A DNA stretch of 64,000 nt. Source: Anaerolinea sp. GTDB taxonomy: Bacteria; Chloroflexota; Limnocylindria; Limnocylindrales; CSP1-4. The first letter of the stretch is position 1; each line of letters starts with the position of its first letter. Below are positions 1-64,000 of this stretch, in pieces. The notes beneath the pieces were generated by a model, which was given only the letters and a program-made list of their open reading frames with translations, made no database searches and was not told where the DNA came from. The stretch spans positions 16,852 through 80,851 of the forward strand of contig PNKK01000009.1 of assembly GCA_013822395.1 (NCBI GenBank), written 5' to 3'. The translations under genes and the position numbers were made by a program.

Positions 1-38
1 TGGCCCCGCCTGACCGCACCTCAGGGTTCAGGACCAAG

Positions 39-2237
39 ATGAGCTTCGTCTCGCCGCTCGCGCTGCTCGGTCTGCTGTTCGTGCCGGCCGTCGTGGCGAT
101 GTACCTGCTCAAGCTCCGGCGCAACGACGCGGTCGTGCCCTCGACGCTCCTCTGGCAGCGTCTTGTCGCCGACGTCGAGGCCAACGCCCCGTGGCAGCGA
201 CTTCGACGGAGCCTGCTCCTGCTGCTCCAACTCCTCCTGGTCCTGCTCCTCGCGGCGCTCGCCGCGCGACCGTTCCTGGAGCGGCCCGCGGGCCTCGCCG
301 GGGACCTCGTCCTCGTCATCGACACGTCGGCGAGCATGGCGGCGACGGATGTCGCGCCGGATCGCCTGACCGCGGCGAAGCAGCTCGCCGTCGACGCACT
401 CCGTGACCTGCCCGCGGGCGGAAAGGTGAGCGTGGTGGCGGCCGGTCGAACCGCCCGAGTCGTCGTCAACGCGACGAGCGACCTCGGGCGGGTGCGCGCG
501 GCCGTGGAGAACCTGGCGGTCTCGCCGGCATCGGGCGATCTCGGCGACGCGCTCAACCTCGCTGACGCCCTCGCCGCGCGGTCTCGGGACGCGGAGATCC
601 TGGTCGCGACCGACGGGGCACTGGCGACGCCGCCGACGTCGCGCCTGGACCACCCGGTGACCGTGCTCCAGGTGGGCCGCGACCGCAAGAACCAGGCGAT
701 CGTCGCGCTCGCGGTGCGCCCGGGCTCGTCCGGTGTGACGCGGTCCGTCTTCGTGAGCGTCGCGAACCTGGACATCGAGCCCGCCAAGCGACGGCTCCAG
801 GTCTACGGCGACGGAGTGCTGCTGGAGGCCCGCGACCTGACGCTCGACCCGCAGACCCGGTCAGAGGCGATCATCGACGACGTCCCGGTGGGCGTCCGTG
901 TGATCGAAGTCCGGCTCGACAGGGAGGAGCCACGGGCCGCCACCGCCGATGTCCTGGCACTCGACGATCGAGCCTGGGCGATCGTGCCGCCCGACCGGCT
1001 GCGCCGGATCCTGCTGGTCTCGGACGGCGACCCATACCTCGAGACCGCCCTGACGTTCCTCCCCAACACAGAGCTGTACGGGGTTGCGCCGCAGGACTAT
1101 GGCGTCGCCACCCGGCCCGAGCTCTTCGACCTGATCATCTTCGAGGGGACCGTCCCAGAGGAGCTACCGCCGACCGCGGTCCTGGCGATCGCCCCGACAA
1201 CGACGAGCTCGCTCGGCGAGGTGGTCGGGACGCTCAAGGACCCGGGAATCGGGTCGCTGGACCCGGACGAGCCGATTCTCCGTTATGTGGACCTCTCGAC
1301 GACGCACATCGGCAGCGCGGTCAAGCTCGCCCTGCCGGCCTGGGCGCGGGCCGTCGTTCCGGGCCCGGGTGGTGCCCCGCTCCTCTACATCGGGGAGCGC
1401 GACGGCCGGAAGGCGGCCGTGCTCGCCTTCGAGCCCCGCCAATCCGACCTGCCACTCCAGGTCGCGTTCCCGATCCTCGTCTCGAATCTCGCCGGCGAGC
1501 TGATGGGTGGCTCGGCCGCGCCGATCGGGGCCGTGGCGCCGGGCGATCCGGTGCCCCTGCTGCTCCCGGCAGGAGCACTGCGCCTCCAGGTGACGCGCCC
1601 GGACGGGACGATCACGGAGCTGGCGCCGGGCACGGCGGGCGGGGCAGGAATCTCGTTCAGCCAGACCGACCAGCTCGGGGTCTACACCGTGGTCCCGGTC
1701 TACCCGGAGGCGACGACGCCGCCGGCGCCGGCCGGGACGCCGTCCGCCGACCCGTCTGGGTCGCCCGGGACGTCGCCCTCGCCGGCCGCCCCGGGCGGCG
1801 ACTCCCCCACCCCCGTGCCGACGCCGGCGCCGGCCGACCCGGAAGCCCCGAACCGGTTCGCGGTCGATCTCTTCGACCCGAGCGAATCGAACATCGCGCC
1901 CGGCTCCGCGGCCGCGATCGAGGCGCTCGGCATCGGCCCAGGCGGTGCGGCATCACCCGCGCCGAGCGGGTCCGGTGCGCCCGCGTCGGCCGCGTCAACC
2001 GGCTCGCCGTCCGCATCCTCGGGCGATGCCGGCTCCACGACACCCGACCGCCCGGCCGCCCGCGACGAGCTGTGGATCCCGATCGTCCTCCTCGTCCTCG
2101 CGGTCCTGCTGGCCGAGTGGATGGTCTACCAGCGCGACGCCGTCACGCGGCTCTGGCGCGGCCTCCGGACTCGGCTCGGACAGGGCGAGGTTGCGCCGGC
2201 CGGCGGTCGCGGTCCCGGCCGCGGGCGGGGGGTGTAG
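39..2237 (+). CDS. BatA-like N-terminal/VWA domain membrane protein
   Basis: A 732-residue protein. The first ~80 residues hold two hydrophobic segments around a basic stretch, as in the BatA (aerotolerance) N-terminal domain family. A von Willebrand A domain follows with a DTSAS metal-site (MIDAS) motif near residue 95. Residues ~560-680 are rich in Pro, Ala, Ser, Gly and Thr, and one membrane helix lies near the C-terminus before a basic cytoplasmic tail. By family knowledge such proteins sit beside MoxR ATPases and DUF58 proteins and act in cell-envelope or chaperone functions; no MoxR gene is visible here. The stop codon directly abuts the ATG of the next, related gene, so the two are probably co-translated. 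The domain call is firm; the function is unknown. Confidence 0.85.
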   Translation: MSFVSPLALLGLLFVPAVVAMYLLKLRRNDAVVPSTLLWQRLVADVEANAPWQRLRRSLLLLLQLLLVLLLAALAARPFLERPAGLAGDLVLVIDTSASMAATDVAPDRLTAAKQLAVDALRDLPAGGKVSVVAAGRTARVVVNATSDLGRVRAAVENLAVSPASGDLGDALNLADALAARSRDAEILVATDGALATPPTSRLDHPVTVLQVGRDRKNQAIVALAVRPGSSGVTRSVFVSVANLDIEPAKRRLQVYGDGVLLEARDLTLDPQTRSEAIIDDVPVGVRVIEVRLDREEPRAATADVLALDDRAWAIVPPDRLRRILLVSDGDPYLETALTFLPNTELYGVAPQDYGVATRPELFDLIIFEGTVPEELPPTAVLAIAPTTTSSLGEVVGTLKDPGIGSLDPDEPILRYVDLSTTHIGSAVKLALPAWARAVVPGPGGAPLLYIGERDGRKAAVLAFEPRQSDLPLQVAFPILVSNLAGELMGGSAAPIGAVAPGDPVPLLLPAGALRLQVTRPDGTITELAPGTAGGAGISFSQTDQLGVYTVVPVYPEATTPPAPAGTPSADPSGSPGTSPSPAAPGGDSPTPVPTPAPADPEAPNRFAVDLFDPSESNIAPGSAAAIEALGIGPGGAASPAPSGSGAPASAASTGSPSASSGDAGSTTPDRPAARDELWIPIVLLVLAVLLAEWMVYQRDAVTRLWRGLRTRLGQGEVAPAGGRGPGRGRGV

Positions 2238-5180
2238 ATGGGCGTCCGGTTCGAGGCCCCGGCCTGGCTGCTTCTCCTGGTCCCGGCGCTGCTGATCACG
2301 TTCGTGCCACATCTCGCGGCTCGGCGGAGGATCGGGACCGCCCGGCGGCGCGTGGCACTCGCCGTGAGGACGCTCCTCCTCGCGGCGCTCGTCTTCGCGC
2401 TCGCCGGGTTCCAGCTCGTCCTGCCGGTGGACCGCCTCGCGACCGTCTTCGTCGTGGACCTCTCGGATTCCGTCGGCAACGAGGGGCGGGAGACGGCGCT
2501 TGCGTTCCTGCGCGAGAGCCTCGACGCGATGCCGGACGGGGATGCCGCCGGCGTCGTGGCATTCGGCGGGGACGCGCTCGTCGAGCGGCTGCCCGAGGAG
2601 CTCCGCACGATCGATCGGATCCGGTCCACGCCGGTGACCCGCGCGACGGACATCGGGGGCGCGCTCCGGCTCGCCTCCGCGCTCTTCCCGGACGAGATGC
2701 AGAAGCGGATCGTCCTCATCTCGGACGGCAACGACACCACCGGCCGGGGCCAGCAGGAGGCGGCGCTGGCCGCCGCCCGCGGCGTCCAGGTGGAGACCCG
2801 CGCGCTGGGCCTCGACGCGCGCGACGAGGTCCTCGTGGAGCGGCTCCAGACGCCGGCCACGGCCCGGCTCGGCGAGACGATCGAGGCCGTCGCGACGATC
2901 GTGTCGAGTGTCGCCCAGCCAGCCACCGTGCGCCTGTACGCCGACGGCCAGCTGGTCGCGTCCGCGGCCGTCGATCTCGTCGCGGGTTCAAAACAGGTCT
3001 CTTTCGAGGTGGAGAAGCTGGAGGCCGGATTCCACACCTTCCGGGTCGTCGTCGAGGCCGCCCGGGACACGTTCAGCCAGAACAACCGGGCGGACTCGAA
3101 CACGATCGTCAAGGGCGAGCCGCGGATCCTCGTCCTGGCCGGGGACACAAGGGTCGCAGCCGAGCTCGTCTCGGGCCTCGAGATCGAGGGCCAGACGGTG
3201 GACTCGATCGTCCCGGAGGCCCTCCCGACCGACTTCGCCAGCCTCGCGACGTACGACAGCATCGTTGTCGTGGACGTTCCGCGGATCCGCCTGTCGGACC
3301 GGCAGCTCGCTGCGCTCCAGGTCTACGTCCGGGACCTGGGTCGTGGCCTCGTGATGGTCGGCGGCCCGCAGAGCTTCGGCGCCGGCGGTTACACCAAGAC
3401 GCCGATCGAGGAGACCCTGCCGGTGGACATGGGCGTCCGGAACCGGCAGCAGCAGCCGGACGTGGCGCTCGTCGTCGTCATCGACAAGTCCGGCTCCATG
3501 GACGCCTGCCACTGCAATTCGTTCGGCCAGGGCGGCGGCGGAGGCCAGCTCCAGGGCGTCCGGAAGGTCGACATCGGCAAGGAGGCGATCCTTCGCGCCG
3601 CGGCGGGACTGAAGGCGCGCGACGAGCTCGGCGTCGTGGCCTTCGACGAGCAGGCCAGCTGGGTCGTCCGAACGAGACCGCTCGGCGAGATCGACGACCT
3701 CCAGGGCGACATCTCCGGGATCAACCCGAACGGCACCACGAACATCTTCGCCGGCCTCGAGCAGGCGGTCGGATCGCTCGAGGAGGCGACGGCGACGCGG
3801 CGGCACATCATCCTCCTGACCGATGGCTGGTCCAGCTCCGGCCAGTACGACGAGATCCTCGCCCGGATGAAGGCCGCCGGGATCACCCTCTCGACGGTGG
3901 GCGCGGGCGGCGGCGCGAACCCGTTCCTCGAGCAGCTCGCCAATCGGGGCGGCGGCCGTTTCTACCCCGCCGTGAACCCGGCGTCCATCCCGGACATCTT
4001 CCTCAAGGAGACCGAGCAGGTCGCCGGGCAGCAGATCGTGGAGGAGCCCTTCTTCCCGATCCAGACCAGCTCGTCACCGATCCTCCGAGGCCTGGGCGAC
4101 GGCTTCCCACGGCTCCTCGGCTACAACGGCACGACCGCCAAGTCCGCCGCCCAGACGGTCCTCGTGACCGCTCGCGACGACCCGCTCCTCGCGCAATGGC
4201 AGTACGGCCTGGGCCGGAGCGTCGCCTGGACGTCCGACTCGACCGGGCGCTGGGCGAAGAACTGGCTGGGCTGGCAGGGCTTCTCGAGGTTCTTCAGCCA
4301 GCTCGTCGGCTGGACCTTCCCGGGCGAGGAGACCGGCGGCATCGAGGCGACGTTCGAGACGGTGGATGGGCGGACGAGGCTCCGCGTGGAGTCGGTCGAG
4401 TCCGACGGGTCGCCGCGCGACTTCTACACGACCTCGGCGGTCCTGGTGGGACCGGCGCTCGAGCCGGTCGAGGCGGAGCTGGACCAGGTAGCGCCGGGCG
4501 TCTATGAGAAGGACCTCGGCGAGATCGAAACGGGCGCCTACGCGGTCCGGATCACCCAGATCCGGCCTGGGGCGGCAGCGCTGGGCCGGACGGTCGGGCT
4601 GGTGGCGCCGGTCGCGGCCGAGTACCGGCTCCAGGGCGCGAACCGGCCGTTCCTGGCGACGCTGCGGGCGGCCACGGGCGGCCGTGAGATCACCAGCCCG
4701 GAGGAGCCCTGGAGGCACGACCTCACGACGACCTCGTCGTTCACCGAGCTCTGGCCGTGGCTGCTGATCCTCGCGTTGCTGCTGTGGCCGCTGGACGTCG
4801 CCCTCCGACGCGTGTCGATCGGGCGGCGCGAGCTCGCCGACGCGCGGGCGTGGGTGCGCCGGACATGGCGTGGACGGGGGGCGGCGGCTCCGCGCACGGC
4901 TGCGACCACGGGGATGCTGGCAGCGCGGGACCGGGCCGCCGGCGCGGCCGCCAGGGCTGCGATCCTGCGAGACCGCGAGGGCACGAGCGCGACGAGGGAG
5001 CCGCCGGGCACGAGCGCGACGGCGCCGGCTCCGGCGCCCGCTCGGACACCACCAGCGTCGCCCGCGACCCCACCGCTACGACCGGAAGCCCCACCCGAGC
5101 CACCACCGCCGCCGGGCGCCACGGATGCGGACACCCTCGCCCGCCTCCGCGAGGCGAAGCGCCGGGCGCGAGGCGGCTGA
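2238..5180 (+). CDS. Large membrane protein with two VWA domains and a glutamine-amidotransferase-like segment
   Basis: A 980-residue protein starting one base after the preceding stop. Two N-terminal hydrophobic segments are followed by a first VWA-like domain (DLSDS motif near residue 75), a beta-rich middle, a region resembling the class-I-glutamine-amidotransferase-like fold of this family (~290-400), and a second VWA domain with a canonical DKSGS MIDAS motif near residue 415. The second MIDAS is followed by a Cys/His/Gly-rich insertion (DACHCNS then a glycine run). One membrane helix lies near residue 840, then a Pro/Ala-rich cytoplasmic tail. It pairs with the upstream VWA protein. The substrate is unknown; metal-dependent protein binding at the membrane is an inference from the domains. 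Confidence 0.85.
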   Translation: MGVRFEAPAWLLLLVPALLITFVPHLAARRRIGTARRRVALAVRTLLLAALVFALAGFQLVLPVDRLATVFVVDLSDSVGNEGRETALAFLRESLDAMPDGDAAGVVAFGGDALVERLPEELRTIDRIRSTPVTRATDIGGALRLASALFPDEMQKRIVLISDGNDTTGRGQQEAALAAARGVQVETRALGLDARDEVLVERLQTPATARLGETIEAVATIVSSVAQPATVRLYADGQLVASAAVDLVAGSKQVSFEVEKLEAGFHTFRVVVEAARDTFSQNNRADSNTIVKGEPRILVLAGDTRVAAELVSGLEIEGQTVDSIVPEALPTDFASLATYDSIVVVDVPRIRLSDRQLAALQVYVRDLGRGLVMVGGPQSFGAGGYTKTPIEETLPVDMGVRNRQQQPDVALVVVIDKSGSMDACHCNSFGQGGGGGQLQGVRKVDIGKEAILRAAAGLKARDELGVVAFDEQASWVVRTRPLGEIDDLQGDISGINPNGTTNIFAGLEQAVGSLEEATATRRHIILLTDGWSSSGQYDEILARMKAAGITLSTVGAGGGANPFLEQLANRGGGRFYPAVNPASIPDIFLKETEQVAGQQIVEEPFFPIQTSSSPILRGLGDGFPRLLGYNGTTAKSAAQTVLVTARDDPLLAQWQYGLGRSVAWTSDSTGRWAKNWLGWQGFSRFFSQLVGWTFPGEETGGIEATFETVDGRTRLRVESVESDGSPRDFYTTSAVLVGPALEPVEAELDQVAPGVYEKDLGEIETGAYAVRITQIRPGAAALGRTVGLVAPVAAEYRLQGANRPFLATLRAATGGREITSPEEPWRHDLTTTSSFTELWPWLLILALLLWPLDVALRRVSIGRRELADARAWVRRTWRGRGAAAPRTAATTGMLAARDRAAGAAARAAILRDREGTSATREPPGTSATAPAPAPARTPPASPATPPLRPEAPPEPPPPPGATDADTLARLREAKRRARGG

Positions 5181-5190
5181 TCCGGTCCAA

Positions 5191-5766
5191 CTACGCAGGT
5201 GCCGTGCTCCCCCGCACCTCCGCGATTCGGTTCGCCCCTGGCCGCCGAAGCTCTGCCCGGAGCGACGACAGGTACGAGGCCGCGCCCGAGTAGTCAGGCC
5301 AGGTCACCCGGGGGGACGAGTCGTAGGGCTCCCACTCCTCGGACAATCGATGCGACGGGCGCTCGGCGGAAGCGAGACGTGGGCCCGCGGCGCGTTCCAA
5401 CGCTCGATCCATGGTCGCCAGCTCGGCGTCCAGCGATTCCGCAAGCGCAAGGTAGGTCACGTCGTACGTCGACAGGCCGAATCGCTCGGCTCGGTCGATG
5501 GCGAGCAGCAGCGTTGGGCGGCCGAGGACCGCCGTCTCCGCGACGACCTCATCGAGGAGGTGCAGGGCCTCGAGAACCGCGCCGCCGCCGTATCGATGGC
5601 GCCGGATCAGCGTGTTCGAGACCTCGAGCCAGAAATGGTCCGGCACGATGATCCGGCGATTCTCCCGAAGCCAACCGGCGGCAACCAGGCGCCAGCGATC
5701 TGACTCCGGCTCGCGGTGGACCAGCGGAACGGCCACCGAGGCATCGAGGACGATCGACCCCGTCAT
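5191..5766 (-). CDS. PIN-domain toxin, VapC-like
   Basis: A 191-residue PIN-domain protein, counted from the ATG that overlaps the upstream antitoxin stop by 4 bp (ATGA). The acidic metal-binding residues are all visible: Asp8 (VLDASVAV), Glu48 (WLEVSNTL), Asp102 (YDVTYLALAE) and Asp120 (ATMDRAL). By family knowledge VapC toxins are Mg-dependent RNases cutting tRNA or rRNA and are held inactive by the cognate antitoxin. An in-frame upstream extension exists but would run through the antitoxin gene, so I reject it. It ends only 10 bp from the convergent VWA gene. The PIN call is firm; RNA target unknown. Confidence 0.88.
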   Translation of the reverse strand: MTGSIVLDASVAVPLVHREPESDRWRLVAAGWLRENRRIIVPDHFWLEVSNTLIRRHRYGGGAVLEALHLLDEVVAETAVLGRPTLLLAIDRAERFGLSTYDVTYLALAESLDAELATMDRALERAAGPRLASAERPSHRLSEEWEPYDSSPRVTWPDYSGAASYLSSLRAELRRPGANRIAEVRGSTAPA

Positions 5767-6125
5767 CCTGCGGGCTCGCTGGGATCGGTGCGTCGTTCGT
5801 CCAACGTCCGGCTCGCCGCCGCCGCGATGCGATCGTCCCGGGCGTCGCGCTCGCGCCTGATCCACTCCGCCGTGGTCAGGCCGTCGTCGGGTCCCGGGTG
5901 GAGGTGGGCCATTCGCTCGCGGAACTCGTCAAGCCGGTCCAGCGCCGCCAGGCCCCGCTGGACCCGCGCGTCTGCGTCCTCGTCCAGGCGCGTCGCGGCC
6001 TCGGGCGTGACCAGTACCGCCATCGGCCGGCCGTCGCGCTCGATCGCGATCCGCTCGCCCGCGGCCGCAGCATCGAGGATCTCGCCAAGGCGCCTTCGCA
6101 AGTCCATGGCGGTGATGGTTCTCAT
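5763..6125 (-). CDS. Phd/YefM-family antitoxin, VapB partner of the PIN toxin
   Basis: A 120-residue protein with the Phd/YefM N-terminal pattern: a short beta-strand (MRTITAMDLRRRLGEIL), then GERIAIERDGRPMAVLV, which forms the dimeric DNA-binding domain in this family. A charged, probably flexible C-terminal half would wrap the toxin. It overlaps the toxin start by 4 bp, so the two are translationally coupled. Its start codon lies inside an inverted repeat next to a good promoter, which predicts autorepression by the complex and a nearly leaderless mRNA. The antitoxin family call is strong; the precise subfamily is inferred. Confidence 0.87.
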   Translation of the reverse strand: MRTITAMDLRRRLGEILDAAAAGERIAIERDGRPMAVLVTPEAATRLDEDADARVQRGLAALDRLDEFRERMAHLHPGPDDGLTTAEWIRRERDARDDRIAAAASRTLDERRTDPSEPAG

Positions 6126-6162
6126 GGTCGATCATCATAATCAACCATGAGCATCGGTCCAA
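6123..6162 (-). promoter_or_regulatory. vapBC promoter and operator, apparently leaderless
   Basis: Read on the minus strand, TTGGAC (6157-6162) and TATGAT (6134-6139) are separated by exactly 17 bp, a near-consensus housekeeping promoter. The predicted transcription start falls about 2 nt before, or at, the antitoxin ATG, so the mRNA would have virtually no 5' leader. An inverted repeat with 10-bp arms and one mismatch (6123-6132 and 6140-6149) flanks the -10 box and includes the start codon, the placement expected of an autorepressing toxin-antitoxin operator. The promoter and repeat are seen; the binding protein is inferred. Confidence 0.72.
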
Positions 6163-6255
6163 CCCATCCGCAGGCTCCGGATTGACTCGATGCCCGCGAC
6201 GCGTTATCCCGCCGAGGGATATAGCCCCGGCCGCCGAGGCGGGGGTGCTCACCGG

Positions 6256-7416
6256 TCACTTCTCGACGACGACGCGGAAGTAGGCTGGCGCACCGAACCT
6301 GTCCGCACCCCGGGCTCCAATCCAGTCGAGGCGCACCGTCCAGTCGCCGATGGGCGGTGCATCGAGCTCGAGGATCCGGCCGTTCGTCGGTCCCCCAGTC
6401 TGGATCGTCTCGAATGTGTCCGGCTGCTCGCCGTGCCACCGCTCGGCCTCGAACTGGGCGACCCAGCCGAGAGACCAGCTGTCGAAGCGCCAGCCGGCGG
6501 GCAGCTCGAAGCGGAGGGTTCCGCGTTGGGGGATCCGAACCGCGTAGTCCACATCCAATGCCTGGAACGACGGCCCACACGAGTCCGCCGCTTGGTACCC
6601 GCCGATATCGATGAACCCACCGCATCCGGACACGGCGTCGCGACGGACCTCGCCGCTGACCAGGGTCAGGCGAGGCAGCGGCGGGATGGTCGGCTGTGGC
6701 GGTTGGCTGACGACCGGTCCCAGGGTGGGGACCGTTCGCGGGGCTGGCTCGCAGGCCCATGTCACGGTGCCGGAGAGTCGATTCAATGACGGGTCGCCGC
6801 CGACGGGTCGGACCCAATCCTCGATCGTGGTCCGGAGCGGGCCGGGACCGGGATACGGGTCAGGTGCCAGGCCCTCGAACCACATCGAGCCGGATGCCCA
6901 GCCCTCGCCGACCTTGCTGAGGGCCACGTACCCCAGCCCGGGTCTCGGCACGTAACTCGCCGCGTTTTCGCGCCATATCTCGAATCGATTGCGCGGAGGC
7001 TCGATGACGAGCTCGACCCGCTCGCCGGCGAGCGATGCGGACCGAGCAATGTACAGGTCGCCGACCTCGACTGGGGAGATCCAGTCACAAACAAACTGGA
7101 GATCGATCGACGGCAGCGCCGGATCGTTGAAGACCACCGTCACGACACCGGAAGATTGCGCCTCTGGAGTGGGCATCGGCGGCTGGGAATTCGTGGTCGG
7201 ACTCGGTGCGATCGAGGAGCTCGGCGCGGTCGAGGCAGGAGCGCGGCTTGCCTCGGGGACGCCGGTCGGCGCGGGGGCGAGCGAACTGCCGGGCGTTGTG
7301 GGCCCAAGCGTCCAGCCCGGCCCCGTCACGATGCTTCCCGCACATCCGGCGAGCCACCAGCCACCCATCAGGATTCCGATTCGCGCGATGGTTCGTGGCC
7401 GCATCGTCGCCCTCAT
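6256..7416 (-). CDS. Secreted lipoprotein of unknown function
   Basis: A 386-residue protein from the ATG chosen so that a short basic stretch precedes a hydrophobic segment and a lipobox (GGWWLAGCAGS). It should therefore be exported and lipid-anchored. A Ser/Thr/Pro/Ala-rich linker follows, then two beta-rich parts; the C-terminal ~110 residues read like a jelly-roll or Ig-like ligand-binding domain (RLDWIG...YFRVVVEK). Further upstream in-frame codons exist but precede the signal peptide implausibly; a second ATG four codons downstream is an alternative. I do not recognise the family. It runs in the same direction as the toxin-antitoxin genes but is separated from them by ~130 bp. Confidence 0.72.
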   Translation of the reverse strand: MRATMRPRTIARIGILMGGWWLAGCAGSIVTGPGWTLGPTTPGSSLAPAPTGVPEASRAPASTAPSSSIAPSPTTNSQPPMPTPEAQSSGVVTVVFNDPALPSIDLQFVCDWISPVEVGDLYIARSASLAGERVELVIEPPRNRFEIWRENAASYVPRPGLGYVALSKVGEGWASGSMWFEGLAPDPYPGPGPLRTTIEDWVRPVGGDPSLNRLSGTVTWACEPAPRTVPTLGPVVSQPPQPTIPPLPRLTLVSGEVRRDAVSGCGGFIDIGGYQAADSCGPSFQALDVDYAVRIPQRGTLRFELPAGWRFDSWSLGWVAQFEAERWHGEQPDTFETIQTGGPTNGRILELDAPPIGDWTVRLDWIGARGADRFGAPAYFRVVVEK

Positions 7417-7555
7417 GGTGTCGTGTCGCGCCGTTGACGTGGCCGTGAGACGCGGACGCCGCGCGTGATGCGACGCAATCGACAGTCGCATACGGCTCAA
7501 GAAAGATGCGGGGAGCTCCGCCTGACGCCCTTTCCTCCGGCTGCTGTGGAAGTCG

Positions 7556-9607
7556 CTACCGTCGGCCCGCTCCAAGCGCCCGGATCGCCGTCACCGTGGC
7601 GGGGTCGTCGAGGGTGGAAAGGTCGCCGGGATCCTCGCCGAGGAAGGCGGCCCGGATGACCCGGCGCATCACCTTGCCTGAGCGGGTCTTCGGCAGGGTC
7701 GGCACGGCCAGGACGACGTCCGGCCTGAGCGCCTTGCCGAGCTCGCCTGCGACGCGGGCGCCGATCTCCGCGAGCAGCGCCGGGTCGCCGTCCGTGCCGC
7801 GGGCCAGGACGCAGAAGACCGCGATCGACTCGCCCTTCACCTCGTGCGGGATGCCGACGGCGGCGGCCTCCAGTACGGCCGGGTGGCCCATCGCCGCGCT
7901 CTCGACCTCGGCCGGCCCGACCCGCTTGCCGGCCACCTTGAGCGTGTCGTCCGAGCGGCCCTGGATGTACCAGTAGCCGTCCGCGTCCACGAGCGCCCAG
8001 TCGCCGTGAACCCAGATGCCCGGGAACCGGGACCAGTACGTCTCGACGTAGCGGTGAGGGTCGTTCCAGAAGCCGCGCGTCATCCCGGGAAGCGGCTGGC
8101 GGATGACGAGCTCGCCGACCGTGCCGCGGACCGGACGGCCCGCCGCATCGACGACATCGGCCGCGACTCCGACGTTCGGGCCGGCGAAGGACGTCGGGCG
8201 GACCGGCGTGACGAGGTTGCCCGCCACGATTCCGCCCGACACCTCCGTCCCGCCGCTGTAGTTGACGATCGGACAGCGGCCCTCGCCGACCTCGCGGAAG
8301 AACCACCACCAGGGATCCGGGTTCCAGGGCTCGCCGGTGGAGCCGAGGACCCGGAGCGACGACCGGTCGTGTGATCGGACGGGTTCCGTGCCGTGGGACA
8401 TGAGCGAGCGGATCACGGTCGGGCTCAGGCCGAGGTGCGTGACGCGGTGGCTTTCGACGATAGACCACAGCCGGTCGGGGCCGGGATGGTCCGGGGTGCC
8501 CTCGTAGATGACGAGGCGGGCGCCGAGCAGGAGGGAACCCGAGATCGCCCACGGGCCCATCATCCAGCCGAGGTCGGTGAACCAGAAGAGCGTGTCGCCC
8601 GATCGCAGGTCGAAGCAGTGGGCGAGATCCTGGGCCGCCTTCATCGGGAAGCCGCCGTGGACGTGGAGCGCCCCCTTCGGTCTGCCGGTGGTGCCGGACG
8701 TGTAGATGACCATGTACGGCGTTTCGGGGTCGGTCTCGGGACGGTTGCCCGGAGTCCCGGCGGCCGGCGGGCCGGACCGCTCGCCACGGTTGCTGCCGGG
8801 CAGGGACGGCGCCGAGCGCGCCGCCGTGTCGATCGCCTCGTGCCACCAGCGGTCCCGCCCCTCGTCCCACGGTGTCCCCGGCGCCCGCTCCCCGAGGCGC
8901 CGGACCACGAGGACTCGCCGGACAGTCGGGGCGGCGGCCACCGCCTCGTCCGCAGTTGCCTTGAGCGGGACGACGCCCCCGCGACGGAGGAACCCGTCGG
9001 CGGTGATCAGGATTGTGGCGCCGCAGTCCGTAAGGCGTGACGCGATCGCTGCCGGCCCGTAGCCCGAGAAGATCGGCGTGAAGATCGCCCGAAGCAGCCC
9101 CAGAGCCAAGACGGCCACGACAGTCTCAGGGAGCATCGGCAGGAGGATCCCAACGCGGTCACCAGGCTCCACACCCTCCGCGGCGAGCATGGCCGCCGCC
9201 CGGTCCACCTCGTCCCTGAGCTCGCGCGCCGTCCGGCGGCGGACCTCACCGTCCTCCCCCTCCCAGACGAGCGCCTCTCCGTCCGGGTCTCGCTCGGCGC
9301 GCGGGTCGATCGCCGCGGCCGCATGGTTGAAGGCGCCGCCACGCCACCAGCGGCTCCACTCCGGTCCTCGCGAGGCGTCGAGAACGCTCGTGGGGCGGCG
9401 TTGCCAGGGCAGGGCGAGATCGTCCGCGGCCGCGCCCCAGAACCACGCCGGATCGGCGGCCGCGTGTGCCTGGAGGGTTGTGAGATCGGGCATGCCGGCC
9501 GCGCGGATGAACCGGGCCAGGCGGCTGTCGCCAAGGTCGTCCGCGGAGGGGCGCCAGGCGGCGTCGGGGACGTCGCGGCCGAAGACCGGCCAGTCGGGCG
9601 CGGGCAC
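7556..9607 (-). CDS. Acetyl/acetoacetyl-CoA synthetase-like AMP-forming acyl-CoA synthetase
   Basis: A 683-residue ANL-superfamily enzyme. It has the N-terminal region typical of acetyl- and acetoacetyl-CoA synthetases (WQRRPTSVLD, WWRGGAFNHA), the P-loop-like motif YTSGTTGRPKGALHVHGG, the core motif YWSRFPGIWVHGDWA with its catalytic Asp, and the C-terminal lysine motif LPKTRSGKVMRR. By family it activates a short carboxylate with ATP to an acyl-AMP, then an acyl-CoA, in the cytoplasm. About 30 residues between ~255 and 290 form a charged insertion before the P-loop. Acetate is the likeliest substrate given the acetamidase and AceTr genes ~8 kb away, but propionate or acetoacetate are possible. 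Confidence 0.85.
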   Translation of the reverse strand: MPAPDWPVFGRDVPDAAWRPSADDLGDSRLARFIRAAGMPDLTTLQAHAAADPAWFWGAAADDLALPWQRRPTSVLDASRGPEWSRWWRGGAFNHAAAAIDPRAERDPDGEALVWEGEDGEVRRRTARELRDEVDRAAAMLAAEGVEPGDRVGILLPMLPETVVAVLALGLLRAIFTPIFSGYGPAAIASRLTDCGATILITADGFLRRGGVVPLKATADEAVAAAPTVRRVLVVRRLGERAPGTPWDEGRDRWWHEAIDTAARSAPSLPGSNRGERSGPPAAGTPGNRPETDPETPYMVIYTSGTTGRPKGALHVHGGFPMKAAQDLAHCFDLRSGDTLFWFTDLGWMMGPWAISGSLLLGARLVIYEGTPDHPGPDRLWSIVESHRVTHLGLSPTVIRSLMSHGTEPVRSHDRSSLRVLGSTGEPWNPDPWWWFFREVGEGRCPIVNYSGGTEVSGGIVAGNLVTPVRPTSFAGPNVGVAADVVDAAGRPVRGTVGELVIRQPLPGMTRGFWNDPHRYVETYWSRFPGIWVHGDWALVDADGYWYIQGRSDDTLKVAGKRVGPAEVESAAMGHPAVLEAAAVGIPHEVKGESIAVFCVLARGTDGDPALLAEIGARVAGELGKALRPDVVLAVPTLPKTRSGKVMRRVIRAAFLGEDPGDLSTLDDPATVTAIRALGAGRR

Positions 9608-9632
9608 GGGCCGATGCTAGCACGGGTCCCTG

Positions 9633-9658
9633 GCGCATCGGGCACGCGCATCGGGCAC
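9633..9658. repeat. 13-bp tandem repeat in a divergent intergenic region
   Basis: Two perfect adjoining copies of GCGCATCGGGCAC, followed to ~9680 by degenerate relatives (GCGTCGGGCGC and similar). They lie between the starts of the acyl-CoA synthetase and the lipoprotein at 9711. It is probably slippage-derived low-complexity DNA; no AT-rich promoter is obvious in this interval. Confidence 0.7.
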
Positions 9659-9710
9659 GCGTCGGGCGCGCGTCGGGGCGCTCCGGGCCTCGCTGCGGTA
9701 GCCTCCGGGG

Positions 9711-10205
9711 ATGCGATCCCCTGCGATTCGATGCCCTTCGTTTCTTGCCCGCCCGCGCCATGCGGCGGCGTGGCTCACCACCACCGCGCTCGTGCTCTCC
9801 GGTTGCAGCGCGGTCCTCATGGCCTCGCCCGAGCCGACGCCGCTGGACTTCCCGGCGATCGCCGGCGAGCTCGCCACCCGCGGCCTCGAGCTCGATCGTA
9901 TCGCCTCCGGCGACGCCGGCTGCGACGACCCCACGCTGACCGGGACCGCGATCGGCTTCGATGCGTCGGGGCTCGGGGTCGTCGCTCCCGTCCGATTGCG
10001 GATCTACATCTTCCGGAACGGCGACGCCTACGATCGACGCCGCCCCGACGTGGATGCCTGCGCCGCGGCTTGGGCGACGGATCCGGCGACGTTCGAGATC
10101 ATCGATGCGAAGCCATTCGCGCTCGCCGGCCAGGGGCCCTGGACGGACGAGTTCAAGTCCGCGATCCGCGAGGCGCTCACGGTCTCCGCCGGCAACGGCG
10201 GCTGA
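9711..10205 (+). CDS. Small lipoprotein of unknown function
   Basis: A 164-residue protein with a basic N-terminus, a hydrophobic stretch (AAWLTTTALVLSG) and a lipobox cysteine in LVLSGCSA, so probably exported and lipid-anchored. The mature part is ~130 residues with two cysteines (AGCDDP and VDACAAAW) that could form a disulfide. I recognise no enzyme motif. It is divergent from the acyl-CoA synthetase and convergent with the subtilase; a strong hairpin lies ~100 bp after its stop. Confidence 0.7.
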   Translation: MRSPAIRCPSFLARPRHAAAWLTTTALVLSGCSAVLMASPEPTPLDFPAIAGELATRGLELDRIASGDAGCDDPTLTGTAIGFDASGLGVVAPVRLRIYIFRNGDAYDRRRPDVDACAAAWATDPATFEIIDAKPFALAGQGPWTDEFKSAIREALTVSAGNGG

Positions 10206-10300
10206 CTGGCAGGCACGCACGAGCTGCCCGTTCGGCGGGATGATCCGCTCGATGTTCGTACGGTGATCATTTCAGCGGCTTGACGCCGCACTGCGCCCGT

Positions 10301-10325
10301 CTGATGCCGCTCCCGGCGGCATCAG
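10301..10325. terminator. Bidirectional hairpin between convergent genes
   Basis: A perfect 10-bp stem (CTGATGCCGC / GCGGCATCAG) with a 5-nt loop lies between the convergent lipoprotein (ends 10205) and subtilase (ends 10535). There is no T-run, so it may stall polymerase or stabilise mRNA ends rather than act as a classical intrinsic terminator. The remaining ~330 bp of this gap hold no credible gene. Confidence 0.6.
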
Positions 10326-10514
10326 CCTCCCGGAGCCTGCCCTTCCGGCGTCCCATGTTCATTGGACGACCACGAACCTGGAGATCGATGCCGAAGGGGC
10401 TCGCGCGCGAGATCCCGGCGCTCGTTGCCGGCATCGAAGGGCCGGAGATGCTCATGGCACGGACATCGCTCAGGGAACCCAACCGACGCGCGGCAGGGCG
10501 GGAGGCTGCGCGCC

Positions 10515-10544
10515 TCAGCGCACCCGCGTCCCGATCAGCGCACC
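10515..10544 (-). repeat. 10-bp direct repeat spanning the subtilase stop codon
   Basis: On the minus strand GGTGCGCTGA occurs twice, 20 bp apart (10535-10544 and 10515-10524). The first copy contains the authentic TGA of the subtilase; the second repeats the last codons plus stop just downstream. Similar stop-associated duplications occur at several other genes here. Confidence 0.7.
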
Positions 10545-13054
10545 ACGTACTTGTAGCCGGCGGTCCAGGCCGACGCCTCGTTGGACGTCGTTGGTTCGGC
10601 GCGCGACCGGACCCACCAGCTGCCCGCCGAGGGCAGCGAGGTCACGATCCTGGCGAGCCCGGTCGCCGGGTCGGCGTTGGCGTAGAGCGTCCGCTTGCGG
10701 ACCCACGAGGTTCCCACCCGCAGGAAGAAGTCGAAGCGTGCCCGCCCGCGGGCAACGTCGACGCCGACCGGGCGGATCGTCTCGGTCAGGGTGACCTTCG
10801 TGGTGCGGAGGATCGTCCGTCCGGATGGGATGGACGATGCGAGGACAACCGTGGCGTTGACCCGGACCAGGAGACCGAGGCTAACATCCGTGGTGCCGTC
10901 GGGGTTGACGATGCGTCCACGTACCCAGCGGTTGGATCTCGGGGTCAGCGTGAGCTGGGCGTTGCCCGCCGGGTCCAGGGCGACGTCGCCGCTCGGAGTC
11001 CAGACCCTGGCGTCCTTCGACCACTCCAGCACGAGCGATCCTCCCGCTCCGGGAGTGACGGACGCCGTGCCGGCGAGGGTCGTCCCGAGCTTGACGGAGG
11101 TGGGAGCGAGGGTCAGCGAGACGCGCGGCGCGGTGCCGGCCGGCACGACCGAGAACGGCGTGGAGCTCCCCGCAGTCAGGCTCGCGACGTCCGCTCGCAG
11201 CGTGTAGCCGCTGCCCGGACGGTCGACCGAGCAGCCCGTGAATGCGGCGGTGCCGGCGACGGCCGTCCTGGTGGTACCGCCGTCGCAGGTGAGGATCGCC
11301 CCGGTCGGATTGCCGGCCAGGCTGAGGGTCACGGACATCGTAGCTCCGGGGCCCGTGCTCGTCGCACGGCCCCCGGCATCCACGATACCGACCGCCGGCT
11401 GTCCGAGGAGGGGCGCTCCGGCGGTACCGGACGCCGGCGGGGCCAGGAAAGCCACCGCCATCGGAACCTGCGCCGGCGTCTGGCCGAGCGAGAGGAGGCC
11501 GCTCCCAAAGGTGTTGTTCGGCACGGGCGATCCTAGGGGCGTGGCCCGCTGCTTCAGCAGGCTCGCCAGGGCAACCGGGGTGAGCGCAGGGTCGGCCTCC
11601 AGCAGGAGAGCGGCGGCCCCGGTCACGAGCGGCGCCGACTGACTGGTGCCGCAGAAGACGGGTTCGATCGTCGTGGGTGCGCAGTCGACCGCGACGAGGT
11701 CGGGCTTGATCCGACCATCGAGCGTTGGGCCGCGAGAGCTGTACGGCTCGATGACGGACGGCGTCCGGTAGTTGACCGCGCCGACGGTCACCATGCCGGG
11801 ATTCCGGGAATCCGCGGGCGCGGGCAGCGAGCCCGCCGTCGTCGAATACCTGAGCGACGCGGCCGCCTGCGACAGGACCATCAGGCGCATCGCCGGGGCG
11901 GGCGGTCCCGAGTACCGCGAAACGCTGATCTCGTAGGTTCCCGTGGCCGGCGCGGTGAACGAAAGGATCTCGACCGGATCCCGGGTCTGGGATTGAGAGT
12001 CGACCGATTCGGCGAGCTTCGAATTGTCCTGCCAGATCGAGAGGTCATAGTCGGACGCGGCGCTCCCCCAGCGGATGATCACATCGATCTCGTCGCCCGC
12101 GCGCAGGTCCAACGCGTTGCCCTCGTCGCCCGGCGCGAAGTCCAGCCAGCCGTTCGAGTTGGCGTCCGTCGCCGGGCCCAGCCAGCTCATCTCGCCCTCG
12201 TTGCCCGCCGAGGCGACGAAGAGCGCGCCTGCGGCGACGGCCTGGTCGACGAGGCCGTAGATCGAATCGACATAGCCGCTCGTCCCGTCGCCCATTCCCT
12301 CCGGACCCCACCCCTGCGAGAAGTTGATGATCCGCACGCCCGCCGCGGTCATCCAACTGATCGCGGCCGCGAGATCGGCTCTCGAATAGGCGTTTGAGAC
12401 GTAGAGCGCTGCGCCCGGGGCCATGTCGATGATCGATTCGGCGACAGCGGTCCCATGAGTCTCCCCCTGCGTCTCGCAGTCGGCGAGGGTCGAGCTGGCG
12501 ATCCCCAGTTGTGCATAGCAGCGGGCCTGGACGTTGCCCGGTAGTTCCGAACCCATCAATCCAGCGAATCCATCGAAACCGCCGTCGAGGATGCCGATCT
12601 TCACGCCCTTGCCGCTGTACTGGGCCTGCTGCCACGGCAGGGCGCCGTGGAGGGCCGGCGCCGGACTGGCGTTCGTGTCGGCGACCGGGGCGCGGATCGC
12701 CCGCACCGTTACGACACCGGGCGTTGCCGCCAGGCTCTTGAGGCGTTCGGGCCGGATGTAGCCCTCGATCGTCCGCCCCCAGGAACCCCGAAGGTCCAGC
12801 CCGGCGGATCGAAGACGCGCGCGGATGGCGCTGCCGGGCTCCTGAGCGAACTCGACCGAGACGGCGATCTTGCGCGCCACCTCGTCGGCCATGGTCACGA
12901 TCGTGCGATCCGGCGCCTTCCCCGCAGCCACCGCACCCAGTCCGGCCCCGAGCCTCCCCCGCTGCGGGTCAGCCGCCCGGGCCTCGGGCGGGACGGCAAC
13001 CGCGAGCGCATAGATGAGCAGGAGCGGGACCGTGAAGCATCGTGAGCGGTGCAC
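10535..13054 (-). CDS. Secreted subtilisin-family (S8) serine protease
   Basis: An ~839-residue protease from the GTG that gives a standard Sec signal peptide (basic start, TVPLLLIYALAVAVPP core, EARA cleavage context); an in-frame GTG at 13177 would add 41 residues before it. The catalytic triad is visible as Asp in GILDGGFDG, His in THGTAVAE and Ser in CGTSQSAPLV, with the oxyanion Asn in FVASAGNEG. An N-terminal inhibitor-like propeptide precedes the catalytic domain. Within it lies an insertion with SNGWLDFAPGDEGNALDLRAGDEIDV, resembling a calcium-binding or pre-peptidase beta domain. The C-terminal ~300 residues look like repeated Ig/bacterial beta-sandwich units. Role: extracellular proteolysis; the substrate is unknown. 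Confidence 0.87.
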   Translation of the reverse strand: MHRSRCFTVPLLLIYALAVAVPPEARAADPQRGRLGAGLGAVAAGKAPDRTIVTMADEVARKIAVSVEFAQEPGSAIRARLRSAGLDLRGSWGRTIEGYIRPERLKSLAATPGVVTVRAIRAPVADTNASPAPALHGALPWQQAQYSGKGVKIGILDGGFDGFAGLMGSELPGNVQARCYAQLGIASSTLADCETQGETHGTAVAESIIDMAPGAALYVSNAYSRADLAAAISWMTAAGVRIINFSQGWGPEGMGDGTSGYVDSIYGLVDQAVAAGALFVASAGNEGEMSWLGPATDANSNGWLDFAPGDEGNALDLRAGDEIDVIIRWGSAASDYDLSIWQDNSKLAESVDSQSQTRDPVEILSFTAPATGTYEISVSRYSGPPAPAMRLMVLSQAAASLRYSTTAGSLPAPADSRNPGMVTVGAVNYRTPSVIEPYSSRGPTLDGRIKPDLVAVDCAPTTIEPVFCGTSQSAPLVTGAAALLLEADPALTPVALASLLKQRATPLGSPVPNNTFGSGLLSLGQTPAQVPMAVAFLAPPASGTAGAPLLGQPAVGIVDAGGRATSTGPGATMSVTLSLAGNPTGAILTCDGGTTRTAVAGTAAFTGCSVDRPGSGYTLRADVASLTAGSSTPFSVVPAGTAPRVSLTLAPTSVKLGTTLAGTASVTPGAGGSLVLEWSKDARVWTPSGDVALDPAGNAQLTLTPRSNRWVRGRIVNPDGTTDVSLGLLVRVNATVVLASSIPSGRTILRTTKVTLTETIRPVGVDVARGRARFDFFLRVGTSWVRKRTLYANADPATGLARIVTSLPSAGSWWVRSRAEPTTSNEASAWTAGYKYVVR

Positions 13055-13170
13055 GATAAGCCACCAGAGGACAGGAGTGGCGAGGGCTGATGCCCCGCGT
13101 GCCTCTGACAGTAGCGGCGCCCGGATGCCCGTCAAGGTGCCGAATGGACGCCCCTCCATCGTCATCAGGA

Positions 13171-13184
13171 CTACCACCTACCAC
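13171..13184 (-). repeat. 7-bp tandem duplication at a stop codon
   Basis: GTGGTAG occurs twice in tandem on the minus strand. The first copy carries the final Trp codon and TAG stop of the gene at 13178; the second copy follows at once. It is short, so weak alone, but it fits the window-wide pattern. Confidence 0.55.
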
Positions 13185-13378
13185 AAGCCGAGGAAGCGGC
13201 CGGCCCAGAAGGCGGCTACGGCGAACCCCAGGACCCCGCCCACGATCCCGAATCGACGCGCGGCGGTCGAGGTCAAGTGATCGGCTGCCCACCTGCGTGA
13301 TCTGGCCGGAACAATGAGGGCGACCAGCACCACCACGGGTATGACCACCTGGAGGAGAACCGCGATAGCGTCGCTCAC
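13178..13378 (-). CDS. Small two-helix membrane protein
   Basis: A 66-residue protein with two predicted membrane helices: VLLQVVIPVVVLVALIV near residues 7-23 and FGIVGGVLGFAVAAFWAG near 43-60, joined by a basic loop (PARSRRWAADHL). The hydrophobic pattern argues that it is real. Its stop lies directly upstream of the longest possible subtilase start, so the two may be co-transcribed. The family is not recognised. Confidence 0.6.
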   Translation of the reverse strand: MSDAIAVLLQVVIPVVVLVALIVPARSRRWAADHLTSTAARRFGIVGGVLGFAVAAFWAGRFLGLW

Positions 13379-13485
13379 CTGCAGTCTCCCGGGATGCTCA
13401 CGTCACGTCCGCAGGCCGTTTTCGGCGCCCCTCCTGGGCGCCCATCTGGACCGAGCACCCAGGACCGTGCATTTCACTGAAATTC

Positions 13486-14652
13486 CTACACGATGCGCAG
13501 CCCCAGGATCCGCCGCGCGATGACGAGGCGCTGGATCTGGCTGGTGCCCTCCCCGATCTCGGTCAGCTTCGCGTCGCGAAGGTAGCGCTCCACCGGGTAG
13601 TCGGTGACGTAGCCGTAGCCACCGTGGACCTGGATCGCGGCGTTCGTGGCCCGACTGGAGACCTCGGACGCGAACAGCTTCGCCTGGGCCGCCGCGAGCG
13701 CGTAGTCGCGACCCTGGTCCTTGAGCCAGGCCGCCTTCCAGACGAGGGCTCGCGCGGCCTCGATCTCGGTGGCCATGTCCGCGATCATGAACGCGACGCC
13801 CTGGAACGAGCCGATGGGTCGGCCGAACTGCTCCCGCGTCTGCGCGTACGGCACGGCCGCATCGAGCGCGGCCTGCGCGAGCCCCACCGCCAGCGCGCCG
13901 ATGCTGATCCGGCCGCCGTCCAGGATCTTCAGGAACGTCCGGAACCCGTCCCCGCGGCCGCCCAGCAGGTTCGCGGCCGGGATGCAGCAGCCGTCGAAGA
14001 AGAGCTCGCCGGTCGCCGAGGCGTGGAGCCCCAGCTTGTCCTCCAGACGCCCGACTCGAAAGCCAGGCGTGTCCGCCGGGAGGATGAACGCGCTGATCTC
14101 CGCCGAGCCGTCCGCCTTCGACCCCGTCCGCGCGGTGACGATGTACGTCCCGGCCTGGCCGGCGTTCGTGATGAACCGCTTGCCACCGTCGATGACCCAC
14201 GTCCCGCCGTCGAGGCCGTCCTGGAGGCGGGCCGTCGTCCGCGTCCCGCCGGCGTCGGAGCCCGCACCGGGCTCGGTCAGGCCGTACCCCCCGATGACCC
14301 GGCCGCTCGCCATCGGGACGAGGTAGCGTTCCTTCTGGGCCGACGTGCCGGCGAGGTGGAGCGGCCCGCATCCGAGCGACGTGTGGGCCGCGACGATGAG
14401 TCCGAGCGAGCCCCAGACGCGGCCGATCTCCTCGATCGCGATCGCGTAGGCGAGGGTGTCCAGGCCGGCGCCGCCCTCGTCCTCAGGGATCGGGATGCCC
14501 AGCCAGCCCATCTCGCCCAGGCGCCGCACGACCTCGACCGGGAAGCGGCGCTCGCGCTCGTGCTCCTCGACGACCGGTGCGACCTCCTGCTCCATGAGCT
14601 CGCGGATGGTCGAACGGAGCAGGGAGTGCTCCGGGGAGAGGTCCAGGTCCAT
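13486..14652 (-). CDS. Acyl-CoA dehydrogenase, short/branched-chain type
   Basis: A 388-residue FAD enzyme starting at [13 protein letters not shown]; an in-frame upstream extension is low-complexity and unlikely. The signatures are [14 protein letters not shown] (FAD/substrate binding), the middle beta domain, and the C-terminal [17 protein letters not shown]. In that last motif the Glu of GEGTS is the catalytic base in short-chain acyl-CoA dehydrogenases. By family it oxidises acyl-CoA to enoyl-CoA, passing electrons to electron-transfer flavoprotein. Its length is normal. It is divergent from the SufR-like regulator, which may control it. A branched-chain substrate would fit the 2-oxoacid dehydrogenase genes further along, but that is inference. 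Confidence 0.9.
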
Positions 14653-14734
14653 TGGCCGAGCGTAGCACCGAGCTGTGCTCGATGGGTGGGCGCTCGTCGT
14701 TGCCGGGGGTGCCCTGCCACGATGACCGGGCGTG

Positions 14735-14782
14735 CTGCGCCACGACCCACCTGCGCCACGACCCACCTGCGCCACGACCCAC
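14735..14782. repeat. Three perfect tandem copies of a 16-bp repeat
   Basis: CTGCGCCACGACCCAC is repeated three times without mismatch between the divergent starts of the acyl-CoA dehydrogenase and the SufR-like regulator, ending 28 bp before the regulator ATG. It could be a tandem operator or slippage product. The 16-bp unit is too short, and unspaced, for a CRISPR. Confidence 0.8.
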
Positions 14783-14809
14783 CCCGGGGTTTCCTGCTAG
14801 CCTCAGCCC

Positions 14810-15553
14810 ATGCCGGAGACCGTCCCGAACGCCGACTCCGAGTCGTGCGACAGCGTCGCCGTCTCCGCGATCGGGCGTGGCCCAACGAACGGCGCCGCGT
14901 CGTCCGCCCCCTCGCCGTCCACGCTCCGCCGGGCGATCCTGGTGAACCTCCGCCGCCGCGGGCCGATGTCGCCCGACGTTCTCGCCGCCCATCTCGGCGC
15001 GAGCCGGACCGGCGTGTTGCAGCAGCTCCACGCGCTCGAGCAGGCCGGGCTCGTCGGTCACTCGATCGAGCGCCATGGGGTGGGCCGGCCGCGACATCTC
15101 TACGACGTCACCGGCGACGCCCAGGACCTCTTCCCGGCCGACTACGACGGCTTCGCCGCAGCGCTCCTCGACGCGATCGCGGCGGTCGGCGGTCAGGACC
15201 TGGTCGACGAGGTCTTCGCTGCGCGGCGCCGCCAGATGAGCACGCGGCTGGGCGAGCGCCTTGCCGCCAGGGTCGCCCCGAATGCGCCGCTGGCAGACCG
15301 AGTCCGTGAGCTGGCAGTGATCCAGGACGGCGCCGGCTACCTCGCCGAGACGATCGTGGCCGCGGACGGCTCGATCCGGCTCCGCGAGCACAACTGCGCG
15401 ATCTTCCACCTCGCCCGCGAGGCGGACTCATGCTGCGAGGCGGAGCTCGCGCTGTTCGGCGACGTGCTCGGCGCCGACGTCGTTCGCGAGACCCACATCG
15501 CTTCAGGCGACCGCTCCTGCACCTACCGCGTGGAGCCCCGAGCCGGCGACTGA
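14810..15553 (+). CDS. SufR-like Fe-S-sensing winged-helix regulator
   Basis: A 247-residue protein. After a ~35-residue disordered start comes a winged helix (RAILVNLRRRGPMSPDVLAAHL... SRTGVLQQLHALEQAGLV... GVGRPRHLYDVT). The C-terminal domain has cysteines at 196 (EHNC), 208-209 (DSCC) and 237 (CTYR), a pattern matching SufR-type regulators that bind a Fe-S cluster and repress suf genes. No suf genes are visible here; the divergent neighbour is an acyl-CoA dehydrogenase. The family is well supported; target genes are unknown. Confidence 0.8.
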   Translation: MPETVPNADSESCDSVAVSAIGRGPTNGAASSAPSPSTLRRAILVNLRRRGPMSPDVLAAHLGASRTGVLQQLHALEQAGLVGHSIERHGVGRPRHLYDVTGDAQDLFPADYDGFAAALLDAIAAVGGQDLVDEVFAARRRQMSTRLGERLAARVAPNAPLADRVRELAVIQDGAGYLAETIVAADGSIRLREHNCAIFHLAREADSCCEAELALFGDVLGADVVRETHIASGDRSCTYRVEPRAGD

Positions 15554-16111
15554 TGCCCCGGCTGTCAGCCACCTGCGGCCCCCGATCCCGAGCTCCGCGA
15601 AGCGAGCTGCTGCTGGGTATGCACCTCGGCGGCATAGTCAGCCGCCGCCGCTCGGACGGTCGGCGACGCCGGACGGTCTCTTGGGCTCGGCTGCGACGAC
15701 GACGGCGGCGGCGGCCGGCGGCTCGGACGAGCACTCGGGGCTGCCGTCGAGGTGCATATATTGGGAGCACTCGACTGTGGGAGCACTCGACTGTATCGGG
15801 CCGACCCTCGTGCAGCCCCGCTCAGCTCAATCGAGCTCGCAGCTGGCCGGTGACGCCGGCGCGGTGACCGGGAGCCCGGACGGCCGGTGAGCCGCCGAGC
15901 GTTTGCCCGGTGCATCCGTAGGGGTGAGTGTCTCTCAGGCAGGCCGAAGAGCCAGCGGTGTTGGGCAGTGCCGGTGGATGTGGGCTGCCGTCGCGACTCT
16001 CGATGCGCATCATCAACGGGCAGGGCGGCGCGTGAGACCGGCTGCCGACGTGCGATCGGGTCGAGGTGGTCGCCGCTGGCCGGAGGTGAGGCTACCGAAC
16101 GACGGCCGCCC
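15554..16111. other. Gene-free interval with a short tandem repeat
   Basis: About 560 bp between the SufR-like gene and the MoaD-like gene. All reading frames here look compositionally random (Arg/Ser/Pro-rich), and I find no credible protein or structured RNA. The only clear structure is a perfect 16-bp tandem duplication, GGGAGCACTCGACTGT, at 15763-15778 and 15779-15794, downstream of a small AT-rich patch (GCATATATTG). Confidence 0.55.
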
Positions 16112-16420
16112 TCAGCCGCCGGCCATGGGCGGGTAGACGACGACACGATCGCCGTCGTAGAGCGGGGCGGACCCCTTCTCGGCCACCCCGTTGATCGCGT
16201 AGATGCAGGGGGCGACCGGCAGACCGACGGCAGCCAGGATCGCCTCGGCCGGCGCGCCGACCGGTAACTCAAGGACCGTCCGGCCGCCGGGGACCTGGTC
16301 GGCCAAGGTGCCCTTGAGGGTCACCTCGACGCGCAGGCACGTGTCGGCTACCTCACCGACCGGTCGGTCGCCATGCCGAGCCGCACGAGCGCTCGGCTCA
16401 CCACCCGGCCGGCTGGCCAT
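16112..16420 (-). CDS. MoaD/ThiS-type ubiquitin-like sulfur-carrier protein
   Basis: Up to 102 residues, of which the last ~72 form the domain (LRVEVTLKGTLADQVPGG... VVVYPPMAGG). It ends in the diagnostic Gly-Gly tail and has the IYAINGVAEKG core of the MoaD/ThiS fold. Family members are adenylated at the C-terminal Gly and thiocarboxylated, donating sulfur to molybdopterin, thiamine thiazole or other acceptors. The start is uncertain: the chosen one overlaps the end of the acetamidase gene by 23 bp, and no better ATG/GTG precedes the domain. It is coupled to an amidase rather than to moa or thi genes, so its partner is unknown. Confidence 0.8.
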   Translation of the reverse strand: MASRPGGEPSARAARHGDRPVGEVADTCLRVEVTLKGTLADQVPGGRTVLELPVGAPAEAILAAVGLPVAPCIYAINGVAEKGSAPLYDGDRVVVYPPMAGG

Positions 16421-17735
16421 ACTGGCCCTCGACCAGGTGGAGGATCCCCATGCGCTCCAGTCGCTCGCGCGGGACGAGCAGGTTGACCTGAACGAAGCCC
16501 GGCAGTCGACCGATCTCGATCGCGCCCGAGATCGTGGCCCGGTTCTTCACTTCGTCGACGGTCATGCCCAGGAGCTTCGCCGCGCGCCCGACGCCGTTGT
16601 CCACGGCGGCGTTGATGAACGGCCCGGAACCGAGGACCTGGATCGGCAGGACCGGCCCTTCGAGCCTGGTCCTGTTCGTCTCGGCCAGCGCCTCCGCCCG
16701 GGCAACCTCGTCGGCCGTGAACGGCTTGGCGAGGAATGGGAGGTCGTCGGCCGGCGGGAGAAGGATCGGGCCGTCGAGCGCGAGCCCCTTGATCACCTCG
16801 GTCCGGACGACCAGGCGGGCGCCGATATCGGTCGTGTGGACCGCAACTTCGCCGTCGCCGATCATCGCGTGGACGTCGCCGGCGTAGATGCCGGCCCCGT
16901 CGACCTTGACGGGCACGATGACGACGCTCCCCTCGCGCACCGAGTCGATGTCCATGTGGACGTCGGTCCGCGCCTCGAGCTGCTCCTCGGTGACCGCGAA
17001 CTCGTGTTCGGCCCCGACGAGGAACGCCCCGAAGTCGCCGCAGTTGTGGGAGCTCGGCAGGTCGACCGCGGGGATCGAGCCGAGGTTCCCTGCCGAGATC
17101 CGGCAGCGGGTCATGACACCAACGAGGTCGGCCTTCGCCAGCGCCACGATGGGGTGCTGACGACTGCGTTCGGTCAGCCCGACCCAGGCCCGGCCGTCGC
17201 GACCGATCTCGCGCGCCCGCTCGGGCGTGACGGTGACGCCGATCCCCTTTGGATCGTCGAAGACCATGGTGTAGCCCTCGACCATGTGGAAGGGGATGAC
17301 CTCGGAGTGACACGTGCTGCACTTGACGGCGCCCTCGCCGAGCCCGTCGAGATACGTGTCCGGGTAGAGGAAGTGGCGGCCCGCGTCGCGGCAGGTCGGA
17401 CAGATGCCGGCCACGAACGGGTCGCTGAGGAAGCGGCCGTCCCAGCCGGTGTGGGTGCCGGAGGTCGTGGCGCGCGAGACCTGCTCGAGCTTCTCGATGT
17501 GGAGGGCGACGGCGTCACCGACCTTCGCGCCCTCCACCGCGACCGGCAAGGTCACTTCGTGTCCGCTCCGGATCGCCGGCGTGATCATCGGCCCCCAGCA
17601 GCCGGGGACCGTCAGGTACTCGATCCGGCCACCGTCGCGGACGGGTCCGAGCATCTCGTTGCTCGGCCCGACGATGTCTGTGTAGCGGTCGACGACCACG
17701 TGCTCGAGCGCGGCCGCCAGAATAGTCTGTGCCAT
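16398..17735 (-). CDS. Acetamidase/formamidase family amidohydrolase
   Basis: A 445-residue protein of the FmdA/AmdA family (PGCWGPMITPAI, GDAVALHI, SGTHTGWDGRF, SSHNCGDFGA, GDVHAMIGDGEV). By family it hydrolyses acetamide or formamide to the acid and ammonia in the cytoplasm. Residues 112-142 carry two CxxC pairs (CPTC and CSTC), an inserted probable zinc knuckle found in one subgroup. A good purine-rich ribosome site precedes the ATG. The adjacent acetate-type transporter supports acetamide-to-acetate metabolism. The family call is firm; the exact amide is inferred. Confidence 0.87.
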   Translation of the reverse strand: MAQTILAAALEHVVVDRYTDIVGPSNEMLGPVRDGGRIEYLTVPGCWGPMITPAIRSGHEVTLPVAVEGAKVGDAVALHIEKLEQVSRATTSGTHTGWDGRFLSDPFVAGICPTCRDAGRHFLYPDTYLDGLGEGAVKCSTCHSEVIPFHMVEGYTMVFDDPKGIGVTVTPERAREIGRDGRAWVGLTERSRQHPIVALAKADLVGVMTRCRISAGNLGSIPAVDLPSSHNCGDFGAFLVGAEHEFAVTEEQLEARTDVHMDIDSVREGSVVIVPVKVDGAGIYAGDVHAMIGDGEVAVHTTDIGARLVVRTEVIKGLALDGPILLPPADDLPFLAKPFTADEVARAEALAETNRTRLEGPVLPIQVLGSGPFINAAVDNGVGRAAKLLGMTVDEVKNRATISGAIEIGRLPGFVQVNLLVPRERLERMGILHLVEGQYGQPAGW

Positions 17736-17796
17736 CCTTCGCCCTTCCTTTCGGCTACACCCACTCCTGGATCAGGTCCAGAACCGGCCGGCGCCG

Positions 17797-18501
17797 CTAG
17801 GCGCCCGTGGGGCGCGCGAGTGGCTTTCCGACCGGCAGAACAGTTCGGCCGTACATCTCATTCAGCAGGAACGCGAACGCCAGGTAGATCGCCGATGCGC
17901 CGGTCGCGACGCCCTCCCATCCACCGATCGTGGTCAGGGTCGCGTTCCCCGTCCAGTTGGCCACCGCAAGGAGCAGCAGCAGGATCCAGGTGAGCGTCAG
18001 GACCAGGGTCAGGACGCGGGGCGCCACGAACGAGCCGATGAACAGCCCGAACGTGAAGATTGCCCAGATGAACAGGTACCAGCCCATCGCAGCTCCCGAG
18101 TTGGCCGTCGGCCACCACCCGTTCTGCTGCCAGATCAGCAGGAAGGCGAACGTCAGCCAGAGGAACGAGTACCCGCCAAAGGCCGTGACCGCGAAGGAGT
18201 CCTTTCGTCGGAAGGACAGGATCGCGACGATGGTCTGAGCGATGCCGCCGAAGAAGACCGCCATCGCCAGGACCATGGTCCCCAGCTCGTAGACCCCGGC
18301 GTTCGCGAGACTGAGGAGGACGGTCGACATGCCGTATCCAAGCAGCCCGAGCGGGATGGGGTTCCCGTAATCGGGCGATGGAAGCGCCGTTATCCGCGCC
18401 TCGAGGACCTGTGACTCACCGATAGTGACAACTGGCTCCCTCCTGCAGCCCCACTTGAGCTCGCAGAGAGGGCACTTCCATCTCGGTCCGGCCAAGTGCA
18501 C
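17797..18501 (-). CDS. AceTr (GPR1/FUN34/SatP) acetate or succinate transporter
   Basis: The conserved body begins at the family motif NPIPLGLLGYGMSTVLL and has six membrane helices (LSLANAGVYELGTMVLAMAVFF, FLWLTFAFLLIW, LFIWAIFTFGLF and others). By family it moves acetate or related monocarboxylates with protons. The start is unclear. A perfect AGGAGG lies 23 codons before the motif but is followed by GTT, not a usual start; the in-frame GTG used here (18499-18501) and another at 18588 lie further upstream, the latter inside tandem repeats. It is transcribed toward the acetamidase with a 61-bp gap, so the two are probably one operon. Confidence 0.82.
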   Translation of the reverse strand: MHLAGPRWKCPLCELKWGCRREPVVTIGESQVLEARITALPSPDYGNPIPLGLLGYGMSTVLLSLANAGVYELGTMVLAMAVFFGGIAQTIVAILSFRRKDSFAVTAFGGYSFLWLTFAFLLIWQQNGWWPTANSGAAMGWYLFIWAIFTFGLFIGSFVAPRVLTLVLTLTWILLLLLAVANWTGNATLTTIGGWEGVATGASAIYLAFAFLLNEMYGRTVLPVGKPLARPTGA

Positions 18502-18534
18502 GGTAACGGTGTTCCCGGGTCCTGAGGATGTCAA

Positions 18535-18586
18535 GTGGATTTTCGAGGCCTTGTGGATTTTCGAGGCCTGTGGATTTTCGAGACCC
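18535..18586. repeat. Three tandem copies of a 17-18-bp repeat
   Basis: GTGGATTTTCGAGGCCT is repeated three times (18535-18552, 18553-18569, 18570-18586) with an extra T after the first copy and a late change in the third. It lies upstream of the AceTr gene. If the longest reading frame were used it would encode a repeated KASKIH, but a 5' regulatory or slippage origin seems likelier. Confidence 0.75.
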
Positions 18587-18779
18587 ACGCCGCGCCAAGG
18601 TGTTCAGCGGCTCCGCTACGGGTTTCGCGCCGCCGGGGCTCGATCTGATCGAAGCGGGACAAGCCGGAGGTCGCCGAGCTCGTGCGCCGCTTCCGCGAGA
18701 GCCTGCAGCAGCGGACCAGCCGGGCTCAAGTCGGCTGAGGAGCGAGCTCGCTGCCAACCGGCCCCGCGTGCAGCCCCGC

Positions 18780-19835
18780 TCAGGCCTCCTCGCGCTCCAC
18801 GGCCTCGCGTGTTGCCGGCTGGCGCGCGGGCAGCGGGACGTCCGACACGTTTCGAACGAAGGACGCGGCCATGGCGGTCGCCGCGGCCTGTTCCTGCTCC
18901 TCGACCGACAGGATTCCGAGCCGGCCGAGCGTTGCCAGCTCATCGCGGATATAGGTCTTGAGCATCTCCGGGCCGTCCGTGCTGATCGTGAACCGGACCC
19001 CGTTGCGCCGGAACGTGTCGAAGATCCAGCGGATCTCGTCCCAGCCGGAGACCACCCTCGTGTTGAGGTTCGAGGTTGGGCAGATCTCGAGCACGATGCC
19101 CCGGTCGCGGATCATCGCCATCGCCCGCGGGTCGTAAGCGGCCTTCACGCCGTGCCCGATCCGGTCCGGCTCCAGGAGCTCCACGACGCGGGCGACCTCC
19201 TCGACCGGGCCCGCCTCGCCGGTGTGGACCGTGATCCCGAGTCCGAACTGGCGGGCCCGGCGGAAGAGCCTCCGGTAGTCGGCCACCCGGAAGGTCGACG
19301 ATTCCGGACCGGCGATGTCGACCCCGACGACGCCCCGGTCCCGCCAGGTGATGGCCTTCTCGACGATGATCTCGTTGAGCTCGAACGGGAAGGCTCGGTC
19401 CAAGCAGAAGATGAGGCCGGGCTTGACCGGATATTCCAGGGTGGCCCGGTCCATGCCCCGGACCGCGGCGGCAACGATGTGGTCCAGGTCCTGTTCGCCG
19501 CCCCGGTTCCGCTTCATGGGGTTGAAGCGGAGCTCCATGGTCGTGACGTTGTTCTTCCGGTACGCCCCGCCGACGACCTCGTAGACGCTTCGCTCAACAG
19601 CCAGTGGCGAACTCTGGATGAGCTCGGTCCAATGAAAGAGCTGGAGGTAGCCGTCGAAGGACTTCGTCCCGCGCGGGTTGACCGTGATCAGCTCTCGGAA
19701 CTGCCAGTAGTCCTTGGTCGGGAGCTTGATGCCCTGCGAGTGGGCGATTCCCCACATGATCGCCGGGGTCACCGCGGCACCGAGGTGGCAGTGAAGCTCG
19801 GCAAGCGGGATCGACCGGGAGAGCTGGCGCGCCAT
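18780..19835 (-). CDS. Adenosine-deaminase-family aminohydrolase
   Basis: A 351-residue TIM-barrel deaminase starting at MARQLSRSIPLAELHCHLG. The zinc and catalytic residues are visible: HxH at residues 15-17, HTGEAG (His and catalytic Glu), RIGHGV, and Asp in STDGPE. Classical adenosine deaminases have a double Asp (TDDP) at the last site; here the second Asp is Gly, which may alter recognition of the purine ring. By family the reaction is hydrolytic deamination of adenosine or a related aminopurine. It may instead act on another amino-heterocycle. It is followed by a ~190-bp gap without a visible gene. Confidence 0.82.
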   Translation of the reverse strand: MARQLSRSIPLAELHCHLGAAVTPAIMWGIAHSQGIKLPTKDYWQFRELITVNPRGTKSFDGYLQLFHWTELIQSSPLAVERSVYEVVGGAYRKNNVTTMELRFNPMKRNRGGEQDLDHIVAAAVRGMDRATLEYPVKPGLIFCLDRAFPFELNEIIVEKAITWRDRGVVGVDIAGPESSTFRVADYRRLFRRARQFGLGITVHTGEAGPVEEVARVVELLEPDRIGHGVKAAYDPRAMAMIRDRGIVLEICPTSNLNTRVVSGWDEIRWIFDTFRRNGVRFTISTDGPEMLKTYIRDELATLGRLGILSVEEQEQAAATAMAASFVRNVSDVPLPARQPATREAVEREEA

Positions 19836-19860
19836 CACCAGGCAGGATAGCCGACGCCGC

Positions 19861-21498
19861 TCACCGGCCGGGCGCGGCCATGCCGATGCAGACGGTGTAG
19901 CCGGAGGCGTCCGCGCTGGACCCGGCCCGGAATCCGTACAGCGCAGGACCGCCGAACTCGGTCGTGAGCACTGGCGCCACGATGGCGAGGCCCGGAACCG
20001 CACGCGCCGCGGTCAGGACCGGCAGCGGCCCGTCGTCGGCGAGCGGGAACAGGATCGTGGAGGTGACCGGGCCGCGGCTCGCCGTCTCGGGCCCGACGAA
20101 TCCGATGACCGACGGGGCGCCACGAATGAGGGTCTCGCCGCAGCCGACGAGTTTGGACCTGCCAAGACCCGGGTAGACCGCGCCGGTCCCGGGAGCGATG
20201 TCCAACAGTCGGATGCCCGACGGCGCAGGGCCGCCGTCGGTCGGCTCGGTTGTGCCCAGCAGGATGCCGCTCGAGCCGGCATACCCCGCCCAGGCTCGGG
20301 TCGCCGACAGCAGGACGGGCTCCGCGCGGACGTATCCCGGGCGAAGCTCGAGGTGCCAGGTCTGATCGTGCAACCCGTCGCCGTCGACCCACTTGACGCG
20401 CAGGGCATATACGCCCGGCGGCCAGGTCGCGCCGCCGGGTTGGGCAAAGGCGACGAACGACAGGCGGTCACCCGACGTCGTCATCGTTGCGTCCCCCGTG
20501 TTCGCCGATTCCTCGAATGGGGCGAGTCGACGCAGATTCGCCGAGCGGATCGTGGACACGGGAGGTAGGACGACGCCGAGCCAGGTCGTCAACGGCAGGT
20601 GGGCCCGGGCGACGAAGGATCGCGGCGGTCCGTCCGCGGCGCGTCGATCCAGGTTCAGCCAGGCTTCGATCTGGTCGAGCTCGGCGCCCGCCGTGGACGT
20701 CAGCGGGACCGCGGCGCCGTCAACGAAGGCGAAGAGGCCGACCGGCAGTCCGTCCAGATCCGGTCCTTCAAGCGTCGCGATCGGGGGGATCACGACCGCC
20801 GAGGCCTTCGGATCCGGCAGCACCCCGAATCCATCCAGGATCTCGACATCGATCCGCCGGATATCGCCACCAGCCAGTACGTCCACCCGATACCGGCCAG
20901 GCTCCCAGGGCTGAAGGGCCGCCCCGGCCAGTCCGCCTCGAAGGAAGAGGTACGCGCCACGAGCCGGGACATCGTTGATGGGCCGAGCGTCGATCCACTC
21001 GAGGCCGCGACGCCCACGGTCCAGCCAGATCCTGACGTCGAGTGGTGCCTCCGCCGGTGGGAATGTGACGCCCAGAGCGACCACGATGTTGTCACGCGCA
21101 TCCACGGTCGCGGTTGTGTCGTCCGTGCTGTTGGCACCGACGGCGATCCAACGCTCCGTGTAACGCGGCGAAGAGCCGGACGACGCCTTGGGTGACGCGC
21201 CCGTGACGATCGTGCGGATCCCCCATTCCCGGCGCGGCGAAACGACCTGAGTGACGTCCAGCCAGCTGGGCGGCACGGCAGCCGCGGACGCGGGGCTCGG
21301 TTCCGGCTCCCGGCCGGACGGCTCGATCGTCGGGGACGCGTGGGCCGTGGTTGCGGGTCCCGCGACCCCCCACGGCTTGACGATCGCGATCGCGATCGCC
21401 GCGGCCACGACCACCAGACCGACCATCGCGGGGTCGATCGACCGTCGGCGGCGACCGAGCTTGACCGGCTCGAACTCGACGCTCACGGGTCCGCCCAA
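19861..21498 (-). CDS. Membrane-anchored extracytoplasmic protein of unknown function
   Basis: A 545-residue protein. After ~24 residues (KLGRRRRSIDPAM) comes one membrane helix (VGLVVVAAAIAIAIV), then a Pro/Ser/Ala-rich linker and ~470 residues of mainly beta-type sequence rich in Asp, Gly and Trp, probably exported. I see no catalytic motif. It lies between the deaminase and lipA, ending 25 bp before the deaminase ATG, so it is probably co-transcribed with the deaminase. The ATG at 21498 immediately abuts the first of the lipA-tail repeats. Confidence 0.68.
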   Translation of the reverse strand: MGGPVSVEFEPVKLGRRRRSIDPAMVGLVVVAAAIAIAIVKPWGVAGPATTAHASPTIEPSGREPEPSPASAAAVPPSWLDVTQVVSPRREWGIRTIVTGASPKASSGSSPRYTERWIAVGANSTDDTTATVDARDNIVVALGVTFPPAEAPLDVRIWLDRGRRGLEWIDARPINDVPARGAYLFLRGGLAGAALQPWEPGRYRVDVLAGGDIRRIDVEILDGFGVLPDPKASAVVIPPIATLEGPDLDGLPVGLFAFVDGAAVPLTSTAGAELDQIEAWLNLDRRAADGPPRSFVARAHLPLTTWLGVVLPPVSTIRSANLRRLAPFEESANTGDATMTTSGDRLSFVAFAQPGGATWPPGVYALRVKWVDGDGLHDQTWHLELRPGYVRAEPVLLSATRAWAGYAGSSGILLGTTEPTDGGPAPSGIRLLDIAPGTGAVYPGLGRSKLVGCGETLIRGAPSVIGFVGPETASRGPVTSTILFPLADDGPLPVLTAARAVPGLAIVAPVLTTEFGGPALYGFRAGSSADASGYTVCIGMAAPGR

Positions 21499-21658
21499 TC
21501 AGCCGGCCGGCGGGACCACGCGGCCTTCGGTAGTCATCGAGGCGATCCGGAAGACGCTGTCGGCATCAGGCAATCAGCCGGCCGGCGGGACCACGCGGCC
21601 TTCGGTGTCGAGCGCGGCCCGGCGCCGGAGCGCCTCGGGCGCCTCGGGCGCCTCGGGC
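21496..21658 (-). repeat. Duplicated 3' end of lipA, two 36-bp copies plus a 9-bp array
   Basis: Two perfect 36-bp copies (21496-21531, 21571-21606; 75 bp apart) lie just downstream of lipA. Translated on the minus strand they read EGRVVPPAG-stop, nearly identical to the LipA end DGRVVPLAG-stop. The inner copy is preceded by ALRRRAALDT, matching ALRRRQATID of LipA, so the similarity covers at least 20 codons. Between lipA and this copy lies a GCCTCGGGC 9-bp tandem array (21632-21658). It looks like repeated duplication of the lipA terminus including its stop codon. Confidence 0.85.
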
Positions 21659-21665
21659 GCGAGTG

Positions 21666-22742
21666 TCAGCCCGCCAGGGGGACAACGCGGCCGTCGGCAT
21701 CGATGGTGGCCTGCCGCCGACGGAGCGCGCGCAGCTCGGCGCCCGGGACCTGATCGCGAGCATGGTAGCTCGATCGGACCAACGGCCCCGATTCGACATG
21801 CCGGAACCCGAGCGCAAGCGCCTCGGCCTTCATCTCGGCGAACTCGTCGGGGTGGTAGTAGCGCTCAACCGGTAGGTGCTTCAGCGACGGCCGCAGGTAC
21901 TGGCCGACCGTGAGAATGTCGCATTCGACCTCACGTAGAGCCCTGAGCGCCTCGGTCACCTCGTCCCGCGTCTCGCCGAGGCCGACCATGAGCGAGCTCT
22001 TGGTGTACGCCTCATGGCCGAGCTCCGCGGCGTACGTCTTCGCCCGCTCCAGCACGCCCAGGCTTCGGTCCCAGCGCGCCCGCCTGCGGACCGGCTTCTG
22101 GAGCCGCTTCACCGTCTCGAGGTTGTGGTTGAGGATATCCGGCCCGGCCGCCATCACCTCGCGGAGCGGGACCGCCTCGCCGTTGAAATCCGGGATGAGG
22201 ACCTCGACGCCCATGCCCGGGATCCGCTGGCGGAGCTGGCGGATCGTCTCGGCGAAGATGTGGGCGCCGCCGTCGGGGAGATCGTCGCGGGCGACCGAGG
22301 TCACGACCACATGATCGAGGCCGAGCCCGGATAGCGCCTCGGCGACCCGGCGCGGCTCGTCGTCATCGAACCAGGTTGGTTTGCCTGTCTTGATGTTGCA
22401 GAAGCCGCAGGCTCGGGTGCACGTATCGCCGAGGATCATGATCGTGGCGGTGCGCTGGTCCCAGCACTCCCCGACGTTCGGGCAGTGAGCCTCCTCGCAG
22501 ACGGTGTTGAGGTTGAGGCCACGAAGGAGCCGCTTCAGGTCCTGGTAGTTCTCGCCGGACGGCATCCGAGCCCGGATCCAGTTCGGGTGTCGGCGGAGCG
22601 CCGCCGAGCCGTCCGAGCCGGGGAGCCCCGCAAGCTCTCCACCCCCCATCGCGCCGCCCCCCATCGCGATGGAGACGGGCTCGCCCGGCCCGTGACCGTG
22701 AGCGGCGGGGGGGGGCTGGAAGATCGGGAGTTCACGAGCCAT
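21666..22742 (-). CDS. lipA: Lipoyl synthase
   Basis: A 358-residue radical-SAM enzyme. The auxiliary 4Fe-4S cysteines are at 82, 87 and 93 (CEEAHCPNVGEC), the radical-SAM cysteines at 108, 112 and 115 (CTRACGFC), and the family serine motif is RSSYHA near the C-terminus. It inserts two sulfurs into the octanoyl chain on E2 or GcvH lipoyl domains. Its N-terminal ~50 residues are Gly/Pro-rich and dispensable-looking. The adjacent 2-oxoacid dehydrogenase E2 is the obvious substrate. No lipB or lipM gene is visible nearby. Its 3' end is duplicated downstream. Confidence 0.96.
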   Translation of the reverse strand: MARELPIFQPPPAAHGHGPGEPVSIAMGGGAMGGGELAGLPGSDGSAALRRHPNWIRARMPSGENYQDLKRLLRGLNLNTVCEEAHCPNVGECWDQRTATIMILGDTCTRACGFCNIKTGKPTWFDDDEPRRVAEALSGLGLDHVVVTSVARDDLPDGGAHIFAETIRQLRQRIPGMGVEVLIPDFNGEAVPLREVMAAGPDILNHNLETVKRLQKPVRRRARWDRSLGVLERAKTYAAELGHEAYTKSSLMVGLGETRDEVTEALRALREVECDILTVGQYLRPSLKHLPVERYYHPDEFAEMKAEALALGFRHVESGPLVRSSYHARDQVPGAELRALRRRQATIDADGRVVPLAG

Positions 22743-22802
22743 GCTGCAGGGAGTGTACGGCGACCGGCCGTCGGGGACGTCCTCACGCTTCGAAAACGCC
22801 GG

Positions 22803-23351
22803 TCACGGGACGAGGTTCACGGCCGGAATGTCGGTCGCATAGGTCCGTCCGCTGGAGGCGTCTCCGGACACCAGGATCAGCCGGTAGGTCTCCCGGTTCG
22901 AGAACGCCTCGAGCTGTGCGGAGGCGAGAGATTCGAGGTTGACGACGGCACTCCAGCCCAGCGCGTCGGGATCGATGGCCGCCGTCACGCCCAGGTCGAG
23001 GCAGCCGGCGCGACCCAGCCGGCGATTGCCCTCCTCGCCGCGATCCGGGCCCGGACCGGGGTCCGCCGGACAGAGATAGCCGTGGGTGTTCGCATCTCGA
23101 TAGCCGGGTACGAGGAGGTTGAGCTTCGTGCCGTCGCGGCGAACGGTCACCCCGAAGCCAGCCAACGGGCTGCAGGCGGCAGCCACGAGACCGAGCGCCA
23201 CGAGGGCCGAGACGAGTGCGGAGAGTTGCGGCGCACCTCCGGCTCCGTGTCCGCGCCCTCGGGAGGTCTGCGACCTAGTACATCGCCGTGTCAGGGCCGA
23301 TCGCCTCCAGCCAGGCCTTGATGTCTCGAAGGAGGGCGGCACCGCCGGCAC
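22803..23351 (-). CDS. Putative exported/lipoprotein-like small protein
   Basis: Up to 182 residues. A hydrophobic segment with a possible lipobox (VALGLVAAACSP near residue 60) precedes a ~120-residue soluble domain with one cysteine pair (YLCPADPG and AGCLDLG). The only usual starts (GTG at 23351 or 23342) place this segment after ~45 basic residues and overlap the E2 gene by ~70 bp, so the true start may be non-canonical or the protein a type II membrane protein. The function is unknown. Confidence 0.55.
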   Translation of the reverse strand: MPAVPPSFETSRPGWRRSALTRRCTRSQTSRGRGHGAGGAPQLSALVSALVALGLVAAACSPLAGFGVTVRRDGTKLNLLVPGYRDANTHGYLCPADPGPGPDRGEEGNRRLGRAGCLDLGVTAAIDPDALGWSAVVNLESLASAQLEAFSNRETYRLILVSGDASSGRTYATDIPAVNLVP

Positions 23352-24732
23352 CGTCGTTGGCGCGATGGTCCACGCCGAGGACCATGTTCATGATCGAGCG
23401 GATGGCGATGACGTCGCCCTCGGGCGTCTCCACGACGACGGGCCGCTTCGTGATCCGGTCCATCGTGACGATCGCGACCTCCGGCACGTTGATAATCGGC
23501 ATGACCATGTTCGTGCCGAGCCAGCCGGTGTTGTCCACGGTGAACGTGCCGCCACCGAAGTCGTCGAGGCGGAGCTTGTTGGCGCGAGCCCGCTCGGAGA
23601 CGTCGGCGATGGCCTTGTTGAGCCCGGCGATCGAGAGGTTGTCGACGTCGCGGATGACCGGCACGATGAGGCCGTCGGCGACCGCGACGGCGATGCCGAT
23701 GTTGATCCGCCGTTTGGCCACCAGGCCCTGATCGGTCCAGTGGGCGTTGAAGGTCGGGTTCCGCTTGAGCGCCTCGGCCGATGCCTTCACCACGAAGGGA
23801 ACGAAGCTCAGCGACACGCCCTCCCGCGCCTGGAAGTCCTTCTTCGCCCGATCGCGGAAGCGGACGAGGCTCGTGACGTCCACCTCCATCTGGACGAAGG
23901 CATGGGGCACCTGGAGCGCCCGGGTCATCTGTGCGGCGATCCCCTTCCTCATCTGGGTCATCGGGATGAGGACCTCGTCCGCGCCAGGCGGGAAGACGAT
24001 GCCGGGCGCCGCGGTCGTGGCGGTCGGGGCGGGGGCGGGGGCGGGGGCGGGCCGCGACGCCGGCCCGGGCGGCGTCGCCGGGGACACCGGGGCCTGGGTC
24101 CCGGCGAATGAGGCAGCCGAGACGGCCGCGGCATCCTGTCGGCCAACCGGCTTCCCGGTCCGCTGCGACTCAACGTAGTCAGTGACGTCCTCGCGGGTGA
24201 TCCGCCCACCGCCGCCCGTGCCGACGATCATCGCGGCCTGGAGACCGTGCTCGCGGAGGAGGCGCCGGACCGCCGGGGTCATTCGGGCGTCGGCGTTGCC
24301 CGGCAGCTCGTGGGGCGTGCGCTCGTCCGAGCCGGCGGGGCCGTGCGCGGCGGCGGAGGCAACCCCGATCGATGCCATCGGCGACGCGGGCCGGGCGGGG
24401 GTCTCGGCCGCGGGGGTCGCCGAGACTGGGGTCGCGGCCGGTCCCGGAGAGGGCGCGGCGGCGGATGGCACTGGCGCTACGGATGCGTCGCCAGTGTCGC
24501 CCTCGTCGATCACCGCGATCTCGGCATTGTTCGGGACGGTCGCGCCCTCCTCGACGAGGATCTCGCGGAGGATGCCCTCGAACGGCGACGGGACCTCGGC
24601 GTTGACCTTGTCGGTGATGACCTCGAGGAGCGGCTCGTACTTGGCGACGTGGTCGCCCGGCTGCTTGAGCCACTTGCCGATCGTCCCCTCGGCCACGCTT
24701 TCGCCAAGCTGGGGCATCGTCACCTTGGCCAT
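23275..24732 (-). CDS. 2-oxoacid dehydrogenase E2, dihydrolipoamide acyltransferase
   Basis: A 485-residue E2 starting at MAKVTMPQLGESV, preceded by a clear GAGGAGG ribosome site. In order: one lipoyl domain (lipoylated Lys42 in TDKVNAEV), a Pro/Ala linker, the peripheral subunit-binding domain (AVRRLLREHGL... GRITREDV), a second linker, and the catalytic core ending with HRANDGAGG (active-site His and Asp). It transfers an acyl group from E1 to CoA. With E1-alpha, E1-beta and E3 nearby it forms a branched-chain 2-oxoacid or pyruvate dehydrogenase complex; the alpha2beta2 E1 suits either. Longer upstream in-frame sequence is not genuine. Confidence 0.93.
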   Translation of the reverse strand: MAKVTMPQLGESVAEGTIGKWLKQPGDHVAKYEPLLEVITDKVNAEVPSPFEGILREILVEEGATVPNNAEIAVIDEGDTGDASVAPVPSAAAPSPGPAATPVSATPAAETPARPASPMASIGVASAAAHGPAGSDERTPHELPGNADARMTPAVRRLLREHGLQAAMIVGTGGGGRITREDVTDYVESQRTGKPVGRQDAAAVSAASFAGTQAPVSPATPPGPASRPAPAPAPAPTATTAAPGIVFPPGADEVLIPMTQMRKGIAAQMTRALQVPHAFVQMEVDVTSLVRFRDRAKKDFQAREGVSLSFVPFVVKASAEALKRNPTFNAHWTDQGLVAKRRINIGIAVAVADGLIVPVIRDVDNLSIAGLNKAIADVSERARANKLRLDDFGGGTFTVDNTGWLGTNMVMPIINVPEVAIVTMDRITKRPVVVETPEGDVIAIRSIMNMVLGVDHRANDGAGGAALLRDIKAWLEAIGPDTAMY

Positions 24733-24898
24733 GGAAGGAACCTCCTCGGGGGAGTGGAACGCCGATCCCGTCGCGCCGCGGCGGTCGTCGCCGGTCGCGC
24801 GGCGCCTAGTGTCCCCCATCCGCCGAAGCCGTGCCAGCACGGCGGTGCGACGGACCGCAGGTGAGTGAGCGTGAAGCGCCGCATGCCAGAGTCCGCGC

Positions 24899-25639
24899 AT
24901 GGACGGTCGAAGGATCGGACGGGTCGTGCGGGTGCTTCGGCACCGGCTTTGTTGGCGCCAGCTCGACTTGGCCGGTCGCGCGGGGCTGAGCCAGTCGCTC
25001 GTCTCGCTGATCGAGCGCGGACACATCGAGGCGGTCGCGGTTGGCAAGCTGGAGGCCGTCCTTCGCGCCCTCGACGCCGATCTCGTCCTGCTGGCCCGAT
25101 GGCGCGGCGGCGACCTCGACCGGCTGCTCGACGAGGCCCATGCCAGACTCGTCGGCGTCGCCGTCGAGCTGCTCACGGCGGCCGGCTGGGCGGTCGAGGT
25201 CGAGGTCACGTACGCGGTTGACTTCGAACAGGGTTCGATCGACATCCTTGCCTGGCACTCCGGCTCCGCTGCGCTGCTGGCAGTCGAAGTGAAGTCCGAG
25301 CTGGTGTCGGTCGAGGAGACGCTGCGTCGGCACGATGCGAAGGCCCGGCTGGCGGCCCGGATCGCCGTTGAGCGGTTCGGCTGGCGGGGGCGGACGGTCG
25401 CCCGGCTGCTCGTCCTGCCGGAGGGCACGACGCCCCGGCGCCGCGTCGCACGCCACGATGCGGTCCTGGCGCGTGCCTATCCGCTCCGATCCATCGATGC
25501 CCGGGCGTGGCTCTCGGCGCCGACGACGGCCCAGGGCAGCCTGGTCTTCCTTCCGTCGCCACCGAGCAACAGGGCTCGTGGTAGGAGCGGCTCCCCCACC
25601 CGGAAGCGCGTCAGGCGGGCGGTGACGCGCTCGATCTGA
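24899..25639 (+). CDS. XRE-type HTH protein with C-terminal PD-(D/E)xK nuclease-like domain
   Basis: A 246-residue protein. Residues 7-66 form a Cro/C1-type helix-turn-helix (QLDLAGRAGLSQSLVSLIERG... LEAVLRALDADLVL). A linker leads to a domain with hydrophobic-Asp (SIDILAW, Asp115) then AVEVKSEL (Glu130, Lys132), the spacing and strand context of PD-(D/E)xK nucleases such as restriction-endonuclease-like or Holliday-junction-resolvase folds. It is the only plus-strand gene within the minus-strand dehydrogenase cluster, divergent from E2. It may be a site-directed nuclease or a regulator with an inactive nuclease fold. The 25569-25584 stretch resembles part of the window's dispersed dyad repeat. 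Confidence 0.7.
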   Translation: MDGRRIGRVVRVLRHRLCWRQLDLAGRAGLSQSLVSLIERGHIEAVAVGKLEAVLRALDADLVLLARWRGGDLDRLLDEAHARLVGVAVELLTAAGWAVEVEVTYAVDFEQGSIDILAWHSGSAALLAVEVKSELVSVEETLRRHDAKARLAARIAVERFGWRGRTVARLLVLPEGTTPRRRVARHDAVLARAYPLRSIDARAWLSAPTTAQGSLVFLPSPPSNRARGRSGSPTRKRVRRAVTRSI

Positions 25640-25720
25640 GCGTGCGCGAGACGCTGATGGTCTCGCCAGTACCCGAGACCCTCGAGATTGGCGCCTGTCC
25701 GCGCCTAGGACGAGCGGCAT

Positions 25721-25793
25721 TCGTACGTGGCGACGGAATCGCCGGCACGGCCGGTTAGCAGCAACCGGATGCGTAGGTGGTAACGGAACGGCC
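25721..25793 (-). repeat. Imperfect repeat at 50-bp spacing over the 3' end of a gene
   Basis: Two ~23-bp related units (25771-25793 and 25721-25743) lie exactly 50 bp apart. On the minus strand the first encodes the end of the gene at 25755, GRSVTTYASGCC-stop; the second, in another frame, reads GDSVATYECRSS-stop. Like the lipA tail, a coding terminus with its stop appears duplicated downstream. Confidence 0.6.
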
Positions 25794-26276
25794 CGCGGAG
25801 ACCGGACAGGCCCGGCGAGGACCGTCAGAGACGGGCCGGCGAGGACCGGATCGCGCGCTGGACATCGCCTTCCGATGTGCCAGCCCGTGTTCCCCGCGCC
25901 GGGCGACCTCCCACGCCGCGTCGCCGGCCGCGCGCTCGTACCCGCGACGGGTCAACTCCGCCAGCTCCGAGAAGAGCGCCTCGTCCACGGACGTGAAGTT
26001 GAAGCACGACTTGCCCTGCATCCGCCGCCGGAGCGCTGGCGACGCGCCCTCGAGGAGCACCGGCTCGACGTAGACCGGCATGAGGTAGTAACTGACGTAG
26101 CGCTTGCCGAGCCGCACGCCACCGAACCAGGTCGTCGGATCGCGCTTGGCCTCGACCGCCATGTCGACGCCGTAGAGCGCCGCGGTGTCGGTGCTCACGT
26201 GCATCCGCCGGCCGTACGGCTCGAGGATGTCGCGGAGCCGCCGGAAGACCGCCCCGAAGTCCTCGCTCGATGCCAT
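25755..26276 (-). CDS. Conserved hypothetical protein
   Basis: A 173-residue protein. The first ~120 residues look like a conserved small alpha/beta family (LRDILEPYGRRMHV, FFGGV-like FGGVRLGKRYVSYYLMPVYV, RMQGKSCFNF) that I have seen only as hypothetical proteins. The remaining ~50 residues are basic, low-complexity and probably a recent extension containing duplicated sequence. It lies 21 bp downstream of E1-beta in the same direction, so probably the last gene of that operon. I assign no function. Confidence 0.7.
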   Translation of the reverse strand: MASSEDFGAVFRRLRDILEPYGRRMHVSTDTAALYGVDMAVEAKRDPTTWFGGVRLGKRYVSYYLMPVYVEPVLLEGASPALRRRMQGKSCFNFTSVDEALFSELAELTRRGYERAAGDAAWEVARRGEHGLAHRKAMSSARSGPRRPVSDGPRRACPVSAGRSVTTYASGCC

Positions 26277-26297
26277 CGGCCGTACGCTCCCCCCGGC

Positions 26298-27281
26298 TCA
26301 GTACGCCGCGAGCTTCCGGATGCCGGCGGCGATCTTCTCGGGGTTGACCATGAACCAGTCCTCGAGGACATGGTTGTACGGGACCCCCGGGACATCCGGC
26401 CCGGCAATCCGCGTCACCGGGCCGTCGAGATAGTCGAACGCCTCCTCCGCGACGATCGCGGAGACCTCCGCCCCGTAGCCCCCGAACCGGTTGTCCTCGT
26501 AGGCCACGAGGCACTTGCCGGTCTTTCGGACCGAGGTCAGAAGCGTCTCCTTGTCGATCGGGCGCAGAGTCCGGAGGTCCACCACCTCCACGCTGATCCC
26601 CTCGTCCGCCACGACGTCGGCCGCCTCGAGGGCGTAGTGGGCCATCAGCCCGTAGGCGACGACCGTGATCTGCTTTCCCTCGTGGGTGACGGCCGCTCGA
26701 CCCAGGGGCACGGTGTAGTCCGTGTCCGGCACGTCGCCCCGAACCGACCGGTACATCTTCTTGTGCTCGAAGAAGAGGACCGGGTCGTCATCGCGGATCG
26801 CAGACCGGAGGAGGCCCTTCGCGTCGTACGGCGTGGACGGGATCACGACCTTGAGTCCCGGGATGTGCGTGAAGAACGCCTCGACGGACTGGGAATGGTA
26901 GAGCGCGCCATGGACTCCCCCGCCGTATGGGGCGCGAATCGTCATGGGCACCCCGAACCCGTTGTTCGAGCGATACCGCATCCGCGAGGCCTCGGACAGG
27001 ATCTGGTTGAAGGCCGGGAAGATGAAGTCGGCGAACTGGATCTCCGCGACCGGCCGGAGCCCGTTCACGGCAGCCCCGATCGAGGCACCGACGATCAGTG
27101 ATTCCGTGAGCGGCGTGTCGATCACGCGGTCGTCGCCGAACTCGGCCCACAGACCGTCCGTGGCCAGGAAGACGCCGCCCTTCTTGCCGACGTCCTCGCC
27201 GAGGACGATGACGGACGGGTCCCGCCGCATCTCCTCCGCAAGCGTCTCGCGGATCGCCTCGATGAAGGTCCGAAGCGCCAT
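26298..27281 (-). CDS. 2-oxoacid dehydrogenase E1 component, beta subunit
   Basis: A 327-residue transketolase-like subunit (LGEDVGKKGGVFLAT, DTPLTESLIVGASIGAA, PYGGGVHGALYHSQS, VEVVDLRTLRPID). It pairs with E1-alpha to bind thiamine diphosphate and decarboxylate a 2-oxoacid, passing the acyl group to the lipoyl arm of E2. Its ATG shares one base with the stop of the alpha subunit, so the two are translationally coupled. Sequence style fits branched-chain 2-oxoacid or pyruvate/acetoin dehydrogenases; I cannot separate these by eye. Confidence 0.93.
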   Translation of the reverse strand: MALRTFIEAIRETLAEEMRRDPSVIVLGEDVGKKGGVFLATDGLWAEFGDDRVIDTPLTESLIVGASIGAAVNGLRPVAEIQFADFIFPAFNQILSEASRMRYRSNNGFGVPMTIRAPYGGGVHGALYHSQSVEAFFTHIPGLKVVIPSTPYDAKGLLRSAIRDDDPVLFFEHKKMYRSVRGDVPDTDYTVPLGRAAVTHEGKQITVVAYGLMAHYALEAADVVADEGISVEVVDLRTLRPIDKETLLTSVRKTGKCLVAYEDNRFGGYGAEVSAIVAEEAFDYLDGPVTRIAGPDVPGVPYNHVLEDWFMVNPEKIAAGIRKLAAY

Positions 27282-28432
27282 CAGCGGCCTCCGCCTTCGC
27301 TGCCCGCCGCCCCGTGGCCCTCGTCGGCCGTCCCGTGGCCCTCGCCGGCCGTCCCGTGGTTCCCGCCGGCCGCCGCACGGTGGCCGCCGAGGCCCCAGGC
27401 GGGCGGCATCTCCGACGGCCAGTCCTCGGCGAAGACCCAGCGCATCGCGGTGGAGGGATCGGGATCCGGCTCGTGCTCCGCATGCTCCGTCGCCGCATCC
27501 ACCTCGGCCTTGATCTCCGCGGCGATTCCGGTCTCGATCTCGTCCGTGAGGACGGCGGCATCTCGCAGCTCGTCGCGGAAGCGCGGCAGGGCATCGTGCG
27601 TCCTCAGCTCGGCCAGCTCATGCTCGGGACGGTATTTCGTCTGCTGGTCGTCAGATGAGTGCGCTGTCAGGCGGATGACCTTGGCCTCGATCAGCGTCGG
27701 GCCGTCACCGCGCCGCGCGCGATCCACCGCTGTCTTCGAGGCGCGGTAGCAGGCCAGGACATCGGAGCCGTCCACGATCACGCCGGGGATCCCATAGCCG
27801 GCGGCGCGATCCGCCACGTTCTCCAGGGCCAACTGCTTCGAGGTCGGGACGCTGATCGCGTAGCCGTTGTTCTCGACGACCAGGATGAACGGCAGCCTGT
27901 GGATGGCGGCGAAATTCAGTCCCTCGTGGACGTCGCCCTGGTTGGAGCTCCCCTCGCCCATCGACGTCAGCGCGACCTGCCCTGTCCGGCGGATCTTCGC
28001 CGCCAGCGCGATTCCCACTGCGTGGAGCATCTGGGTGGCCACGGGCGACGACAGCGACAGCAGGTTGTTCTCGGCGTTGCCGTAGTGGCCTGGCATCTGA
28101 CGCCCGCCGGACGACGGGTCGCTCGCCTTGGCGTACTGGGCCATCAGAATGTCCTGGGCCGTCATCCCGAACGCCAGGCAGGTCGCGATCGAGCGGTAGA
28201 AGGGCGCGATCCAGTCCTTCTTGCGCTCCAGCGGCCAGGCGAGTCCCACCTGGGCCCCCTCGTGGCCCTGCCCCGAGATCACGAATGGGATGCGCCCGGC
28301 CCGGTTGAGGATCCATATCCGCTCGTCGACAGCACGCGCCAGGGCGACGGTCCGGTACATCGCGATCAGGTCGGCGTCGGTCAGGCCGACCGACGCCGCC
28401 AGGTCCGATCGGGTCTTGCGGGTCACCGCCAT
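27281..28432 (-). CDS. 2-oxoacid dehydrogenase E1 component, alpha subunit
   Basis: A 383-residue thiamine-diphosphate enzyme subunit. The TPP motif runs from GEGSSNQGDVHEGLNFA to ENN; the usual GDG is GEG here. The phosphorylation-loop-like TAHSSDDQQTKYR is present. The last ~35 residues are an in-frame repeat (HGTAGEG, HGTADEG, HGAAGSEG) with no family counterpart. It precedes E1-beta with a one-base overlap and follows lpdA with a 58-bp gap filled by repeats. Together they form the E1 of the complex whose E2 lies 2.5 kb away. Confidence 0.92.
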   Translation of the reverse strand: MAVTRKTRSDLAASVGLTDADLIAMYRTVALARAVDERIWILNRAGRIPFVISGQGHEGAQVGLAWPLERKKDWIAPFYRSIATCLAFGMTAQDILMAQYAKASDPSSGGRQMPGHYGNAENNLLSLSSPVATQMLHAVGIALAAKIRRTGQVALTSMGEGSSNQGDVHEGLNFAAIHRLPFILVVENNGYAISVPTSKQLALENVADRAAGYGIPGVIVDGSDVLACYRASKTAVDRARRGDGPTLIEAKVIRLTAHSSDDQQTKYRPEHELAELRTHDALPRFRDELRDAAVLTDEIETGIAAEIKAEVDAATEHAEHEPDPDPSTAMRWVFAEDWPSEMPPAWGLGGHRAAAGGNHGTAGEGHGTADEGHGAAGSEGGGR

Positions 28433-28453
28433 CGGCCGATGCGTGCCTCCGAG

Positions 28454-28507
28454 GTCAGAAGTTGATCGATTGTCAGAAGTTGATCGATTGTCAGAAGTTG
28501 ATCGATC
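28454..28507 (-). repeat. Three tandem 18-bp copies of the lpdA 3' end
   Basis: The unit (GTCAGAAGTTGATCGATT on the plus strand) occurs three times in direct contact (28454-28471, 28472-28489, 28490-28507), the last with one end change. On the minus strand each reads (R/Q)SINF-stop: the first is the true C-terminus of LpdA and the next two repeat it with their own TGA codons, still in frame. Confidence 0.9.
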
Positions 28508-29933
28508 GTCCGTCGACCGCCATCGCCGCCTCGCCGACGATCTCGGCGAAGGTGGGATGGGCGTGGGTCGTGGCGCCGATCTCCCATGGCGTGGCGTCGA
28601 GCTGGAAGGCCAGCGACGCCTCGGCCACGAGGTCGGTCGCGTGGGGACCCACGAGGTGGATTCCGAGCGTGTCGCCCGTCTCGCGATGGCCGATCACCTT
28701 GGCGAACCCTTCGTATTCACCCCCGATGATCGCCTTGGCGACCGCCTGGAACGGAACCTTGCCGACCTTGTAGGGGATGCCGCGCTCCTCGCATTGCTGC
28801 TCGGTGAGCCCGATCGAGGCGATCTCCGGGCGGCAGTACGTCGCCCGCGGCTGCGCGACGTAGTCGATCGGATGGACGTCCGTATCGCCGGCGATCACGT
28901 GGGCCGCGACGATCCCCTCGTGCGCGGCGGTGTGCGCCAAGAGCAGGCCGCCGACGATGTCGCCGATCGCATAGAGGTGCGGCTCGCGGGTTCGCATCCG
29001 GCCGTCCACTTTGATGAAGCCGCGGTCGAGCTCGGCCTTCGTCGTCTCGAGGCCGATCTCCTCGACGTTCGGGGCGCGGCCTGTCGCGACGAGTAGAAGC
29101 TCGGCAGCGATGGTCGTCGCTTCCTTGCCCTCCGGGCCGACGGTGAGACCGACACCATCGTTGCCTACCTGCACCGAGGCTGCATCGAGCCGCGCGTTCG
29201 TCATGACCGTGATGCCTCGCCGGGTGAAACTCCGCTCCAGGAGCTGGCTGACCTCGCGGTCCTCGGCCGGCACGATCGTCGGGAGGTATTCGAGGAGGGT
29301 GACCTTGACGCCGAGGTCGTGGTACATCGAGGCGAACTCCACGCCGACGGCCCCCGCGCCGACGACGATCACGTCCTTCGGCAACGCGTCCGCGCGGAGG
29401 ACCTCGTCCGAGGTCACGATCCGACGCCCGTCCGGCACGAGCCCCGGAAGCGACTTCACCCTCGAACCGGTGGCGAGGATCACGTCCGTGCCCCGGAGCA
29501 CCCGCTCCCCGCCCGCACCGGGCGTCCCGTCCTCGCCGTGCATCTGGATGCGGACCGTGGTTGGGCCGTCGAGCCGGCCGCGACCCCCGATCCAGGTGAC
29601 CTTGTTCTTGTCGACGAGCGTCTTGAGGCCCGTCCACATTCGCTTCACGACCTGGTCGCGGCGGGCGGCCATTCTCGCGTAGTCCACGACGGCATCGCCG
29701 GGAAGATCGATCCCGAAGTCCTTCGCGTGCCGGATCCGCTCGGCGAAGGCCGCCGACTCCAGGAGCGCCTTGGTCGGGATGCAGCCCCGATGGAGGCAGG
29801 TCCCCCCGATCTTGTCCTCGTCGACGAGGGCGACCTTGAGGCCGAGCTGGGCGGCGCGGAACGCCGCGCTGTAGCCCCCCGTCCCGGCGCCGAGAACGAC
29901 GAGATCGAAGTCGTTGGACGAGCCGACGGCCAT
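28491..29933 (-). CDS. lpdA: Dihydrolipoamide dehydrogenase (E3)
   Basis: A 480-residue flavoprotein starting at MAVGSSNDFDLVVLGAGTGG. It shows the FAD-binding GxGxxG, redox-active cysteines 46 and 51 (GGTCLHRGC), the NAD-binding VVGAGAVGVEFASM and the dimer-interface base motif HAHPTFAEIV near the C-terminus. It reoxidises dihydrolipoyl groups on E2. A GGAGG lies 12 nt before the ATG. It heads the E3-E1alpha-E1beta run. Its stop codon region is tandemly triplicated. Confidence 0.95.
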   Translation of the reverse strand: MAVGSSNDFDLVVLGAGTGGYSAAFRAAQLGLKVALVDEDKIGGTCLHRGCIPTKALLESAAFAERIRHAKDFGIDLPGDAVVDYARMAARRDQVVKRMWTGLKTLVDKNKVTWIGGRGRLDGPTTVRIQMHGEDGTPGAGGERVLRGTDVILATGSRVKSLPGLVPDGRRIVTSDEVLRADALPKDVIVVGAGAVGVEFASMYHDLGVKVTLLEYLPTIVPAEDREVSQLLERSFTRRGITVMTNARLDAASVQVGNDGVGLTVGPEGKEATTIAAELLLVATGRAPNVEEIGLETTKAELDRGFIKVDGRMRTREPHLYAIGDIVGGLLLAHTAAHEGIVAAHVIAGDTDVHPIDYVAQPRATYCRPEIASIGLTEQQCEERGIPYKVGKVPFQAVAKAIIGGEYEGFAKVIGHRETGDTLGIHLVGPHATDLVAEASLAFQLDATPWEIGATTHAHPTFAEIVGEAAMAVDGRSINF

Positions 29934-30426
29934 GGTCAGGCGGCCTCCAGAACGGTCAGGGAGCGTCCCGCGCCGGCGGCGGCGAGGCGCGCCCGGGAGG
30001 CCCGGCGGGGCGGGTGGATCATCGGGGCCGATGGTACGCGCGAGGTCCCGACGGGCGCAACCGGTGCGTCGCGCCTGTGTGGACGGCCTGCTCATGTTGC
30101 GCCACGCGCTCCGGCTTCGCCGCGGTGCGCCGCCCCGGGCCGTCGCTTGCGCCGCCCCGGCCCGTCGCTTGCGCCGTAGTCAACGATTCATGCACCCGAT
30201 GTCGTCGCTGTGCGCCTCGGGCAATCTCGCGACCGGATAGGGCTCCACGGGGGGCCGATTGCCGTCGCGGCTGTGTCCGCTGGACAATTCGCCGACGATC
30301 CGGCGCGGAATCGTTGACCGGCAGGCAATCGGCTGAGGAAGCCGGCAGGCAGGGCCAATCCGAGCGCGGCCGATGCTAGACTCGGAGCACGGCGGGCCGG
30401 CTCGGCCCCCAGGTGGAAGGAACACC
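29934..30426. other. Intergenic region rich in direct and inverted repeats
   Basis: About 490 bp between the divergent lpdA and plsY starts, with no credible protein. It holds a 20-bp tandem repeat with one mismatch at 22-bp period (30131-30150, 30153-30172), a 140-bp segment bounded by perfect inverted repeats (annotated separately), and the plsY leader. Promoters for both genes should be here, but no consensus boxes stand out. Confidence 0.6.
30179..30318. repeat. 140-bp segment bounded by perfect 11-bp inverted repeats
   Basis: GTCAACGATTC (30179-30189) and its exact complement GAATCGTTGAC (30308-30318) bound a non-coding segment. A second perfect inverted pair, GCCGATTGCC (30254-30263) and GGCAATCGGC (30324-30333), straddles its right end. 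It could be a small MITE-like remnant or a structured untranslated RNA. I see no clear target-site duplication. Confidence 0.6.
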
Positions 30427-31080
30427 GTGGACGCGACCATCCTTCGCGTGCTGCTCGTGATCTCGGCCTACCTGTCCGGGTCCATCCCGGTCGGCGTCAT
30501 CGTCGCGCGGCTGTCGGGCGGCCCGGACCCTCGCTCGATCGGCTCGGGACGGACCGGCGGCACGAACGCCCTCCGCGCCCTCGGCCGGCGGTGGGCCGCT
30601 CTTGTGGTTGCCGGCGACCTGGCGAAGGGCGCGATCCCGGTGCTCGCGGCCAGGCTCCTGACCGACGGCGATCCGGGCATCGAAGTCCTGACCGCCTTCG
30701 CCGCCGTGGTCGGCAGCTCGCGGTCCGCCTTCCTGCGGTTCGGCGGAGGTCGCGGCGTCGGGACGGGCGTGGGCACGATGCTCGTGATCCAGCCGATCGC
30801 CGTGGTCATCGCCGCGCCGGTCTTCTTCCTGGCGATCGTCATCACCCGCTACGTCTCGCTGGGATCGCTCCTGGGGTCGGCGGCGATCCTCCCCGCGATG
30901 CTCCTCATCTGGGCTGTGGCGTCGGGGGCCGTCCCGCCGGCCTATCTCGCCTGGGCGGTGGTGGGTCCGGCGCTCATCTGGCTGGCCCACGCCGACAACA
31001 TCAACCGCCTGCTCCACGGTACCGAGCGCAAGTTCGACCTGGGGTTGCTCGGCGGGCGGCGGGGCGGAGGCGCCGCGTAG
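30427..31080 (+). CDS. plsY: Acyl-phosphate:glycerol-3-phosphate acyltransferase
   Basis: A 217-residue polytopic membrane enzyme from a GTG preceded by GGAAGGA. The three PlsY loop motifs are visible: SGRTGGTNALRALG, GGGRGVGTGVG and HADNINRLLHGTERKF, between hydrophobic helices. It makes lysophosphatidic acid from glycerol-3-phosphate and acyl-phosphate at the membrane. Motif 1 is slightly divergent (GRTGGTN for GNxGATN). It stands alone, divergent from lpdA, with a hairpin after its end. GlpK and GlpD, which handle the same substrate pool, lie 4 kb away. Confidence 0.92.
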   Translation: MDATILRVLLVISAYLSGSIPVGVIVARLSGGPDPRSIGSGRTGGTNALRALGRRWAALVVAGDLAKGAIPVLAARLLTDGDPGIEVLTAFAAVVGSSRSAFLRFGGGRGVGTGVGTMLVIQPIAVVIAAPVFFLAIVITRYVSLGSLLGSAAILPAMLLIWAVASGAVPPAYLAWAVVGPALIWLAHADNINRLLHGTERKFDLGLLGGRRGGGAA

Positions 31081-31165
31081 GGCGGTCCGTACGATCCGCG
31101 TGTTGGCGGGTGGCAGCTGGCGGGTGGCGAGCATCCGGCCCGAGCCTCGCGTATCTCGACGCCCG

Positions 31166-31193
31166 GCCCGCTCGGAGTTGAGCGAGAGCGGGC
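31166..31193. terminator. Hairpin between convergent plsY and DUF1801 genes
   Basis: Arms GCCCGCTC (31166-31173) and GAGCGGGC (31186-31193) form an 8-bp GC-rich stem with a 12-nt loop, placed between two convergent genes. There is no T-run. Just upstream is an 11-bp direct repeat TGGCGGGTGGC (31103 and 31118). Confidence 0.5.
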
Positions 31194-31218
31194 TTGGCGT
31201 GCCGGGCTCGGAATCGCC

Positions 31219-31593
31219 TCAACGACGGCTGCGCGCCGCGATCTCCTCGATCCGCACTTGGACGATCCTCTTCACGAGCGCGCCGGGGAGCGGCTCGTCT
31301 GCGGAGAAGCGGATCGTTCCCTTCCCGGTGAAGTAGGGCTTCAGCTCTTCCCCGAGTGCCTCGCGCACCGCCTCGCTTGCCGGAAAGAGACTGCAGTGGT
31401 TCCTGAACGCTGCGTAGGAGACGAGGAATCGACCGTTCAGCTTGAACGCCGGCATCCCGTAGCTGATCGCCTCTGTCACCCCGGGCGCGGCGGCCTTGAT
31501 CGTCTTCCGAAGCATCCCCAGAGCGACGCGCTGTCTCTCTGGCAGGGCGACCAGGTACTCCTCGACGCTGGCTGGTGCAGCCATCAAGCTCAT
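31219..31593 (-). CDS. DUF1801 (YdhG/YjbR-like) domain protein
   Basis: A 124-residue protein with the DUF1801 pattern: EEYLVALPERQRVALGMLRKTIK, then EAISYGMPAFKLNG and the KGTIRFSADEPLP strand. These small cytoplasmic proteins have a Bet-v1/YjbR-like fold and no established activity. The first ATG gives MSLMAAPASVEEY; the Met at residue 4 is an alternative. It is divergent from the AAA ATPase gene. Confidence 0.85.
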   Translation of the reverse strand: MSLMAAPASVEEYLVALPERQRVALGMLRKTIKAAAPGVTEAISYGMPAFKLNGRFLVSYAAFRNHCSLFPASEAVREALGEELKPYFTGKGTIRFSADEPLPGALVKRIVQVRIEEIAARSRR

Positions 31594-31645
31594 CCTCCAC
31601 GTGACATCGATGCGATCATCCCAGACCGCTGCGCGGTGAGAGGGA

Positions 31646-31666
31646 GCTCTGGCTGGCAGCCAGAGC
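31646..31666. promoter_or_regulatory. 21-bp near-continuous palindrome, possible operator
   Basis: GCTCTGGCTG and its exact complement CAGCCAGAGC are separated by a single base, in the divergent interval between the DUF1801 gene and the AAA ATPase. The tight dyad suits a dimeric regulator site better than a hairpin. No regulator gene is adjacent, so the binding protein is unknown. Confidence 0.5.
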
Positions 31667-31837
31667 GACGTCTTGAATGAGCCGAGCGTGGAGCCGAGGT
31701 GGTCTCAGGCGCGGCCTCAGCAGTGGCGGCGCGCCGTGGGCATTGCGGGAGTGGGTGCCCGGACTGGCGGGTGCCGCCGCATCCAGCGGTCCCGCATACC
31801 GGGTCCGCAGAATGCGGAGCGGCGTATCATCCTCCCC

Positions 31838-33001
31838 GTGGCGAACCCGTTCTCATTCGGCAGCCCCGTTCGCGGCGACCAGTTCGGCGATCGCGAGACG
31901 GAGACGCGATTCCTCGTCCGGCGAATGACCGGCGGCCAGAACGTCGTCCTCACCTCGCCGCGTCGGTACGGCAAGACGTCGCTCCTGCTCCGGGCCGTCG
32001 AGGAAGCGCGGCGCAACCACGGGGCCCGGGTCGGGGTTGCGAGCCTCCTGCGCTGCTCGAGTCGGCGCGAGGTGGCCGAGGAGACCACGAGAGCGGTCGT
32101 CGACGGGGCGCTTGGCTGGATGGTCGGCACCGCCGAGCAGATCAGCGATCGACTCCGTCGGTTGCCTCGTGTCATGCCGACGCTCGAACATGAGGGTTGG
32201 CGTTTCTCGCTTGGGCCGGGTGGTCAGGAGCAGGACTTCCTCGCCGACATCCGCCGGCCGATCGACCTCCTTGCCGACTCGGCCCGGGACGGCCGCCCGG
32301 TCTGTCTGGTGCTGGACGAGTTCCAGCAGGTGGCCGAGATCGATGAGCACCTGGGCGGCTTCTGGAAGACGGTGATCGACGATCTGCCCGGGGTGAGCCT
32401 CGTCTTCTCGGGCTCACGGCGGCACATGATGGAGCGACTCTTTGTCGGCACGGGGGCCGCTCTCAAGAACGCAGCCGAGCCGATGAGCCTCGAGGTCATT
32501 CCGGAAAGCGACCTCGTGCCGTTCCTGCGAGCACGAATGGCGTCTGCTGGTCGGGAGTTGACCGAGTCGGCGGCGCAATTGATCTACCGGCTGGTCCGAG
32601 GGATCCCTCACTTTGTCCAGCTCTTGGCGGCAGCAGCCTATGACGACGACGTCGAGCTCGTCGATGAGGCCGTCGTGCGCAGCGCCATGGTTCAAGTCCT
32701 GACGCGTCAGCGCGCCGACCTGGCTGCCCGGTACGAGGCGTTGCCGACGAATCAGCGCAAGCTTCTGCGCGAGCTCTCACGCGAGCCCGGGCGGGACATC
32801 CTCTCCGCACGCTGGCTCCTGAGAAGTGACCTGGCGAAGACGAGTGCCGAACGGGCGCGAGACGCCTTGCGCGACGCAGAGCTCATCGAGCTCGATGGGA
32901 CGGTCGGCTGGCGCGTAGCGGACCCTATCTTCGAGCGCTGGCTCCGCCACGGGCTCGATCTCGACCTGGGCGAGTCGATCGACCCTTCTTCGATCGGTTG
33001 A
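31838..33001 (+). CDS. AAA ATPase of the archaeal-ATPase/Orc1-like type
   Basis: A 387-residue protein from the GTG at VANPFSFG, the point where the family's N-terminal pattern begins (NPFSFGSPVRGDQFGDRE). Walker A is SPRRYGKTS (residues 40-48) and Walker B VCLVLDEFQQ. A sensor-like SGSRRHMME and a C-terminal winged-helix region (LLRELSREPG... LRDAELIELDG... PIFERWLRHG) follow. Such STAND-like ATPases are common as solitary genes and often act in DNA- or defence-related processes, but no role is established. It is a singleton with an apparent operator-like palindrome upstream and repeats after its stop. Confidence 0.8.
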   Translation: MANPFSFGSPVRGDQFGDRETETRFLVRRMTGGQNVVLTSPRRYGKTSLLLRAVEEARRNHGARVGVASLLRCSSRREVAEETTRAVVDGALGWMVGTAEQISDRLRRLPRVMPTLEHEGWRFSLGPGGQEQDFLADIRRPIDLLADSARDGRPVCLVLDEFQQVAEIDEHLGGFWKTVIDDLPGVSLVFSGSRRHMMERLFVGTGAALKNAAEPMSLEVIPESDLVPFLRARMASAGRELTESAAQLIYRLVRGIPHFVQLLAAAAYDDDVELVDEAVVRSAMVQVLTRQRADLAARYEALPTNQRKLLRELSREPGRDILSARWLLRSDLAKTSAERARDALRDAELIELDGTVGWRVADPIFERWLRHGLDLDLGESIDPSSIG

Positions 33002-33104
33002 CTGCCGGGTCGAGTGGCCTCCACCGGGTCGAGTGGCCTCCACGGACTCGGGCGTCGAGTCGCCGGGGAATCGAACGACCCGGGCCGGCTGACTGCCCGG
33101 GTCG
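32997..33104 (+). repeat. Repeats at and after the ATPase stop codon
   Basis: A perfect 19-bp tandem repeat CCGGGTCGAGTGGCCTCCA occupies 33005-33023 and 33024-33042, directly after the TGA at 32999-33001. In addition the stop-spanning GGTTGACTGCCGGGTCG (32997-33013) recurs with two changes as GGCTGACTGCCCGGGTCG at 33087-33104, again containing TGA. Confidence 0.75.
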
Positions 33105-33105
33105 T
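33075..33105. terminator. Strong hairpin between convergent genes
   Basis: Perfect 10-bp arms ACGACCCGGG (33075-33084) and CCCGGGTCGT (33096-33105) with an 11-nt loop lie between the convergent AAA ATPase and zinc-ribbon genes. No T-run follows, but position and strength fit a bidirectional transcription end. Confidence 0.62.
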
Positions 33106-33160
33106 CACTGGACTCAGATTCCGTGCGGATCCCCGATGGAGCCGCGTGCCGAGAGGAGAG

Positions 33161-33559
33161 CTAGCCCCGCATCGTCCGGAAACAATCGGAGCAGTAGACG
33201 GGCTTGCCACTCGTCGGGCGGAACGGGACCTTCGCCTCGTTGCCGCAGTTCGAGCAGGTTGCCGCGAACATCTCCCGGGTGCCACGATCGCGACCGCCGC
33301 CGTAGCCGCCGCCACCACCGTAGCCACCCGCGCTGTAGCTGCCGCCGGCGCTGTAACCGCCGCCGGACGAGCCGTAGTCGCTGCTGCCCGAGCCGTAGCC
33401 CGCGCCGCTCGACCCGCGGGCAGCCTTGCGGCTGGCCCGACAGGACGGGCAGCGGCGCGGCTCGGTGAAGCCGCGCTGCGCGTAAAAGTCCTGCTCGGAC
33501 GCGGTGAAGACGAACTCCTGTCCGCAGTCCGCGCAGGTCAGATTCTTGTCGCTGTACAA
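33161..33559 (-). CDS. Zinc-ribbon protein with CxxC-x17-CxxC domain
   Basis: A 132-residue protein with two zinc-binding modules. The N-terminal one has CADC...CPSC (residues ~9-40, the 'probable zinc-ribbon' family with QDFYAQRGFTEPRRC). The C-terminal one is CSNC, exactly 17 residues, then CSDC, matching a described CxxC-x17-CxxC family. Between them is a ~45-residue Gly/Ser/Tyr-rich linker with SAGGSYSAGGYGGGG repeats, resembling RNA-binding low-complexity tails. Nucleic-acid binding is an inference. Its promoter region is shared with the divergent DUF4260 operon. Confidence 0.83.
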   Translation of the reverse strand: MYSDKNLTCADCGQEFVFTASEQDFYAQRGFTEPRRCPSCRASRKAARGSSGAGYGSGSSDYGSSGGGYSAGGSYSAGGYGGGGGYGGGRDRGTREMFAATCSNCGNEAKVPFRPTSGKPVYCSDCFRTMRG

Positions 33560-33762
33560 AAGAACTCCTCTCGGTAGCCGCCGCCGATCCCGCGCTCGGG
33601 TTCTCGCGTCAGCCGTGAGAGGAGTCCGGTTCGTGGTCGTCTACGCGTATGCAGTCGCGACCGGTGCCGCGACATTGGGCGACGCGCAGCATACGCGCTA
33701 TCCCGAAACCTGCCTAGCCCCGAATTCGAGCGCACAAGATGCCCCACACTCGCCTGAAAATA

Positions 33763-33793
33763 GGCTATTGACATTAGCCATGAAGGCTATAGT
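33763..33793 (+). promoter_or_regulatory. Promoter/operator of the DUF4260-TetR operon
   Basis: An AT-rich island in GC-rich DNA. GGCTA (33763-33767) and TAGCC (33775-33779) form a 17-bp dyad that embeds a consensus -35 TTGACA (33768-33773). A second half-site GGCTAT follows at 33785-33790. A TATAGT at 33788-33793 would give an unusually short 14-bp spacer; TAGTGT two bases later gives 16. The dyad is the expected target of the TetR protein encoded third in the operon. Confidence 0.6.
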
Positions 33794-33830
33794 GTGTAGC
33801 AATCGAGCACACGAGCGAATGGAGCACACC

Positions 33831-33899
33831 ATGACCGCGACCGCCACCGCCCTGCCGGCCATCGCCCTGCCCCGACAAGCACCGGCGCCCCGGGCATGA
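33831..33899 (+). CDS. 22-residue leader peptide upstream of DUF4260 gene
   Basis: A short reading frame MTATATALPAIALPRQAPAP(RA) with a GGAG ribosome site 6 nt before its ATG. Its TGA overlaps the ATG of the DUF4260 gene by 4 bp (ATGA). The DUF4260 gene has no separate ribosome site because its start lies inside this frame, so translation of the peptide would be needed to deliver ribosomes. The composition (Ala, Pro, Thr) is not that of a typical amino-acid attenuator. It may simply be a coupling leader. Confidence 0.55.
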   Translation: MTATATALPAIALPRQAPAPRA

Positions 33900-34270
33900 C
33901 CGATGGAGCGGTCCGGACCTGGCTCCGCCTCGAGGGTGTCGCCGCGTTCGCCGCCGGCCTCGCACTCTTCGGCGCGAGCGGTGGGAACTGGCTGTTCATC
34001 GTGCCCTTGATCCTGCTGCCGGACATCTCGGCCGTCGGCTTCCTCGCCAGTCCGAGGGTCGGCACCTTCACCTACAACCTGTTCCACAACTGGGTGCCGG
34101 GCATCGTGACCCTCGGCGTCGGGGTGTGGCTCGAATCGCCGGCGGTCCTGCTGGCTGCTGCCATTCTGATCGCCCATGTCGGCATGGATCGGGCCGTCGG
34201 TTACGGCCTGAAGCTGCCGGGCTCATTCCACGACACCCACCTCGGTCGGATAGGCCGCGCAAAGGCGTGA
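33896..34270 (+). CDS. DUF4260 family membrane protein
   Basis: A 124-residue protein with three to four hydrophobic helices (VAAFAAGLALFGASG, WLFIVPLILLP, VTLGVGVW, LLAAAILIAHV) and the family's C-terminal motif GLKLPGSFHDTHLGRIG. The function of DUF4260 is unknown; it is often paired with TetR regulators. It is the middle gene of leader-DUF4260-tetR, all joined by 4-bp overlaps, under a dyad-containing promoter. Substrate-inducible efflux or membrane stress would be speculation. Confidence 0.85.
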   Translation: MTDGAVRTWLRLEGVAAFAAGLALFGASGGNWLFIVPLILLPDISAVGFLASPRVGTFTYNLFHNWVPGIVTLGVGVWLESPAVLLAAAILIAHVGMDRAVGYGLKLPGSFHDTHLGRIGRAKA

Positions 34271-34881
34271 GTCCCGCTCGCGCCCGCACCTCCCACGACC
34301 AAATCGTCGCCGCCGGCCGAGAGCTTCTCGAGGCCGGCGGCCTCGACGCGGTCTCGATGCTGGCAGTTGCCGAGCGTGTGGGCGTTCGGGCTCCGTCGCT
34401 CTACAAGCGCTTTGCCGACCGAGGCGCTCTGATCGCGGCGATCGGGGCCGCGGCGCTGGAGGATCTCGGTCGGCGGCTCCTGCCGCTGACCCAGGACCCG
34501 GACCCCGCGGCTGGTCTTCGCGGGATCGCGGCGGCCTTTCGTGCGTTCGCGCATCGCAATCCTCATGCGTACGAGCTCCTGTTCATGAACTTGCCGCCTG
34601 GGTCTCGCCCGCCTGCCGAGCTCAACGCTCTGGCGTCCGCTCCACTCCTGCAGGTGGCACAACGGCTCGTTGGATCGGAGCGCGCGCTCGAGGCCGCCCG
34701 CCTCGTAACGGCGTTCGCCCATGGCTTCGTGTCGATGGAGATCACCGGCGCGTTTCGACTGGGTGGTGATGTCGACGAGGCTTACCGCTATGGCGTTGAC
34801 GTGCTGGTGGACGCATTGACCGCTGCCCGGGCGGATAGGTTGCCTCGCACAATCGAGCCTAACGAAGCCCCGCCGCCCTGA
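34267..34881 (+). CDS. TetR/AcrR-family transcriptional regulator
   Basis: A 204-residue regulator from a GTG that overlaps the preceding TGA (GTGA). The helix-turn-helix is SHDQIVAAGRELLEAGGLDAVSMLAVAERVGVRAPSLYKRF (split here: HTH core DAVSMLAVAERVG and recognition helix APSLYKRF). The C-terminal ligand domain resembles the WHG/TetR_C_33 type (AFRAFAHRNPHAYELLF, FAHGFVSMEITGAF). Being co-translated with DUF4260, it probably represses its own operon through the dyad at 33763-33779. The ligand is unknown. Confidence 0.86.
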   Translation: MSPARARTSHDQIVAAGRELLEAGGLDAVSMLAVAERVGVRAPSLYKRFADRGALIAAIGAAALEDLGRRLLPLTQDPDPAAGLRGIAAAFRAFAHRNPHAYELLFMNLPPGSRPPAELNALASAPLLQVAQRLVGSERALEAARLVTAFAHGFVSMEITGAFRLGGDVDEAYRYGVDVLVDALTAARADRLPRTIEPNEAPPP

Positions 34882-34897
34882 ACTGAATCAGTACGTC

Positions 34898-36400
34898 CTA
34901 CTCGGACGCCCAGCCGCGGACCCGCTCGACTGCACGCGCCCACGTCCGGCGCAGCGCGGCGCGCTGCGCCCTCGCCATCGCCGGCTCGAACCGCCGGTCG
35001 AGGGCCCAGTTCGCTTCGAGCTCCGCGGTGTCGCGCCAGAGCCCGACGGCGAGGCCAGCGAGATACGCCGCACCGAGGGCGGTCGTCTCCGTGACCATCG
35101 GCCGCTCCACCGGGACGTCGAGAAGGTCCGCCTGGAACTGCATCAGACTGTTGTTCGCCGCCGCTCCCCCGTCGGCGCGGAGCGCGGCGAGCGGCCGGCC
35201 GGTATCCGCCGCCATTGCCTCGACGACGTCGGCGACCTGCTGCGCGATCCCGTCGAGCGTGGCCCGGGCGATCTCGGCCAGGCCCGTGCCCCTCGTGATC
35301 CCGAAGACCGCGCCGCGCGCATCGGGGTCCCAGTACGGCGCTCCGAGGCCGGTGAACGCCGGCACGACCACGACCCCGCCGGTGTCCTCCACCCCGGCGG
35401 CCAGCCGCTCGACATCAGAGGACGTCTCGAACGCCCGAAGGCCGTCCCGCAGCCACTGGACGGCGGCTCCCGCCACGAAGACGGAGCCCTCGAGCGCATA
35501 CGCGACCGGGCCACCCGGCCCGAGCTGCCAGAGCACGGTCGTGAGGAGGCGGTTCCGTGACGCCACCGGCATATCCCCGACGTTGAGGAGCAGGAACGCA
35601 CCGGTCCCGTAGGTCACCTTCGCCTCGCCCGGCCGGAAGCAGGCCTGCCCGAACGTGGCGGCCTGCTGGTCGCCGGCAAGGGCGGCGATCGGGATCGGGA
35701 GGCCGAAGATCGACGCGTCCGTCTCCCCCACCACGCCGGACGATGCGACGACCTCCGGGAGCACCGCCCGGGGGACGCCCACGTGGCCGAGAAGCTGCTC
35801 GTCCCAGGCGAGCCGGCCGATGTCGAAGAGGAGCGTCCGGCTCGCGTTCGAAACGTCGGTCGCGTGGACGCGGCCGCCGGTCAGCCGCCAGGCCAGGAAC
35901 GCGTCCACGGTCCCGAAGGCAAGCTCGCCGCGCTCGGCGCGCGCTCGAAGGTCCGGCTCCGCGTCGAGGATGTGGGCGATCTTGGGACCGGAGAAATAGG
36001 CGTCGAGAGGCAGGCCCGTGCGCTCTCGGAAGCGCGGCTCCAGGCCCGCGGCGCGGAGTCGTTCGCAGGCGGGCGCGGTGATCCGGCTCTGCCAGACGAT
36101 CGCGTCGGCGACCGGCGCTCCGGTGGCCCGGTCCCAGACGATCGTCGTCTCGCGCTGGTTGGTGATCCCGAGCGCGGCGATCCGCTCCGGCCCGCCGACG
36201 CGCTCCACGACCTCGCGAGCCACGGCCAGCTGCGACCCCCAGATCGCCTCCGGGTCGTGGGTCACGTGGCCCGGCGACGGGAACGTCTGCTCGAACGGCT
36301 GCTGCGCGCTCGCGACCGGGCGGCCGTCCCGTCCGAACGCGATGGCGCGCGACGAGGTCGTGCCCTGGTCGAGTGCGAGGATGAGATCCGGCGCGGTCAT
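34898..36400 (-). CDS. glpK: Glycerol kinase
   Basis: A 500-residue FGGY kinase starting at [20 protein letters not shown]. The family motifs [39 protein letters not shown] and the ATP-site region [13 protein letters not shown] are visible; length is standard. It phosphorylates glycerol to glycerol-3-phosphate with ATP. Its ATG overlaps the glpD stop by 4 bp (ATGA), so the pair is translationally coupled. No glycerol facilitator gene is visible in the window. Confidence 0.95.
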
Positions 36401-38166
36401 GAGCCGGGGGCAGCGGCTTCCTGGGCGGGCACGTCCTGCGCGGGCACGTCCTGCGCGGCCACGTGCTTCTCCTGTGCGGCCACGTGCTTCGCGGACGCCG
36501 AAGTCGTCGCGAGGCTCCCGACCGATGCTCGCGACCCCGGGACCGCGAACTCGACGGCCGAGGATTCGAGATAGCGGTCGACCTCGGCCGCCTGGACGAC
36601 CGGGTCCCAGCCCAGCTCGGCGCCGAGGATCCCGGCGACACGCGGCGCGAAGGCCGCACCGTGGTCGGACCGCTCCTGCGCCAATCGGGTTCGACGGCTG
36701 AGCACGTCGTCGAGCGAGGCGGCGAGCTCGTCCCGCGCCGCCCACGCCACTTCCGCCTCCAGGTGGGCGACGTCGGGGGCAAGCGGGCGGAGGAGGTCGA
36801 GCTCGCGCCCGAGTGCCACGACGTCCACGGCGCGGGTCCCGTGCCGGTCCACGAGCCGCCGCGTGATCCGCTCGGTGAATCCCGTCTCGCGGGCGATCGA
36901 GGTGGCCAGCGTCGCAAGGCTCCCCAGCGGCGCCGCGCCGACGAGCGGCAGCTCGGCCGTCTCCGACGGCCGACGGCGTGCCTCATCCCGGCCAAGGACC
37001 GCATCGACGGTGTCGCGGGCCATGATCCGGTAGGTCGTGTACTTGCCACCGCCGATCCGAACGATCCCGGTCGCATCGGTCGTCACCCGGTGCTCGCGCG
37101 AGGCCTTCACGGTCGAGCCGCCGGCGTCCCCCACGAGCGGCCGAAGGCCGGCGTAGGTGGCGAGGATGTCCGCCCGCGTGAGGTCGATGTCGAGGCGGTG
37201 ATTGACGACCTCGAGGAGCTCGTCGACGTCCTCGTCGAGGGCCGTCGGGCGGGCCGGCGGCCGTTCGTCCGCATGATCGGTGGTGCCGATGATCCAGCGG
37301 TCCGGCCACGGGATGATGAAGACGACGCGACCCGGGATTCGAAGTGTCATCCCGCCTCGCGCCTGAAGCCGCTCGCGGCGGATGACGATGTGCGCCCCTC
37401 GGCTCGGGACGATCCGGCCGGCGCCCGGCACGGGCGCGAAGCGCTCCTCGGGATGGGCCGCCCAGGCGCCGGTCGCGTCCACGACCCGCTCGGCCCGGAT
37501 GTCGAGGGCCGTGCCGGTGGCCAGGTCACGGGCGCGGACCCCGATCGCGCGGGCACCGTCGAGGAGCGGCGCCACCGCCCGGACGCGCGTCGCGACAACC
37601 GCTCCCGGCCCCGTGTCCAGGGCCGTCCGCAGGACGGCGAACGCGTAGCGCGCGTCATCCTCGACGCCGTCGTGGTACTGGATCCCCGCCCGGAGACCCT
37701 TCCGGCGCAGCTGGGGCGCGAACTCGATCGCCGCGTCCGGGCGCATGTGCCGCGCGAACCCGGCCCCATGCCTCGACCCCAGGAGGTCGTACAGGAAGAT
37801 CCCGGAGCCGTAGAAGCCCTGGTGGACGAGCGGCAGGCCGTAGATCGGGAAGAGGAACGGCTCCAGGCGCACGAGGTGCGGCGCGAGGCGCAGCAGGCGC
37901 GCCCGCTCGTCCAGCGCCTCGGCGACCAGGCCGAGGTGGAGCTGCTCCAGGTAGCGCAGGCCACCGTGGATCAGGCGCGAGCTGCGACCGGACGTTCCCG
38001 CCCCGATATCCGTCTGCTCGATGAGCGCGCCCCGAAGCCCGCGGCTCGCGGCGTCGAGCAGGACGCCGGCCCCCACGATTCCACCGCCCACGACGAGGAC
38101 GTCGAAGCGCTCGGAGGCCAGGGACTCCATCGCGGCACGGCGCCGGGCCACGGCCTGGAGGGTCAT
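36397..38166 (-). CDS. glpD: Glycerol-3-phosphate dehydrogenase, FAD-dependent
   Basis: A 589-residue flavoenzyme from [13 protein letters not shown]. It has the FAD-binding [54 protein letters not shown], and the C-terminal DAO domain ([14 protein letters not shown] type). It oxidises glycerol-3-phosphate to dihydroxyacetone phosphate at the membrane, feeding quinones. The last ~25 residues are an in-frame repeat ([24 protein letters not shown]) absent from normal GlpD. Its start shares one base with the upstream small gene's stop. Confidence 0.94.
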
Positions 38167-38378
38167 CACGCCTCCGGCGGCCGGCGCGCGGCGACCCGCC
38201 ACAGGACGAAGACGGTCCCGACCACGATGACGGCGATCGCGACGGGCTCTCGGAAGACGACCCGCTGGACGTCGACCGGCAGGAGGCTCGTCACGACGGC
38301 CGCCCCGAGGACGGCGGCGATCGCGACGGCCGCGATCGCGAGCACCTCCAGCAGGCCGGGCTGGGAGCGCTCAGCCAC
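38166..38378 (-). CDS. Small two-helix membrane protein in the glp operon
   Basis: A 70-residue protein from a GTG with a textbook AGGAGG 7 nt upstream. Two predicted membrane helices: LLEVLAIAAVAIAAVLGAAVV and VAIAVIVVGTVFVLW, the second followed by a basic tail. It overlaps the epimerase gene by 8 bp upstream and glpD by 1 bp downstream, so it is an integral operon member. The strong ribosome site and overlaps argue it is real; function unknown. Confidence 0.68.
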   Translation of the reverse strand: MAERSQPGLLEVLAIAAVAIAAVLGAAVVTSLLPVDVQRVVFREPVAIAVIVVGTVFVLWRVAARRPPEA

Positions 38379-39174
38379 GGTCCGCCTCCTGCGGAATGCC
38401 GATCGGCGCGACGAGAACTCGGCCGGCAAGCGCGGCCCCTCGGCGGGTCAGGAGACCCGTCTTGGGCCGGTGGAAGGTGACCGTCAGGTCGGCCTGGACG
38501 ACGGGATCGGACGCGTCGCCCGAGGAGAGGTCAACCGCGGTCGGCGTGTCGACGGCGACGACCGGGATGCCCAGCCCGCGGGCCTTCGCGATGAGCTCGA
38601 CCGCGCCGCGGACGGGTTCGCGGAGGACGCCGCGCACGCCCGTCCCAAGGAGGGCATCGACGACGACCGATGCGTGATCGACGTTGGTGGCGAGGATCGC
38701 CGTGTCGCGCGCCACGGGAGTCTGCACGCGGGTCACGCGCGCCAGGCCCGTGAGGCGATCCCAGTTCCGGGCGGCGTCCAGGGTGGACGGGCGAGCCGCC
38801 GACGAGACGAGCGCCACCACGACGTCCGTTCCGTTCTCGGCGAGGCGCCGGGCGGCCACGAGTCCGTCGCCGCCGTTGTTACCCGGTCCGCACAGGATGA
38901 GGACGGGGCCCTTCCCCGCCCGGCCGGTTGCCCGGGCGATTGCATGGACCACGGCGGCGACGGCGGCCCCGGCATGCTCCATGAGCCGCTCGCCCGGCAC
39001 GCCGAGCGCCTGGGCGCGGAGGTCCGCCCCGGTCATCGCCTCGGCACCGATCGGGGGGCGCGCGGCCGCCGCGGCCCAGCGACGGCGGAGACCACGGAGA
39101 TCGAGGGAAAACAGCTCCGGGTCGTCGGCCGGCAACGGCGCGGGCACGTACGTGGAGAGGGCAGGTGCGTTCAC
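38371..39174 (-). CDS. nnrE: NAD(P)H-hydrate epimerase (YjeF N-terminal domain only)
   Basis: A 267-residue protein from a GTG at VNAPALSTYVPAP. The YjeF_N signature is clear: LMEHAGAAVAAVVH, LILCGPGNNGGDGLVAARRL, DALLGTGVRGVLREP, VVAVDTPTAVDLSSGD and TVTFHRPKTGLL. It would epimerise damaged NAD(P)HX. In many bacteria this domain is fused to the ADP/ATP-dependent dehydratase; here only the epimerase part is present, so the dehydratase must be elsewhere. A more distant in-frame start would add a low-complexity extension. Confidence 0.87.
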   Translation of the reverse strand: MNAPALSTYVPAPLPADDPELFSLDLRGLRRRWAAAAARPPIGAEAMTGADLRAQALGVPGERLMEHAGAAVAAVVHAIARATGRAGKGPVLILCGPGNNGGDGLVAARRLAENGTDVVVALVSSAARPSTLDAARNWDRLTGLARVTRVQTPVARDTAILATNVDHASVVVDALLGTGVRGVLREPVRGAVELIAKARGLGIPVVAVDTPTAVDLSSGDASDPVVQADLTVTFHRPKTGLLTRRGAALAGRVLVAPIGIPQEADRG

Positions 39175-39247
39175 GGCCGGACAAGCGTAGCGGAGCGCTG
39201 CGCGTAGCGGCGCGCTCCGCGGTCGGAGGGTTCCGCGGAGCGGAGCG

Positions 39248-40198
39248 CTACACGGTCGGCAGCCGGGCCAGCCTCGGGTCGGAGGGGTGGCGCTCGACGA
39301 GCCCGTCCATTGCCAGGCTGGCAAGGGCCGCGTCGACGGCGCCGAGGTCGTGGTCCCCGATCGGGCCGTCGAGGCGCGCCCAGGCATCGGCGGGCGCGTC
39401 GCGAAGCGCATCGAGAATCCGGCCACGGAGCCAGCGCGAGGTGGACCTGAACGGCGCCGGCGCTTCGCGAGTCGCAACTGGCCGGCGAACCCCCGGCCCC
39501 CGGCTCCGGCCTCGCACTGACGGCACCGTCCGCGGCTCCTCCGCCGTTCCCTCGAGGGCCGCCTTGCACCACGGTCGCGCCGGGCAGGCCTCGCAGCGCG
39601 GCGCTTGCCGCCAGCAGAACGTCGCACCGACGTCCATCAGGGCGTGGGTCCAGTGCCCGGGCCGTTCAGCCGGGACGCTGGCATCCGCCACGGCCTGGAG
39701 CCCCGCATCCGTGAACGCGCCCGGGCGTCCACCGACCGCACGGTTGAGCACCCGCCGGACGTTCGTGTCCACGGCACCCACCCGCCGCCCGAAAGCGAGT
39801 GCCGCCACCGCCCTGGCGGTGTACGGCCCGACCCCGGGAAGCCCCCGGAGGGCGTGCAGATCGTCCGGCACCTGCCCGCCGTGCTCTTCGACGATCGCGA
39901 TCGCCGCGCGCCGGAGTGCGGTGGCCCGCCGGTTGTAGCCCAGGCCGCGCCACGCGCGCAGGACGGCCGCCGGCGTGGCCGCGGCGAGCGACTGCAGCGT
40001 CGGGAACTCGGCGAGGAAGCGGCCCCATGCCTCGGCCGCCCGCGCTGCCTGCGTCTGCTGGGCCATCGCCTCGGACACGAGGATCGCCCACGGATCCGTC
40101 GTCGCGCGGAAGGCGAGCGGCCGGCCGTCGGTGTCGTACCAGGCGAGGACGGCGTCCCGGAGCTCGGGCGGGACCGCGGGCGCCAGCTCCCCGATCAC
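39248..40198 (-). CDS. mutY: A/G-specific adenine DNA glycosylase
   Basis: A 316-residue HhH-GPD glycosylase from a GTG overlapping the upstream ABC gene stop (GTGA). The catalytic Glu43 (VSEAMAQQTQ), the HhH motif LPGVGPYTA, catalytic Asp144 (AVDTNVRRVL) and 4Fe-4S cysteines 195, 202, 205 and 211 (C-x6-C-x2-C-x5-C) are all present. It removes adenine opposite 8-oxoguanine. The usual C-terminal NUDIX-like 8-oxoG recognition domain is absent; a ~70-residue winged-helix-like tail (RGRILDALRD... LDGPIGDHDLGAVDAAL) takes its place. It is coupled to an iron transporter. Confidence 0.92.
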   Translation of the reverse strand: MIGELAPAVPPELRDAVLAWYDTDGRPLAFRATTDPWAILVSEAMAQQTQAARAAEAWGRFLAEFPTLQSLAAATPAAVLRAWRGLGYNRRATALRRAAIAIVEEHGGQVPDDLHALRGLPGVGPYTARAVAALAFGRRVGAVDTNVRRVLNRAVGGRPGAFTDAGLQAVADASVPAERPGHWTHALMDVGATFCWRQAPRCEACPARPWCKAALEGTAEEPRTVPSVRGRSRGPGVRRPVATREAPAPFRSTSRWLRGRILDALRDAPADAWARLDGPIGDHDLGAVDAALASLAMDGLVERHPSDPRLARLPTV

Positions 40199-41388
40199 GT
40201 CGTCAGGCCCGGGGGCGGAGCATGCTCCGCAGGCGACGAGGGCGTCGCCGTCGAAGCGACGCCGATCGGTCCGGAGGGCTCCGATCCGAGGTGCTCGATC
40301 GGAAAGGCCACCGTCTCGACGTCGCGGAGGTGCAGCGAGACCAGATCGCCCACCCGCAACCGACGAACGGCGTGCCCTGCCTCGACCCAGAGCCGCTCCC
40401 CGTCCGGCGCGATCACCTCGTAGAGGATCTCGGCACCGGTGAACCGGCGGCCCAGGACCCGCCAGGCTCCGGCATCCGCAGGCCCGTCCGGCACCTCCGT
40501 CACATCGAGGTGCTCAGGACGGATGACCGCCAGGGCCCGGCCATGCGCCGACTCGGCCCGTGGACCCACCAGGCGGACCGACCCGAACCGGGTGATCGCC
40601 ACGCGCCCGTGGAGCTCGGCGCGGACGAGGTTGGCGATGCCCACGAAGGTGGCCACGAACGGGGTCGCCGGCTCGCCGTAGACGACCTCTGGCGGGTCAC
40701 TCTGTTCGATCCTGCCACGGACCATGACCGCGACCCGGTCGCCCAGCGTGAGCGCTTCGTCCTGGTCGTGCGTCACGAACACGGCGGCGGTGGCCGACGC
40801 CCGCAGGATCTCACGGACGTCGCCGCGCAGCTGCGTCCGGAGGGCCGCGTCGAGGTTCGAGAACGGCTCATCGAGGAGAACGACGTCCGGTCGCGGGGCG
40901 AGGGCCCTCGCCAGCGCCACCCGCTGCTGCATGCCGCCGGACAGCTGGTGCGGCATCCGGGCGGCCGCGTCGACGAGGTCGATCAATTCCAGCAGCTCCC
41001 GGACCCGGACGTTGCGGTCTGGGTCAGCGCGAAGCCCGTACGCGATGTTGTCGCGAACGGACAGGTGGGGGAACAGCGCGAAGTCCTGGAAGACCATGCC
41101 GACTCGTCGGCGCTCGGGTGGAACTGCCGATCCGGCACCGGCGACGCGGCGGCCGCCGATCTCGACCATCCCCGCGTCCGGCGCCTCCAGGCCGGCGATG
41201 AGACGGAGCAACGTGGTCTTTCCGCAACCTGACGGCCCGAGCACGCTCAGCATCTCGCCCGGCCGGACGTCCAGGTCCAGGCCGTCGACGGCGACGATCG
41301 AGCCGTAGGCACGGCGCAGCCCGGCGACCCGCACGGCGCTGGCGCGCTGGAGCGCCTTCGGGATCACGTCAACGAGGACGTGACTCAT
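40195..41388 (-). CDS. ABC transporter ATP-binding protein, ferric iron type
   Basis: A 397-residue ATPase of the Fbp/Pot/Mal type: Walker A GPSGCGKTT, Q-loop VFQDFALFPH, signature LSGGMQQR, Walker B VVLLDEPFSNLD and H-loop VTHDQDE. It has a C-terminal TOBE-like regulatory domain (RPEHLDVTEV, LWVEAGHAVRRLRVGD). With the permease and binding protein it forms an importer, energised in the cytoplasm. It overlaps the permease by 4 bp and mutY by 3 bp. Iron specificity is inferred from the binding protein. Confidence 0.9.
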   Translation of the reverse strand: MSHVLVDVIPKALQRASAVRVAGLRRAYGSIVAVDGLDLDVRPGEMLSVLGPSGCGKTTLLRLIAGLEAPDAGMVEIGGRRVAGAGSAVPPERRRVGMVFQDFALFPHLSVRDNIAYGLRADPDRNVRVRELLELIDLVDAAARMPHQLSGGMQQRVALARALAPRPDVVLLDEPFSNLDAALRTQLRGDVREILRASATAAVFVTHDQDEALTLGDRVAVMVRGRIEQSDPPEVVYGEPATPFVATFVGIANLVRAELHGRVAITRFGSVRLVGPRAESAHGRALAVIRPEHLDVTEVPDGPADAGAWRVLGRRFTGAEILYEVIAPDGERLWVEAGHAVRRLRVGDLVSLHLRDVETVAFPIEHLGSEPSGPIGVASTATPSSPAEHAPPPGLTT

Positions 41389-43034
41389 CGCGGGCGCTCT
41401 TCGGCTCGCAGCAGCAAGGCGACCGTTCCCGCAGACAGCGCCACGAGGATGGCGGCAGGTGCGGCGGCTCGAGCGTAGAACCCCTCCGAGGCGGCGCCCC
41501 AGATCTCCGTTGCGAGGGTGTCGAACCCGATCGGGCCGAGCAGGAGCGCCATCGGCAATTCCTTGACGGTGGTGAGGAAGACGAGCGCGCCACCGGCGAC
41601 CAGGGCGGGCCGCAGCAACGGTAACGTGAGCTGGAGGAACGCGCGGACCGGGCCATCTCCAAGCGTCCGGCCAGCCTCCTCGAGACGCGGACCGACGCCC
41701 ACCAGCGCCGTCCGCACCGAGCCCACGGCCTGGGGCAGGAAGCGGACCGCATAGGCGATCACCAGCAGGGCCAGGGTCTGGTAGAGCAGGGGCACGCTGG
41801 ACGTGGCGATGAACACGACGGCCAGGGCGATCACGATGCCCGGCAGGGCGTACCCGGTGAACGTGGCCCGCTCGATGATCGTGGCGAGCCGAGACGGGTA
41901 GCGTGCCACGAGAAGAGCGACCGGGACGACCAGCACGACCGAGCCGATGGCGGCTGCCGCCCCGACCGTGAACGAGTTCAGCGCCCCGTCGGCCGCGAAC
42001 CGGAGGATCGCCCCCTGGCTGACGCCGCGAACCAGCCACCAGGCGATGGTGCCGGTCGGAATCGCCAGCGCGAGGAGGACGACCGTCGAACAGAACGCGA
42101 GCGCCGGCCAGCGCCAGCGACCCAGCGGGACAACCGTCGCCGGTCGGCGAGAGGCCCGAACAGGACCGGCGTAAGCTCCCGCGCGACGGCGAAGTCGCCC
42201 TTCGCCCCAGGTCACGAGCAGCGTCAGGGCGATCAGCATGAGCGCCAGGATCGCCGCCAGGGCCCGATCGAACGATGCTCGGTACTGGACGTAGATGGCC
42301 CGGCTGAAGCTGTCGAACTGGAGCAATGAGACAGCCCCGAAGTCGGCCAACGCGTACAGCACGGCCAGCAGGCCGCCAGCCGCGATCGCCGGGATCAGGA
42401 TCGGCAGGGTGACCCGACGGAAGACCGTCAGGCGTCGGTCGCCGAGCAGGCGCGCCGCCTCCTCGGCAGCCGGATCCGTCTGAAGGAGCGCAGCCCGAGT
42501 CGACAGCAGGACATACGGATAGGCCGCAAGGACCAGGACGAGGGTGGCCCCGAACAGGCCGCCGATCGAAGGCAGGCGCTCGACGCCGAGCGGCGCAAGC
42601 ATGCCCTGAAGGGCACCGCGCGGACCGAATGCGGCGATGAAGGCAAAGCCTATGACGTATGACGGGATCGCCAGCGGAACGGCTACCAGGACCGCCCAGA
42701 GCCGGCGACCCGGAAGGTCCGTCCGAGTCGTCAGCCAGGCCAGCGGGACGCCCACCACGATCGTCCCACCGCCGACGAGGAGCGCCAGCGCCACGGTCGA
42801 GGCGGCAACCTGGAAGGTCCGCGGCCGAAGCACGAGATCGAGTGCCGCCACATCCGCTCCCACGGCCCGGACCATCAGGTAGGCCACCGGCAGCAGGGCG
42901 AGTCCGGCGATCAGCAGGCAGGCGACGAGCAGTGGCAGCGGGGCCCCCGGGGCCGTCACGGCCGGGGCGCCCCGGCCGCCGTCGCGCGGTGGCCGACCGG
43001 GGCGGCCCCGCCTCAGCGATTCGACACCGAGCAT
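41385..43034 (-). CDS. ABC transporter permease, FbpB-type double-domain
   Basis: A 549-residue membrane protein with ~12 helices and two copies of the permease domain, as in FbpB/AfuB. EAA-like loops are visible as EEAARLLGDRRLTVFRRVTLPIL and EEAGRTLGDGPVRAFLQLTLPLL (each with the conserved Gly). It forms the channel for the imported metal. The start at MLGVESLRRG is chosen because upstream in-frame sequence overlaps the binding-protein gene; the ATP-binding gene overlaps its stop by 4 bp. Confidence 0.9.
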   Translation of the reverse strand: MLGVESLRRGRPGRPPRDGGRGAPAVTAPGAPLPLLVACLLIAGLALLPVAYLMVRAVGADVAALDLVLRPRTFQVAASTVALALLVGGGTIVVGVPLAWLTTRTDLPGRRLWAVLVAVPLAIPSYVIGFAFIAAFGPRGALQGMLAPLGVERLPSIGGLFGATLVLVLAAYPYVLLSTRAALLQTDPAAEEAARLLGDRRLTVFRRVTLPILIPAIAAGGLLAVLYALADFGAVSLLQFDSFSRAIYVQYRASFDRALAAILALMLIALTLLVTWGEGRLRRRAGAYAGPVRASRRPATVVPLGRWRWPALAFCSTVVLLALAIPTGTIAWWLVRGVSQGAILRFAADGALNSFTVGAAAAIGSVVLVVPVALLVARYPSRLATIIERATFTGYALPGIVIALAVVFIATSSVPLLYQTLALLVIAYAVRFLPQAVGSVRTALVGVGPRLEEAGRTLGDGPVRAFLQLTLPLLRPALVAGGALVFLTTVKELPMALLLGPIGFDTLATEIWGAASEGFYARAAAPAAILVALSAGTVALLLRAEERPR

Positions 43035-43059
43035 CGTCGTCGCCCCGTGGTGACCGGGC

Positions 43060-44148
43060 CTACAGGACCCCGGCCTCCTGGATGAGCCGCAGCGTACCCG
43101 CCAGATCGGCCAGATCCGAGAGGTCGATGTCCGGCGCCGCGATCTCGGCCAATGGCACCAGTCGCGGGTCGGCCGGAACGCCCACCACGAGTGGGTACTC
43201 GTAGGTCTCTCCGGCAAAGTACTCCTGACTCTCCGCGGTCAGCAGGTAATCGATGAAGGCCTGGGCCGCAGACGGATTCGGGGCGGTCGTCAGGATGCCG
43301 GCGCCGGCCACATTGACCAGCGCGCCGATGTCACCGTTCGGCAGGAACTGGTTACGGACCGGGAACGTGTCGCCCTGCTCGGCCAGCTGACGCATCAGGT
43401 AGTAGTGGTTGACGAAGCCGACCTCGACCTCGCCTGCCGCGATGGCGGCGAGGATGGCGTCGTTGCCGTCGTAGACCTTCGGTTCGTTGGCCTGGATGCC
43501 CTCCAGCCAGGCCTTCGCGGCCTCGTCGCCGCGGAGCACGCGGAAGGCCGTCACGAACGCCTGGAACGACCCGTTGGTGGGCGCCCACCCGATCCGGCCC
43601 TTCCAGATCGGGTCCGTGTAACCGAGGATGGACGTCGGCAGATCGGCCTCGGTCAGGACGCGCGTGTCGTAGGCGACCACGCGGGCGCGGCCGGAGACAC
43701 CCACCCACACGCCGTCGGGCGAGCGGAAGCGCCGATCCACGCGGTCCAGGGTTGCGTTGGGTAGCCCGGCCAGCCGGCCCTCGGCGGCCAGCGCTCCCAG
43801 CGCCCCGGCGTCCTGCGCGAAGAAGACGTCGGCGGGCGAGGCGTCGCCCTCTTCCAGGATCGTGGCGGAAAGCTCGGAGGTGCCCGCGTACTTGACCTTG
43901 ACGTCCAGGCCGGTCGCCGCGCGGAACCGGTCGACGAGCGGGCCGACCAGCGATTCGCTTCGACCTGAATAGATCGTGACGCTTCCCGACGGCGACGCCG
44001 ACGGCGACGTCGGCGTGGATGGCATGGCCGACGACGTCTGGAGGGGCTCGCTCGACGGCAGGGCGCTCGAAGCCGAGCCGCCGCAGGCCGCGGCCAGCAG
44101 GACAGCTGCCAGGGCGCCACCCAGGGCACGGGGGAATGACGATCGCAC
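43060..44148 (-). CDS. Ferric iron ABC transporter substrate-binding lipoprotein
   Basis: A 362-residue lipoprotein (signal GGALAAVLLAAACGGS, lipobox AAAC) followed by a Ser/Thr/Pro linker and a type II periplasmic-binding fold. The start VTIYSGRSE, GLDVKVKYAGTSEL and ADVFFAQDAGALGAL match FbpA/AfuA proteins, and the NHYYLMR motif carries the paired tyrosines that bind Fe(III). It delivers iron to the permease. It is first in a long minus-strand operon and lies 144 bp downstream of hemQ, consistent with iron supply for heme. Confidence 0.92.
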   Translation of the reverse strand: MRSSFPRALGGALAAVLLAAACGGSASSALPSSEPLQTSSAMPSTPTSPSASPSGSVTIYSGRSESLVGPLVDRFRAATGLDVKVKYAGTSELSATILEEGDASPADVFFAQDAGALGALAAEGRLAGLPNATLDRVDRRFRSPDGVWVGVSGRARVVAYDTRVLTEADLPTSILGYTDPIWKGRIGWAPTNGSFQAFVTAFRVLRGDEAAKAWLEGIQANEPKVYDGNDAILAAIAAGEVEVGFVNHYYLMRQLAEQGDTFPVRNQFLPNGDIGALVNVAGAGILTTAPNPSAAQAFIDYLLTAESQEYFAGETYEYPLVVGVPADPRLVPLAEIAAPDIDLSDLADLAGTLRLIQEAGVL

Positions 44149-44218
44149 GTGGGAGCCTCCGGGGAGTTGTGGGGAGACGCTTGACGCGCGGATGCTACGT
44201 GACGGTGCCGCTTCTGGT

Positions 44219-44252
44219 CAAGTGCCCTTGCATTTCAATCACAAGTGCCCTT
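44219..44252. promoter_or_regulatory. Direct repeat upstream of the iron-uptake operon
   Basis: CAAGTGCCCTT occurs at 44219-44229 and 44242-44252, 23 bp apart, flanking an AT-rich patch (GCATTTCAATCA) upstream of the FbpA-like gene. It is a candidate promoter/operator for iron control; I recognise no Fur, IdeR or DtxR consensus. Confidence 0.45.
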
Positions 44253-44292
44253 TCGTCGCCCGCGTCCGTCGGCATCGGCAAGCGGGGATGGT

Positions 44293-45030
44293 TCAGCCGC
44301 GCTCGGTCAGACCCGGACCCGTACGGTGTCGCTCCGTGGCGGCCGTCGGATGGTCACCCCGGGCGGCCCCGAGCAACTCCCGGATCTCATCGAGTGGCCG
44401 GTGGACGCCCATGAGGATCGGTGTGTCGCGGACGGTGGAGCGGCGCCCATCCGTGCCCCGCAGGTCACGCACGAGGTCGGAGAACGACGGCAGATCGTCC
44501 GTCTCGTAGGCCACCACGAAATCCTGGTCGTCGAGGCCGAAGGAGTACGCGAGCAACTGGCGCACCTGCGGGTAGTTATGCCCGACCTTCATGTGCTCGT
44601 TCATCGCACCCTGCCGCACCTCGCGGGAGGACAGGTACCAGTCGGTCGACTTCGTGAACGGGTAGACGATGAGGTATCGCGAGCGCTCCCCCTCGAACAG
44701 GGACTGCTCCTGGCTCGTGGGCCTGGCGACGTATTGGGACTCCCGGATCAGGCCGACGAAGCTCTCCCGTACGTTCAGCCAGGCCCCCAGCTCGGACCGC
44801 AGGAGCCGGGCCGCGGCCTCCTCCAGGGCGTCGATGCTCGGCGCAAGCCGCCATACCAGGACGTCGATCCCGGGCTTCATCCCGATGAGCGAGTACACAT
44901 GCGACACGACCGCCGGATCGGCGTTGATCGCGGACGCGAAGTGTGAGGCCGTGGCGGCGCGCTGCTCGGCCGGCAGGCGGCGCCACGACGGATCGAGACC
45001 GAGCGCGAGGGCCTGCACGTAGTCGCTCAT
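44293..45030 (-). CDS. hemQ: Coproheme decarboxylase, chlorite-dismutase family
   Basis: A 245-residue Cld-fold protein from MSDYVQALALGLDPSW with a GAGG site just upstream. By alignment from memory with HemQ of Geobacillus, Tyr123 and Lys127 (VYPFTKSTDWY) are the catalytic Tyr and substrate Lys, and His146 (MNEHMKVG) is the proximal heme ligand. It converts coproheme III to heme b by two oxidative decarboxylations, the last step of the coproporphyrin-dependent pathway. The Arg that distinguishes chlorite dismutase is not evident. It is divergent from the MerR gene that leads the heme operon. Confidence 0.9.
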   Translation of the reverse strand: MSDYVQALALGLDPSWRRLPAEQRAATASHFASAINADPAVVSHVYSLIGMKPGIDVLVWRLAPSIDALEEAAARLLRSELGAWLNVRESFVGLIRESQYVARPTSQEQSLFEGERSRYLIVYPFTKSTDWYLSSREVRQGAMNEHMKVGHNYPQVRQLLAYSFGLDDQDFVVAYETDDLPSFSDLVRDLRGTDGRRSTVRDTPILMGVHRPLDEIRELLGAARGDHPTAATERHRTGPGLTERG

Positions 45031-45082
45031 TCGACATCCTCGGGTGACCGGATCCGGCGAGCGGCGCGAGCGCGCAACGCTC

Positions 45083-45108
45083 AAATCTCTACGATAGTAT
45101 CTAAATCT
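45083..45108. promoter_or_regulatory. AT-rich divergent operator between hemQ and the heme operon
   Basis: The only AT-rich patch in the 118-bp gap. AAATCT is repeated 20 bp apart (45083-45088 and 45103-45108), and GATAGTATC (45093-45101) is a small dyad between them; TAGTAT or TATCTA could be the -10 box toward the regulator. Direct repeats at helical spacing fit binding by the adjacent MerR-type protein, controlling both directions. Confidence 0.55.
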
Positions 45109-45148
45109 ACCGCGACAAGCGGCCATCCCAGATGGAGGGTCCGGCACG

Positions 45149-45997
45149 ATGAGCGACGCGCCCCGTCCCCCTCGCGCATGGCTGACCATCCACGAGGCAA
45201 GCGACCTGGTCGGCGTCTCGCCCGCCACGCTGCGTCGGTGGACAGAGGCCGGTGACCTCGAGGCGTTCGTCACGCCCGGCGGGCACCGTCGATTCTCCAG
45301 GAGCTCCATCCTGGGCCTTCTGCCCCACGGAGCGAAGCGCCGACGCAGGCTCCAGGAGCTCGGTGAGACGCCGGAGCGAATCGTTCGGCAGTACCGGCGC
45401 GAGCTGGCGGACCGCGCATCACCGGGTGATTGGGTCCGCGAGCTCGGCGATGCGGAGCGTGAGTCGTTCCGCGAGCCCGGCCGTCGGATCCTGGTCGGCG
45501 TCCTGGGCTTTCTGGACGCGGCGACGCCCGATGAGAGCGAGGCCTCGCTCGCCGGTGCGCTCGAGGCTTCCGCCCGCTACGGCGCCATGGCACGCGAGCA
45601 CGACATCCGCCTGGACGTGCTGACGAACACATTCCTCCGGTTCCGCCTTCCGTTTCTGCACGAGCTGAGCCGGATCGCGCGACGACGCCACCTGGAGGTC
45701 GATGAGGCGATGGACCTGCTCCTCGCCGCCTCGCGCGTGTTCGATCGGCTGCTCCTGGCCCTCCTCCGGGGACACGCCGACCTCCCGGTCACCGGCCCGG
45801 CGGCCTCGCCCGCGACCTCCCCCGCGACCGTGCCCGCGGCCTCGCCCGGGATCCCCTCGGTCACCGGCCCGACGACCTCCCCCGCGACCTCCCCCGCGAC
45901 CGTGCCCGCGGCCTCGCCCGGGATCCCCTCGGTCACCGGCCCGACGACCTCCCCCGGGATCCCCACGGCGATCGCGACAACCGGGCATCCGGCGTGA
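45149..45997 (+). CDS. MerR-family regulator with RsbRD/PucR-like sensory domain, heads heme operon
   Basis: A 282-residue protein. Residues 11-60 are a MerR-type winged helix (LTIHEASDLVGVSPATLRRWTEAG... TPGGHRRFSRSSI). Residues ~80-210 are all-helical and end with FDRLLLALLRGH, resembling N-terminal domains of RsbR-type or PucR-type sensors. The last ~70 residues are a Pro/Ala/Thr/Ser tail with a perfect 72-bp tandem duplication. Its stop overlaps the hemA GTG (GTGA), so it is part of the heme operon. It probably senses heme, a tetrapyrrole or redox state; the ligand is not deducible. Confidence 0.82.
   Translation: MSDAPRPPRAWLTIHEASDLVGVSPATLRRWTEAGDLEAFVTPGGHRRFSRSSILGLLPHGAKRRRRLQELGETPERIVRQYRRELADRASPGDWVRELGDAERESFREPGRRILVGVLGFLDAATPDESEASLAGALEASARYGAMAREHDIRLDVLTNTFLRFRLPFLHELSRIARRRHLEVDEAMDLLLAASRVFDRLLLALLRGHADLPVTGPAASPATSPATVPAASPGIPSVTGPTTSPATSPATVPAASPGIPSVTGPTTSPGIPTAIATTGHPA
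45811..45954 (+). repeat. Perfect 72-bp tandem duplication in the regulator tail
   Basis: Two identical 72-bp units (45811-45882, 45883-45954), in frame, each encoding 24 residues (ATSPATVPAASPGIPS...). A partial copy precedes and another follows. Perfect identity suggests a recent event; length is likely to vary among strains. Confidence 0.88.
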
Positions 45998-47193
45998 CCA
46001 TCGGGGCACCGGTCCGGGACGCCACGCTCCCGGCCGACCAGCGAGGAGCCGGCGAAGCCGAGGTGCTCGCGTACGTGACGCACGCGCGGTCCGTCTCGAG
46101 CCGGCCGAGAGAGGCCTTTGCGGTCGAGCTGGCCGCGCTCGGCGACGGGCCCGGGCACGTCGTGGTGCACACGTGCCACCGGGTGGAGGTGTATGTCGCC
46201 CGGCGAAGCTTTCACGGTGAGCTCCCCGCTCTGCCCCCCGGCGGCGTCGTCCTGGACGACGCCGCCGCCGTGCGCCACCTGATCTCGGTCGGATGCGGGC
46301 TCGATAGCGCGATCCTCGGCGAGACGCAGATCCTCCACCAGCTCCGCCAGACGATCGGGGAGCGCCGGGCTGGACGCGCCCTTGACCCGGTCCTCGACCG
46401 GCTGTTCCAGGTGGCCCTCCACGCCGGTCGCGTCGCGCACGGATGGTTCCACGGCTCGCCGCGCTCGCTCGCGGACGTCGCGCTCGACCGGATCGAGAAG
46501 ACGATCGGGCCGCTCCACGGCAGGCGGATCCTCGTGGTTGGCGTCGGGAAGATGGGTCGCCTCGCCGCCTTTGCCGCGGTGCGCCGTGGGTGCTCCGTGG
46601 TCGTGACGAACCGCGGCCCCGAGCGAGCCGCCCAGCTCGCTCGCGAGGTGAGCGGGACGACGATCCCATTCGGAACCGACGGTGCGATCGGCGACCTCGA
46701 CGGCATCGTCGTCGCCATCGGGGGCGAATGGCCGGTCGGCCCTCGGGACACGGCCCGGCTGATCGAGCTCGCCCTGCCGATCGTCGACCTCTCGTCACCC
46801 CCGGCGGTGCCCGGTGCGTTGTGGCAGGGCCTCGGAGGGTGTTTCACCTCGGTCGACGATCTCGCGGATGACGGTGGCGGTCCCGGCGAGCGGATCCGTC
46901 GCCGCCTGGAGGATCTGATCACCGAGACCGGCCGTGACTACTGCCACTGGCTCCGGACGCGAGACGCCGTCCCGGCGATCCAGGCGGTCGTGTCGACCGC
47001 AGAGCAGCGCCGCCGCATCGAGGTCGATTGGCTGCGCCGGCGCCTGCCCGGCCTCTCGGCCGAGGAGCTCGGGATCGTGGACCAGATGAGCCATCGGCTG
47101 GTCGCGGCGATCCTGCATGCCCCGCTCGCCGCGCTGAACGACGACGCCTCCGGCGACGTCGAGCGGGCCGCTCGCAGGCTCTTCGGGATCTGA
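45994..47193 (+). CDS. hemA: Glutamyl-tRNA reductase
   Basis: A 399-residue enzyme starting at a GTG that overlaps the regulator stop. Catalytic Cys61 lies in VVHTCHRVEVY (the usual N of TCNR is H here), the NADPH domain has ILVVGVGKMGRLAAFAAVRRG, and a C-terminal helical dimer domain follows. It reduces glutamyl-tRNA to glutamate-1-semialdehyde, the first committed step of C5-pathway tetrapyrrole synthesis. HemL in the same operon takes its product. Confidence 0.94.
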   Translation: MTIGAPVRDATLPADQRGAGEAEVLAYVTHARSVSSRPREAFAVELAALGDGPGHVVVHTCHRVEVYVARRSFHGELPALPPGGVVLDDAAAVRHLISVGCGLDSAILGETQILHQLRQTIGERRAGRALDPVLDRLFQVALHAGRVAHGWFHGSPRSLADVALDRIEKTIGPLHGRRILVVGVGKMGRLAAFAAVRRGCSVVVTNRGPERAAQLAREVSGTTIPFGTDGAIGDLDGIVVAIGGEWPVGPRDTARLIELALPIVDLSSPPAVPGALWQGLGGCFTSVDDLADDGGGPGERIRRRLEDLITETGRDYCHWLRTRDAVPAIQAVVSTAEQRRRIEVDWLRRRLPGLSAEELGIVDQMSHRLVAAILHAPLAALNDDASGDVERAARRLFGI

Positions 47194-47195
47194 TC

Positions 47196-48998
47196 ATGGC
47201 CACATCCCCGGTCGCGACCGCGGCTCGGGCCGCCGCCCCGCCGAGCTTCCGTCTCGGCACCCGGGGGAGCGCCCTCGCGCTTGCCCAGTCGTCGACGATC
47301 GCCGCGGCGCTGCGCGAGCTCGGCGCGGCGGTCGAGCTCGTCACCGTCCGGACCCTGGGCGACGATCGGCCGCCCGACACGACGTGGGGCGAGGGCGCCT
47401 TCGTCGGGGCGATCGAGACCGCGCTCCTGGCGGGCGAGGTGGACCTCGGCGTCCATAGCGCAAAGGACGTTCCGACGACCGAGGCGCCGAGGCTCGCGAT
47501 CGCGGCGTATCCGGGACGGGAGGACCCTCGCGACGCGCTCGTGGGGCGCGGGCCCGGCACGACCCTGGAGAGCCTGCCCCCGGGCGCCCGTGTGGGAACC
47601 GACAGCCCACGCCGAGCGGCCTTCCTCCGGGCGGCGCGACCCGACCTCCTCGTCCATCCGCTCCACGGGAACGTCGACACCCGGCTGCGCCGCCTCGACG
47701 CCGGCGAGACCGACGCGCTCGTCCTCGCGGTCGCCGGGCTGTCGCGGCTGGGCCGCGCGGACCGGATCGGCCAGATCCTGCCGGTCGATCTCATCCCGCC
47801 GGCTCCGGGACAGGGTTCGCTCGCGGTCCAGTGCCGCGCCGACGACGAGATCGCGCTCGCCTGGATCTCTCGCCTGGACGATCCCGCCACGCGCGCCGCG
47901 GTGGAGGCCGAGCGTGGCTTCCTCCGGGCGACGGGCGGCGGGTGCCGGGCGCCGATCGGCGCGCTCGCCAGCGTCGAGGGCGACGAGATCGTGCTGCTGG
48001 CGGGGACGGCCGGCACGGAGGCGCTGCGGACGCCGGCGGGCGAGCGACCGACGATCGCCCGGGGCGAGATCCGCGGCAGCGTCGCGAACCGGATGTTGTT
48101 GGCGGCCGACCTCGCGTCCCGTCTGACCGCGGAGCTGGCCGGCCGCGGCCCCACCGTCGACGGTCGGCCGGCGGCCGGCACGGAGACCCGCCTGCCTCGA
48201 GTGCTGGTCACCCGCCCGGCCGCTGGAGCGGACCGCCTCGTCGCGGCGCTCGCCTCGAGAGGCCTGGCGCCGATCGCGATCCCGACGATCGAGATCCACC
48301 CCGTCGAGGCCGGGGGCGAGCTCGACGCCGCTGTCCTCCGGGCCGGCGAGGCGAGCTGGATCGCAGTGACGAGCGCGAGCGGTGCGGCCGCGGTCCTCGA
48401 TGCCGCGGCTCGGCTCGGCGTTGACCTGGCGGCTGCGAGATGGGCCGCGATCGGCGCCGCAACGAGATCCGAGCTCGTGGCGCGCGGGATGCGCGTCTCG
48501 TTCACACCGAGCGCCGCCAACGGCGAGACCCTCGCGGCCGAGCTGCCCGTCGCCCCTGGCGACACGATCCTCCTGCCCAGGGCCGACATCGCCGACGGTG
48601 GCCTCGTGGCGGCATTGGAGGCCAGAGGCGCTCGGGTCCGGGCCGTTGTCGCGTACCGCACCCGAGAGGCGCCGGAGGCGTCGCGCGAGCGGCTCCGTGC
48701 TCTCTTCGCCGGCGGTGATCTCGAGGCGATCGTGTTCACGAGCGGCTCCACCATCCGCGGTCTCGTGGCCCTCCTGGGCTCGGCCCACGGGGACCTCGCC
48801 CGGAAAGCCCTCGCCTGCTGCATCGGCGAGACGACCGCCGCGGTCGCCCGGGAGGCAGGGTTCGAGCGCGTCATCACGGCACCCGGAGCGACGCCCCTCG
48901 ACCTTGCCGATCGCATCGGCGACGCCCTGCTCCCGGAGCGACCCCATCCGGGGCGACCCCATCCGGCGCCTGGACGGCGCGAGGAGGCACCCGCGTGA
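47196..48998 (+). CDS. hemCD: Fused porphobilinogen deaminase / uroporphyrinogen-III synthase
   Basis: A 600-residue fusion. Residues 17-310 are HemC ([21 protein letters not shown], and cofactor-bearing Cys250 in [11 protein letters not shown]). From ~333 comes HemD ([44 protein letters not shown]). The two consecutive reactions make hydroxymethylbilane and close it to uroporphyrinogen III, so fusion could channel the unstable intermediate. It starts 3 bp after hemA and its TGA overlaps the hemB GTG. The last ~20 residues are a short Pro/His/Arg repeat. Confidence 0.94.
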
Positions 48999-50044
48999 AG
49001 TTGCTCGTCGATGCGGACCCGTCCGTCCAGGCCCCCGAAGTCGCGCCGCCGACGCCGCCGGTCGCGCCAGCCCACCGGCTGCGCCGGATGCGCCGGACCG
49101 CGGCCCTCCGCTCGCTCGTCCGCGAGACCCGGCTCCACCCCCGGCAGCTCGTCGCGCCGATCTTCGTCCAGCCCGGGCGCGCCGTCCGGGACCCGATCTC
49201 CTCGCTCCCCGGGGTTGCGCGCCTCTCGCCCGACGAGGCCGTCGCCGAGACCGCCCGGTTCTCGGAGCTCGGCATCGGCGGGGTGATCCTGTTCGGCCTG
49301 CCGGCCTCCAAGGACCCGGAGGGCAGCGGAGCCTGGATCGAGGACGGGATCGTCCAGGAGACGCTCCGTCGCCTGCGTCAGGCGAACCCGGACCTCGTGC
49401 TCATCGCCGACACCTGCCTGTGCGAGTACACCGATCACGGGCACTGCGGACCCCTGGCGCCAGACGGTACCGTCGACAACGACGCCGCCATCGGGCGGCT
49501 GGCGCAGACGGCGGTCTCGCAGGCCAGGGCGGGCGCGGACATCGTCGCCCCGAGCGCGATGATGGACGGCCAGGTCGCCGCGATCCGAGCGGCGCTCGAC
49601 GCCGACGGCGCCACCGGCACCGCGATCCTCGCCTATGCGGCGAAGACCTCCTCCGCGTACTACGGACCCTTCCGGGAGGCCGCGGATTCCGCTCCGGCGT
49701 TCGGGGACCGGCGCGGCTACCAGATGGATCCGGCGAACCGGCGCGAGGCGCTGAGGGAGATGGCCATCGACGTCGAGGAGGGCGCCGACGCGCTCCTCAT
49801 CAAGCCGGCGATGCCGTCGCTGGACATCCTGGCCGCCGCCCGGGCGCGCTTCGAGCTCCCGATCGCCGCGTACCAGGTGAGCGGCGAGTACGCCCAGATC
49901 GAGGCCGCGGCGCGACTCGGCTGGATCGACCGGCGGCGGACGCACCTCGAGGCCGCCACCTCGATCGTGCGGGCGGGCGCCGACTTCGTCATCACCTACG
50001 CCGCGGCAGATCTCGTGACGTGGTTCCGAGAGGGCGCCGACTGA
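48995..50044 (+). CDS. hemB: Porphobilinogen synthase (delta-aminolevulinate dehydratase)
   Basis: A 349-residue enzyme from a GTG in a GTGA overlap. The zinc cysteines 141, 143 and 151 ([14 protein letters not shown]) are intact, so it is a zinc-type enzyme. The Schiff-base lysines are 217 ([14 protein letters not shown]) and 270 ([10 protein letters not shown]). It condenses two aminolevulinates into porphobilinogen. A ~25-residue Pro-rich N-terminal extension precedes the usual start. Its TGA overlaps the hemL ATG by one base. Confidence 0.95.
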
Positions 50045-51339
50045 TGGCCGCGACCGTTGGCACTCCGGCCTCCCGGCAGGGGGAGCTGATCCGTCGCGCC
50101 GAGGATCTCTTCCCTGGCGGCGTCAACAGCCCGGTCCGCGCGTTCCGCTCCGTCGGGCGGGCGCCGCTCATGCTCGAGGCCGGCGCCGGGGCGCGCGTCC
50201 GCGACGCGGACGGACGGTGGTACGTCGACTACATCGGAGCGTGGGGTCCGGCCATCCTCGGCCACGGCCATCCCGACGTCATCGAAGCGGTGCGGGCCGC
50301 CGCCCTGAACGGCTTCGCGCTCGGCGCGACCTCGCCGGCCGAGGTCGTCCTCGGCGAGGCGATCCGTGCCGCGGTCCCGTCGATGGAGAAGCTCCGCTTC
50401 ACCTCCTCGGGCACCGAGGCCGCGATGAGCGCGCTCCGGCTCGCCCGCGGCGCGACCGGCCGTGACCTCGTCGTCAAGTTCGCCGGCGGCTACCACGGCC
50501 ACTCGGACGGGCTGCTCGTGGAGGCCGGCTCCGGGCTCGCCACCCTCGCGCTGCCCGGCAGTGCGGGGGTCCCTGCCCAGGTCGCCAGCGCGACGGTCGT
50601 CGTCCCGATCAACGATCTCGATGGGGTCCGGTCCGCCTTCGAGCGCCACCCCGACCGGATCGCGGCCGTCATCGTGGAACCGGTCGCGGCCAACGTCGGC
50701 GTCATCGCCCCGGCGCCGGGGTTCCTGGATGGGCTCCGTGAGTTGGCGAGCGCGAACGGCGCGCTTCTCATCTTCGACGAGGTGATCACCGGCTTCCGAG
50801 TCGCCCACGGCGGCGCCCAGGCACGTTACGGCGTCCGGCCGGACCTGACCGTCCTCGGCAAGATCGTCGGCGGTGGGATGCCGGTGGGCGCGTACGGCGG
50901 GCGCCGGGACCTGATGGCTAACGTCGCGCCGGACGGCCCCGTCTACCAGGCGGGGACCCTGTCCGGCCATCCGCTGACGATGGCAGCCGGCGCGGCGACC
51001 CTCGCCCTCCTCGACGAGGCCGCGTACGAGCGGCTCGAGGCGGCCGGGGCGGCACTCGAGACGGGCCTGCGGAACGCCGCTGCCGAGGCCGGACGGACGG
51101 TCGGGATCGCGCGCGTCGGCTCGCTGCTGACCGTCTTCTTCCGCGACGAGATCCCGACCACGGCGGACGAGGCGATGACCTCCGATCGGGCGGCCTACGC
51201 CCGCTTCTTCGGCGCGATGCTCGACGCCGGCATCCTCCTCCCGCCCTCCCAGTTCGAGGCCTGGTTCCTGTCGCTGGCCCATGACCCGGCGACCATCGAG
51301 GAGACGGTCACCGCCGCAGGCGAGGCGTTTCGCGCATGA
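50044..51339 (+). CDS. hemL: Glutamate-1-semialdehyde 2,1-aminomutase
   Basis: A 431-residue PLP enzyme. Signatures are PGGVNSPVRAF, FTSSGTEAAMSALRLAR, FAGGYHGHSDG, FDEVITGFR (Asp245 to PLP nitrogen) and the PLP lysine 273 in LGKIVGGGMPVGAYGG. It converts glutamate-1-semialdehyde to 5-aminolevulinate. It is tightly overlapped with hemB upstream (TGATG) and hemE downstream (ATGA). Confidence 0.95.
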   Translation: MAATVGTPASRQGELIRRAEDLFPGGVNSPVRAFRSVGRAPLMLEAGAGARVRDADGRWYVDYIGAWGPAILGHGHPDVIEAVRAAALNGFALGATSPAEVVLGEAIRAAVPSMEKLRFTSSGTEAAMSALRLARGATGRDLVVKFAGGYHGHSDGLLVEAGSGLATLALPGSAGVPAQVASATVVVPINDLDGVRSAFERHPDRIAAVIVEPVAANVGVIAPAPGFLDGLRELASANGALLIFDEVITGFRVAHGGAQARYGVRPDLTVLGKIVGGGMPVGAYGGRRDLMANVAPDGPVYQAGTLSGHPLTMAAGAATLALLDEAAYERLEAAGAALETGLRNAAAEAGRTVGIARVGSLLTVFFRDEIPTTADEAMTSDRAAYARFFGAMLDAGILLPPSQFEAWFLSLAHDPATIEETVTAAGEAFRA

Positions 51340-52409
51340 GTTCGAACGCCGCGCCCCTCGCCGAGGTCACCGCGGCGGATCCGCGGACGGACCGCTATCT
51401 CCGCGCGGCGCTCAGTCTCCCCGTCGATGTCACCCCGGTCTGGTTCATGCGCCAGGCCGGCCGCTCGCTGCCGGAGTTCCGCGCCATCCGTGAGCACGCG
51501 TCGCTCGTCGAGATCACCCGGGATCCCGCGCTGTGCGCCGAGGTCACCCTCCAGCCCGTCCGGCGGCTCGGCGTGGACGCCGCGATCCTCTTCGCGGACA
51601 TCACGACGCCGTTCAGTGGGCTGGGGGTCGATTTCGAGATCCGGCCCAGTGTCGGGCCGGTGATCGAGCGGCCCATCGCCTCGCAGGCGGATGTCGAACG
51701 GCTTCGGCCATTCGAGCCCCGGGAGGCCGTTGGTCCTCTCCTCGAGGCGATCCGGCTGATCCGAGCGGAGAGCCCGGTCCCGCTCATCGGGTTCGCCGGG
51801 GCACCCTTCACCCTCGCCTGTTACCTGATCGATGGCGGCCCGTCGCGCGAGTTCCCGAAGACCCGCCTGTTCATGCACGAGCAGCCCGCGGCGTGGGATT
51901 CGCTCATGGAGCGTCTCGTCGACGCGACCGTCGCCTATCTCTCGGCGCAGGTGGTGGCCGGGGCGCAGGCGGTCCAGGTCTTCGACTCGTGGGTCGGCGG
52001 GCTCGGGCCGTTCGACTACCGCCGCTCGGTCATGCCCTGGATGCGGCGCCTCTGGGAAGGCATCGGGCGGCTGGGCGTCCCCACCACGCACTTCGGCGTC
52101 GGGACGGCCGGGCTGCTCCGTCTCCAGGCACAGGCGGGCGGTGATGTCATCGGGCTGGACTGGCGGATCGCCCTCGATGAGGGTCGGGCGCTCGTCGGCG
52201 ACCGGCCCGTCCAGGGCAACCTCGATCCGGCGCTCCTCCTCGGGCCGTGGGAGGTCGTCGAGGCGACCACCCGCTGGATCCTCAACCTCGCGGCGGGCCG
52301 GCCCGGGCACGTCTTCAACCTCGGCCACGGCGTCCTCCCAGAGACCGACGCCGACGTCCTCCGTCGACTCGTGGACCTCGTCCACACCCATCGGTTCAAG
52401 GGAGCTTGA
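51336..52409 (+). CDS. hemE: Uroporphyrinogen decarboxylase
   Basis: A 357-residue TIM-barrel enzyme. It carries the diagnostic N-terminal PVWFMRQAGRSLPEFR, the catalytic-site ILFADITTPFSGLGVDF, GFAGAPFTLACYLIDGG and the C-terminal FNLGHGVLPETD. It decarboxylates uroporphyrinogen III to coproporphyrinogen III, the branch point to HemY-HemH-HemQ. Its ATG overlaps the hemL stop by 4 bp, and hemH starts one base after its TGA. Confidence 0.95.
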   Translation: MSSNAAPLAEVTAADPRTDRYLRAALSLPVDVTPVWFMRQAGRSLPEFRAIREHASLVEITRDPALCAEVTLQPVRRLGVDAAILFADITTPFSGLGVDFEIRPSVGPVIERPIASQADVERLRPFEPREAVGPLLEAIRLIRAESPVPLIGFAGAPFTLACYLIDGGPSREFPKTRLFMHEQPAAWDSLMERLVDATVAYLSAQVVAGAQAVQVFDSWVGGLGPFDYRRSVMPWMRRLWEGIGRLGVPTTHFGVGTAGLLRLQAQAGGDVIGLDWRIALDEGRALVGDRPVQGNLDPALLLGPWEVVEATTRWILNLAAGRPGHVFNLGHGVLPETDADVLRRLVDLVHTHRFKGA

Positions 52410-52410
52410 G

Positions 52411-53385
52411 ATGCCGCGCGACGCCGTCCTGCTCATGGCCTACGGCAGCCCCGACACCCTCGACCAGGTCGAGGCGTACTACACCGACATCCGGCGGGGA
52501 AGCCCACCTCCAGCCGAGCTTCTCGAGGAGCTCATCGGTCGCTACCGCGCGATCGGCGGCGGCTCGCCGCTGTCGCGGATCGTCGAGCGGCAGCGGGCGG
52601 CTCTGGCGGCCGAGCTGGCGCGCCGCGGCCGACCGATCCCGGTCTACGCGGGGATGCGTCACATCGCACCGCGGATCGCGACGATCGTCGAGGGGATGTC
52701 GCGTGACGGCGTGGAGCGGTTCGTCGCGATCGCCCTTGCGCCGCAGCGATCGTCGAACGCCGCGGGCTACTGGCGCGCGGTCCGGGCAGGGCTCGACTCG
52801 GTCGGCGAGGGGGCACCGACGGCCGTCTTCGTCGAGTCCTGGCATGACGAGCCCGGCTTCATCGAGGCCATCGCCGTGGCCACGCGCGAGGCGCTCGATC
52901 GCTTCGACGACCACGCTCGCGTCCGCGTGGTGTTCACGGCGCACAGCCTCCCGGCGCGCGTCGTCGGCGAGGGTGATCGCTACCCGGACGAGATCTCGGC
53001 GACCGCGCGGCTGGTCGCGGAGCGGCTCGGTCTCGACCGGCATGAGCAGGCTTTCCAGAGCGCGGGCAGGACGGGCGAGCCGTGGCTCGGACCTGACCTT
53101 CGCGACGAGCTCCGACGCCTCGCCGCCGAGGGCGTGCGTGAGGTGGTCGTCTCGCCGGTCGGCTTCGTGGCCGAGCACCTCGAGGTCCTCTATGACATCG
53201 ACATCGAGGCGCAGGCCGTCGCCCGCGATCTCGGGATCCGGCTCGAGCGCGCCCGCTCGATGAACGACGACGAGCGGTTCATCGCAGCCCTGGCGGATGT
53301 CGCCACCGCTGGGCTGGACGGCACGGACGGGCCCGAGCCGGACGCGACTGCCGGCTACGCCGCGACGCGCCTGACGACACCCTGA
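52411..53385 (+). CDS. hemH: Coproporphyrin ferrochelatase
   Basis: A 324-residue class I chelatase. Active-site His178 (VFTAHSLPARV), the QSAGRTGEPWLGPD motif and the acidic metal path ending in Glu258 (AEHLEVLYDID) are present. With HemQ present it is expected to insert iron into coproporphyrin III (CpfC) rather than protoporphyrin IX. No [2Fe-2S] C-terminal cysteine motif is visible; the tail is a short Asp/Ala/Thr-rich stretch. A clear ribosome site (AAGGGAG) precedes the ATG. Confidence 0.94.
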   Translation: MPRDAVLLMAYGSPDTLDQVEAYYTDIRRGSPPPAELLEELIGRYRAIGGGSPLSRIVERQRAALAAELARRGRPIPVYAGMRHIAPRIATIVEGMSRDGVERFVAIALAPQRSSNAAGYWRAVRAGLDSVGEGAPTAVFVESWHDEPGFIEAIAVATREALDRFDDHARVRVVFTAHSLPARVVGEGDRYPDEISATARLVAERLGLDRHEQAFQSAGRTGEPWLGPDLRDELRRLAAEGVREVVVSPVGFVAEHLEVLYDIDIEAQAVARDLGIRLERARSMNDDERFIAALADVATAGLDGTDGPEPDATAGYAATRLTTP

Positions 53386-53401
53386 GACGAGCTGAGACGA
53401 G
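53382..53401 (+). repeat. 10-bp tandem duplication spanning the hemH stop
   Basis: CTGAGACGAG occurs twice in tandem. The TGA of the first copy is the hemH stop and the second copy repeats it at once; degenerate GAGGACGAGGACG follows and serves as the ribosome site of the next gene. Confidence 0.72.
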
Positions 53402-53415
53402 CGAGGACGAGGACG

Positions 53416-54705
53416 ATGAAGCAGCGCGACGTGGCCGCAACGACCGAGCGCGGAGCCCTGCTCGGCGGCCATCCGGGCACGATTGAACCTCTGGGCCAGC
53501 CGGACGGCCATCCGGGCCAGCCGGACGGGCGCCCGGACACTCTGGGCACTCCAGGGCACACGGGTGGTCCCAGCGGTCATCCCGGCGGGCATTCCGCCGG
53601 CATCGGGGCCGTCGGTTCCGTCCGGCCCGAGGGCTACGTCTTCAGCCGCGCGCCGATGCTCGTCTACTGGGAGACGACGCTCTCCTGCGGGCTCACCTGC
53701 CGGCACTGCCGCGCCGAGGCGATGCCGGAGCGGGCGCCGGACGAGCTGACCACGGAGGAGGGCCTCCGACTTCTCGATGCGATCACCGGCTTCGGACGGC
53801 CGTATCCGCACGTCGTCTTCACGGGCGGCGATCCCCTGCGGCGCTCGGACCTCGAGACGCTCGTCGAGGCGGCGACGGCCCGCGGGATCGGCGCCTCGCT
53901 CGCGCCGGCCGCGACCCCAGAGCTGACGCCGGAGCGACTGCGAGCCCTCAAGGCGGCGGGGATCCAGACGATGTCGCTCAGCCTGGACGGCTCAACCGCC
54001 GAGCGCCACGACGCATTCCGGGGGGTTCCCGGCACCTTCGAGGCGACGCTCCGCGCGGCCGAGTGGACGCACGAGATCGGGCTCCCGCTCCAGGTGAACA
54101 CGCTCGTCACGGACGAGACGCTCCCGGACCTGCCCGCCATTCACGAGCTGATGACCCGGATCGGGATCATCCGCTGGAGCCTCTTCTTCCTCATCTCGGT
54201 CGGGCGTGGGACCGCCCTCCGGGAGATCGACCCGGGCCAGTCCGAGAAGCTGAACCACTGGCTGTACGACCTCTCGAAGACCTCGCCCTTCGCGATCAAG
54301 ACCACCGAGGCGACCCACTACCGGCGTGTCGCGATCCGGAGGATGGCGGCCGAGGGGATGGACGAGGCGGCGATCGCGGCGACCTCGGTCGGACGCGGGT
54401 TCGGCGTGCGCGACGGGAACGGGATCATGTTCGTGGCGAACAACGGGTTCGTCTTCCCGTCCGGGTTCCTGCCCCTCCCGACCGGCAATGTGCGCACGGA
54501 CGACATCGTGGCGCTCTACCGCGAGCACCCGGTCTTCACCTCGCTTCGCAATGCGGCGGCCTTCAAGGGTCGCTGCGGACGGTGCGAGCACGCCAGGATC
54601 TGCGGCGGCTCGCGGGCCCGCGCCTTCGCCCGGACGGGCGATGCGCTCGAGTCGGATCCGCTCTGCCCGTTCGTGCCGCCGGTCGACGGCGGCGCTCGGA
54701 ACTGA
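53416..54705 (+). CDS. Radical SAM/SPASM protein in the heme operon
   Basis: A 429-residue radical-SAM enzyme. The first ~70 residues are a Gly/Pro/His-rich repeat (GHPG, QPDG). The SAM cluster cysteines are 91, 95 and 98 (CGLTCRHC), GGDPL follows, and a SPASM-like C-terminus has CGRCEHARICGG... DPLCPF for auxiliary Fe-S binding. It resembles the family that includes NirJ/AhbC/AhbD heme-modifying enzymes and related TIGR04053-type proteins. Its place between hemH and hemY suggests tetrapyrrole decarboxylation or modification, possibly an oxygen-independent alternative to HemQ; this is inference. Confidence 0.83.
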   Translation: MKQRDVAATTERGALLGGHPGTIEPLGQPDGHPGQPDGRPDTLGTPGHTGGPSGHPGGHSAGIGAVGSVRPEGYVFSRAPMLVYWETTLSCGLTCRHCRAEAMPERAPDELTTEEGLRLLDAITGFGRPYPHVVFTGGDPLRRSDLETLVEAATARGIGASLAPAATPELTPERLRALKAAGIQTMSLSLDGSTAERHDAFRGVPGTFEATLRAAEWTHEIGLPLQVNTLVTDETLPDLPAIHELMTRIGIIRWSLFFLISVGRGTALREIDPGQSEKLNHWLYDLSKTSPFAIKTTEATHYRRVAIRRMAAEGMDEAAIAATSVGRGFGVRDGNGIMFVANNGFVFPSGFLPLPTGNVRTDDIVALYREHPVFTSLRNAAAFKGRCGRCEHARICGGSRARAFARTGDALESDPLCPFVPPVDGGARN

Positions 54706-54730
54706 CGGCGCCGGGAGGGCCGAGGCGACC

Positions 54731-56176
54731 GTGACCGTTCTCGTCGTCGGCGGCGGCATCACCGGCCTCGCGAGCGCCTGGGCGCTCGGCCGGGCCGGGA
54801 TCTCGACCCTCCTCGTCGAGGGATCGGGCCGGCTCGGCGGCAAGGTCAGGACGGAGGAGGTCGACGGCTTCGTCATCGAGCACGGACCCGACTCGTTCGT
54901 CGGCTATCGACCCGCCGGCCTGCAGCTCTGCCGGGAGCTCGGCCTGGGCGACGCGATCATCCGGCCGGAGGAACCGCGGACGGTCTTCGTTCGCGCCCGC
55001 GGCCGCTTCCTCCGCTTCCCAGAGGGGATGGGCCTCGTCCTGCCGACGAAGCTCGTTCCGTTCCTCACGAGCGAGCTCTTTTCGCCCCTCGAGAAGGCGC
55101 GGATGGGCCTCGATCTCGTCCTCCCCCGTGACGGGAGGACCGGCGACCTCGCCGTCGGGTCGTTCCTGCGGCGGCGGCTCGGGCGCGCGCTCGTGGATCG
55201 GCTGGCCGGTCCGCTCATCGGCGGGGTCTACGGGACGCCGATCGACGAGCTGAGCCTGGATGCCGTCGTCCCGCAGCTTCGGGAGTCGGAGCGACGCCAT
55301 CGCTCGCTCCTGCTCGCCAGCCTGTCGGATGCGAGGGCTCGCGCACGGAAGGCCAGAGCGGCCGGAGGTGACGCGTTGCCGGGCGCGGCGACATCCCCGT
55401 TCGTGGCGCTCGCCGGCGGGACCCAGCAGCTCGTCGACACGCTGATCGACGCCCTGCGCTCCATGCCCTCGGTCGAGGTACGCACAGGGTCTGCGGCTGA
55501 CGGTCTCGACGTGTCGGCTGCCGGCGCGGCGGTCCGGCTCGCCGGCGGGGAGCGGATCCAGGCCGAAGCCGTGATCCTTGCAACGCCGGCGCCGATCACC
55601 GCCTCCCTGCTGGACGGCGTGGCGCCCGACGCATCTCGGCATCTCCACTCCATTCCCCATGGATCGACTGCCGTCGTGAATCTCGCGTACGGCCACGACC
55701 AGGTCCCCGACGATCTGACGGGCCACGGATTCCTCGTCGCGGGAGGCGAGCCGCTCGCGATCAGCGCCTGCACGCTCAGTTCGAAGAAATGGGCCGGGCG
55801 GGCGCCCATTGGCACGCTACTTGCTCGGGCGTTCATCGGCGCCGGGCGCGGGGGGGCGCGGGATGCGAGCGACGAGGCGCTCGCTGAGGTGGCCCACCGC
55901 GACGTGACAGAGACGCTCGGCATCCGGGGCCGCCCGGTCCTCGTGCGGATCTCGCGCTTCCCCGGCGCGATGCCCCACTACACGGTCGGCCACCTGGATC
56001 GAGTCGCGGCCGCCGAGGCGGCGCTCGCGCCGTTCGCCGCGCTCCGGATCGCGGGCGGCGCATACCGGGGTGTCGGACTGCCCGACTGCATCGCCCAGGG
56101 ACGAGCGGTCGCCGCCGACGTGGCCGCACTGCTCTCGTATGGCACGGCCGGCGCGCGCCGGCCGCGGTCGGGCTGA
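54731..56176 (+). CDS. hemY: Coproporphyrinogen/protoporphyrinogen oxidase, HemY/CgoX type
   Basis: A 481-residue FAD oxidase from the GTG at [20 protein letters not shown]. It has the HemG/HemY pattern: RLGGKVRTEEVDGFVIEHGPDSF, VGSFLRRRLGRALVDRLAGPLIGGVYGT, LAGGTQQLVDTL and the C-terminal GGAYRGVGLPDCIAQG. With HemQ present it should oxidise coproporphyrinogen III to coproporphyrin III using oxygen. It ends the heme operon, with repeats after its stop. Confidence 0.92.
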   Translation: MTVLVVGGGITGLASAWALGRAGISTLLVEGSGRLGGKVRTEEVDGFVIEHGPDSFVGYRPAGLQLCRELGLGDAIIRPEEPRTVFVRARGRFLRFPEGMGLVLPTKLVPFLTSELFSPLEKARMGLDLVLPRDGRTGDLAVGSFLRRRLGRALVDRLAGPLIGGVYGTPIDELSLDAVVPQLRESERRHRSLLLASLSDARARARKARAAGGDALPGAATSPFVALAGGTQQLVDTLIDALRSMPSVEVRTGSAADGLDVSAAGAAVRLAGGERIQAEAVILATPAPITASLLDGVAPDASRHLHSIPHGSTAVVNLAYGHDQVPDDLTGHGFLVAGGEPLAISACTLSSKKWAGRAPIGTLLARAFIGAGRGGARDASDEALAEVAHRDVTETLGIRGRPVLVRISRFPGAMPHYTVGHLDRVAAAEAALAPFAALRIAGGAYRGVGLPDCIAQGRAVAADVAALLSYGTAGARRPRSG

Positions 56177-56180
56177 TCCG

Positions 56181-56310
56181 CGGAACCCCGTCCGGCCCAC
56201 AGGCGCTTGTCAGCCCGACGCGCGGCGCGGCCGCGACGCCCGGAACCAGCGTCCGGCCCGCAAGCGCCCGGCCGCAGGGCGCGCCCGGAACCAGCGCCCG
56301 GCCCGCAAGC
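56181..56310. repeat. Three imperfect ~26-bp repeats after hemY
   Basis: CGGAACC(CC/AG)CG(T/C)CCGGCCC(A/G)CA(A/G)GC occurs at 56181-56206, 56241-56267 and 56286-56310, at 60- and 45-bp periods, directly downstream of the hemY stop. No hairpin with a T-run is seen. It may be slippage-derived or part of the repeat-rich convergent region. Confidence 0.6.
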
Positions 56311-56317
56311 AAGTCTG

Positions 56318-56532
56318 CCCCATTTACCACCACGGCTCGTGATATCGCCCTCGGTCGAGGGAATCATCACCATCTACGACCACGGCTCGTGGTAGGTGCA
56401 CGATCTGGCCGCCGCGAGGCGATTGGGTCCGCGTGGGCTGCAGATCCGGAACGTGGCGAGCCCGGTCCATCTTCGGTCTTGATCGACGCGGAGTGGCGGA
56501 GCGCGCCTACCACGAACCTGATTCGTATCTGG
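56318..56532 (+). repeat. Dispersed dyad-repeat element, copy 1
   Basis: An intergenic element between convergent hemY and the aldehyde dehydrogenase. It holds two tandem type-1 units on the minus strand (56318-56344, 56369-56394; exactly 50 bp apart) and, 113 bp further, a type-2 unit on the plus strand (56508-56532). Read in unit orientation all share TACCACGARCC-N4-TCGTA, i.e. ACGA-N7-TCGT dyads. The spacer also aligns with copy 2 (AACGT..CGAGC, GGTAGGTGC, GCGCCTAC), in inverted orientation. No protein is supported. Confidence 0.7.
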
Positions 56533-56658
56533 CGAACGGGTTTCGGCCGCTCACGCCCGAGTCGCTGGCGACCCGCGGCCTGAACGGATCGCGTCGCGGC
56601 CGGCGAACCGCCTCGCGGCTGCCGAGCCGCGCCTGCCTGAGAGAACCCGGGCCCCCGA

Positions 56659-58104
56659 TCAGATCCGGAGCATCACGTGCTTGACGATCGTGTAGTCCTC
56701 GATCGCGTACATCGACTGGTCCTTGCCGTAGCCCGACTCCTTGAAGCCGCCATGCGGCATCTCGGACACGAGCGTGAAGTGGTCGTTGACCCAGACCGTG
56801 CCGAACTGGAGCGCCTTGGCGACGCGCATCGCGCGCCCGATGTCGGCGGTCCAGACCGACGCCGCCAGCCCGAACCGGACGTCGTTGCCCCAGGCGATCG
56901 CCTGGTTCTCGTCCGAGAAGCGCTGGACCGTGACGACCGGCCCGAAGACCTCGTCCTGGATGATCTCGCTGCGCTGGTCCGGCCCGGCGATGACCGTCGG
57001 CTCGTAGTACGCGCCGGGCCGCTTCGGCCGCACCCCGCCGGTGACGATCTCGGCACCCTTCCGGGCGCGGTCGACCATGCCCTCGACCTTGTCTGCCTGC
57101 GCCTTCGCGATGAGTGAGCCCATCTCGATGTCGGCGCCCTCGGCCGGATCGCCCCACCTGATGGTCTTCACCGAGGCGGCGAGGTCGGCCACGAAGTTGT
57201 CGTAGACCTTCGGGCCGGTGATGACCCGGCACGGGGCCGTGCAGTCCTGGCCGGTGTTCCAGTAAGAGAACGTCTTGAGGTTGTCGATGACCGCCTCGAG
57301 GTCGGCGTCGTCGAAGACGACCACGGGCGCCTTGCCGCCGAGCTCGAGGTGGAGGCGCTTGACACGCTCCGCCGCGACCCTGGCGATGTGCTTGCCGGTG
57401 TCGGTGTCCCCCGTCACCGACACCATCCCGATCTTGGGATGGCCAACGAGGTCGTCCCCGATACCAGCGCCGGTGCCCGTGATGACGTTGAGGACGCCCG
57501 GCGGAAGGATGTCCGCCGCGATCTCCGCGAGGAGGATGGCGGTGAGGGGCGTGCGGGCCGAGGGCTTCAGCACGACCGTGTTGCCGGCCATGAGCGCCGG
57601 CCCGATCTTCCAGCCGGCCATCATGATCGGGTAGTTCCACGGCGCGATGGAGGCGACGACGCCCACCGGCTCGCGCCGGATCAGACTGGTGTGGCCGGCC
57701 ATGTACTCGTTGACGGCCTTGCCCTCGAGGACGCGTCCCGCGCCGGCGAAGAAGCGCAGGTTGTCGACGACGACGGGGATCTCGTCGATGGCGACCTGGA
57801 CGGGCTTCCCAGTATTCCGGCTCTCCAGCCGCCCGATCTCGTCCGCGCGCTCCTCGAGCGCATCGGCGAGCTTGAGCATGAGCAGGCTGCGGTCCTGCGG
57901 GGTGGTGTGCTGCCACGCCTCGAAGGCGGTCGCGGCGGCGGCGGCGGCGCGGTCAACGTCCTCCGCCCCGCTCGCCGGGACCTTGGCGATGACCTGCTCG
58001 TTGGCGGGGTTCTCGACGTCGAGGGTCTCGCCGCTCGCGCTGTCGACCCACTGGCCGTTGATGAACTGCTGAAGCGTCTGGACCTTGTCCATGACCTCGG
58101 TCAT
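56659..58104 (-). CDS. Aldehyde dehydrogenase, gamma-aminobutyraldehyde/betaine-aldehyde type
   Basis: A 481-residue NAD-dependent enzyme: APWNYPIMMAGWKIGPAL, Lys180 (VVLKPSARTPL), Glu254 in LELGGKAPVVVF and catalytic Cys288 in NTGQDCTAPCRV. The GQDCTA context and FINGQWVDSASG start resemble PatD-type gamma-aminobutyraldehyde dehydrogenases in putrescine breakdown, though related aldehydes are possible. It stands alone, with a 450-bp repeat-bearing upstream region; the Met at residue 5 is an alternative start. Confidence 0.9.
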   Translation of the reverse strand: MTEVMDKVQTLQQFINGQWVDSASGETLDVENPANEQVIAKVPASGAEDVDRAAAAAATAFEAWQHTTPQDRSLLMLKLADALEERADEIGRLESRNTGKPVQVAIDEIPVVVDNLRFFAGAGRVLEGKAVNEYMAGHTSLIRREPVGVVASIAPWNYPIMMAGWKIGPALMAGNTVVLKPSARTPLTAILLAEIAADILPPGVLNVITGTGAGIGDDLVGHPKIGMVSVTGDTDTGKHIARVAAERVKRLHLELGGKAPVVVFDDADLEAVIDNLKTFSYWNTGQDCTAPCRVITGPKVYDNFVADLAASVKTIRWGDPAEGADIEMGSLIAKAQADKVEGMVDRARKGAEIVTGGVRPKRPGAYYEPTVIAGPDQRSEIIQDEVFGPVVTVQRFSDENQAIAWGNDVRFGLAASVWTADIGRAMRVAKALQFGTVWVNDHFTLVSEMPHGGFKESGYGKDQSMYAIEDYTIVKHVMLRI

Positions 58105-58259
58105 CGGGCGTACCTCCGGAGGCTGGGGCTGCGCCCGCCGGTCGGGCGCGCTCGTCGGTGCGAGGGATGTCCCGCCATTGTGCGCCAGTCACGGACGGAC
58201 GTTAAGCCAATGGACCACCACGGGTGCGCGACGAGCAGCGGAGCACGATTCAGCCCGTG

Positions 58260-58366
58260 GGCCCGCATGCCCGAATCCACCGTCCCTGACAGTTTGCCGG
58301 CGGCCACAACCCCGGCCTTGACACCCGATCGTGGCCCGCATGCCCGAATCCACCGTCCTTGACAGT
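58260..58366 (-). repeat. 34-bp direct repeat upstream of the aldehyde dehydrogenase
   Basis: Two 34-bp copies (58260-58293 and 58333-58366) with one mismatch, 73 bp apart, lie ~155 bp upstream of the aldehyde dehydrogenase start inside a 454-bp gene-free interval (58105-58558). Each contains CCCGCATGCCCGAATCCACC and ends with TGACAGT. They may be tandem operators or a duplicated promoter segment. The rest of the interval also has a CGGGATCCGCG pair (~58487, ~58521) next to the ykoC end. Confidence 0.7.
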
Positions 58367-58558
58367 CTGGGACACACGTTTCCGATGAACGAGCGAGACC
58401 ATCCCCGCGTTCGAGCTGGAATCTGCCTCAGCTGACCCAGGGTCACGCTCATTCATGCGAAACGCGTGTCCTGGACTGAGGCGACCCGGGATCCGCGGCC
58501 CGCGAGCCCTCGACGAGGACGGGATCCGCGACCCGGGAGCCTCAAACCCTCTCGCCCG

Positions 58559-59314
58559 TCAGCGGAAGACGGCGAGCCAGAGCAGGACGAGGCCGCCGAT
58601 CCCCACGGCGAGGTCCGGCCAGCCCCAGCGGATCGGGCGGAACGTGGTGCGCGGCCCCGACCCGAAGGCCCTGGCGTCCATCGCCAGGGCCAACTGATCC
58701 GCGTGACGGATCGCCCGGACCAGGAGACCTACGAGGATGCGCGGGTGCCAGCCACCCCCGAGGCCGCGGATCCGGCGGGCCTGGCGCAGCGTCGCGAGAT
58801 CCTCGCCCAGGCGCGGCAGCGCCTGGTACGCCGCGAGCGCTCCGTACGCGAACCGCCCCGGGAGCCGCGCCTGGAGGACGAGCGAGTCCACGAGCCTCGT
58901 CGGGTCCGTGGTCTGGGCGAAGACCGCCCCGACCGAGATGATCGCGAGCACCCGCGCGCCGAGCGCGGCCGCGACCTCCGCCGCCTCCCGGGTGACCCGG
59001 AGCGGCCCGATGCGGGCGAGCTCTGTGGCCGTGGGATCGGTGTTGGAGGCTGAGAACAGGAAGTTGCTGAGCGCGATCGACGCCGCCGCGGCGACGAGCA
59101 GCGCCAGGCCCCCGGCGAGGCGTGCCCACGGGATCCGGCCGAGGGTCAGCCCGGCGGCGAGCGCGACGGCGGCGAGCAGGAGCGGCGGCCCGGCCTCGAC
59201 GGTAAGCACCAGCCCAATCAGCCAGGCCACCGCCAGCGCGAGCTTCACGAGCGGGCTCGTCCGGCCGAGGAGGCTCCGCTCCTGCGCGCCGGAGAGGTCG
59301 ATGGGTGTCAGCAT
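58559..59314 (-). CDS. ykoC: ECF transporter T component, YkoC-like
   Basis: A 251-residue membrane protein with about five helices and the EcfT cytoplasmic motifs: two Ala-Arg-Gly-type helices are represented by ATLRQARRIRGLGGG and LAMDARAFGSG. It transmits ATP hydrolysis from the ATPase to the substrate component. Its ATG overlaps the ATPase stop by one base. It completes a YkoE-YkoD-YkoC set under a thiamine-pyrophosphate riboswitch. Confidence 0.88.
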   Translation of the reverse strand: MLTPIDLSGAQERSLLGRTSPLVKLALAVAWLIGLVLTVEAGPPLLLAAVALAAGLTLGRIPWARLAGGLALLVAAAASIALSNFLFSASNTDPTATELARIGPLRVTREAAEVAAALGARVLAIISVGAVFAQTTDPTRLVDSLVLQARLPGRFAYGALAAYQALPRLGEDLATLRQARRIRGLGGGWHPRILVGLLVRAIRHADQLALAMDARAFGSGPRTTFRPIRWGWPDLAVGIGGLVLLWLAVFR

Positions 59315-60861
59315 CAGGCGCCTGCCGCGGCTTCCGGCTCGCCGGCACCCCGGCCCGGGCCAGCCCCACGGCCCCGGCCCGGGCCGTCATCCGCGACGAT
59401 CCAGCCGCCCGCCATCTCGACCCGGCGGTGGGCGACCTGGGTCGCAAAACGCTCGTCGTGGGTCGCGGCGAGGACGGCGATCCCCTCCTCCACCAGCTCG
59501 CCGACGATCGCGGCCATCGCCTCCCAACCGCGCCGATCCTGCCCGAAGGTCGGCTCGTCCAAGAGGAGGAGACGCGGGCGGTGGGCGAGGGCGACGGCGA
59601 CCGACAACCGGCGCTGCTCGCCGCCGGACAGCCGGTACGGGCTCCGCGCTCCGAACCACCCAACGGGCAGGCCGAGGCGCTCGAGGAGCTCGGCGGCCGC
59701 CGCCGCACTCGACCGGTTCAGACCAAGGCCGATCTCCTGGGCCACAGTGTCGGCGAGGAATCCGAGCTCCGGATCCTGGAAGACGAACCCGGCCAACCGC
59801 GCGAGGCGAGCTGGTGGGAGGCGCGCGGGATCGAGGCCATCGAGGGCGATTGACCCCGCCGAGGGCCGTACCAGCCCCGCGATCAGCCGAAGGAGCGTCG
59901 ACTTCCCGCTCCCGTTCGGACCCACGAGCGCGACCCGCTCCCCGGCGGCGATCCCGATATCGAGGTCGCGGACGGCCGGCTCGCCCCGGACGTACTCGAA
60001 CCGCGCGTCGTGAACCTCGACGAGATCCGTGCCCCGCGACGCCTCGCTGCCGGCGACGGGCGCGCTGGCGCCGAGCCCGGCCAGGTCGTCCGGCAGCCAG
60101 ATGCCCTCGCGGGCGAGGCGGGTGCCGGATCGGGCGAGGACGGCCACCGGCGGTCCGAGATCGATGGGGGCCCCGGTCGCGTCGAGGGCCAGGACGAGGT
60201 CCGCGAGCGGCCAGGCGAGATCGGCCCGGTGCTCCACGAGGACGATCGTCGATCGTCGGTGGGCCCGGAGCGCCGTCAGGCGGGCGAAGAGAGCCATCGC
60301 GCCCGCCGGGTCCAGGTTCGCCGTGGGTTCGTCCAGGACCAGGACGGCCGGCCACGGCGCCTCCACGCCGGCCAGGGCGAGACGCTGCTGCTCCCCGCCG
60401 GAGAGCCGGGTCCCGCGGCGCTGCTCGGAGCCACCGAGCCCCACCGCGCCGAGCGCCTCTGGCACGCGCGCCCGCATCGCCGCGAGCGGCCAGGCCCGGT
60501 TCTCCAGCCCGAACGCGACATCGTCCGCGGCCCGGTCCATCACGAGCTGGCTGGCGGGGTCCTGGAAGAGGATCCCGACCCTGGCCGCGACCTCGGCCGG
60601 CGTGGCGGCCGCCACCTCGAGCTCCCCGACGCGAAGCGAGCCGTGCCACTCCCCGGGGACGTCCCGCGGGACGAGGCCGGCGACGGCACGGGCGAGCGTG
60701 CTCTTGCCGGACCCCGACGGACCCACCACCAGGAGGACACCACCGGCATCGAGCCTGAGGTCGATCCCGGCGAGCGCCGGCCGGTCCGTCCCCACGTACC
60801 GGAACGTGACGCCGTCGGCGGCGAGCGGCAGCGGGCCTCCCGGCCCGCCGAACGGGATCAG
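59314..60861 (-). CDS. ykoD: ECF transporter double ATPase, YkoD-like
   Basis: A 515-residue protein with two ABC ATPase domains: Walker A GPSGSGKST and GPNGSGKST, signatures LSGGEQQR and LSGGEQRR, Walker B VLVLDEPTANLD and LLLLDEPTFGQD. Two fused domains are usual for YkoD. No ATG, GTG or TTG precedes the first beta-strand in frame; a CTG at 60859-60861 overlaps the ykoE TGA (CTGA) with GGAAGGG 8 nt upstream, so I take CTG as the probable start. It energises uptake of a thiamine precursor. Confidence 0.9.
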   Translation of the reverse strand: MIPFGGPGGPLPLAADGVTFRYVGTDRPALAGIDLRLDAGGVLLVVGPSGSGKSTLARAVAGLVPRDVPGEWHGSLRVGELEVAAATPAEVAARVGILFQDPASQLVMDRAADDVAFGLENRAWPLAAMRARVPEALGAVGLGGSEQRRGTRLSGGEQQRLALAGVEAPWPAVLVLDEPTANLDPAGAMALFARLTALRAHRRSTIVLVEHRADLAWPLADLVLALDATGAPIDLGPPVAVLARSGTRLAREGIWLPDDLAGLGASAPVAGSEASRGTDLVEVHDARFEYVRGEPAVRDLDIGIAAGERVALVGPNGSGKSTLLRLIAGLVRPSAGSIALDGLDPARLPPARLARLAGFVFQDPELGFLADTVAQEIGLGLNRSSAAAAAELLERLGLPVGWFGARSPYRLSGGEQRRLSVAVALAHRPRLLLLDEPTFGQDRRGWEAMAAIVGELVEEGIAVLAATHDERFATQVAHRRVEMAGGWIVADDGPGRGRGAGPGRGAGEPEAAAGA

Positions 60862-61451
60862 CCGGGAAACCCTTCCAGGACGCCGGCGCGCCGCAGCGAA
60901 CGGGCGAGTGCAACCGACCCGAACCCGGCGATGACCACCGCGGAGATTGCCATGGCGATGCCGCGGGCGACCTGGACGTCGACGGCGTAATCGGGATACC
61001 AGACGGCCCAGTCGTGGATCCAGGCGGCGGCCGCGGACGCCACCGCCGCGATCGCGATCACCGGGAGCGACCACGCGCGGTAGAGCGTGAACGCGAAGAC
61101 GAGCTCGGCCGCCGCACCCTGGACGAAGCCGGAGAGCAGCACGTCCGGGCCCCACGGGCTGCCGAGGAGCGTGGAGACGCCGGCGGCGACCAGCTCGGCG
61201 TAGAGGGCCGCGCCCGGCTTCCGGACGATGATCGGCGCGAGGACGGCGGGCACGAGCCACCCGCCGTAGATCAGGAAGACGCCCAGCGGTGCCGCGCCGC
61301 TCAGGATGCTCCACGCGGCATTGAGCGCCACGAACGCGACCCCGAAGGCGACCCCGATGATCGCGGTGACGATGATGTCGCGGGTCCGCCAGCGCGTATC
61401 CGCAGCGAACCCGCGTGCGGCGCCGGCCGAGCCGGCTGTCGTCGTGGTCAT
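60858..61451 (-). CDS. ykoE: ECF transporter substrate component, YkoE family
   Basis: A 197-residue protein with about six helices (DIIVTAIIGVAFGVAFVALNA, GVFLIYGGWLVPAVLAPII, LVAAGVSTLLGSPWG, GFVQGAAAELVFAFTLYR). This is the YkoE pattern, and YkoEDC systems are known to bring in thiamine or its hydroxymethylpyrimidine moiety. The ATG is preceded by GGAGG at ~9 nt. It is the first gene after the TPP riboswitch, which fixes the substrate class. Confidence 0.92.
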   Translation of the reverse strand: MTTTTAGSAGAARGFAADTRWRTRDIIVTAIIGVAFGVAFVALNAAWSILSGAAPLGVFLIYGGWLVPAVLAPIIVRKPGAALYAELVAAGVSTLLGSPWGPDVLLSGFVQGAAAELVFAFTLYRAWSLPVIAIAAVASAAAAWIHDWAVWYPDYAVDVQVARGIAMAISAVVIAGFGSVALARSLRRAGVLEGFPG

Positions 61452-61473
61452 GTTCCAGGTCCTCCGAAACTCG

Positions 61474-61498
61474 AAACGCCGCCCCCGTGAGGACGGCG
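61474..61498 (-). terminator. Attenuator hairpin of the TPP riboswitch
   Basis: On the minus strand CGCCGTCC and GGGCGGCG (61491-61498, 61477-61484) pair into an 8-bp stem with one G-T wobble and a 6-nt loop, followed by a broken U-tract (TTTCGAGTTT). It lies between the aptamer and ykoE and fits a ligand-induced terminator; masking of the ribosome site is an alternative. Confidence 0.62.
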
Positions 61499-61511
61499 TC
61501 AGAGCTTGGAA

Positions 61512-61602
61512 CGGCCTGCTTCCTTCGCCGGTACGAGCCGGATCAGGTTCGGCGGGTCTGTGGCTGGGCCACACTCTCAGCGCTCGTGCGCTCCCCGGAG
61601 GC
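61512..61602 (-). ncRNA. Thiamine pyrophosphate (THI-box) riboswitch
   Basis: On the minus strand the conserved THI elements appear in order: GGGGAGC, GCTGAGAGT (pyrimidine-sensing loop), GACCCG, then GAACCTGATCCGG and TACCGGCGAAGGAAGC (pyrophosphate-sensing arm), closing a P1 stem with the first element. It lies ~60 nt upstream of ykoE. When TPP binds, the downstream hairpin should stop transcription of the transporter operon. Confidence 0.95.
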
Positions 61603-61625
61603 GATCTTAAGTTGTGGGCGCGATT

Positions 61626-62522
61626 CTACACCGTGGCTGCGGCGGACCCCGCGGCCGCGGCGGACCCCGCGGACCCCATGGCCGCCGACGGCGATGTCGA
61701 CGCAGCCGCGAGCTGCTCGTCGATCCAGTCGATGACCTCGGCGAGGATCTCCGGTCCCTCCGGCTCGTTGTGAAGCTCGTGCCGGATCCCCGGGTAGGTA
61801 CGTCGGGTCACGCACGGGAGGGCGCCGAGCGACTCGGAGACCCGGGCCGGCACGAGCGGGTCGTCCAGGCCGTGGATCACCAGCACCGGTATCGACAGCT
61901 TCGACGCCTCGGCCCGCACGCGGGCCTGCTCCTCGAAGAACCGCGCGCCGAACCCGGTCGTGGAGCCGGTGACCATCAGCGGGTCGGTCCGGACCGCCTC
62001 CTGGCGGGCCGGGTCTCGCGACAACGCGGACGGGTCGATCCCGTTGGGGATCCGGAGGTGCGGCAGGACCCGAGCCGCGACCGGGGCGATCGCCCGCTTC
62101 CAGGCCGGAACGTCCGCATCGATGCCCGGCGCGGACAGAACCAGGAGGTCCGGCGGCGGCCGGTCGGAGACGGCATACCCGAGCACAATGAGCCCACCCA
62201 TCGAGTGGCCGTAGAGGATCACCGGCTTGCCCGGGAGGGCCGCCCGGACCGCAGCGAGACGATCCTCGACGTCGTCGTGGAAGCGCGACCAGCGGTCCAC
62301 CCAGGCGCGCTCACCGCCGGACGCCCCGAACCCGCGATGGTCCCAGCCAAAGGTCTCGAGGCCGGCCGCGGCAAGCTGGTCGCCGACGTGCTCGTAGCGG
62401 GCGCAGTGCTCGCCGAGACCGTGGACCAGGAGGACCGCGGCCCTCGGCGTGCCCGCCGGCCAGTGGCGGGCGAGGAGCCTGATCCCGTCGCGGGTGATCG
62501 CGCTGTCGGTCATCGATGGCAT
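61626..62522 (-). CDS. Alpha/beta hydrolase, monoacylglycerol lipase/lysophospholipase type
   Basis: A 298-residue hydrolase from MPSMTDSAITRDG. It has the VLLVHGLGEHCARYEHV oxyanion region, the nucleophile elbow YGHSMGGLIVLGYA (Ser), Asp in VIHGLDDPLVPA and His in GIRHELHNEP. This is the Hydrolase_4 pattern of monoacylglycerol lipases and lysophospholipases. The last ~25 residues are an Ala/Ser/Gly repeat (GSAGSAAAAGSAAA). It lies just upstream of the riboswitch; an in-frame extension upstream runs through the dyad-repeat element and is not credible. Confidence 0.9.
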   Translation of the reverse strand: MPSMTDSAITRDGIRLLARHWPAGTPRAAVLLVHGLGEHCARYEHVGDQLAAAGLETFGWDHRGFGASGGERAWVDRWSRFHDDVEDRLAAVRAALPGKPVILYGHSMGGLIVLGYAVSDRPPPDLLVLSAPGIDADVPAWKRAIAPVAARVLPHLRIPNGIDPSALSRDPARQEAVRTDPLMVTGSTTGFGARFFEEQARVRAEASKLSIPVLVIHGLDDPLVPARVSESLGALPCVTRRTYPGIRHELHNEPEGPEILAEVIDWIDEQLAAASTSPSAAMGSAGSAAAAGSAAATV

Positions 62523-62653
62523 GGCGTGAGGGTACTCCGGGGGGATCGGCGCGGCGCCAGCGATTCGGCGGCGGGTGTCGAGTGCCCGGGCCCCCGGCGG
62601 CCGACCGCGACGCGGCCCCGAGACCGCGACGCGCCCCGAGACCGCGCCTGTTG

Positions 62654-62920
62654 CCAGATACGAATCAGGCTCGTTGTAGGCGCGACGCCTCCACCCGGGA
62701 ACGGGGTGACGGGGGTGCCGACCCCGCTCGTAACGTTCGAGATGTCCGGTCGGAGGGTCGTCCGCGACCACCCGCGGTCGAATCCCGCACCTACCACGAG
62801 CCATGTTCGTAAACGGGGACCCTCTCACCGGTCGGGCGCGATAGCACGAGCCCTGTTCGTAGACGGGGCCGATGTTGTCGGTCCGATCCGATACCACGAG
62901 CCGCAGTCGTAAATGGGGAC
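62654..62920 (+). repeat. Dispersed dyad-repeat element, copy 2
   Basis: In the ~490-bp gene-free interval between the divergent hydrolase and the metallo-hydrolase. One type-2 unit on the minus strand (62654-62678) is followed, 113 bp on, by three type-1 units on the plus strand starting at 62792, 62842 and 62892, so tandem at exactly 50 bp. Unit form: TA(C/G)CACGAGCC-N4-TCGTARAYGGGG. The same spacing and motif order, inverted, occur at 56318-56532. The last unit ends ~95 bp before the metallo-hydrolase GTG, so promoter binding sites are one possibility. Confidence 0.75.
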
Positions 62921-63015
62921 GATCCAGCCGGTCGGGCGCGGAGGACGGGCGCGGAGATGCGCACGAGAACGAGCCCAGGGCACGCGCCCCGGACCGAACC
63001 CGTACGATCCACAAC

Positions 63016-63831
63016 GTGACGCGATCGACGGACTGGCTCGAGGTGGGTGATCGCGTCTTCGCGCGCCGGTACGCCTACCTGGACCAGCAGATCGGCGTCG
63101 TCCTCGGGCAAGCCGAGGCCCTCGTGATCGACACGCGGGCAACGCCCGCCCACGCGCGGGAGCTCCAGGCGGACATCCGCCGGCTCACCCCGGACCCCGT
63201 GACGGTCGCGGTGAACACGCACTGGCACTGGGACCACGCGTTCGGCAACAGCGTCCTGCGTCCGGCGGTCATCTGGGGCCATGAACGCTGCCGTGAGCGG
63301 CTCATCAGGGACGGCGCGGACGCACGAGCCGAGGAGGCCGCGGCGGATCCGGCTCACCGGGCCGATTTCGAGGCCGTCGTCATCGACCCGCCGGATCGAA
63401 CCCTGACAATCGCGGCCGACGTCGAGGTCGGCGGACGCCGCGTGGAGCTCCGCTACCTGGGCCGCGGGCACACGGACGGCGACATCGTGGTCGCGGTCCC
63501 CGATGCCGACGTCCTGTTCGCCGGCGACCTCCTCGAGAACGGCGCGATCCCCTGGTTCGGCGACGGCTACCCGATCGACTGGCCGGCAACGGTGGAACGG
63601 CTGCTGCCGCTGGTGGGCGGGGCCGTCGTGCCGGGACACGGCGCGGCTGCAGATCGGGCGTTCGTCGAGCGGCAGCTGGAGGCATTCCGCCTGGTCGCCT
63701 CGCTCGCGCGGCAGGTCCACGGCGGCGAGATCGGCCGCGAGGCCGCCCTCGCCTCGATGCCGTTCGACGTGGCGACCTCGATGGAGCCGCTCGACCGCGC
63801 CCTCGCCCAGCTCCGCGGCGAGCTCGACTGA
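63016..63831 (+). CDS. Metallo-beta-lactamase-fold hydrolase
   Basis: A 271-residue protein from the GTG at VTRSTDWLEVGDRV. The metal motif is NTHWHWDHAFGN (His69, His71, Asp73, His74), with later ligands in YLGRGHTDGD and the FAGDLLENG Asp, and VVPGHG near the end. By fold it is a zinc hydrolase, such as a lactonase, glyoxalase-like or quinoprotein-associated enzyme; the substrate is not deducible. It stands alone downstream of the dyad-repeat element. Confidence 0.88.
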   Translation: MTRSTDWLEVGDRVFARRYAYLDQQIGVVLGQAEALVIDTRATPAHARELQADIRRLTPDPVTVAVNTHWHWDHAFGNSVLRPAVIWGHERCRERLIRDGADARAEEAAADPAHRADFEAVVIDPPDRTLTIAADVEVGGRRVELRYLGRGHTDGDIVVAVPDADVLFAGDLLENGAIPWFGDGYPIDWPATVERLLPLVGGAVVPGHGAAADRAFVERQLEAFRLVASLARQVHGGEIGREAALASMPFDVATSMEPLDRALAQLRGELD

Positions 63832-63890
63832 CCGCGGGGGGAGCGACGAGCCCGCCCGAGTTCGCCTGACCGCGGCGCGATCGACTGACG
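63820..63890 (+). repeat. Repeats at and after the metallo-hydrolase stop
   Basis: GAGCTCGACTGACCGCGG (63820-63837, containing the true TGA) recurs as GAGTTCGCCTGACCGCGG (63858-63875) and, more loosely, CGATCGACTGACGGG (63878-63892 region). Each keeps the TGA. It repeats the pattern seen at lipA and lpdA. Confidence 0.65.
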
Positions 63891-63915
63891 GGCCGAGCCA
63901 GACCGAAGCCGCCCG

Positions 63916-64000
63916 TCAGCCCCCGACCCGGACGACCCAGCGGCCGCGGGCCGCACCGGCTCGGATCGCGTCGAGCGCCGGCTCCAGGGTGTCGAGGGTG
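63916..64000 (-). CDS. C-terminus of a probable zinc-type alcohol dehydrogenase/quinone oxidoreductase, cut by the window edge
   Basis: The minus strand encodes TLDTLEPALDAIRAGAARGR then WVVRVGG-stop. The pattern 'ALDAIRAG.ARGRWVVRV' matches the last strand and helix of medium-chain dehydrogenases (usual ending ARGKIVLRV). Only ~27 codons lie inside the window, so the call rests on this tail alone. It is convergent with the metallo-hydrolase. Confidence 0.55.
   Translation of the reverse strand, partial: TLDTLEPALDAIRAGAARGRWVVRVGG

Follow-up and report, generated by a model that had tools for sequence, protein, structure and literature searches.

A dispersed intergenic repeat of Chloroflexota as the probable DNA site of an HTH and predicted PD-(D/E)XK nuclease-fold protein encoded in the same genome

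Results

Three repeat elements in the window

The window, that is, the whole stretch of 64,000 nucleotides of Anaerolinea sp. DNA analysed here, contains 10 matches to the pattern TACCACGARCC-N4-TCGTA when up to 3 mismatches are allowed, against 0.51 expected, and none of 100 shuffles reached 10. Seven of the ten matches, with 0-2 mismatches each, are the units that the initial annotation had assigned to two related copies, which are thus real. An element consists of one inverted 15-bp dyad, a spacer and then 2-3 direct dyads at 50 bp. In copy 1 the inverted (left) dyad (56512-56526, plus strand) lies in a convergent gap adjoining an aldehyde dehydrogenase gene and is followed at 136 bp by the first tandem dyad (56376-56390, minus strand) and 50 bp further by the second (56326-56340, minus strand). 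In copy 2 the inverted left dyad (62660-62674, minus strand; 30.0 bits in the matrix scan and also found by the pattern search) is followed, again at 136 bp, by the first tandem dyad (62796-62810, plus strand) and, in two further steps of 50 bp, by the second (62846-62860, plus strand) and the third (62896-62910, plus strand), all three detected by both pattern and matrix scan. The tandem spacing of 50 bp (2 and 3 copies), the single unit in opposite orientation beyond a 113-bp gap and the mutual inversion of the copies had all been described correctly; the tail RAYGGGG holds for four of the five type-1 units, the one at 56376-56390 being followed by GATGGTG. In the matrix scan the conserved flanks are TA..C ahead of the dyad and A..TG behind it; a fixed GTAG or CGTC tag was not found at one unit end, GTAG itself being variable. 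A lone unit at window position 60241 (19.3 bits) was left out of all counts.

A third element occupies positions 25565-25774 and comprises three dyads, the last of them degenerate. Its left dyad (25565-25579, minus strand) is a weak unit of 13.5 bits, its first tandem dyad (25710-25724, plus strand; 28.3 bits) stands 145 bp away, off the spacing ladder described below, and its degenerate second tandem dyad (25760-25774, plus strand) follows 50 bp further. The partial unit reported earlier at 25569-25584 does mark a site, which is not isolated and belongs to this element. Within the spacers, a 9-bp core, defined below, is present with 1 mismatch in the third element (TGAGCGTGC, 25637-25645, plus strand, offsets 57/64) and in degenerate form with 2 mismatches in copy 1 (GGAACGTGG, 56448-56456, plus strand, offsets 55/57), and no core was recognisable in the spacer of copy 2.

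A predicted HTH-nuclease gene bearing an element at its 3' end

A gene on the plus strand (24899-25639) carries the third element at its 3' end, with the left dyad inside the open reading frame; this element is referred to as the home element. The gene encodes an HTH domain (residues 1-66) and a PD-(D/E)XK-fold domain (about residues 80-222), and its product is likely the reader of the dyads. The initial annotation had overlooked this gene. The HTH domain matches HTH_31 with 28.7 bits, above the curated cut-off of 27, and has an XRE fold close to HipB/HigA antitoxins. The C-terminal domain was assigned to the PD-(D/E)XK nuclease fold, is close to several defence nucleases and matches in fold XisH, an fdxN element excision controlling factor (PDB 2okf, 2inb); Pfam XisH gave no match for this domain and four homologs. 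The predicted catalytic residues D115, E130 and K132 (D and E-x-K) are invariant in 64 aligned sequences. Where homologs are named, XRE-type regulator is the commonest database name among the 120 homologs listed out of 811.

Over 72 gene loci of the family, palindromicity has a single maximum, at +9 nt from the end of the codon that aligns with F217, where the mean is 2.99 of 5; the next offset reaches 2.47, and the mean over all offsets is 1.48 (sd of offset means 0.23). The layout score exceeded the maximum of 852 shuffles in 11 of 71 gene loci and did not do so in the other 60. Four of the 11 top-scoring loci have dyad letters other than ACGA, and in five of them (L097, L102, L105, L115, L137) the score is carried by the tandem pair, the picked left dyad being mismatched. 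An exact core was present in the expected stretch in only 17 of 71 gene loci (9.8% in controls). No matching second end was found 5' of the gene in the window, where the site lies on the 3' side only; one G025 gene has dyads 5' as well. Simple co-occurrence of the gene with ACGA elements was rejected as a marker, since the family is present in 35 of 61 genomes, many of them lacking ACGA elements. The link between gene and element becomes visible only once other dyad letters are allowed.

Spacing follows a helical ladder and the core is in phase

Further copies with locked spacing are present in the window's own genome and in five other members of the genus. Among exact dyad pairs in these six genomes, searched at spacings of 35-65 bp, 37 of 39 stand at 50 bp and the remaining two at 49 bp, and the reversed-pattern control gave no pairs; in G015 the tandem step is 40 bp as against 50 bp in the genus of the window. 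The distance from inverted to first tandem dyad lies within 1.5 bp of a multiple of 10.5 in 45 of 47 elements (35% expected; R 0.918), and both exceptions to this ladder are home elements, that of the window (G000) with 145 bp and one of G001 with 154 bp. The core has the 9-bp consensus [TC]GAGC(AC|GT|AT)G[GA], with 35 exact matches in the 47 spacers and 0.76 in shuffled spacers. Thirty-three of these 35 exact matches occupy a ladder position on both sides (4.7% expected); one core-offset tally chose offsets within tolerance, and the figure of 33/35 is the unbiased count.

A contig scan found elements also in other Chloroflexota MAGs, 29 of its 31 stretches lying in Chloroflexota records, and viral contigs contained no element matches. 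Two stretches of the scan, L141 and L143, contain no unit by matrix and were taken as chance. Also left out were a chance cluster in L036 (33 bp), the L011 locus with its one scoring unit, three ACGA pairs of G029 that stand 58-61 bp apart, and weak model matches in G009, G014, G017, G020 and G037, including the fetched loci L134 (G009) and L135 (G014).

Dyad letters covary with the putative recognition helix

Relatives of the gene have similar site layouts with other dyad letters. For the covariation tests palindromicity alone, without regard to the letters, decided at which of four offsets the left dyad was placed; of the 72 loci, 12 were excluded for their weaker palindromes. Among 1512 residue-base pairs the highest rank was obtained by residue 32 with dyad base 1 (z 12.1), followed by M1 with base 7 (z 8.5), which is taken as an artefact of rare start-codon differences, and by residue 34 with base 4 (z 7.4). 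The values of z 4.9-6.5 for residues 139, 174 and 221 give a measure of the scores that common ancestry by itself can produce. Of 66 half-sites with Q32, 57 have A, and of 36 with R32, 24 have G; none of 20,000 permutations reached the observed association, and 1 of 20,000 did so when 32 representatives below 50% identity were used.

Letters taken from the home sites of genes in other genomes were then used as predictions of dispersed sets. With ACGC, the letters from the gene of G023, 13 pairs were found in G023, all 50 bp apart and 12 of them away from the gene; elsewhere there were two at 50 bp and one at 60 bp in G025 and one at 49 bp in G005, and no ACGC pair at 50 bp was present in G005, G007 or G016. 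With ACCGC, the letters from the gene of G015, 39 pairs were detected in G015, 6 of these at the gene, and none in five other genomes. The prediction for G021, one of three, yielded its own home pair and no dispersed set. One pair with AGTC letters occurs at the pdh locus of G008; one search also gave two AGTC matches at 36 bp, in G001 and G013, which were taken as chance.

Copies, insertion and neighbouring genes

Within one genome, L053 shares 82% over 252 bp with the home element L050, and L056 and L057 agree at 87.5% over 320 bp. The L050/L053 DNA alignment alone includes a small part of the gene's end, and a protein search for gene remnants beside orphan (gene-less) elements gave nothing convincing, only one weak match on the wrong strand. 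The atpA-atpG gap measures 309-370 bp with the element in four species and 12 bp in G008. The hexamer GATGGC at this locus is the sole hint of a target duplication; in 38 elements no flanking direct repeats rose above the shuffle maximum and no clean termini were found. At the same locus the dyad arms of the four species are 98% identical and the spacer 43%, so selection maintains the copies; a host function would account for this no less well than copying.

In up to six species elements adjoin homologous genes; for the copy next to the aldehyde dehydrogenase gene, counterparts stand beside a homologous gene in four other species. The two window copies do bracket the aldehyde dehydrogenase and YkoEDC genes, as had been pointed out, yet this looks incidental, since both belong to the dispersed set and the dehydrogenase-side copy has these counterparts. 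Among orphans with both neighbours within 700 bp, 27 of 31 lie in convergent or co-directional gaps and four, copy 2 among them, in divergent gaps; in the window background 6 of 22 gaps are divergent.

Discussion

Sequence comparison places a site at the 3' end of the HTH-nuclease gene, shows dispersed gene-less copies with the letters of that site and reveals that throughout the protein family these letters covary with the predicted recognition helix. Taken together, the home element, the letter covariation and the letter predictions make a protein-site pair likely, rather than a hairpin repeat or an RNA. The repeat is thus probably the DNA site of the HTH and predicted PD-(D/E)XK protein of the same genome, whose own gene bears a 3' copy. 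The protein would sit on the dyads as dimers, each a constant distance from the next (50 bp in the genus of the window and 40 bp in G015). The stretches from the inverted dyad to the core and from the core to the first tandem dyad would form loops, and for this reason would vary in length mostly by whole helical turns. The initial annotation had deduced cooperative protein binding from the 50-bp period; such cooperative binding is supported by the ladder and by residue-base covariation, whereas the period itself is no evidence, as 50 bp is not a whole number of helical turns. With less support, the 9-bp core might be where the nuclease domain acts, and DNA broken and repaired at that point might give rise to copies in new places and keep the existing ones in register. 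In that case the autonomous form would be the gene together with its 3' site, and copies lacking the gene would be non-autonomous. Only tentatively do we go on to suggest a genome-wide network of looped cleavage stations, in which an HTH-nuclease with its target in the 3' end of its own gene would copy and maintain about 5 to 15 gene-less stations per genome, with letters that switch with the recognition helix and with no RAYT or known transposase. Against this account stand the missing core of copy 2, the degenerate core of copy 1, the fact that the off-ladder elements are home elements, the G021 letter prediction that gave no dispersed set, the stray ACGC pairs at 49 and 60 bp, the many gene loci whose layout score stays within the shuffle range or whose core is not exact, and the failure to find target duplications, clean termini or, in the window, a matching 5' end.

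A less likely reading, and the most probable of the alternatives, is that these are host regulatory or chromosome-architecture sites, where the HTH protein binds without cutting and bends or bridges DNA or tunes operons, host use keeping the copies. Dyads and core preserved at an orthologous locus despite far-reaching divergence of the spacer, and elements beside homologous genes in up to six species, are what such sites would show. However, the identified flanking genes have no obvious common function, the preponderance of convergent and co-directional gaps means that few orphans can be promoter sites, the predicted catalytic residues are invariant, and the element is recognisable neither at the pdh locus of G003 nor at the atp locus of G008. 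Self-destruction or defence, in which the nuclease would cut the host chromosome at dispersed cores under stress or phage attack, is improbable: the nuclease fold near several defence nucleases and the HTH near HipB/HigA antitoxins would fit, but PADLOC returned only two weak matches, an HTH model and HORMA (E 0.035), and no defence nuclease.

REP/BIME-like hairpin repeats or a structured RNA, both considered in the initial annotation, are very improbable. The units are palindromic, intergenic and often downstream of genes, a placement described for REPs (PMC3733652), and of the 15 positions tested two in the flanks show a weak pair excess (p 0.012 and 0.020). Compensatory changes, which the same annotation had thought worth seeking, did not appear at dyad position 5 of 15, the one that varies most, which with its partner gives 35 pairs against 31.7 in shuffles, and the spacing follows the turn of double-stranded DNA. 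A search of the window's own genome, complete to 70%, gave no RAYT (Y1_Tnp) match, and Rfam gave no match at the elements, a TPP riboswitch being the only hit in the window to reach the gathering score. Local duplication debris, to which two copies 6 kb apart had lent some colour, has a negligible chance and is refuted by copies of locked geometry in six genus members and in other Chloroflexota MAGs.

The proposed protein-site pair may be compared with known systems, and literature searches found no published description of it. Lambdoid and HipB-type repressors act at multi-site operators, and in the 434 repressor a Gln of the recognition helix reads A. The protein described here shares with them the XRE fold and dyad operators, and its Q32 seems to read A as the Gln of 434 does; it differs in its nuclease-fold domain, the core, the dispersed stations and the site at the 3' end of its gene. 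MITEs are non-autonomous companions of autonomous transposons, and the elements resemble them in their gene-less copies, in presence and absence at atpA-atpG and in the within-genome copies L050/L053 and L056/L057. They depart from MITEs in their geometry, which is conserved between species; in the window the gene was not found to be flanked by a second terminal repeat, though dyads lie 5' of one G025 gene, and no clear target duplication was seen apart from the hint at the atp locus. The matched XisH chains (2okf, 2inb) consist of the nuclease-fold domain alone, whereas the present protein also has an HTH. In the REPtron (PMC3733652) a RAYT tyrosine transposase gene is likewise decorated by REP palindromes, with dispersed gene-less copies of the same letters and letters that differ between species. 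In contrast to the REPtron, the protein here combines an HTH with PD-(D/E)XK and is not a tyrosine HUH transposase, and instead of single hairpins its sites are dyads of double-stranded DNA, several of which form a phased station around a core.

The pair would connect repeats scattered between genes with a nuclease-fold protein that is not a RAYT, and would make it testable whether such repeats have a selfish, a regulatory or a structural role. A family whose database names, where there are any, are mostly XRE-type regulator would come with its own readable DNA target, so that sequence may reveal the specificity of many members together and supply a natural set of helix-to-base codes in an XRE fold. 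Should the nuclease act at the core, it would represent a new type of enzyme, site-specific and dependent on a loop.

Results

The seven units described in the initial annotation, their 50-bp tandem step and the single inverted unit per copy were all present in both intergenic copies. Scanning of the window with a 35-column matrix trained on the tandem units placed the 15-bp dyads of copy 1 at 56326-56526 and those of copy 2 at 62660-62910. The partial unit noted at 25569 is the left dyad of a third element (dyads at 25565 and 25710; degenerate last dyad at 25760-25774) at the 3' end of the home gene (24899-25639, +), which encodes an HTH and predicted PD-(D/E)XK nuclease-fold protein. A small protein without Pfam match is encoded between the pdhB-like gene and the third element (25755-26276, -), and its relatives occupy the same place in other loci. 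A TPP riboswitch (61502-61607, -) lies upstream of the YkoEDC genes, whose role in thiamine-related uptake is consistent with it.

In 61 related genomes, a search for ACGA-N7-TCGT occurring twice 35-65 bp apart yielded 39 pairs in six genus members including the window's own (G000), 37 at exactly 50 bp and 2 at 49 bp, whereas the reversed-pattern control gave 0 pairs in the 61 genomes. A seventh genome, G029, had three pairs 58-61 bp apart. Every matrix-scanned locus holding such a pair also possessed one inverted unit. Among 47 elements from the window and fetched stretches, inverted-to-first-tandem distances were 114-116, 125-126, 135-137, 145-147, 154 and 157-158 bp, and in 45 of 47 the distance deviated by no more than 1.5 bp from a multiple of 10.5 bp (35% by chance); both exceptions (145 bp in G000, 154 bp in G001) are home elements, and in the other home elements the distance is 135, 136, 137 and 146 bp. 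Beside homologous genes the distances mostly change by approximately whole turns, for example 115 and 125 bp beside one gene and 125, 135 and 136 bp beside the aldehyde dehydrogenase. The spacers contain a core, [TC]GAGC(AC/GT/AT)G[GA], in either direction, with 35 exact cores in the 47 spacers versus 0.76 in shuffled spacers, and 33 of the 35 occupied ladder positions to both sides (4.7% expected). When spacers were searched with this pattern, copy 1 contained a core with 2 mismatches and copy 2 none that was recognisable. The helical ladder suggests that the DNA between the sites would be looped.

A unit-model search scoring 150 candidates per genome gave 12 to 37 matches each in G000, G001, G005, G007, G010 and G013; each of the other 31 genomes in that search had at most two matches, all of them weak. 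A scan of 84,980 species yielded 31 stretches with the oriented tandem pair, of which 29 are from Chloroflexota. Four further genomes reached in this way had 3, 12, 14 and 45 ACGA pairs; the layout at six of their loci is a variant in which about four dyads follow one another at 40-52 bp and one more lies 104-125 bp farther along. Contigs G005:C4, G007:C49, G010:C10 and C181, and G013:C12, C27, C42 and C56 stop no more than about 1.6 kb from an element, as would be seen had the repeats interrupted assembly. In G013 (L058:356-4501, +) and G007 (L032), the ORF call of a gene judged DnaE-like by eye encloses an element, which may be translated through.

Similar layouts with other letters (ACGCAC, ACCGCC, ACCAC, GTTC and more) recur downstream of relatives of the home gene, and many of the gene loci examined had no clear layout. 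Palindromicity over 72 gene loci showed a single peak 9 nt past the codon that aligns with F217, where the mean was 2.99 of 5 (2.47 at the next highest offset, 1.48 overall). The layout score exceeded all 852 shuffles at 11 of 71 loci, and at four of these the dyad letters differ from ACGA; the tandem pair carried the score at five of the 11, where the left dyad picked was mismatched. Exact cores occurred within 170 bp of the F217-aligned codon at 17 of 71 loci, compared with 9.8% of control stretches; all but one of the 19 core matches lay 50-100 bp from it. At locus L115, some 200-420 bp after the end of gene homology, about 11 copies of a 20-bp unit stand in tandem beside the dyads and repeat the core motif CGAGCGTGG. 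At L275 (G025), dyads flank the HTH-nuclease gene on both sides (2246-2311 and 3443-3582), perhaps a two-ended form.

For 60 loci, mutual information was calculated between residues of the protein and bases of the dyad (1512 pairs). Residue 32/base 1 ranked first (z 12.1) and residue 34/base 4 third (z 7.4); the second, M1/base 7, is most likely a start-codon artefact. A pairs with Q32 in 57 of 66 half-sites and G with R32 in 24 of 36. The residue 32 association was reached by 0 of 20,000 permutations, and by 1 of 20,000 when restricted to 32 representatives sharing under 50% identity; the score was 75, against -7 to -12 at six wrong offsets. In the 434 repressor, Gln at the corresponding place reportedly reads A.

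As three predictions, dyad letters read at the genes of G023, G015 and G021 were searched for genome-wide. ACGC, from the G023 gene, gave 13 pairs in G023, each with a 50-bp step, of which one is at the gene; G025 had three, one of them at 60 bp and the others at 50 bp, G005 had one at 49 bp, and G007 and G016 had no ACGC pairs. An opposite dyad lay 156-158 bp away in nine of 12 G023 loci and was not clearly shown in three; at the five loci where two dyads enclose an exact core, it lay 65-68 bp from each. ACCGC, from the G015 gene, gave 39 pairs in that genome, including six at the gene, and none in five other genomes; G015 dyad steps were mostly 40 and 62-63 bp, and five exact cores lay between dyads in four of 12 loci (offsets 13-15 and 24-25). 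The G021 letters retrieved only that genome's own pair.

Elements lie beside homologous genes in several species: atpA/atpG in four, the aldehyde dehydrogenase in five, the home gene in six. The atpA/atpG gap measures 309-370 bp with the element in four species versus 12 bp in G008, and GATGGC, the start of atpG, is kept on the left side. Between species, the dyad arms of this element are 98% identical and its spacer interior 43%; therefore the sites are kept while the remainder drifts. A G013 orphan, an element without the gene, shares 82% identity over 252 bp with the home element, an alignment that takes in a short stretch of the gene's end; two other G013 orphans share 87.5% over 320 bp. 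Neither target duplication nor clean ends were found at the elements. In the pdh gap of G003 no element was seen; that of G008 (L209) carries one with AGTC..GACT dyads and a core, no gene adjoining, and its pair is the sole such 50-bp pair found in G008.

Discussion

Protein and site are well supported as a pair. To judge from fold and residues alone, the nuclease domain would cleave at the core. The orphans and the insertion agree with copying; for the conservation at orthologous places, a host function of the sites is about as good an account. Among the literature listings searched, no description of the element or protein was found. With moderate confidence, we favor a nuclease-driven system resembling REPtrons, in which REP palindromes accompany a RAYT transposase gene (PMC3733652).
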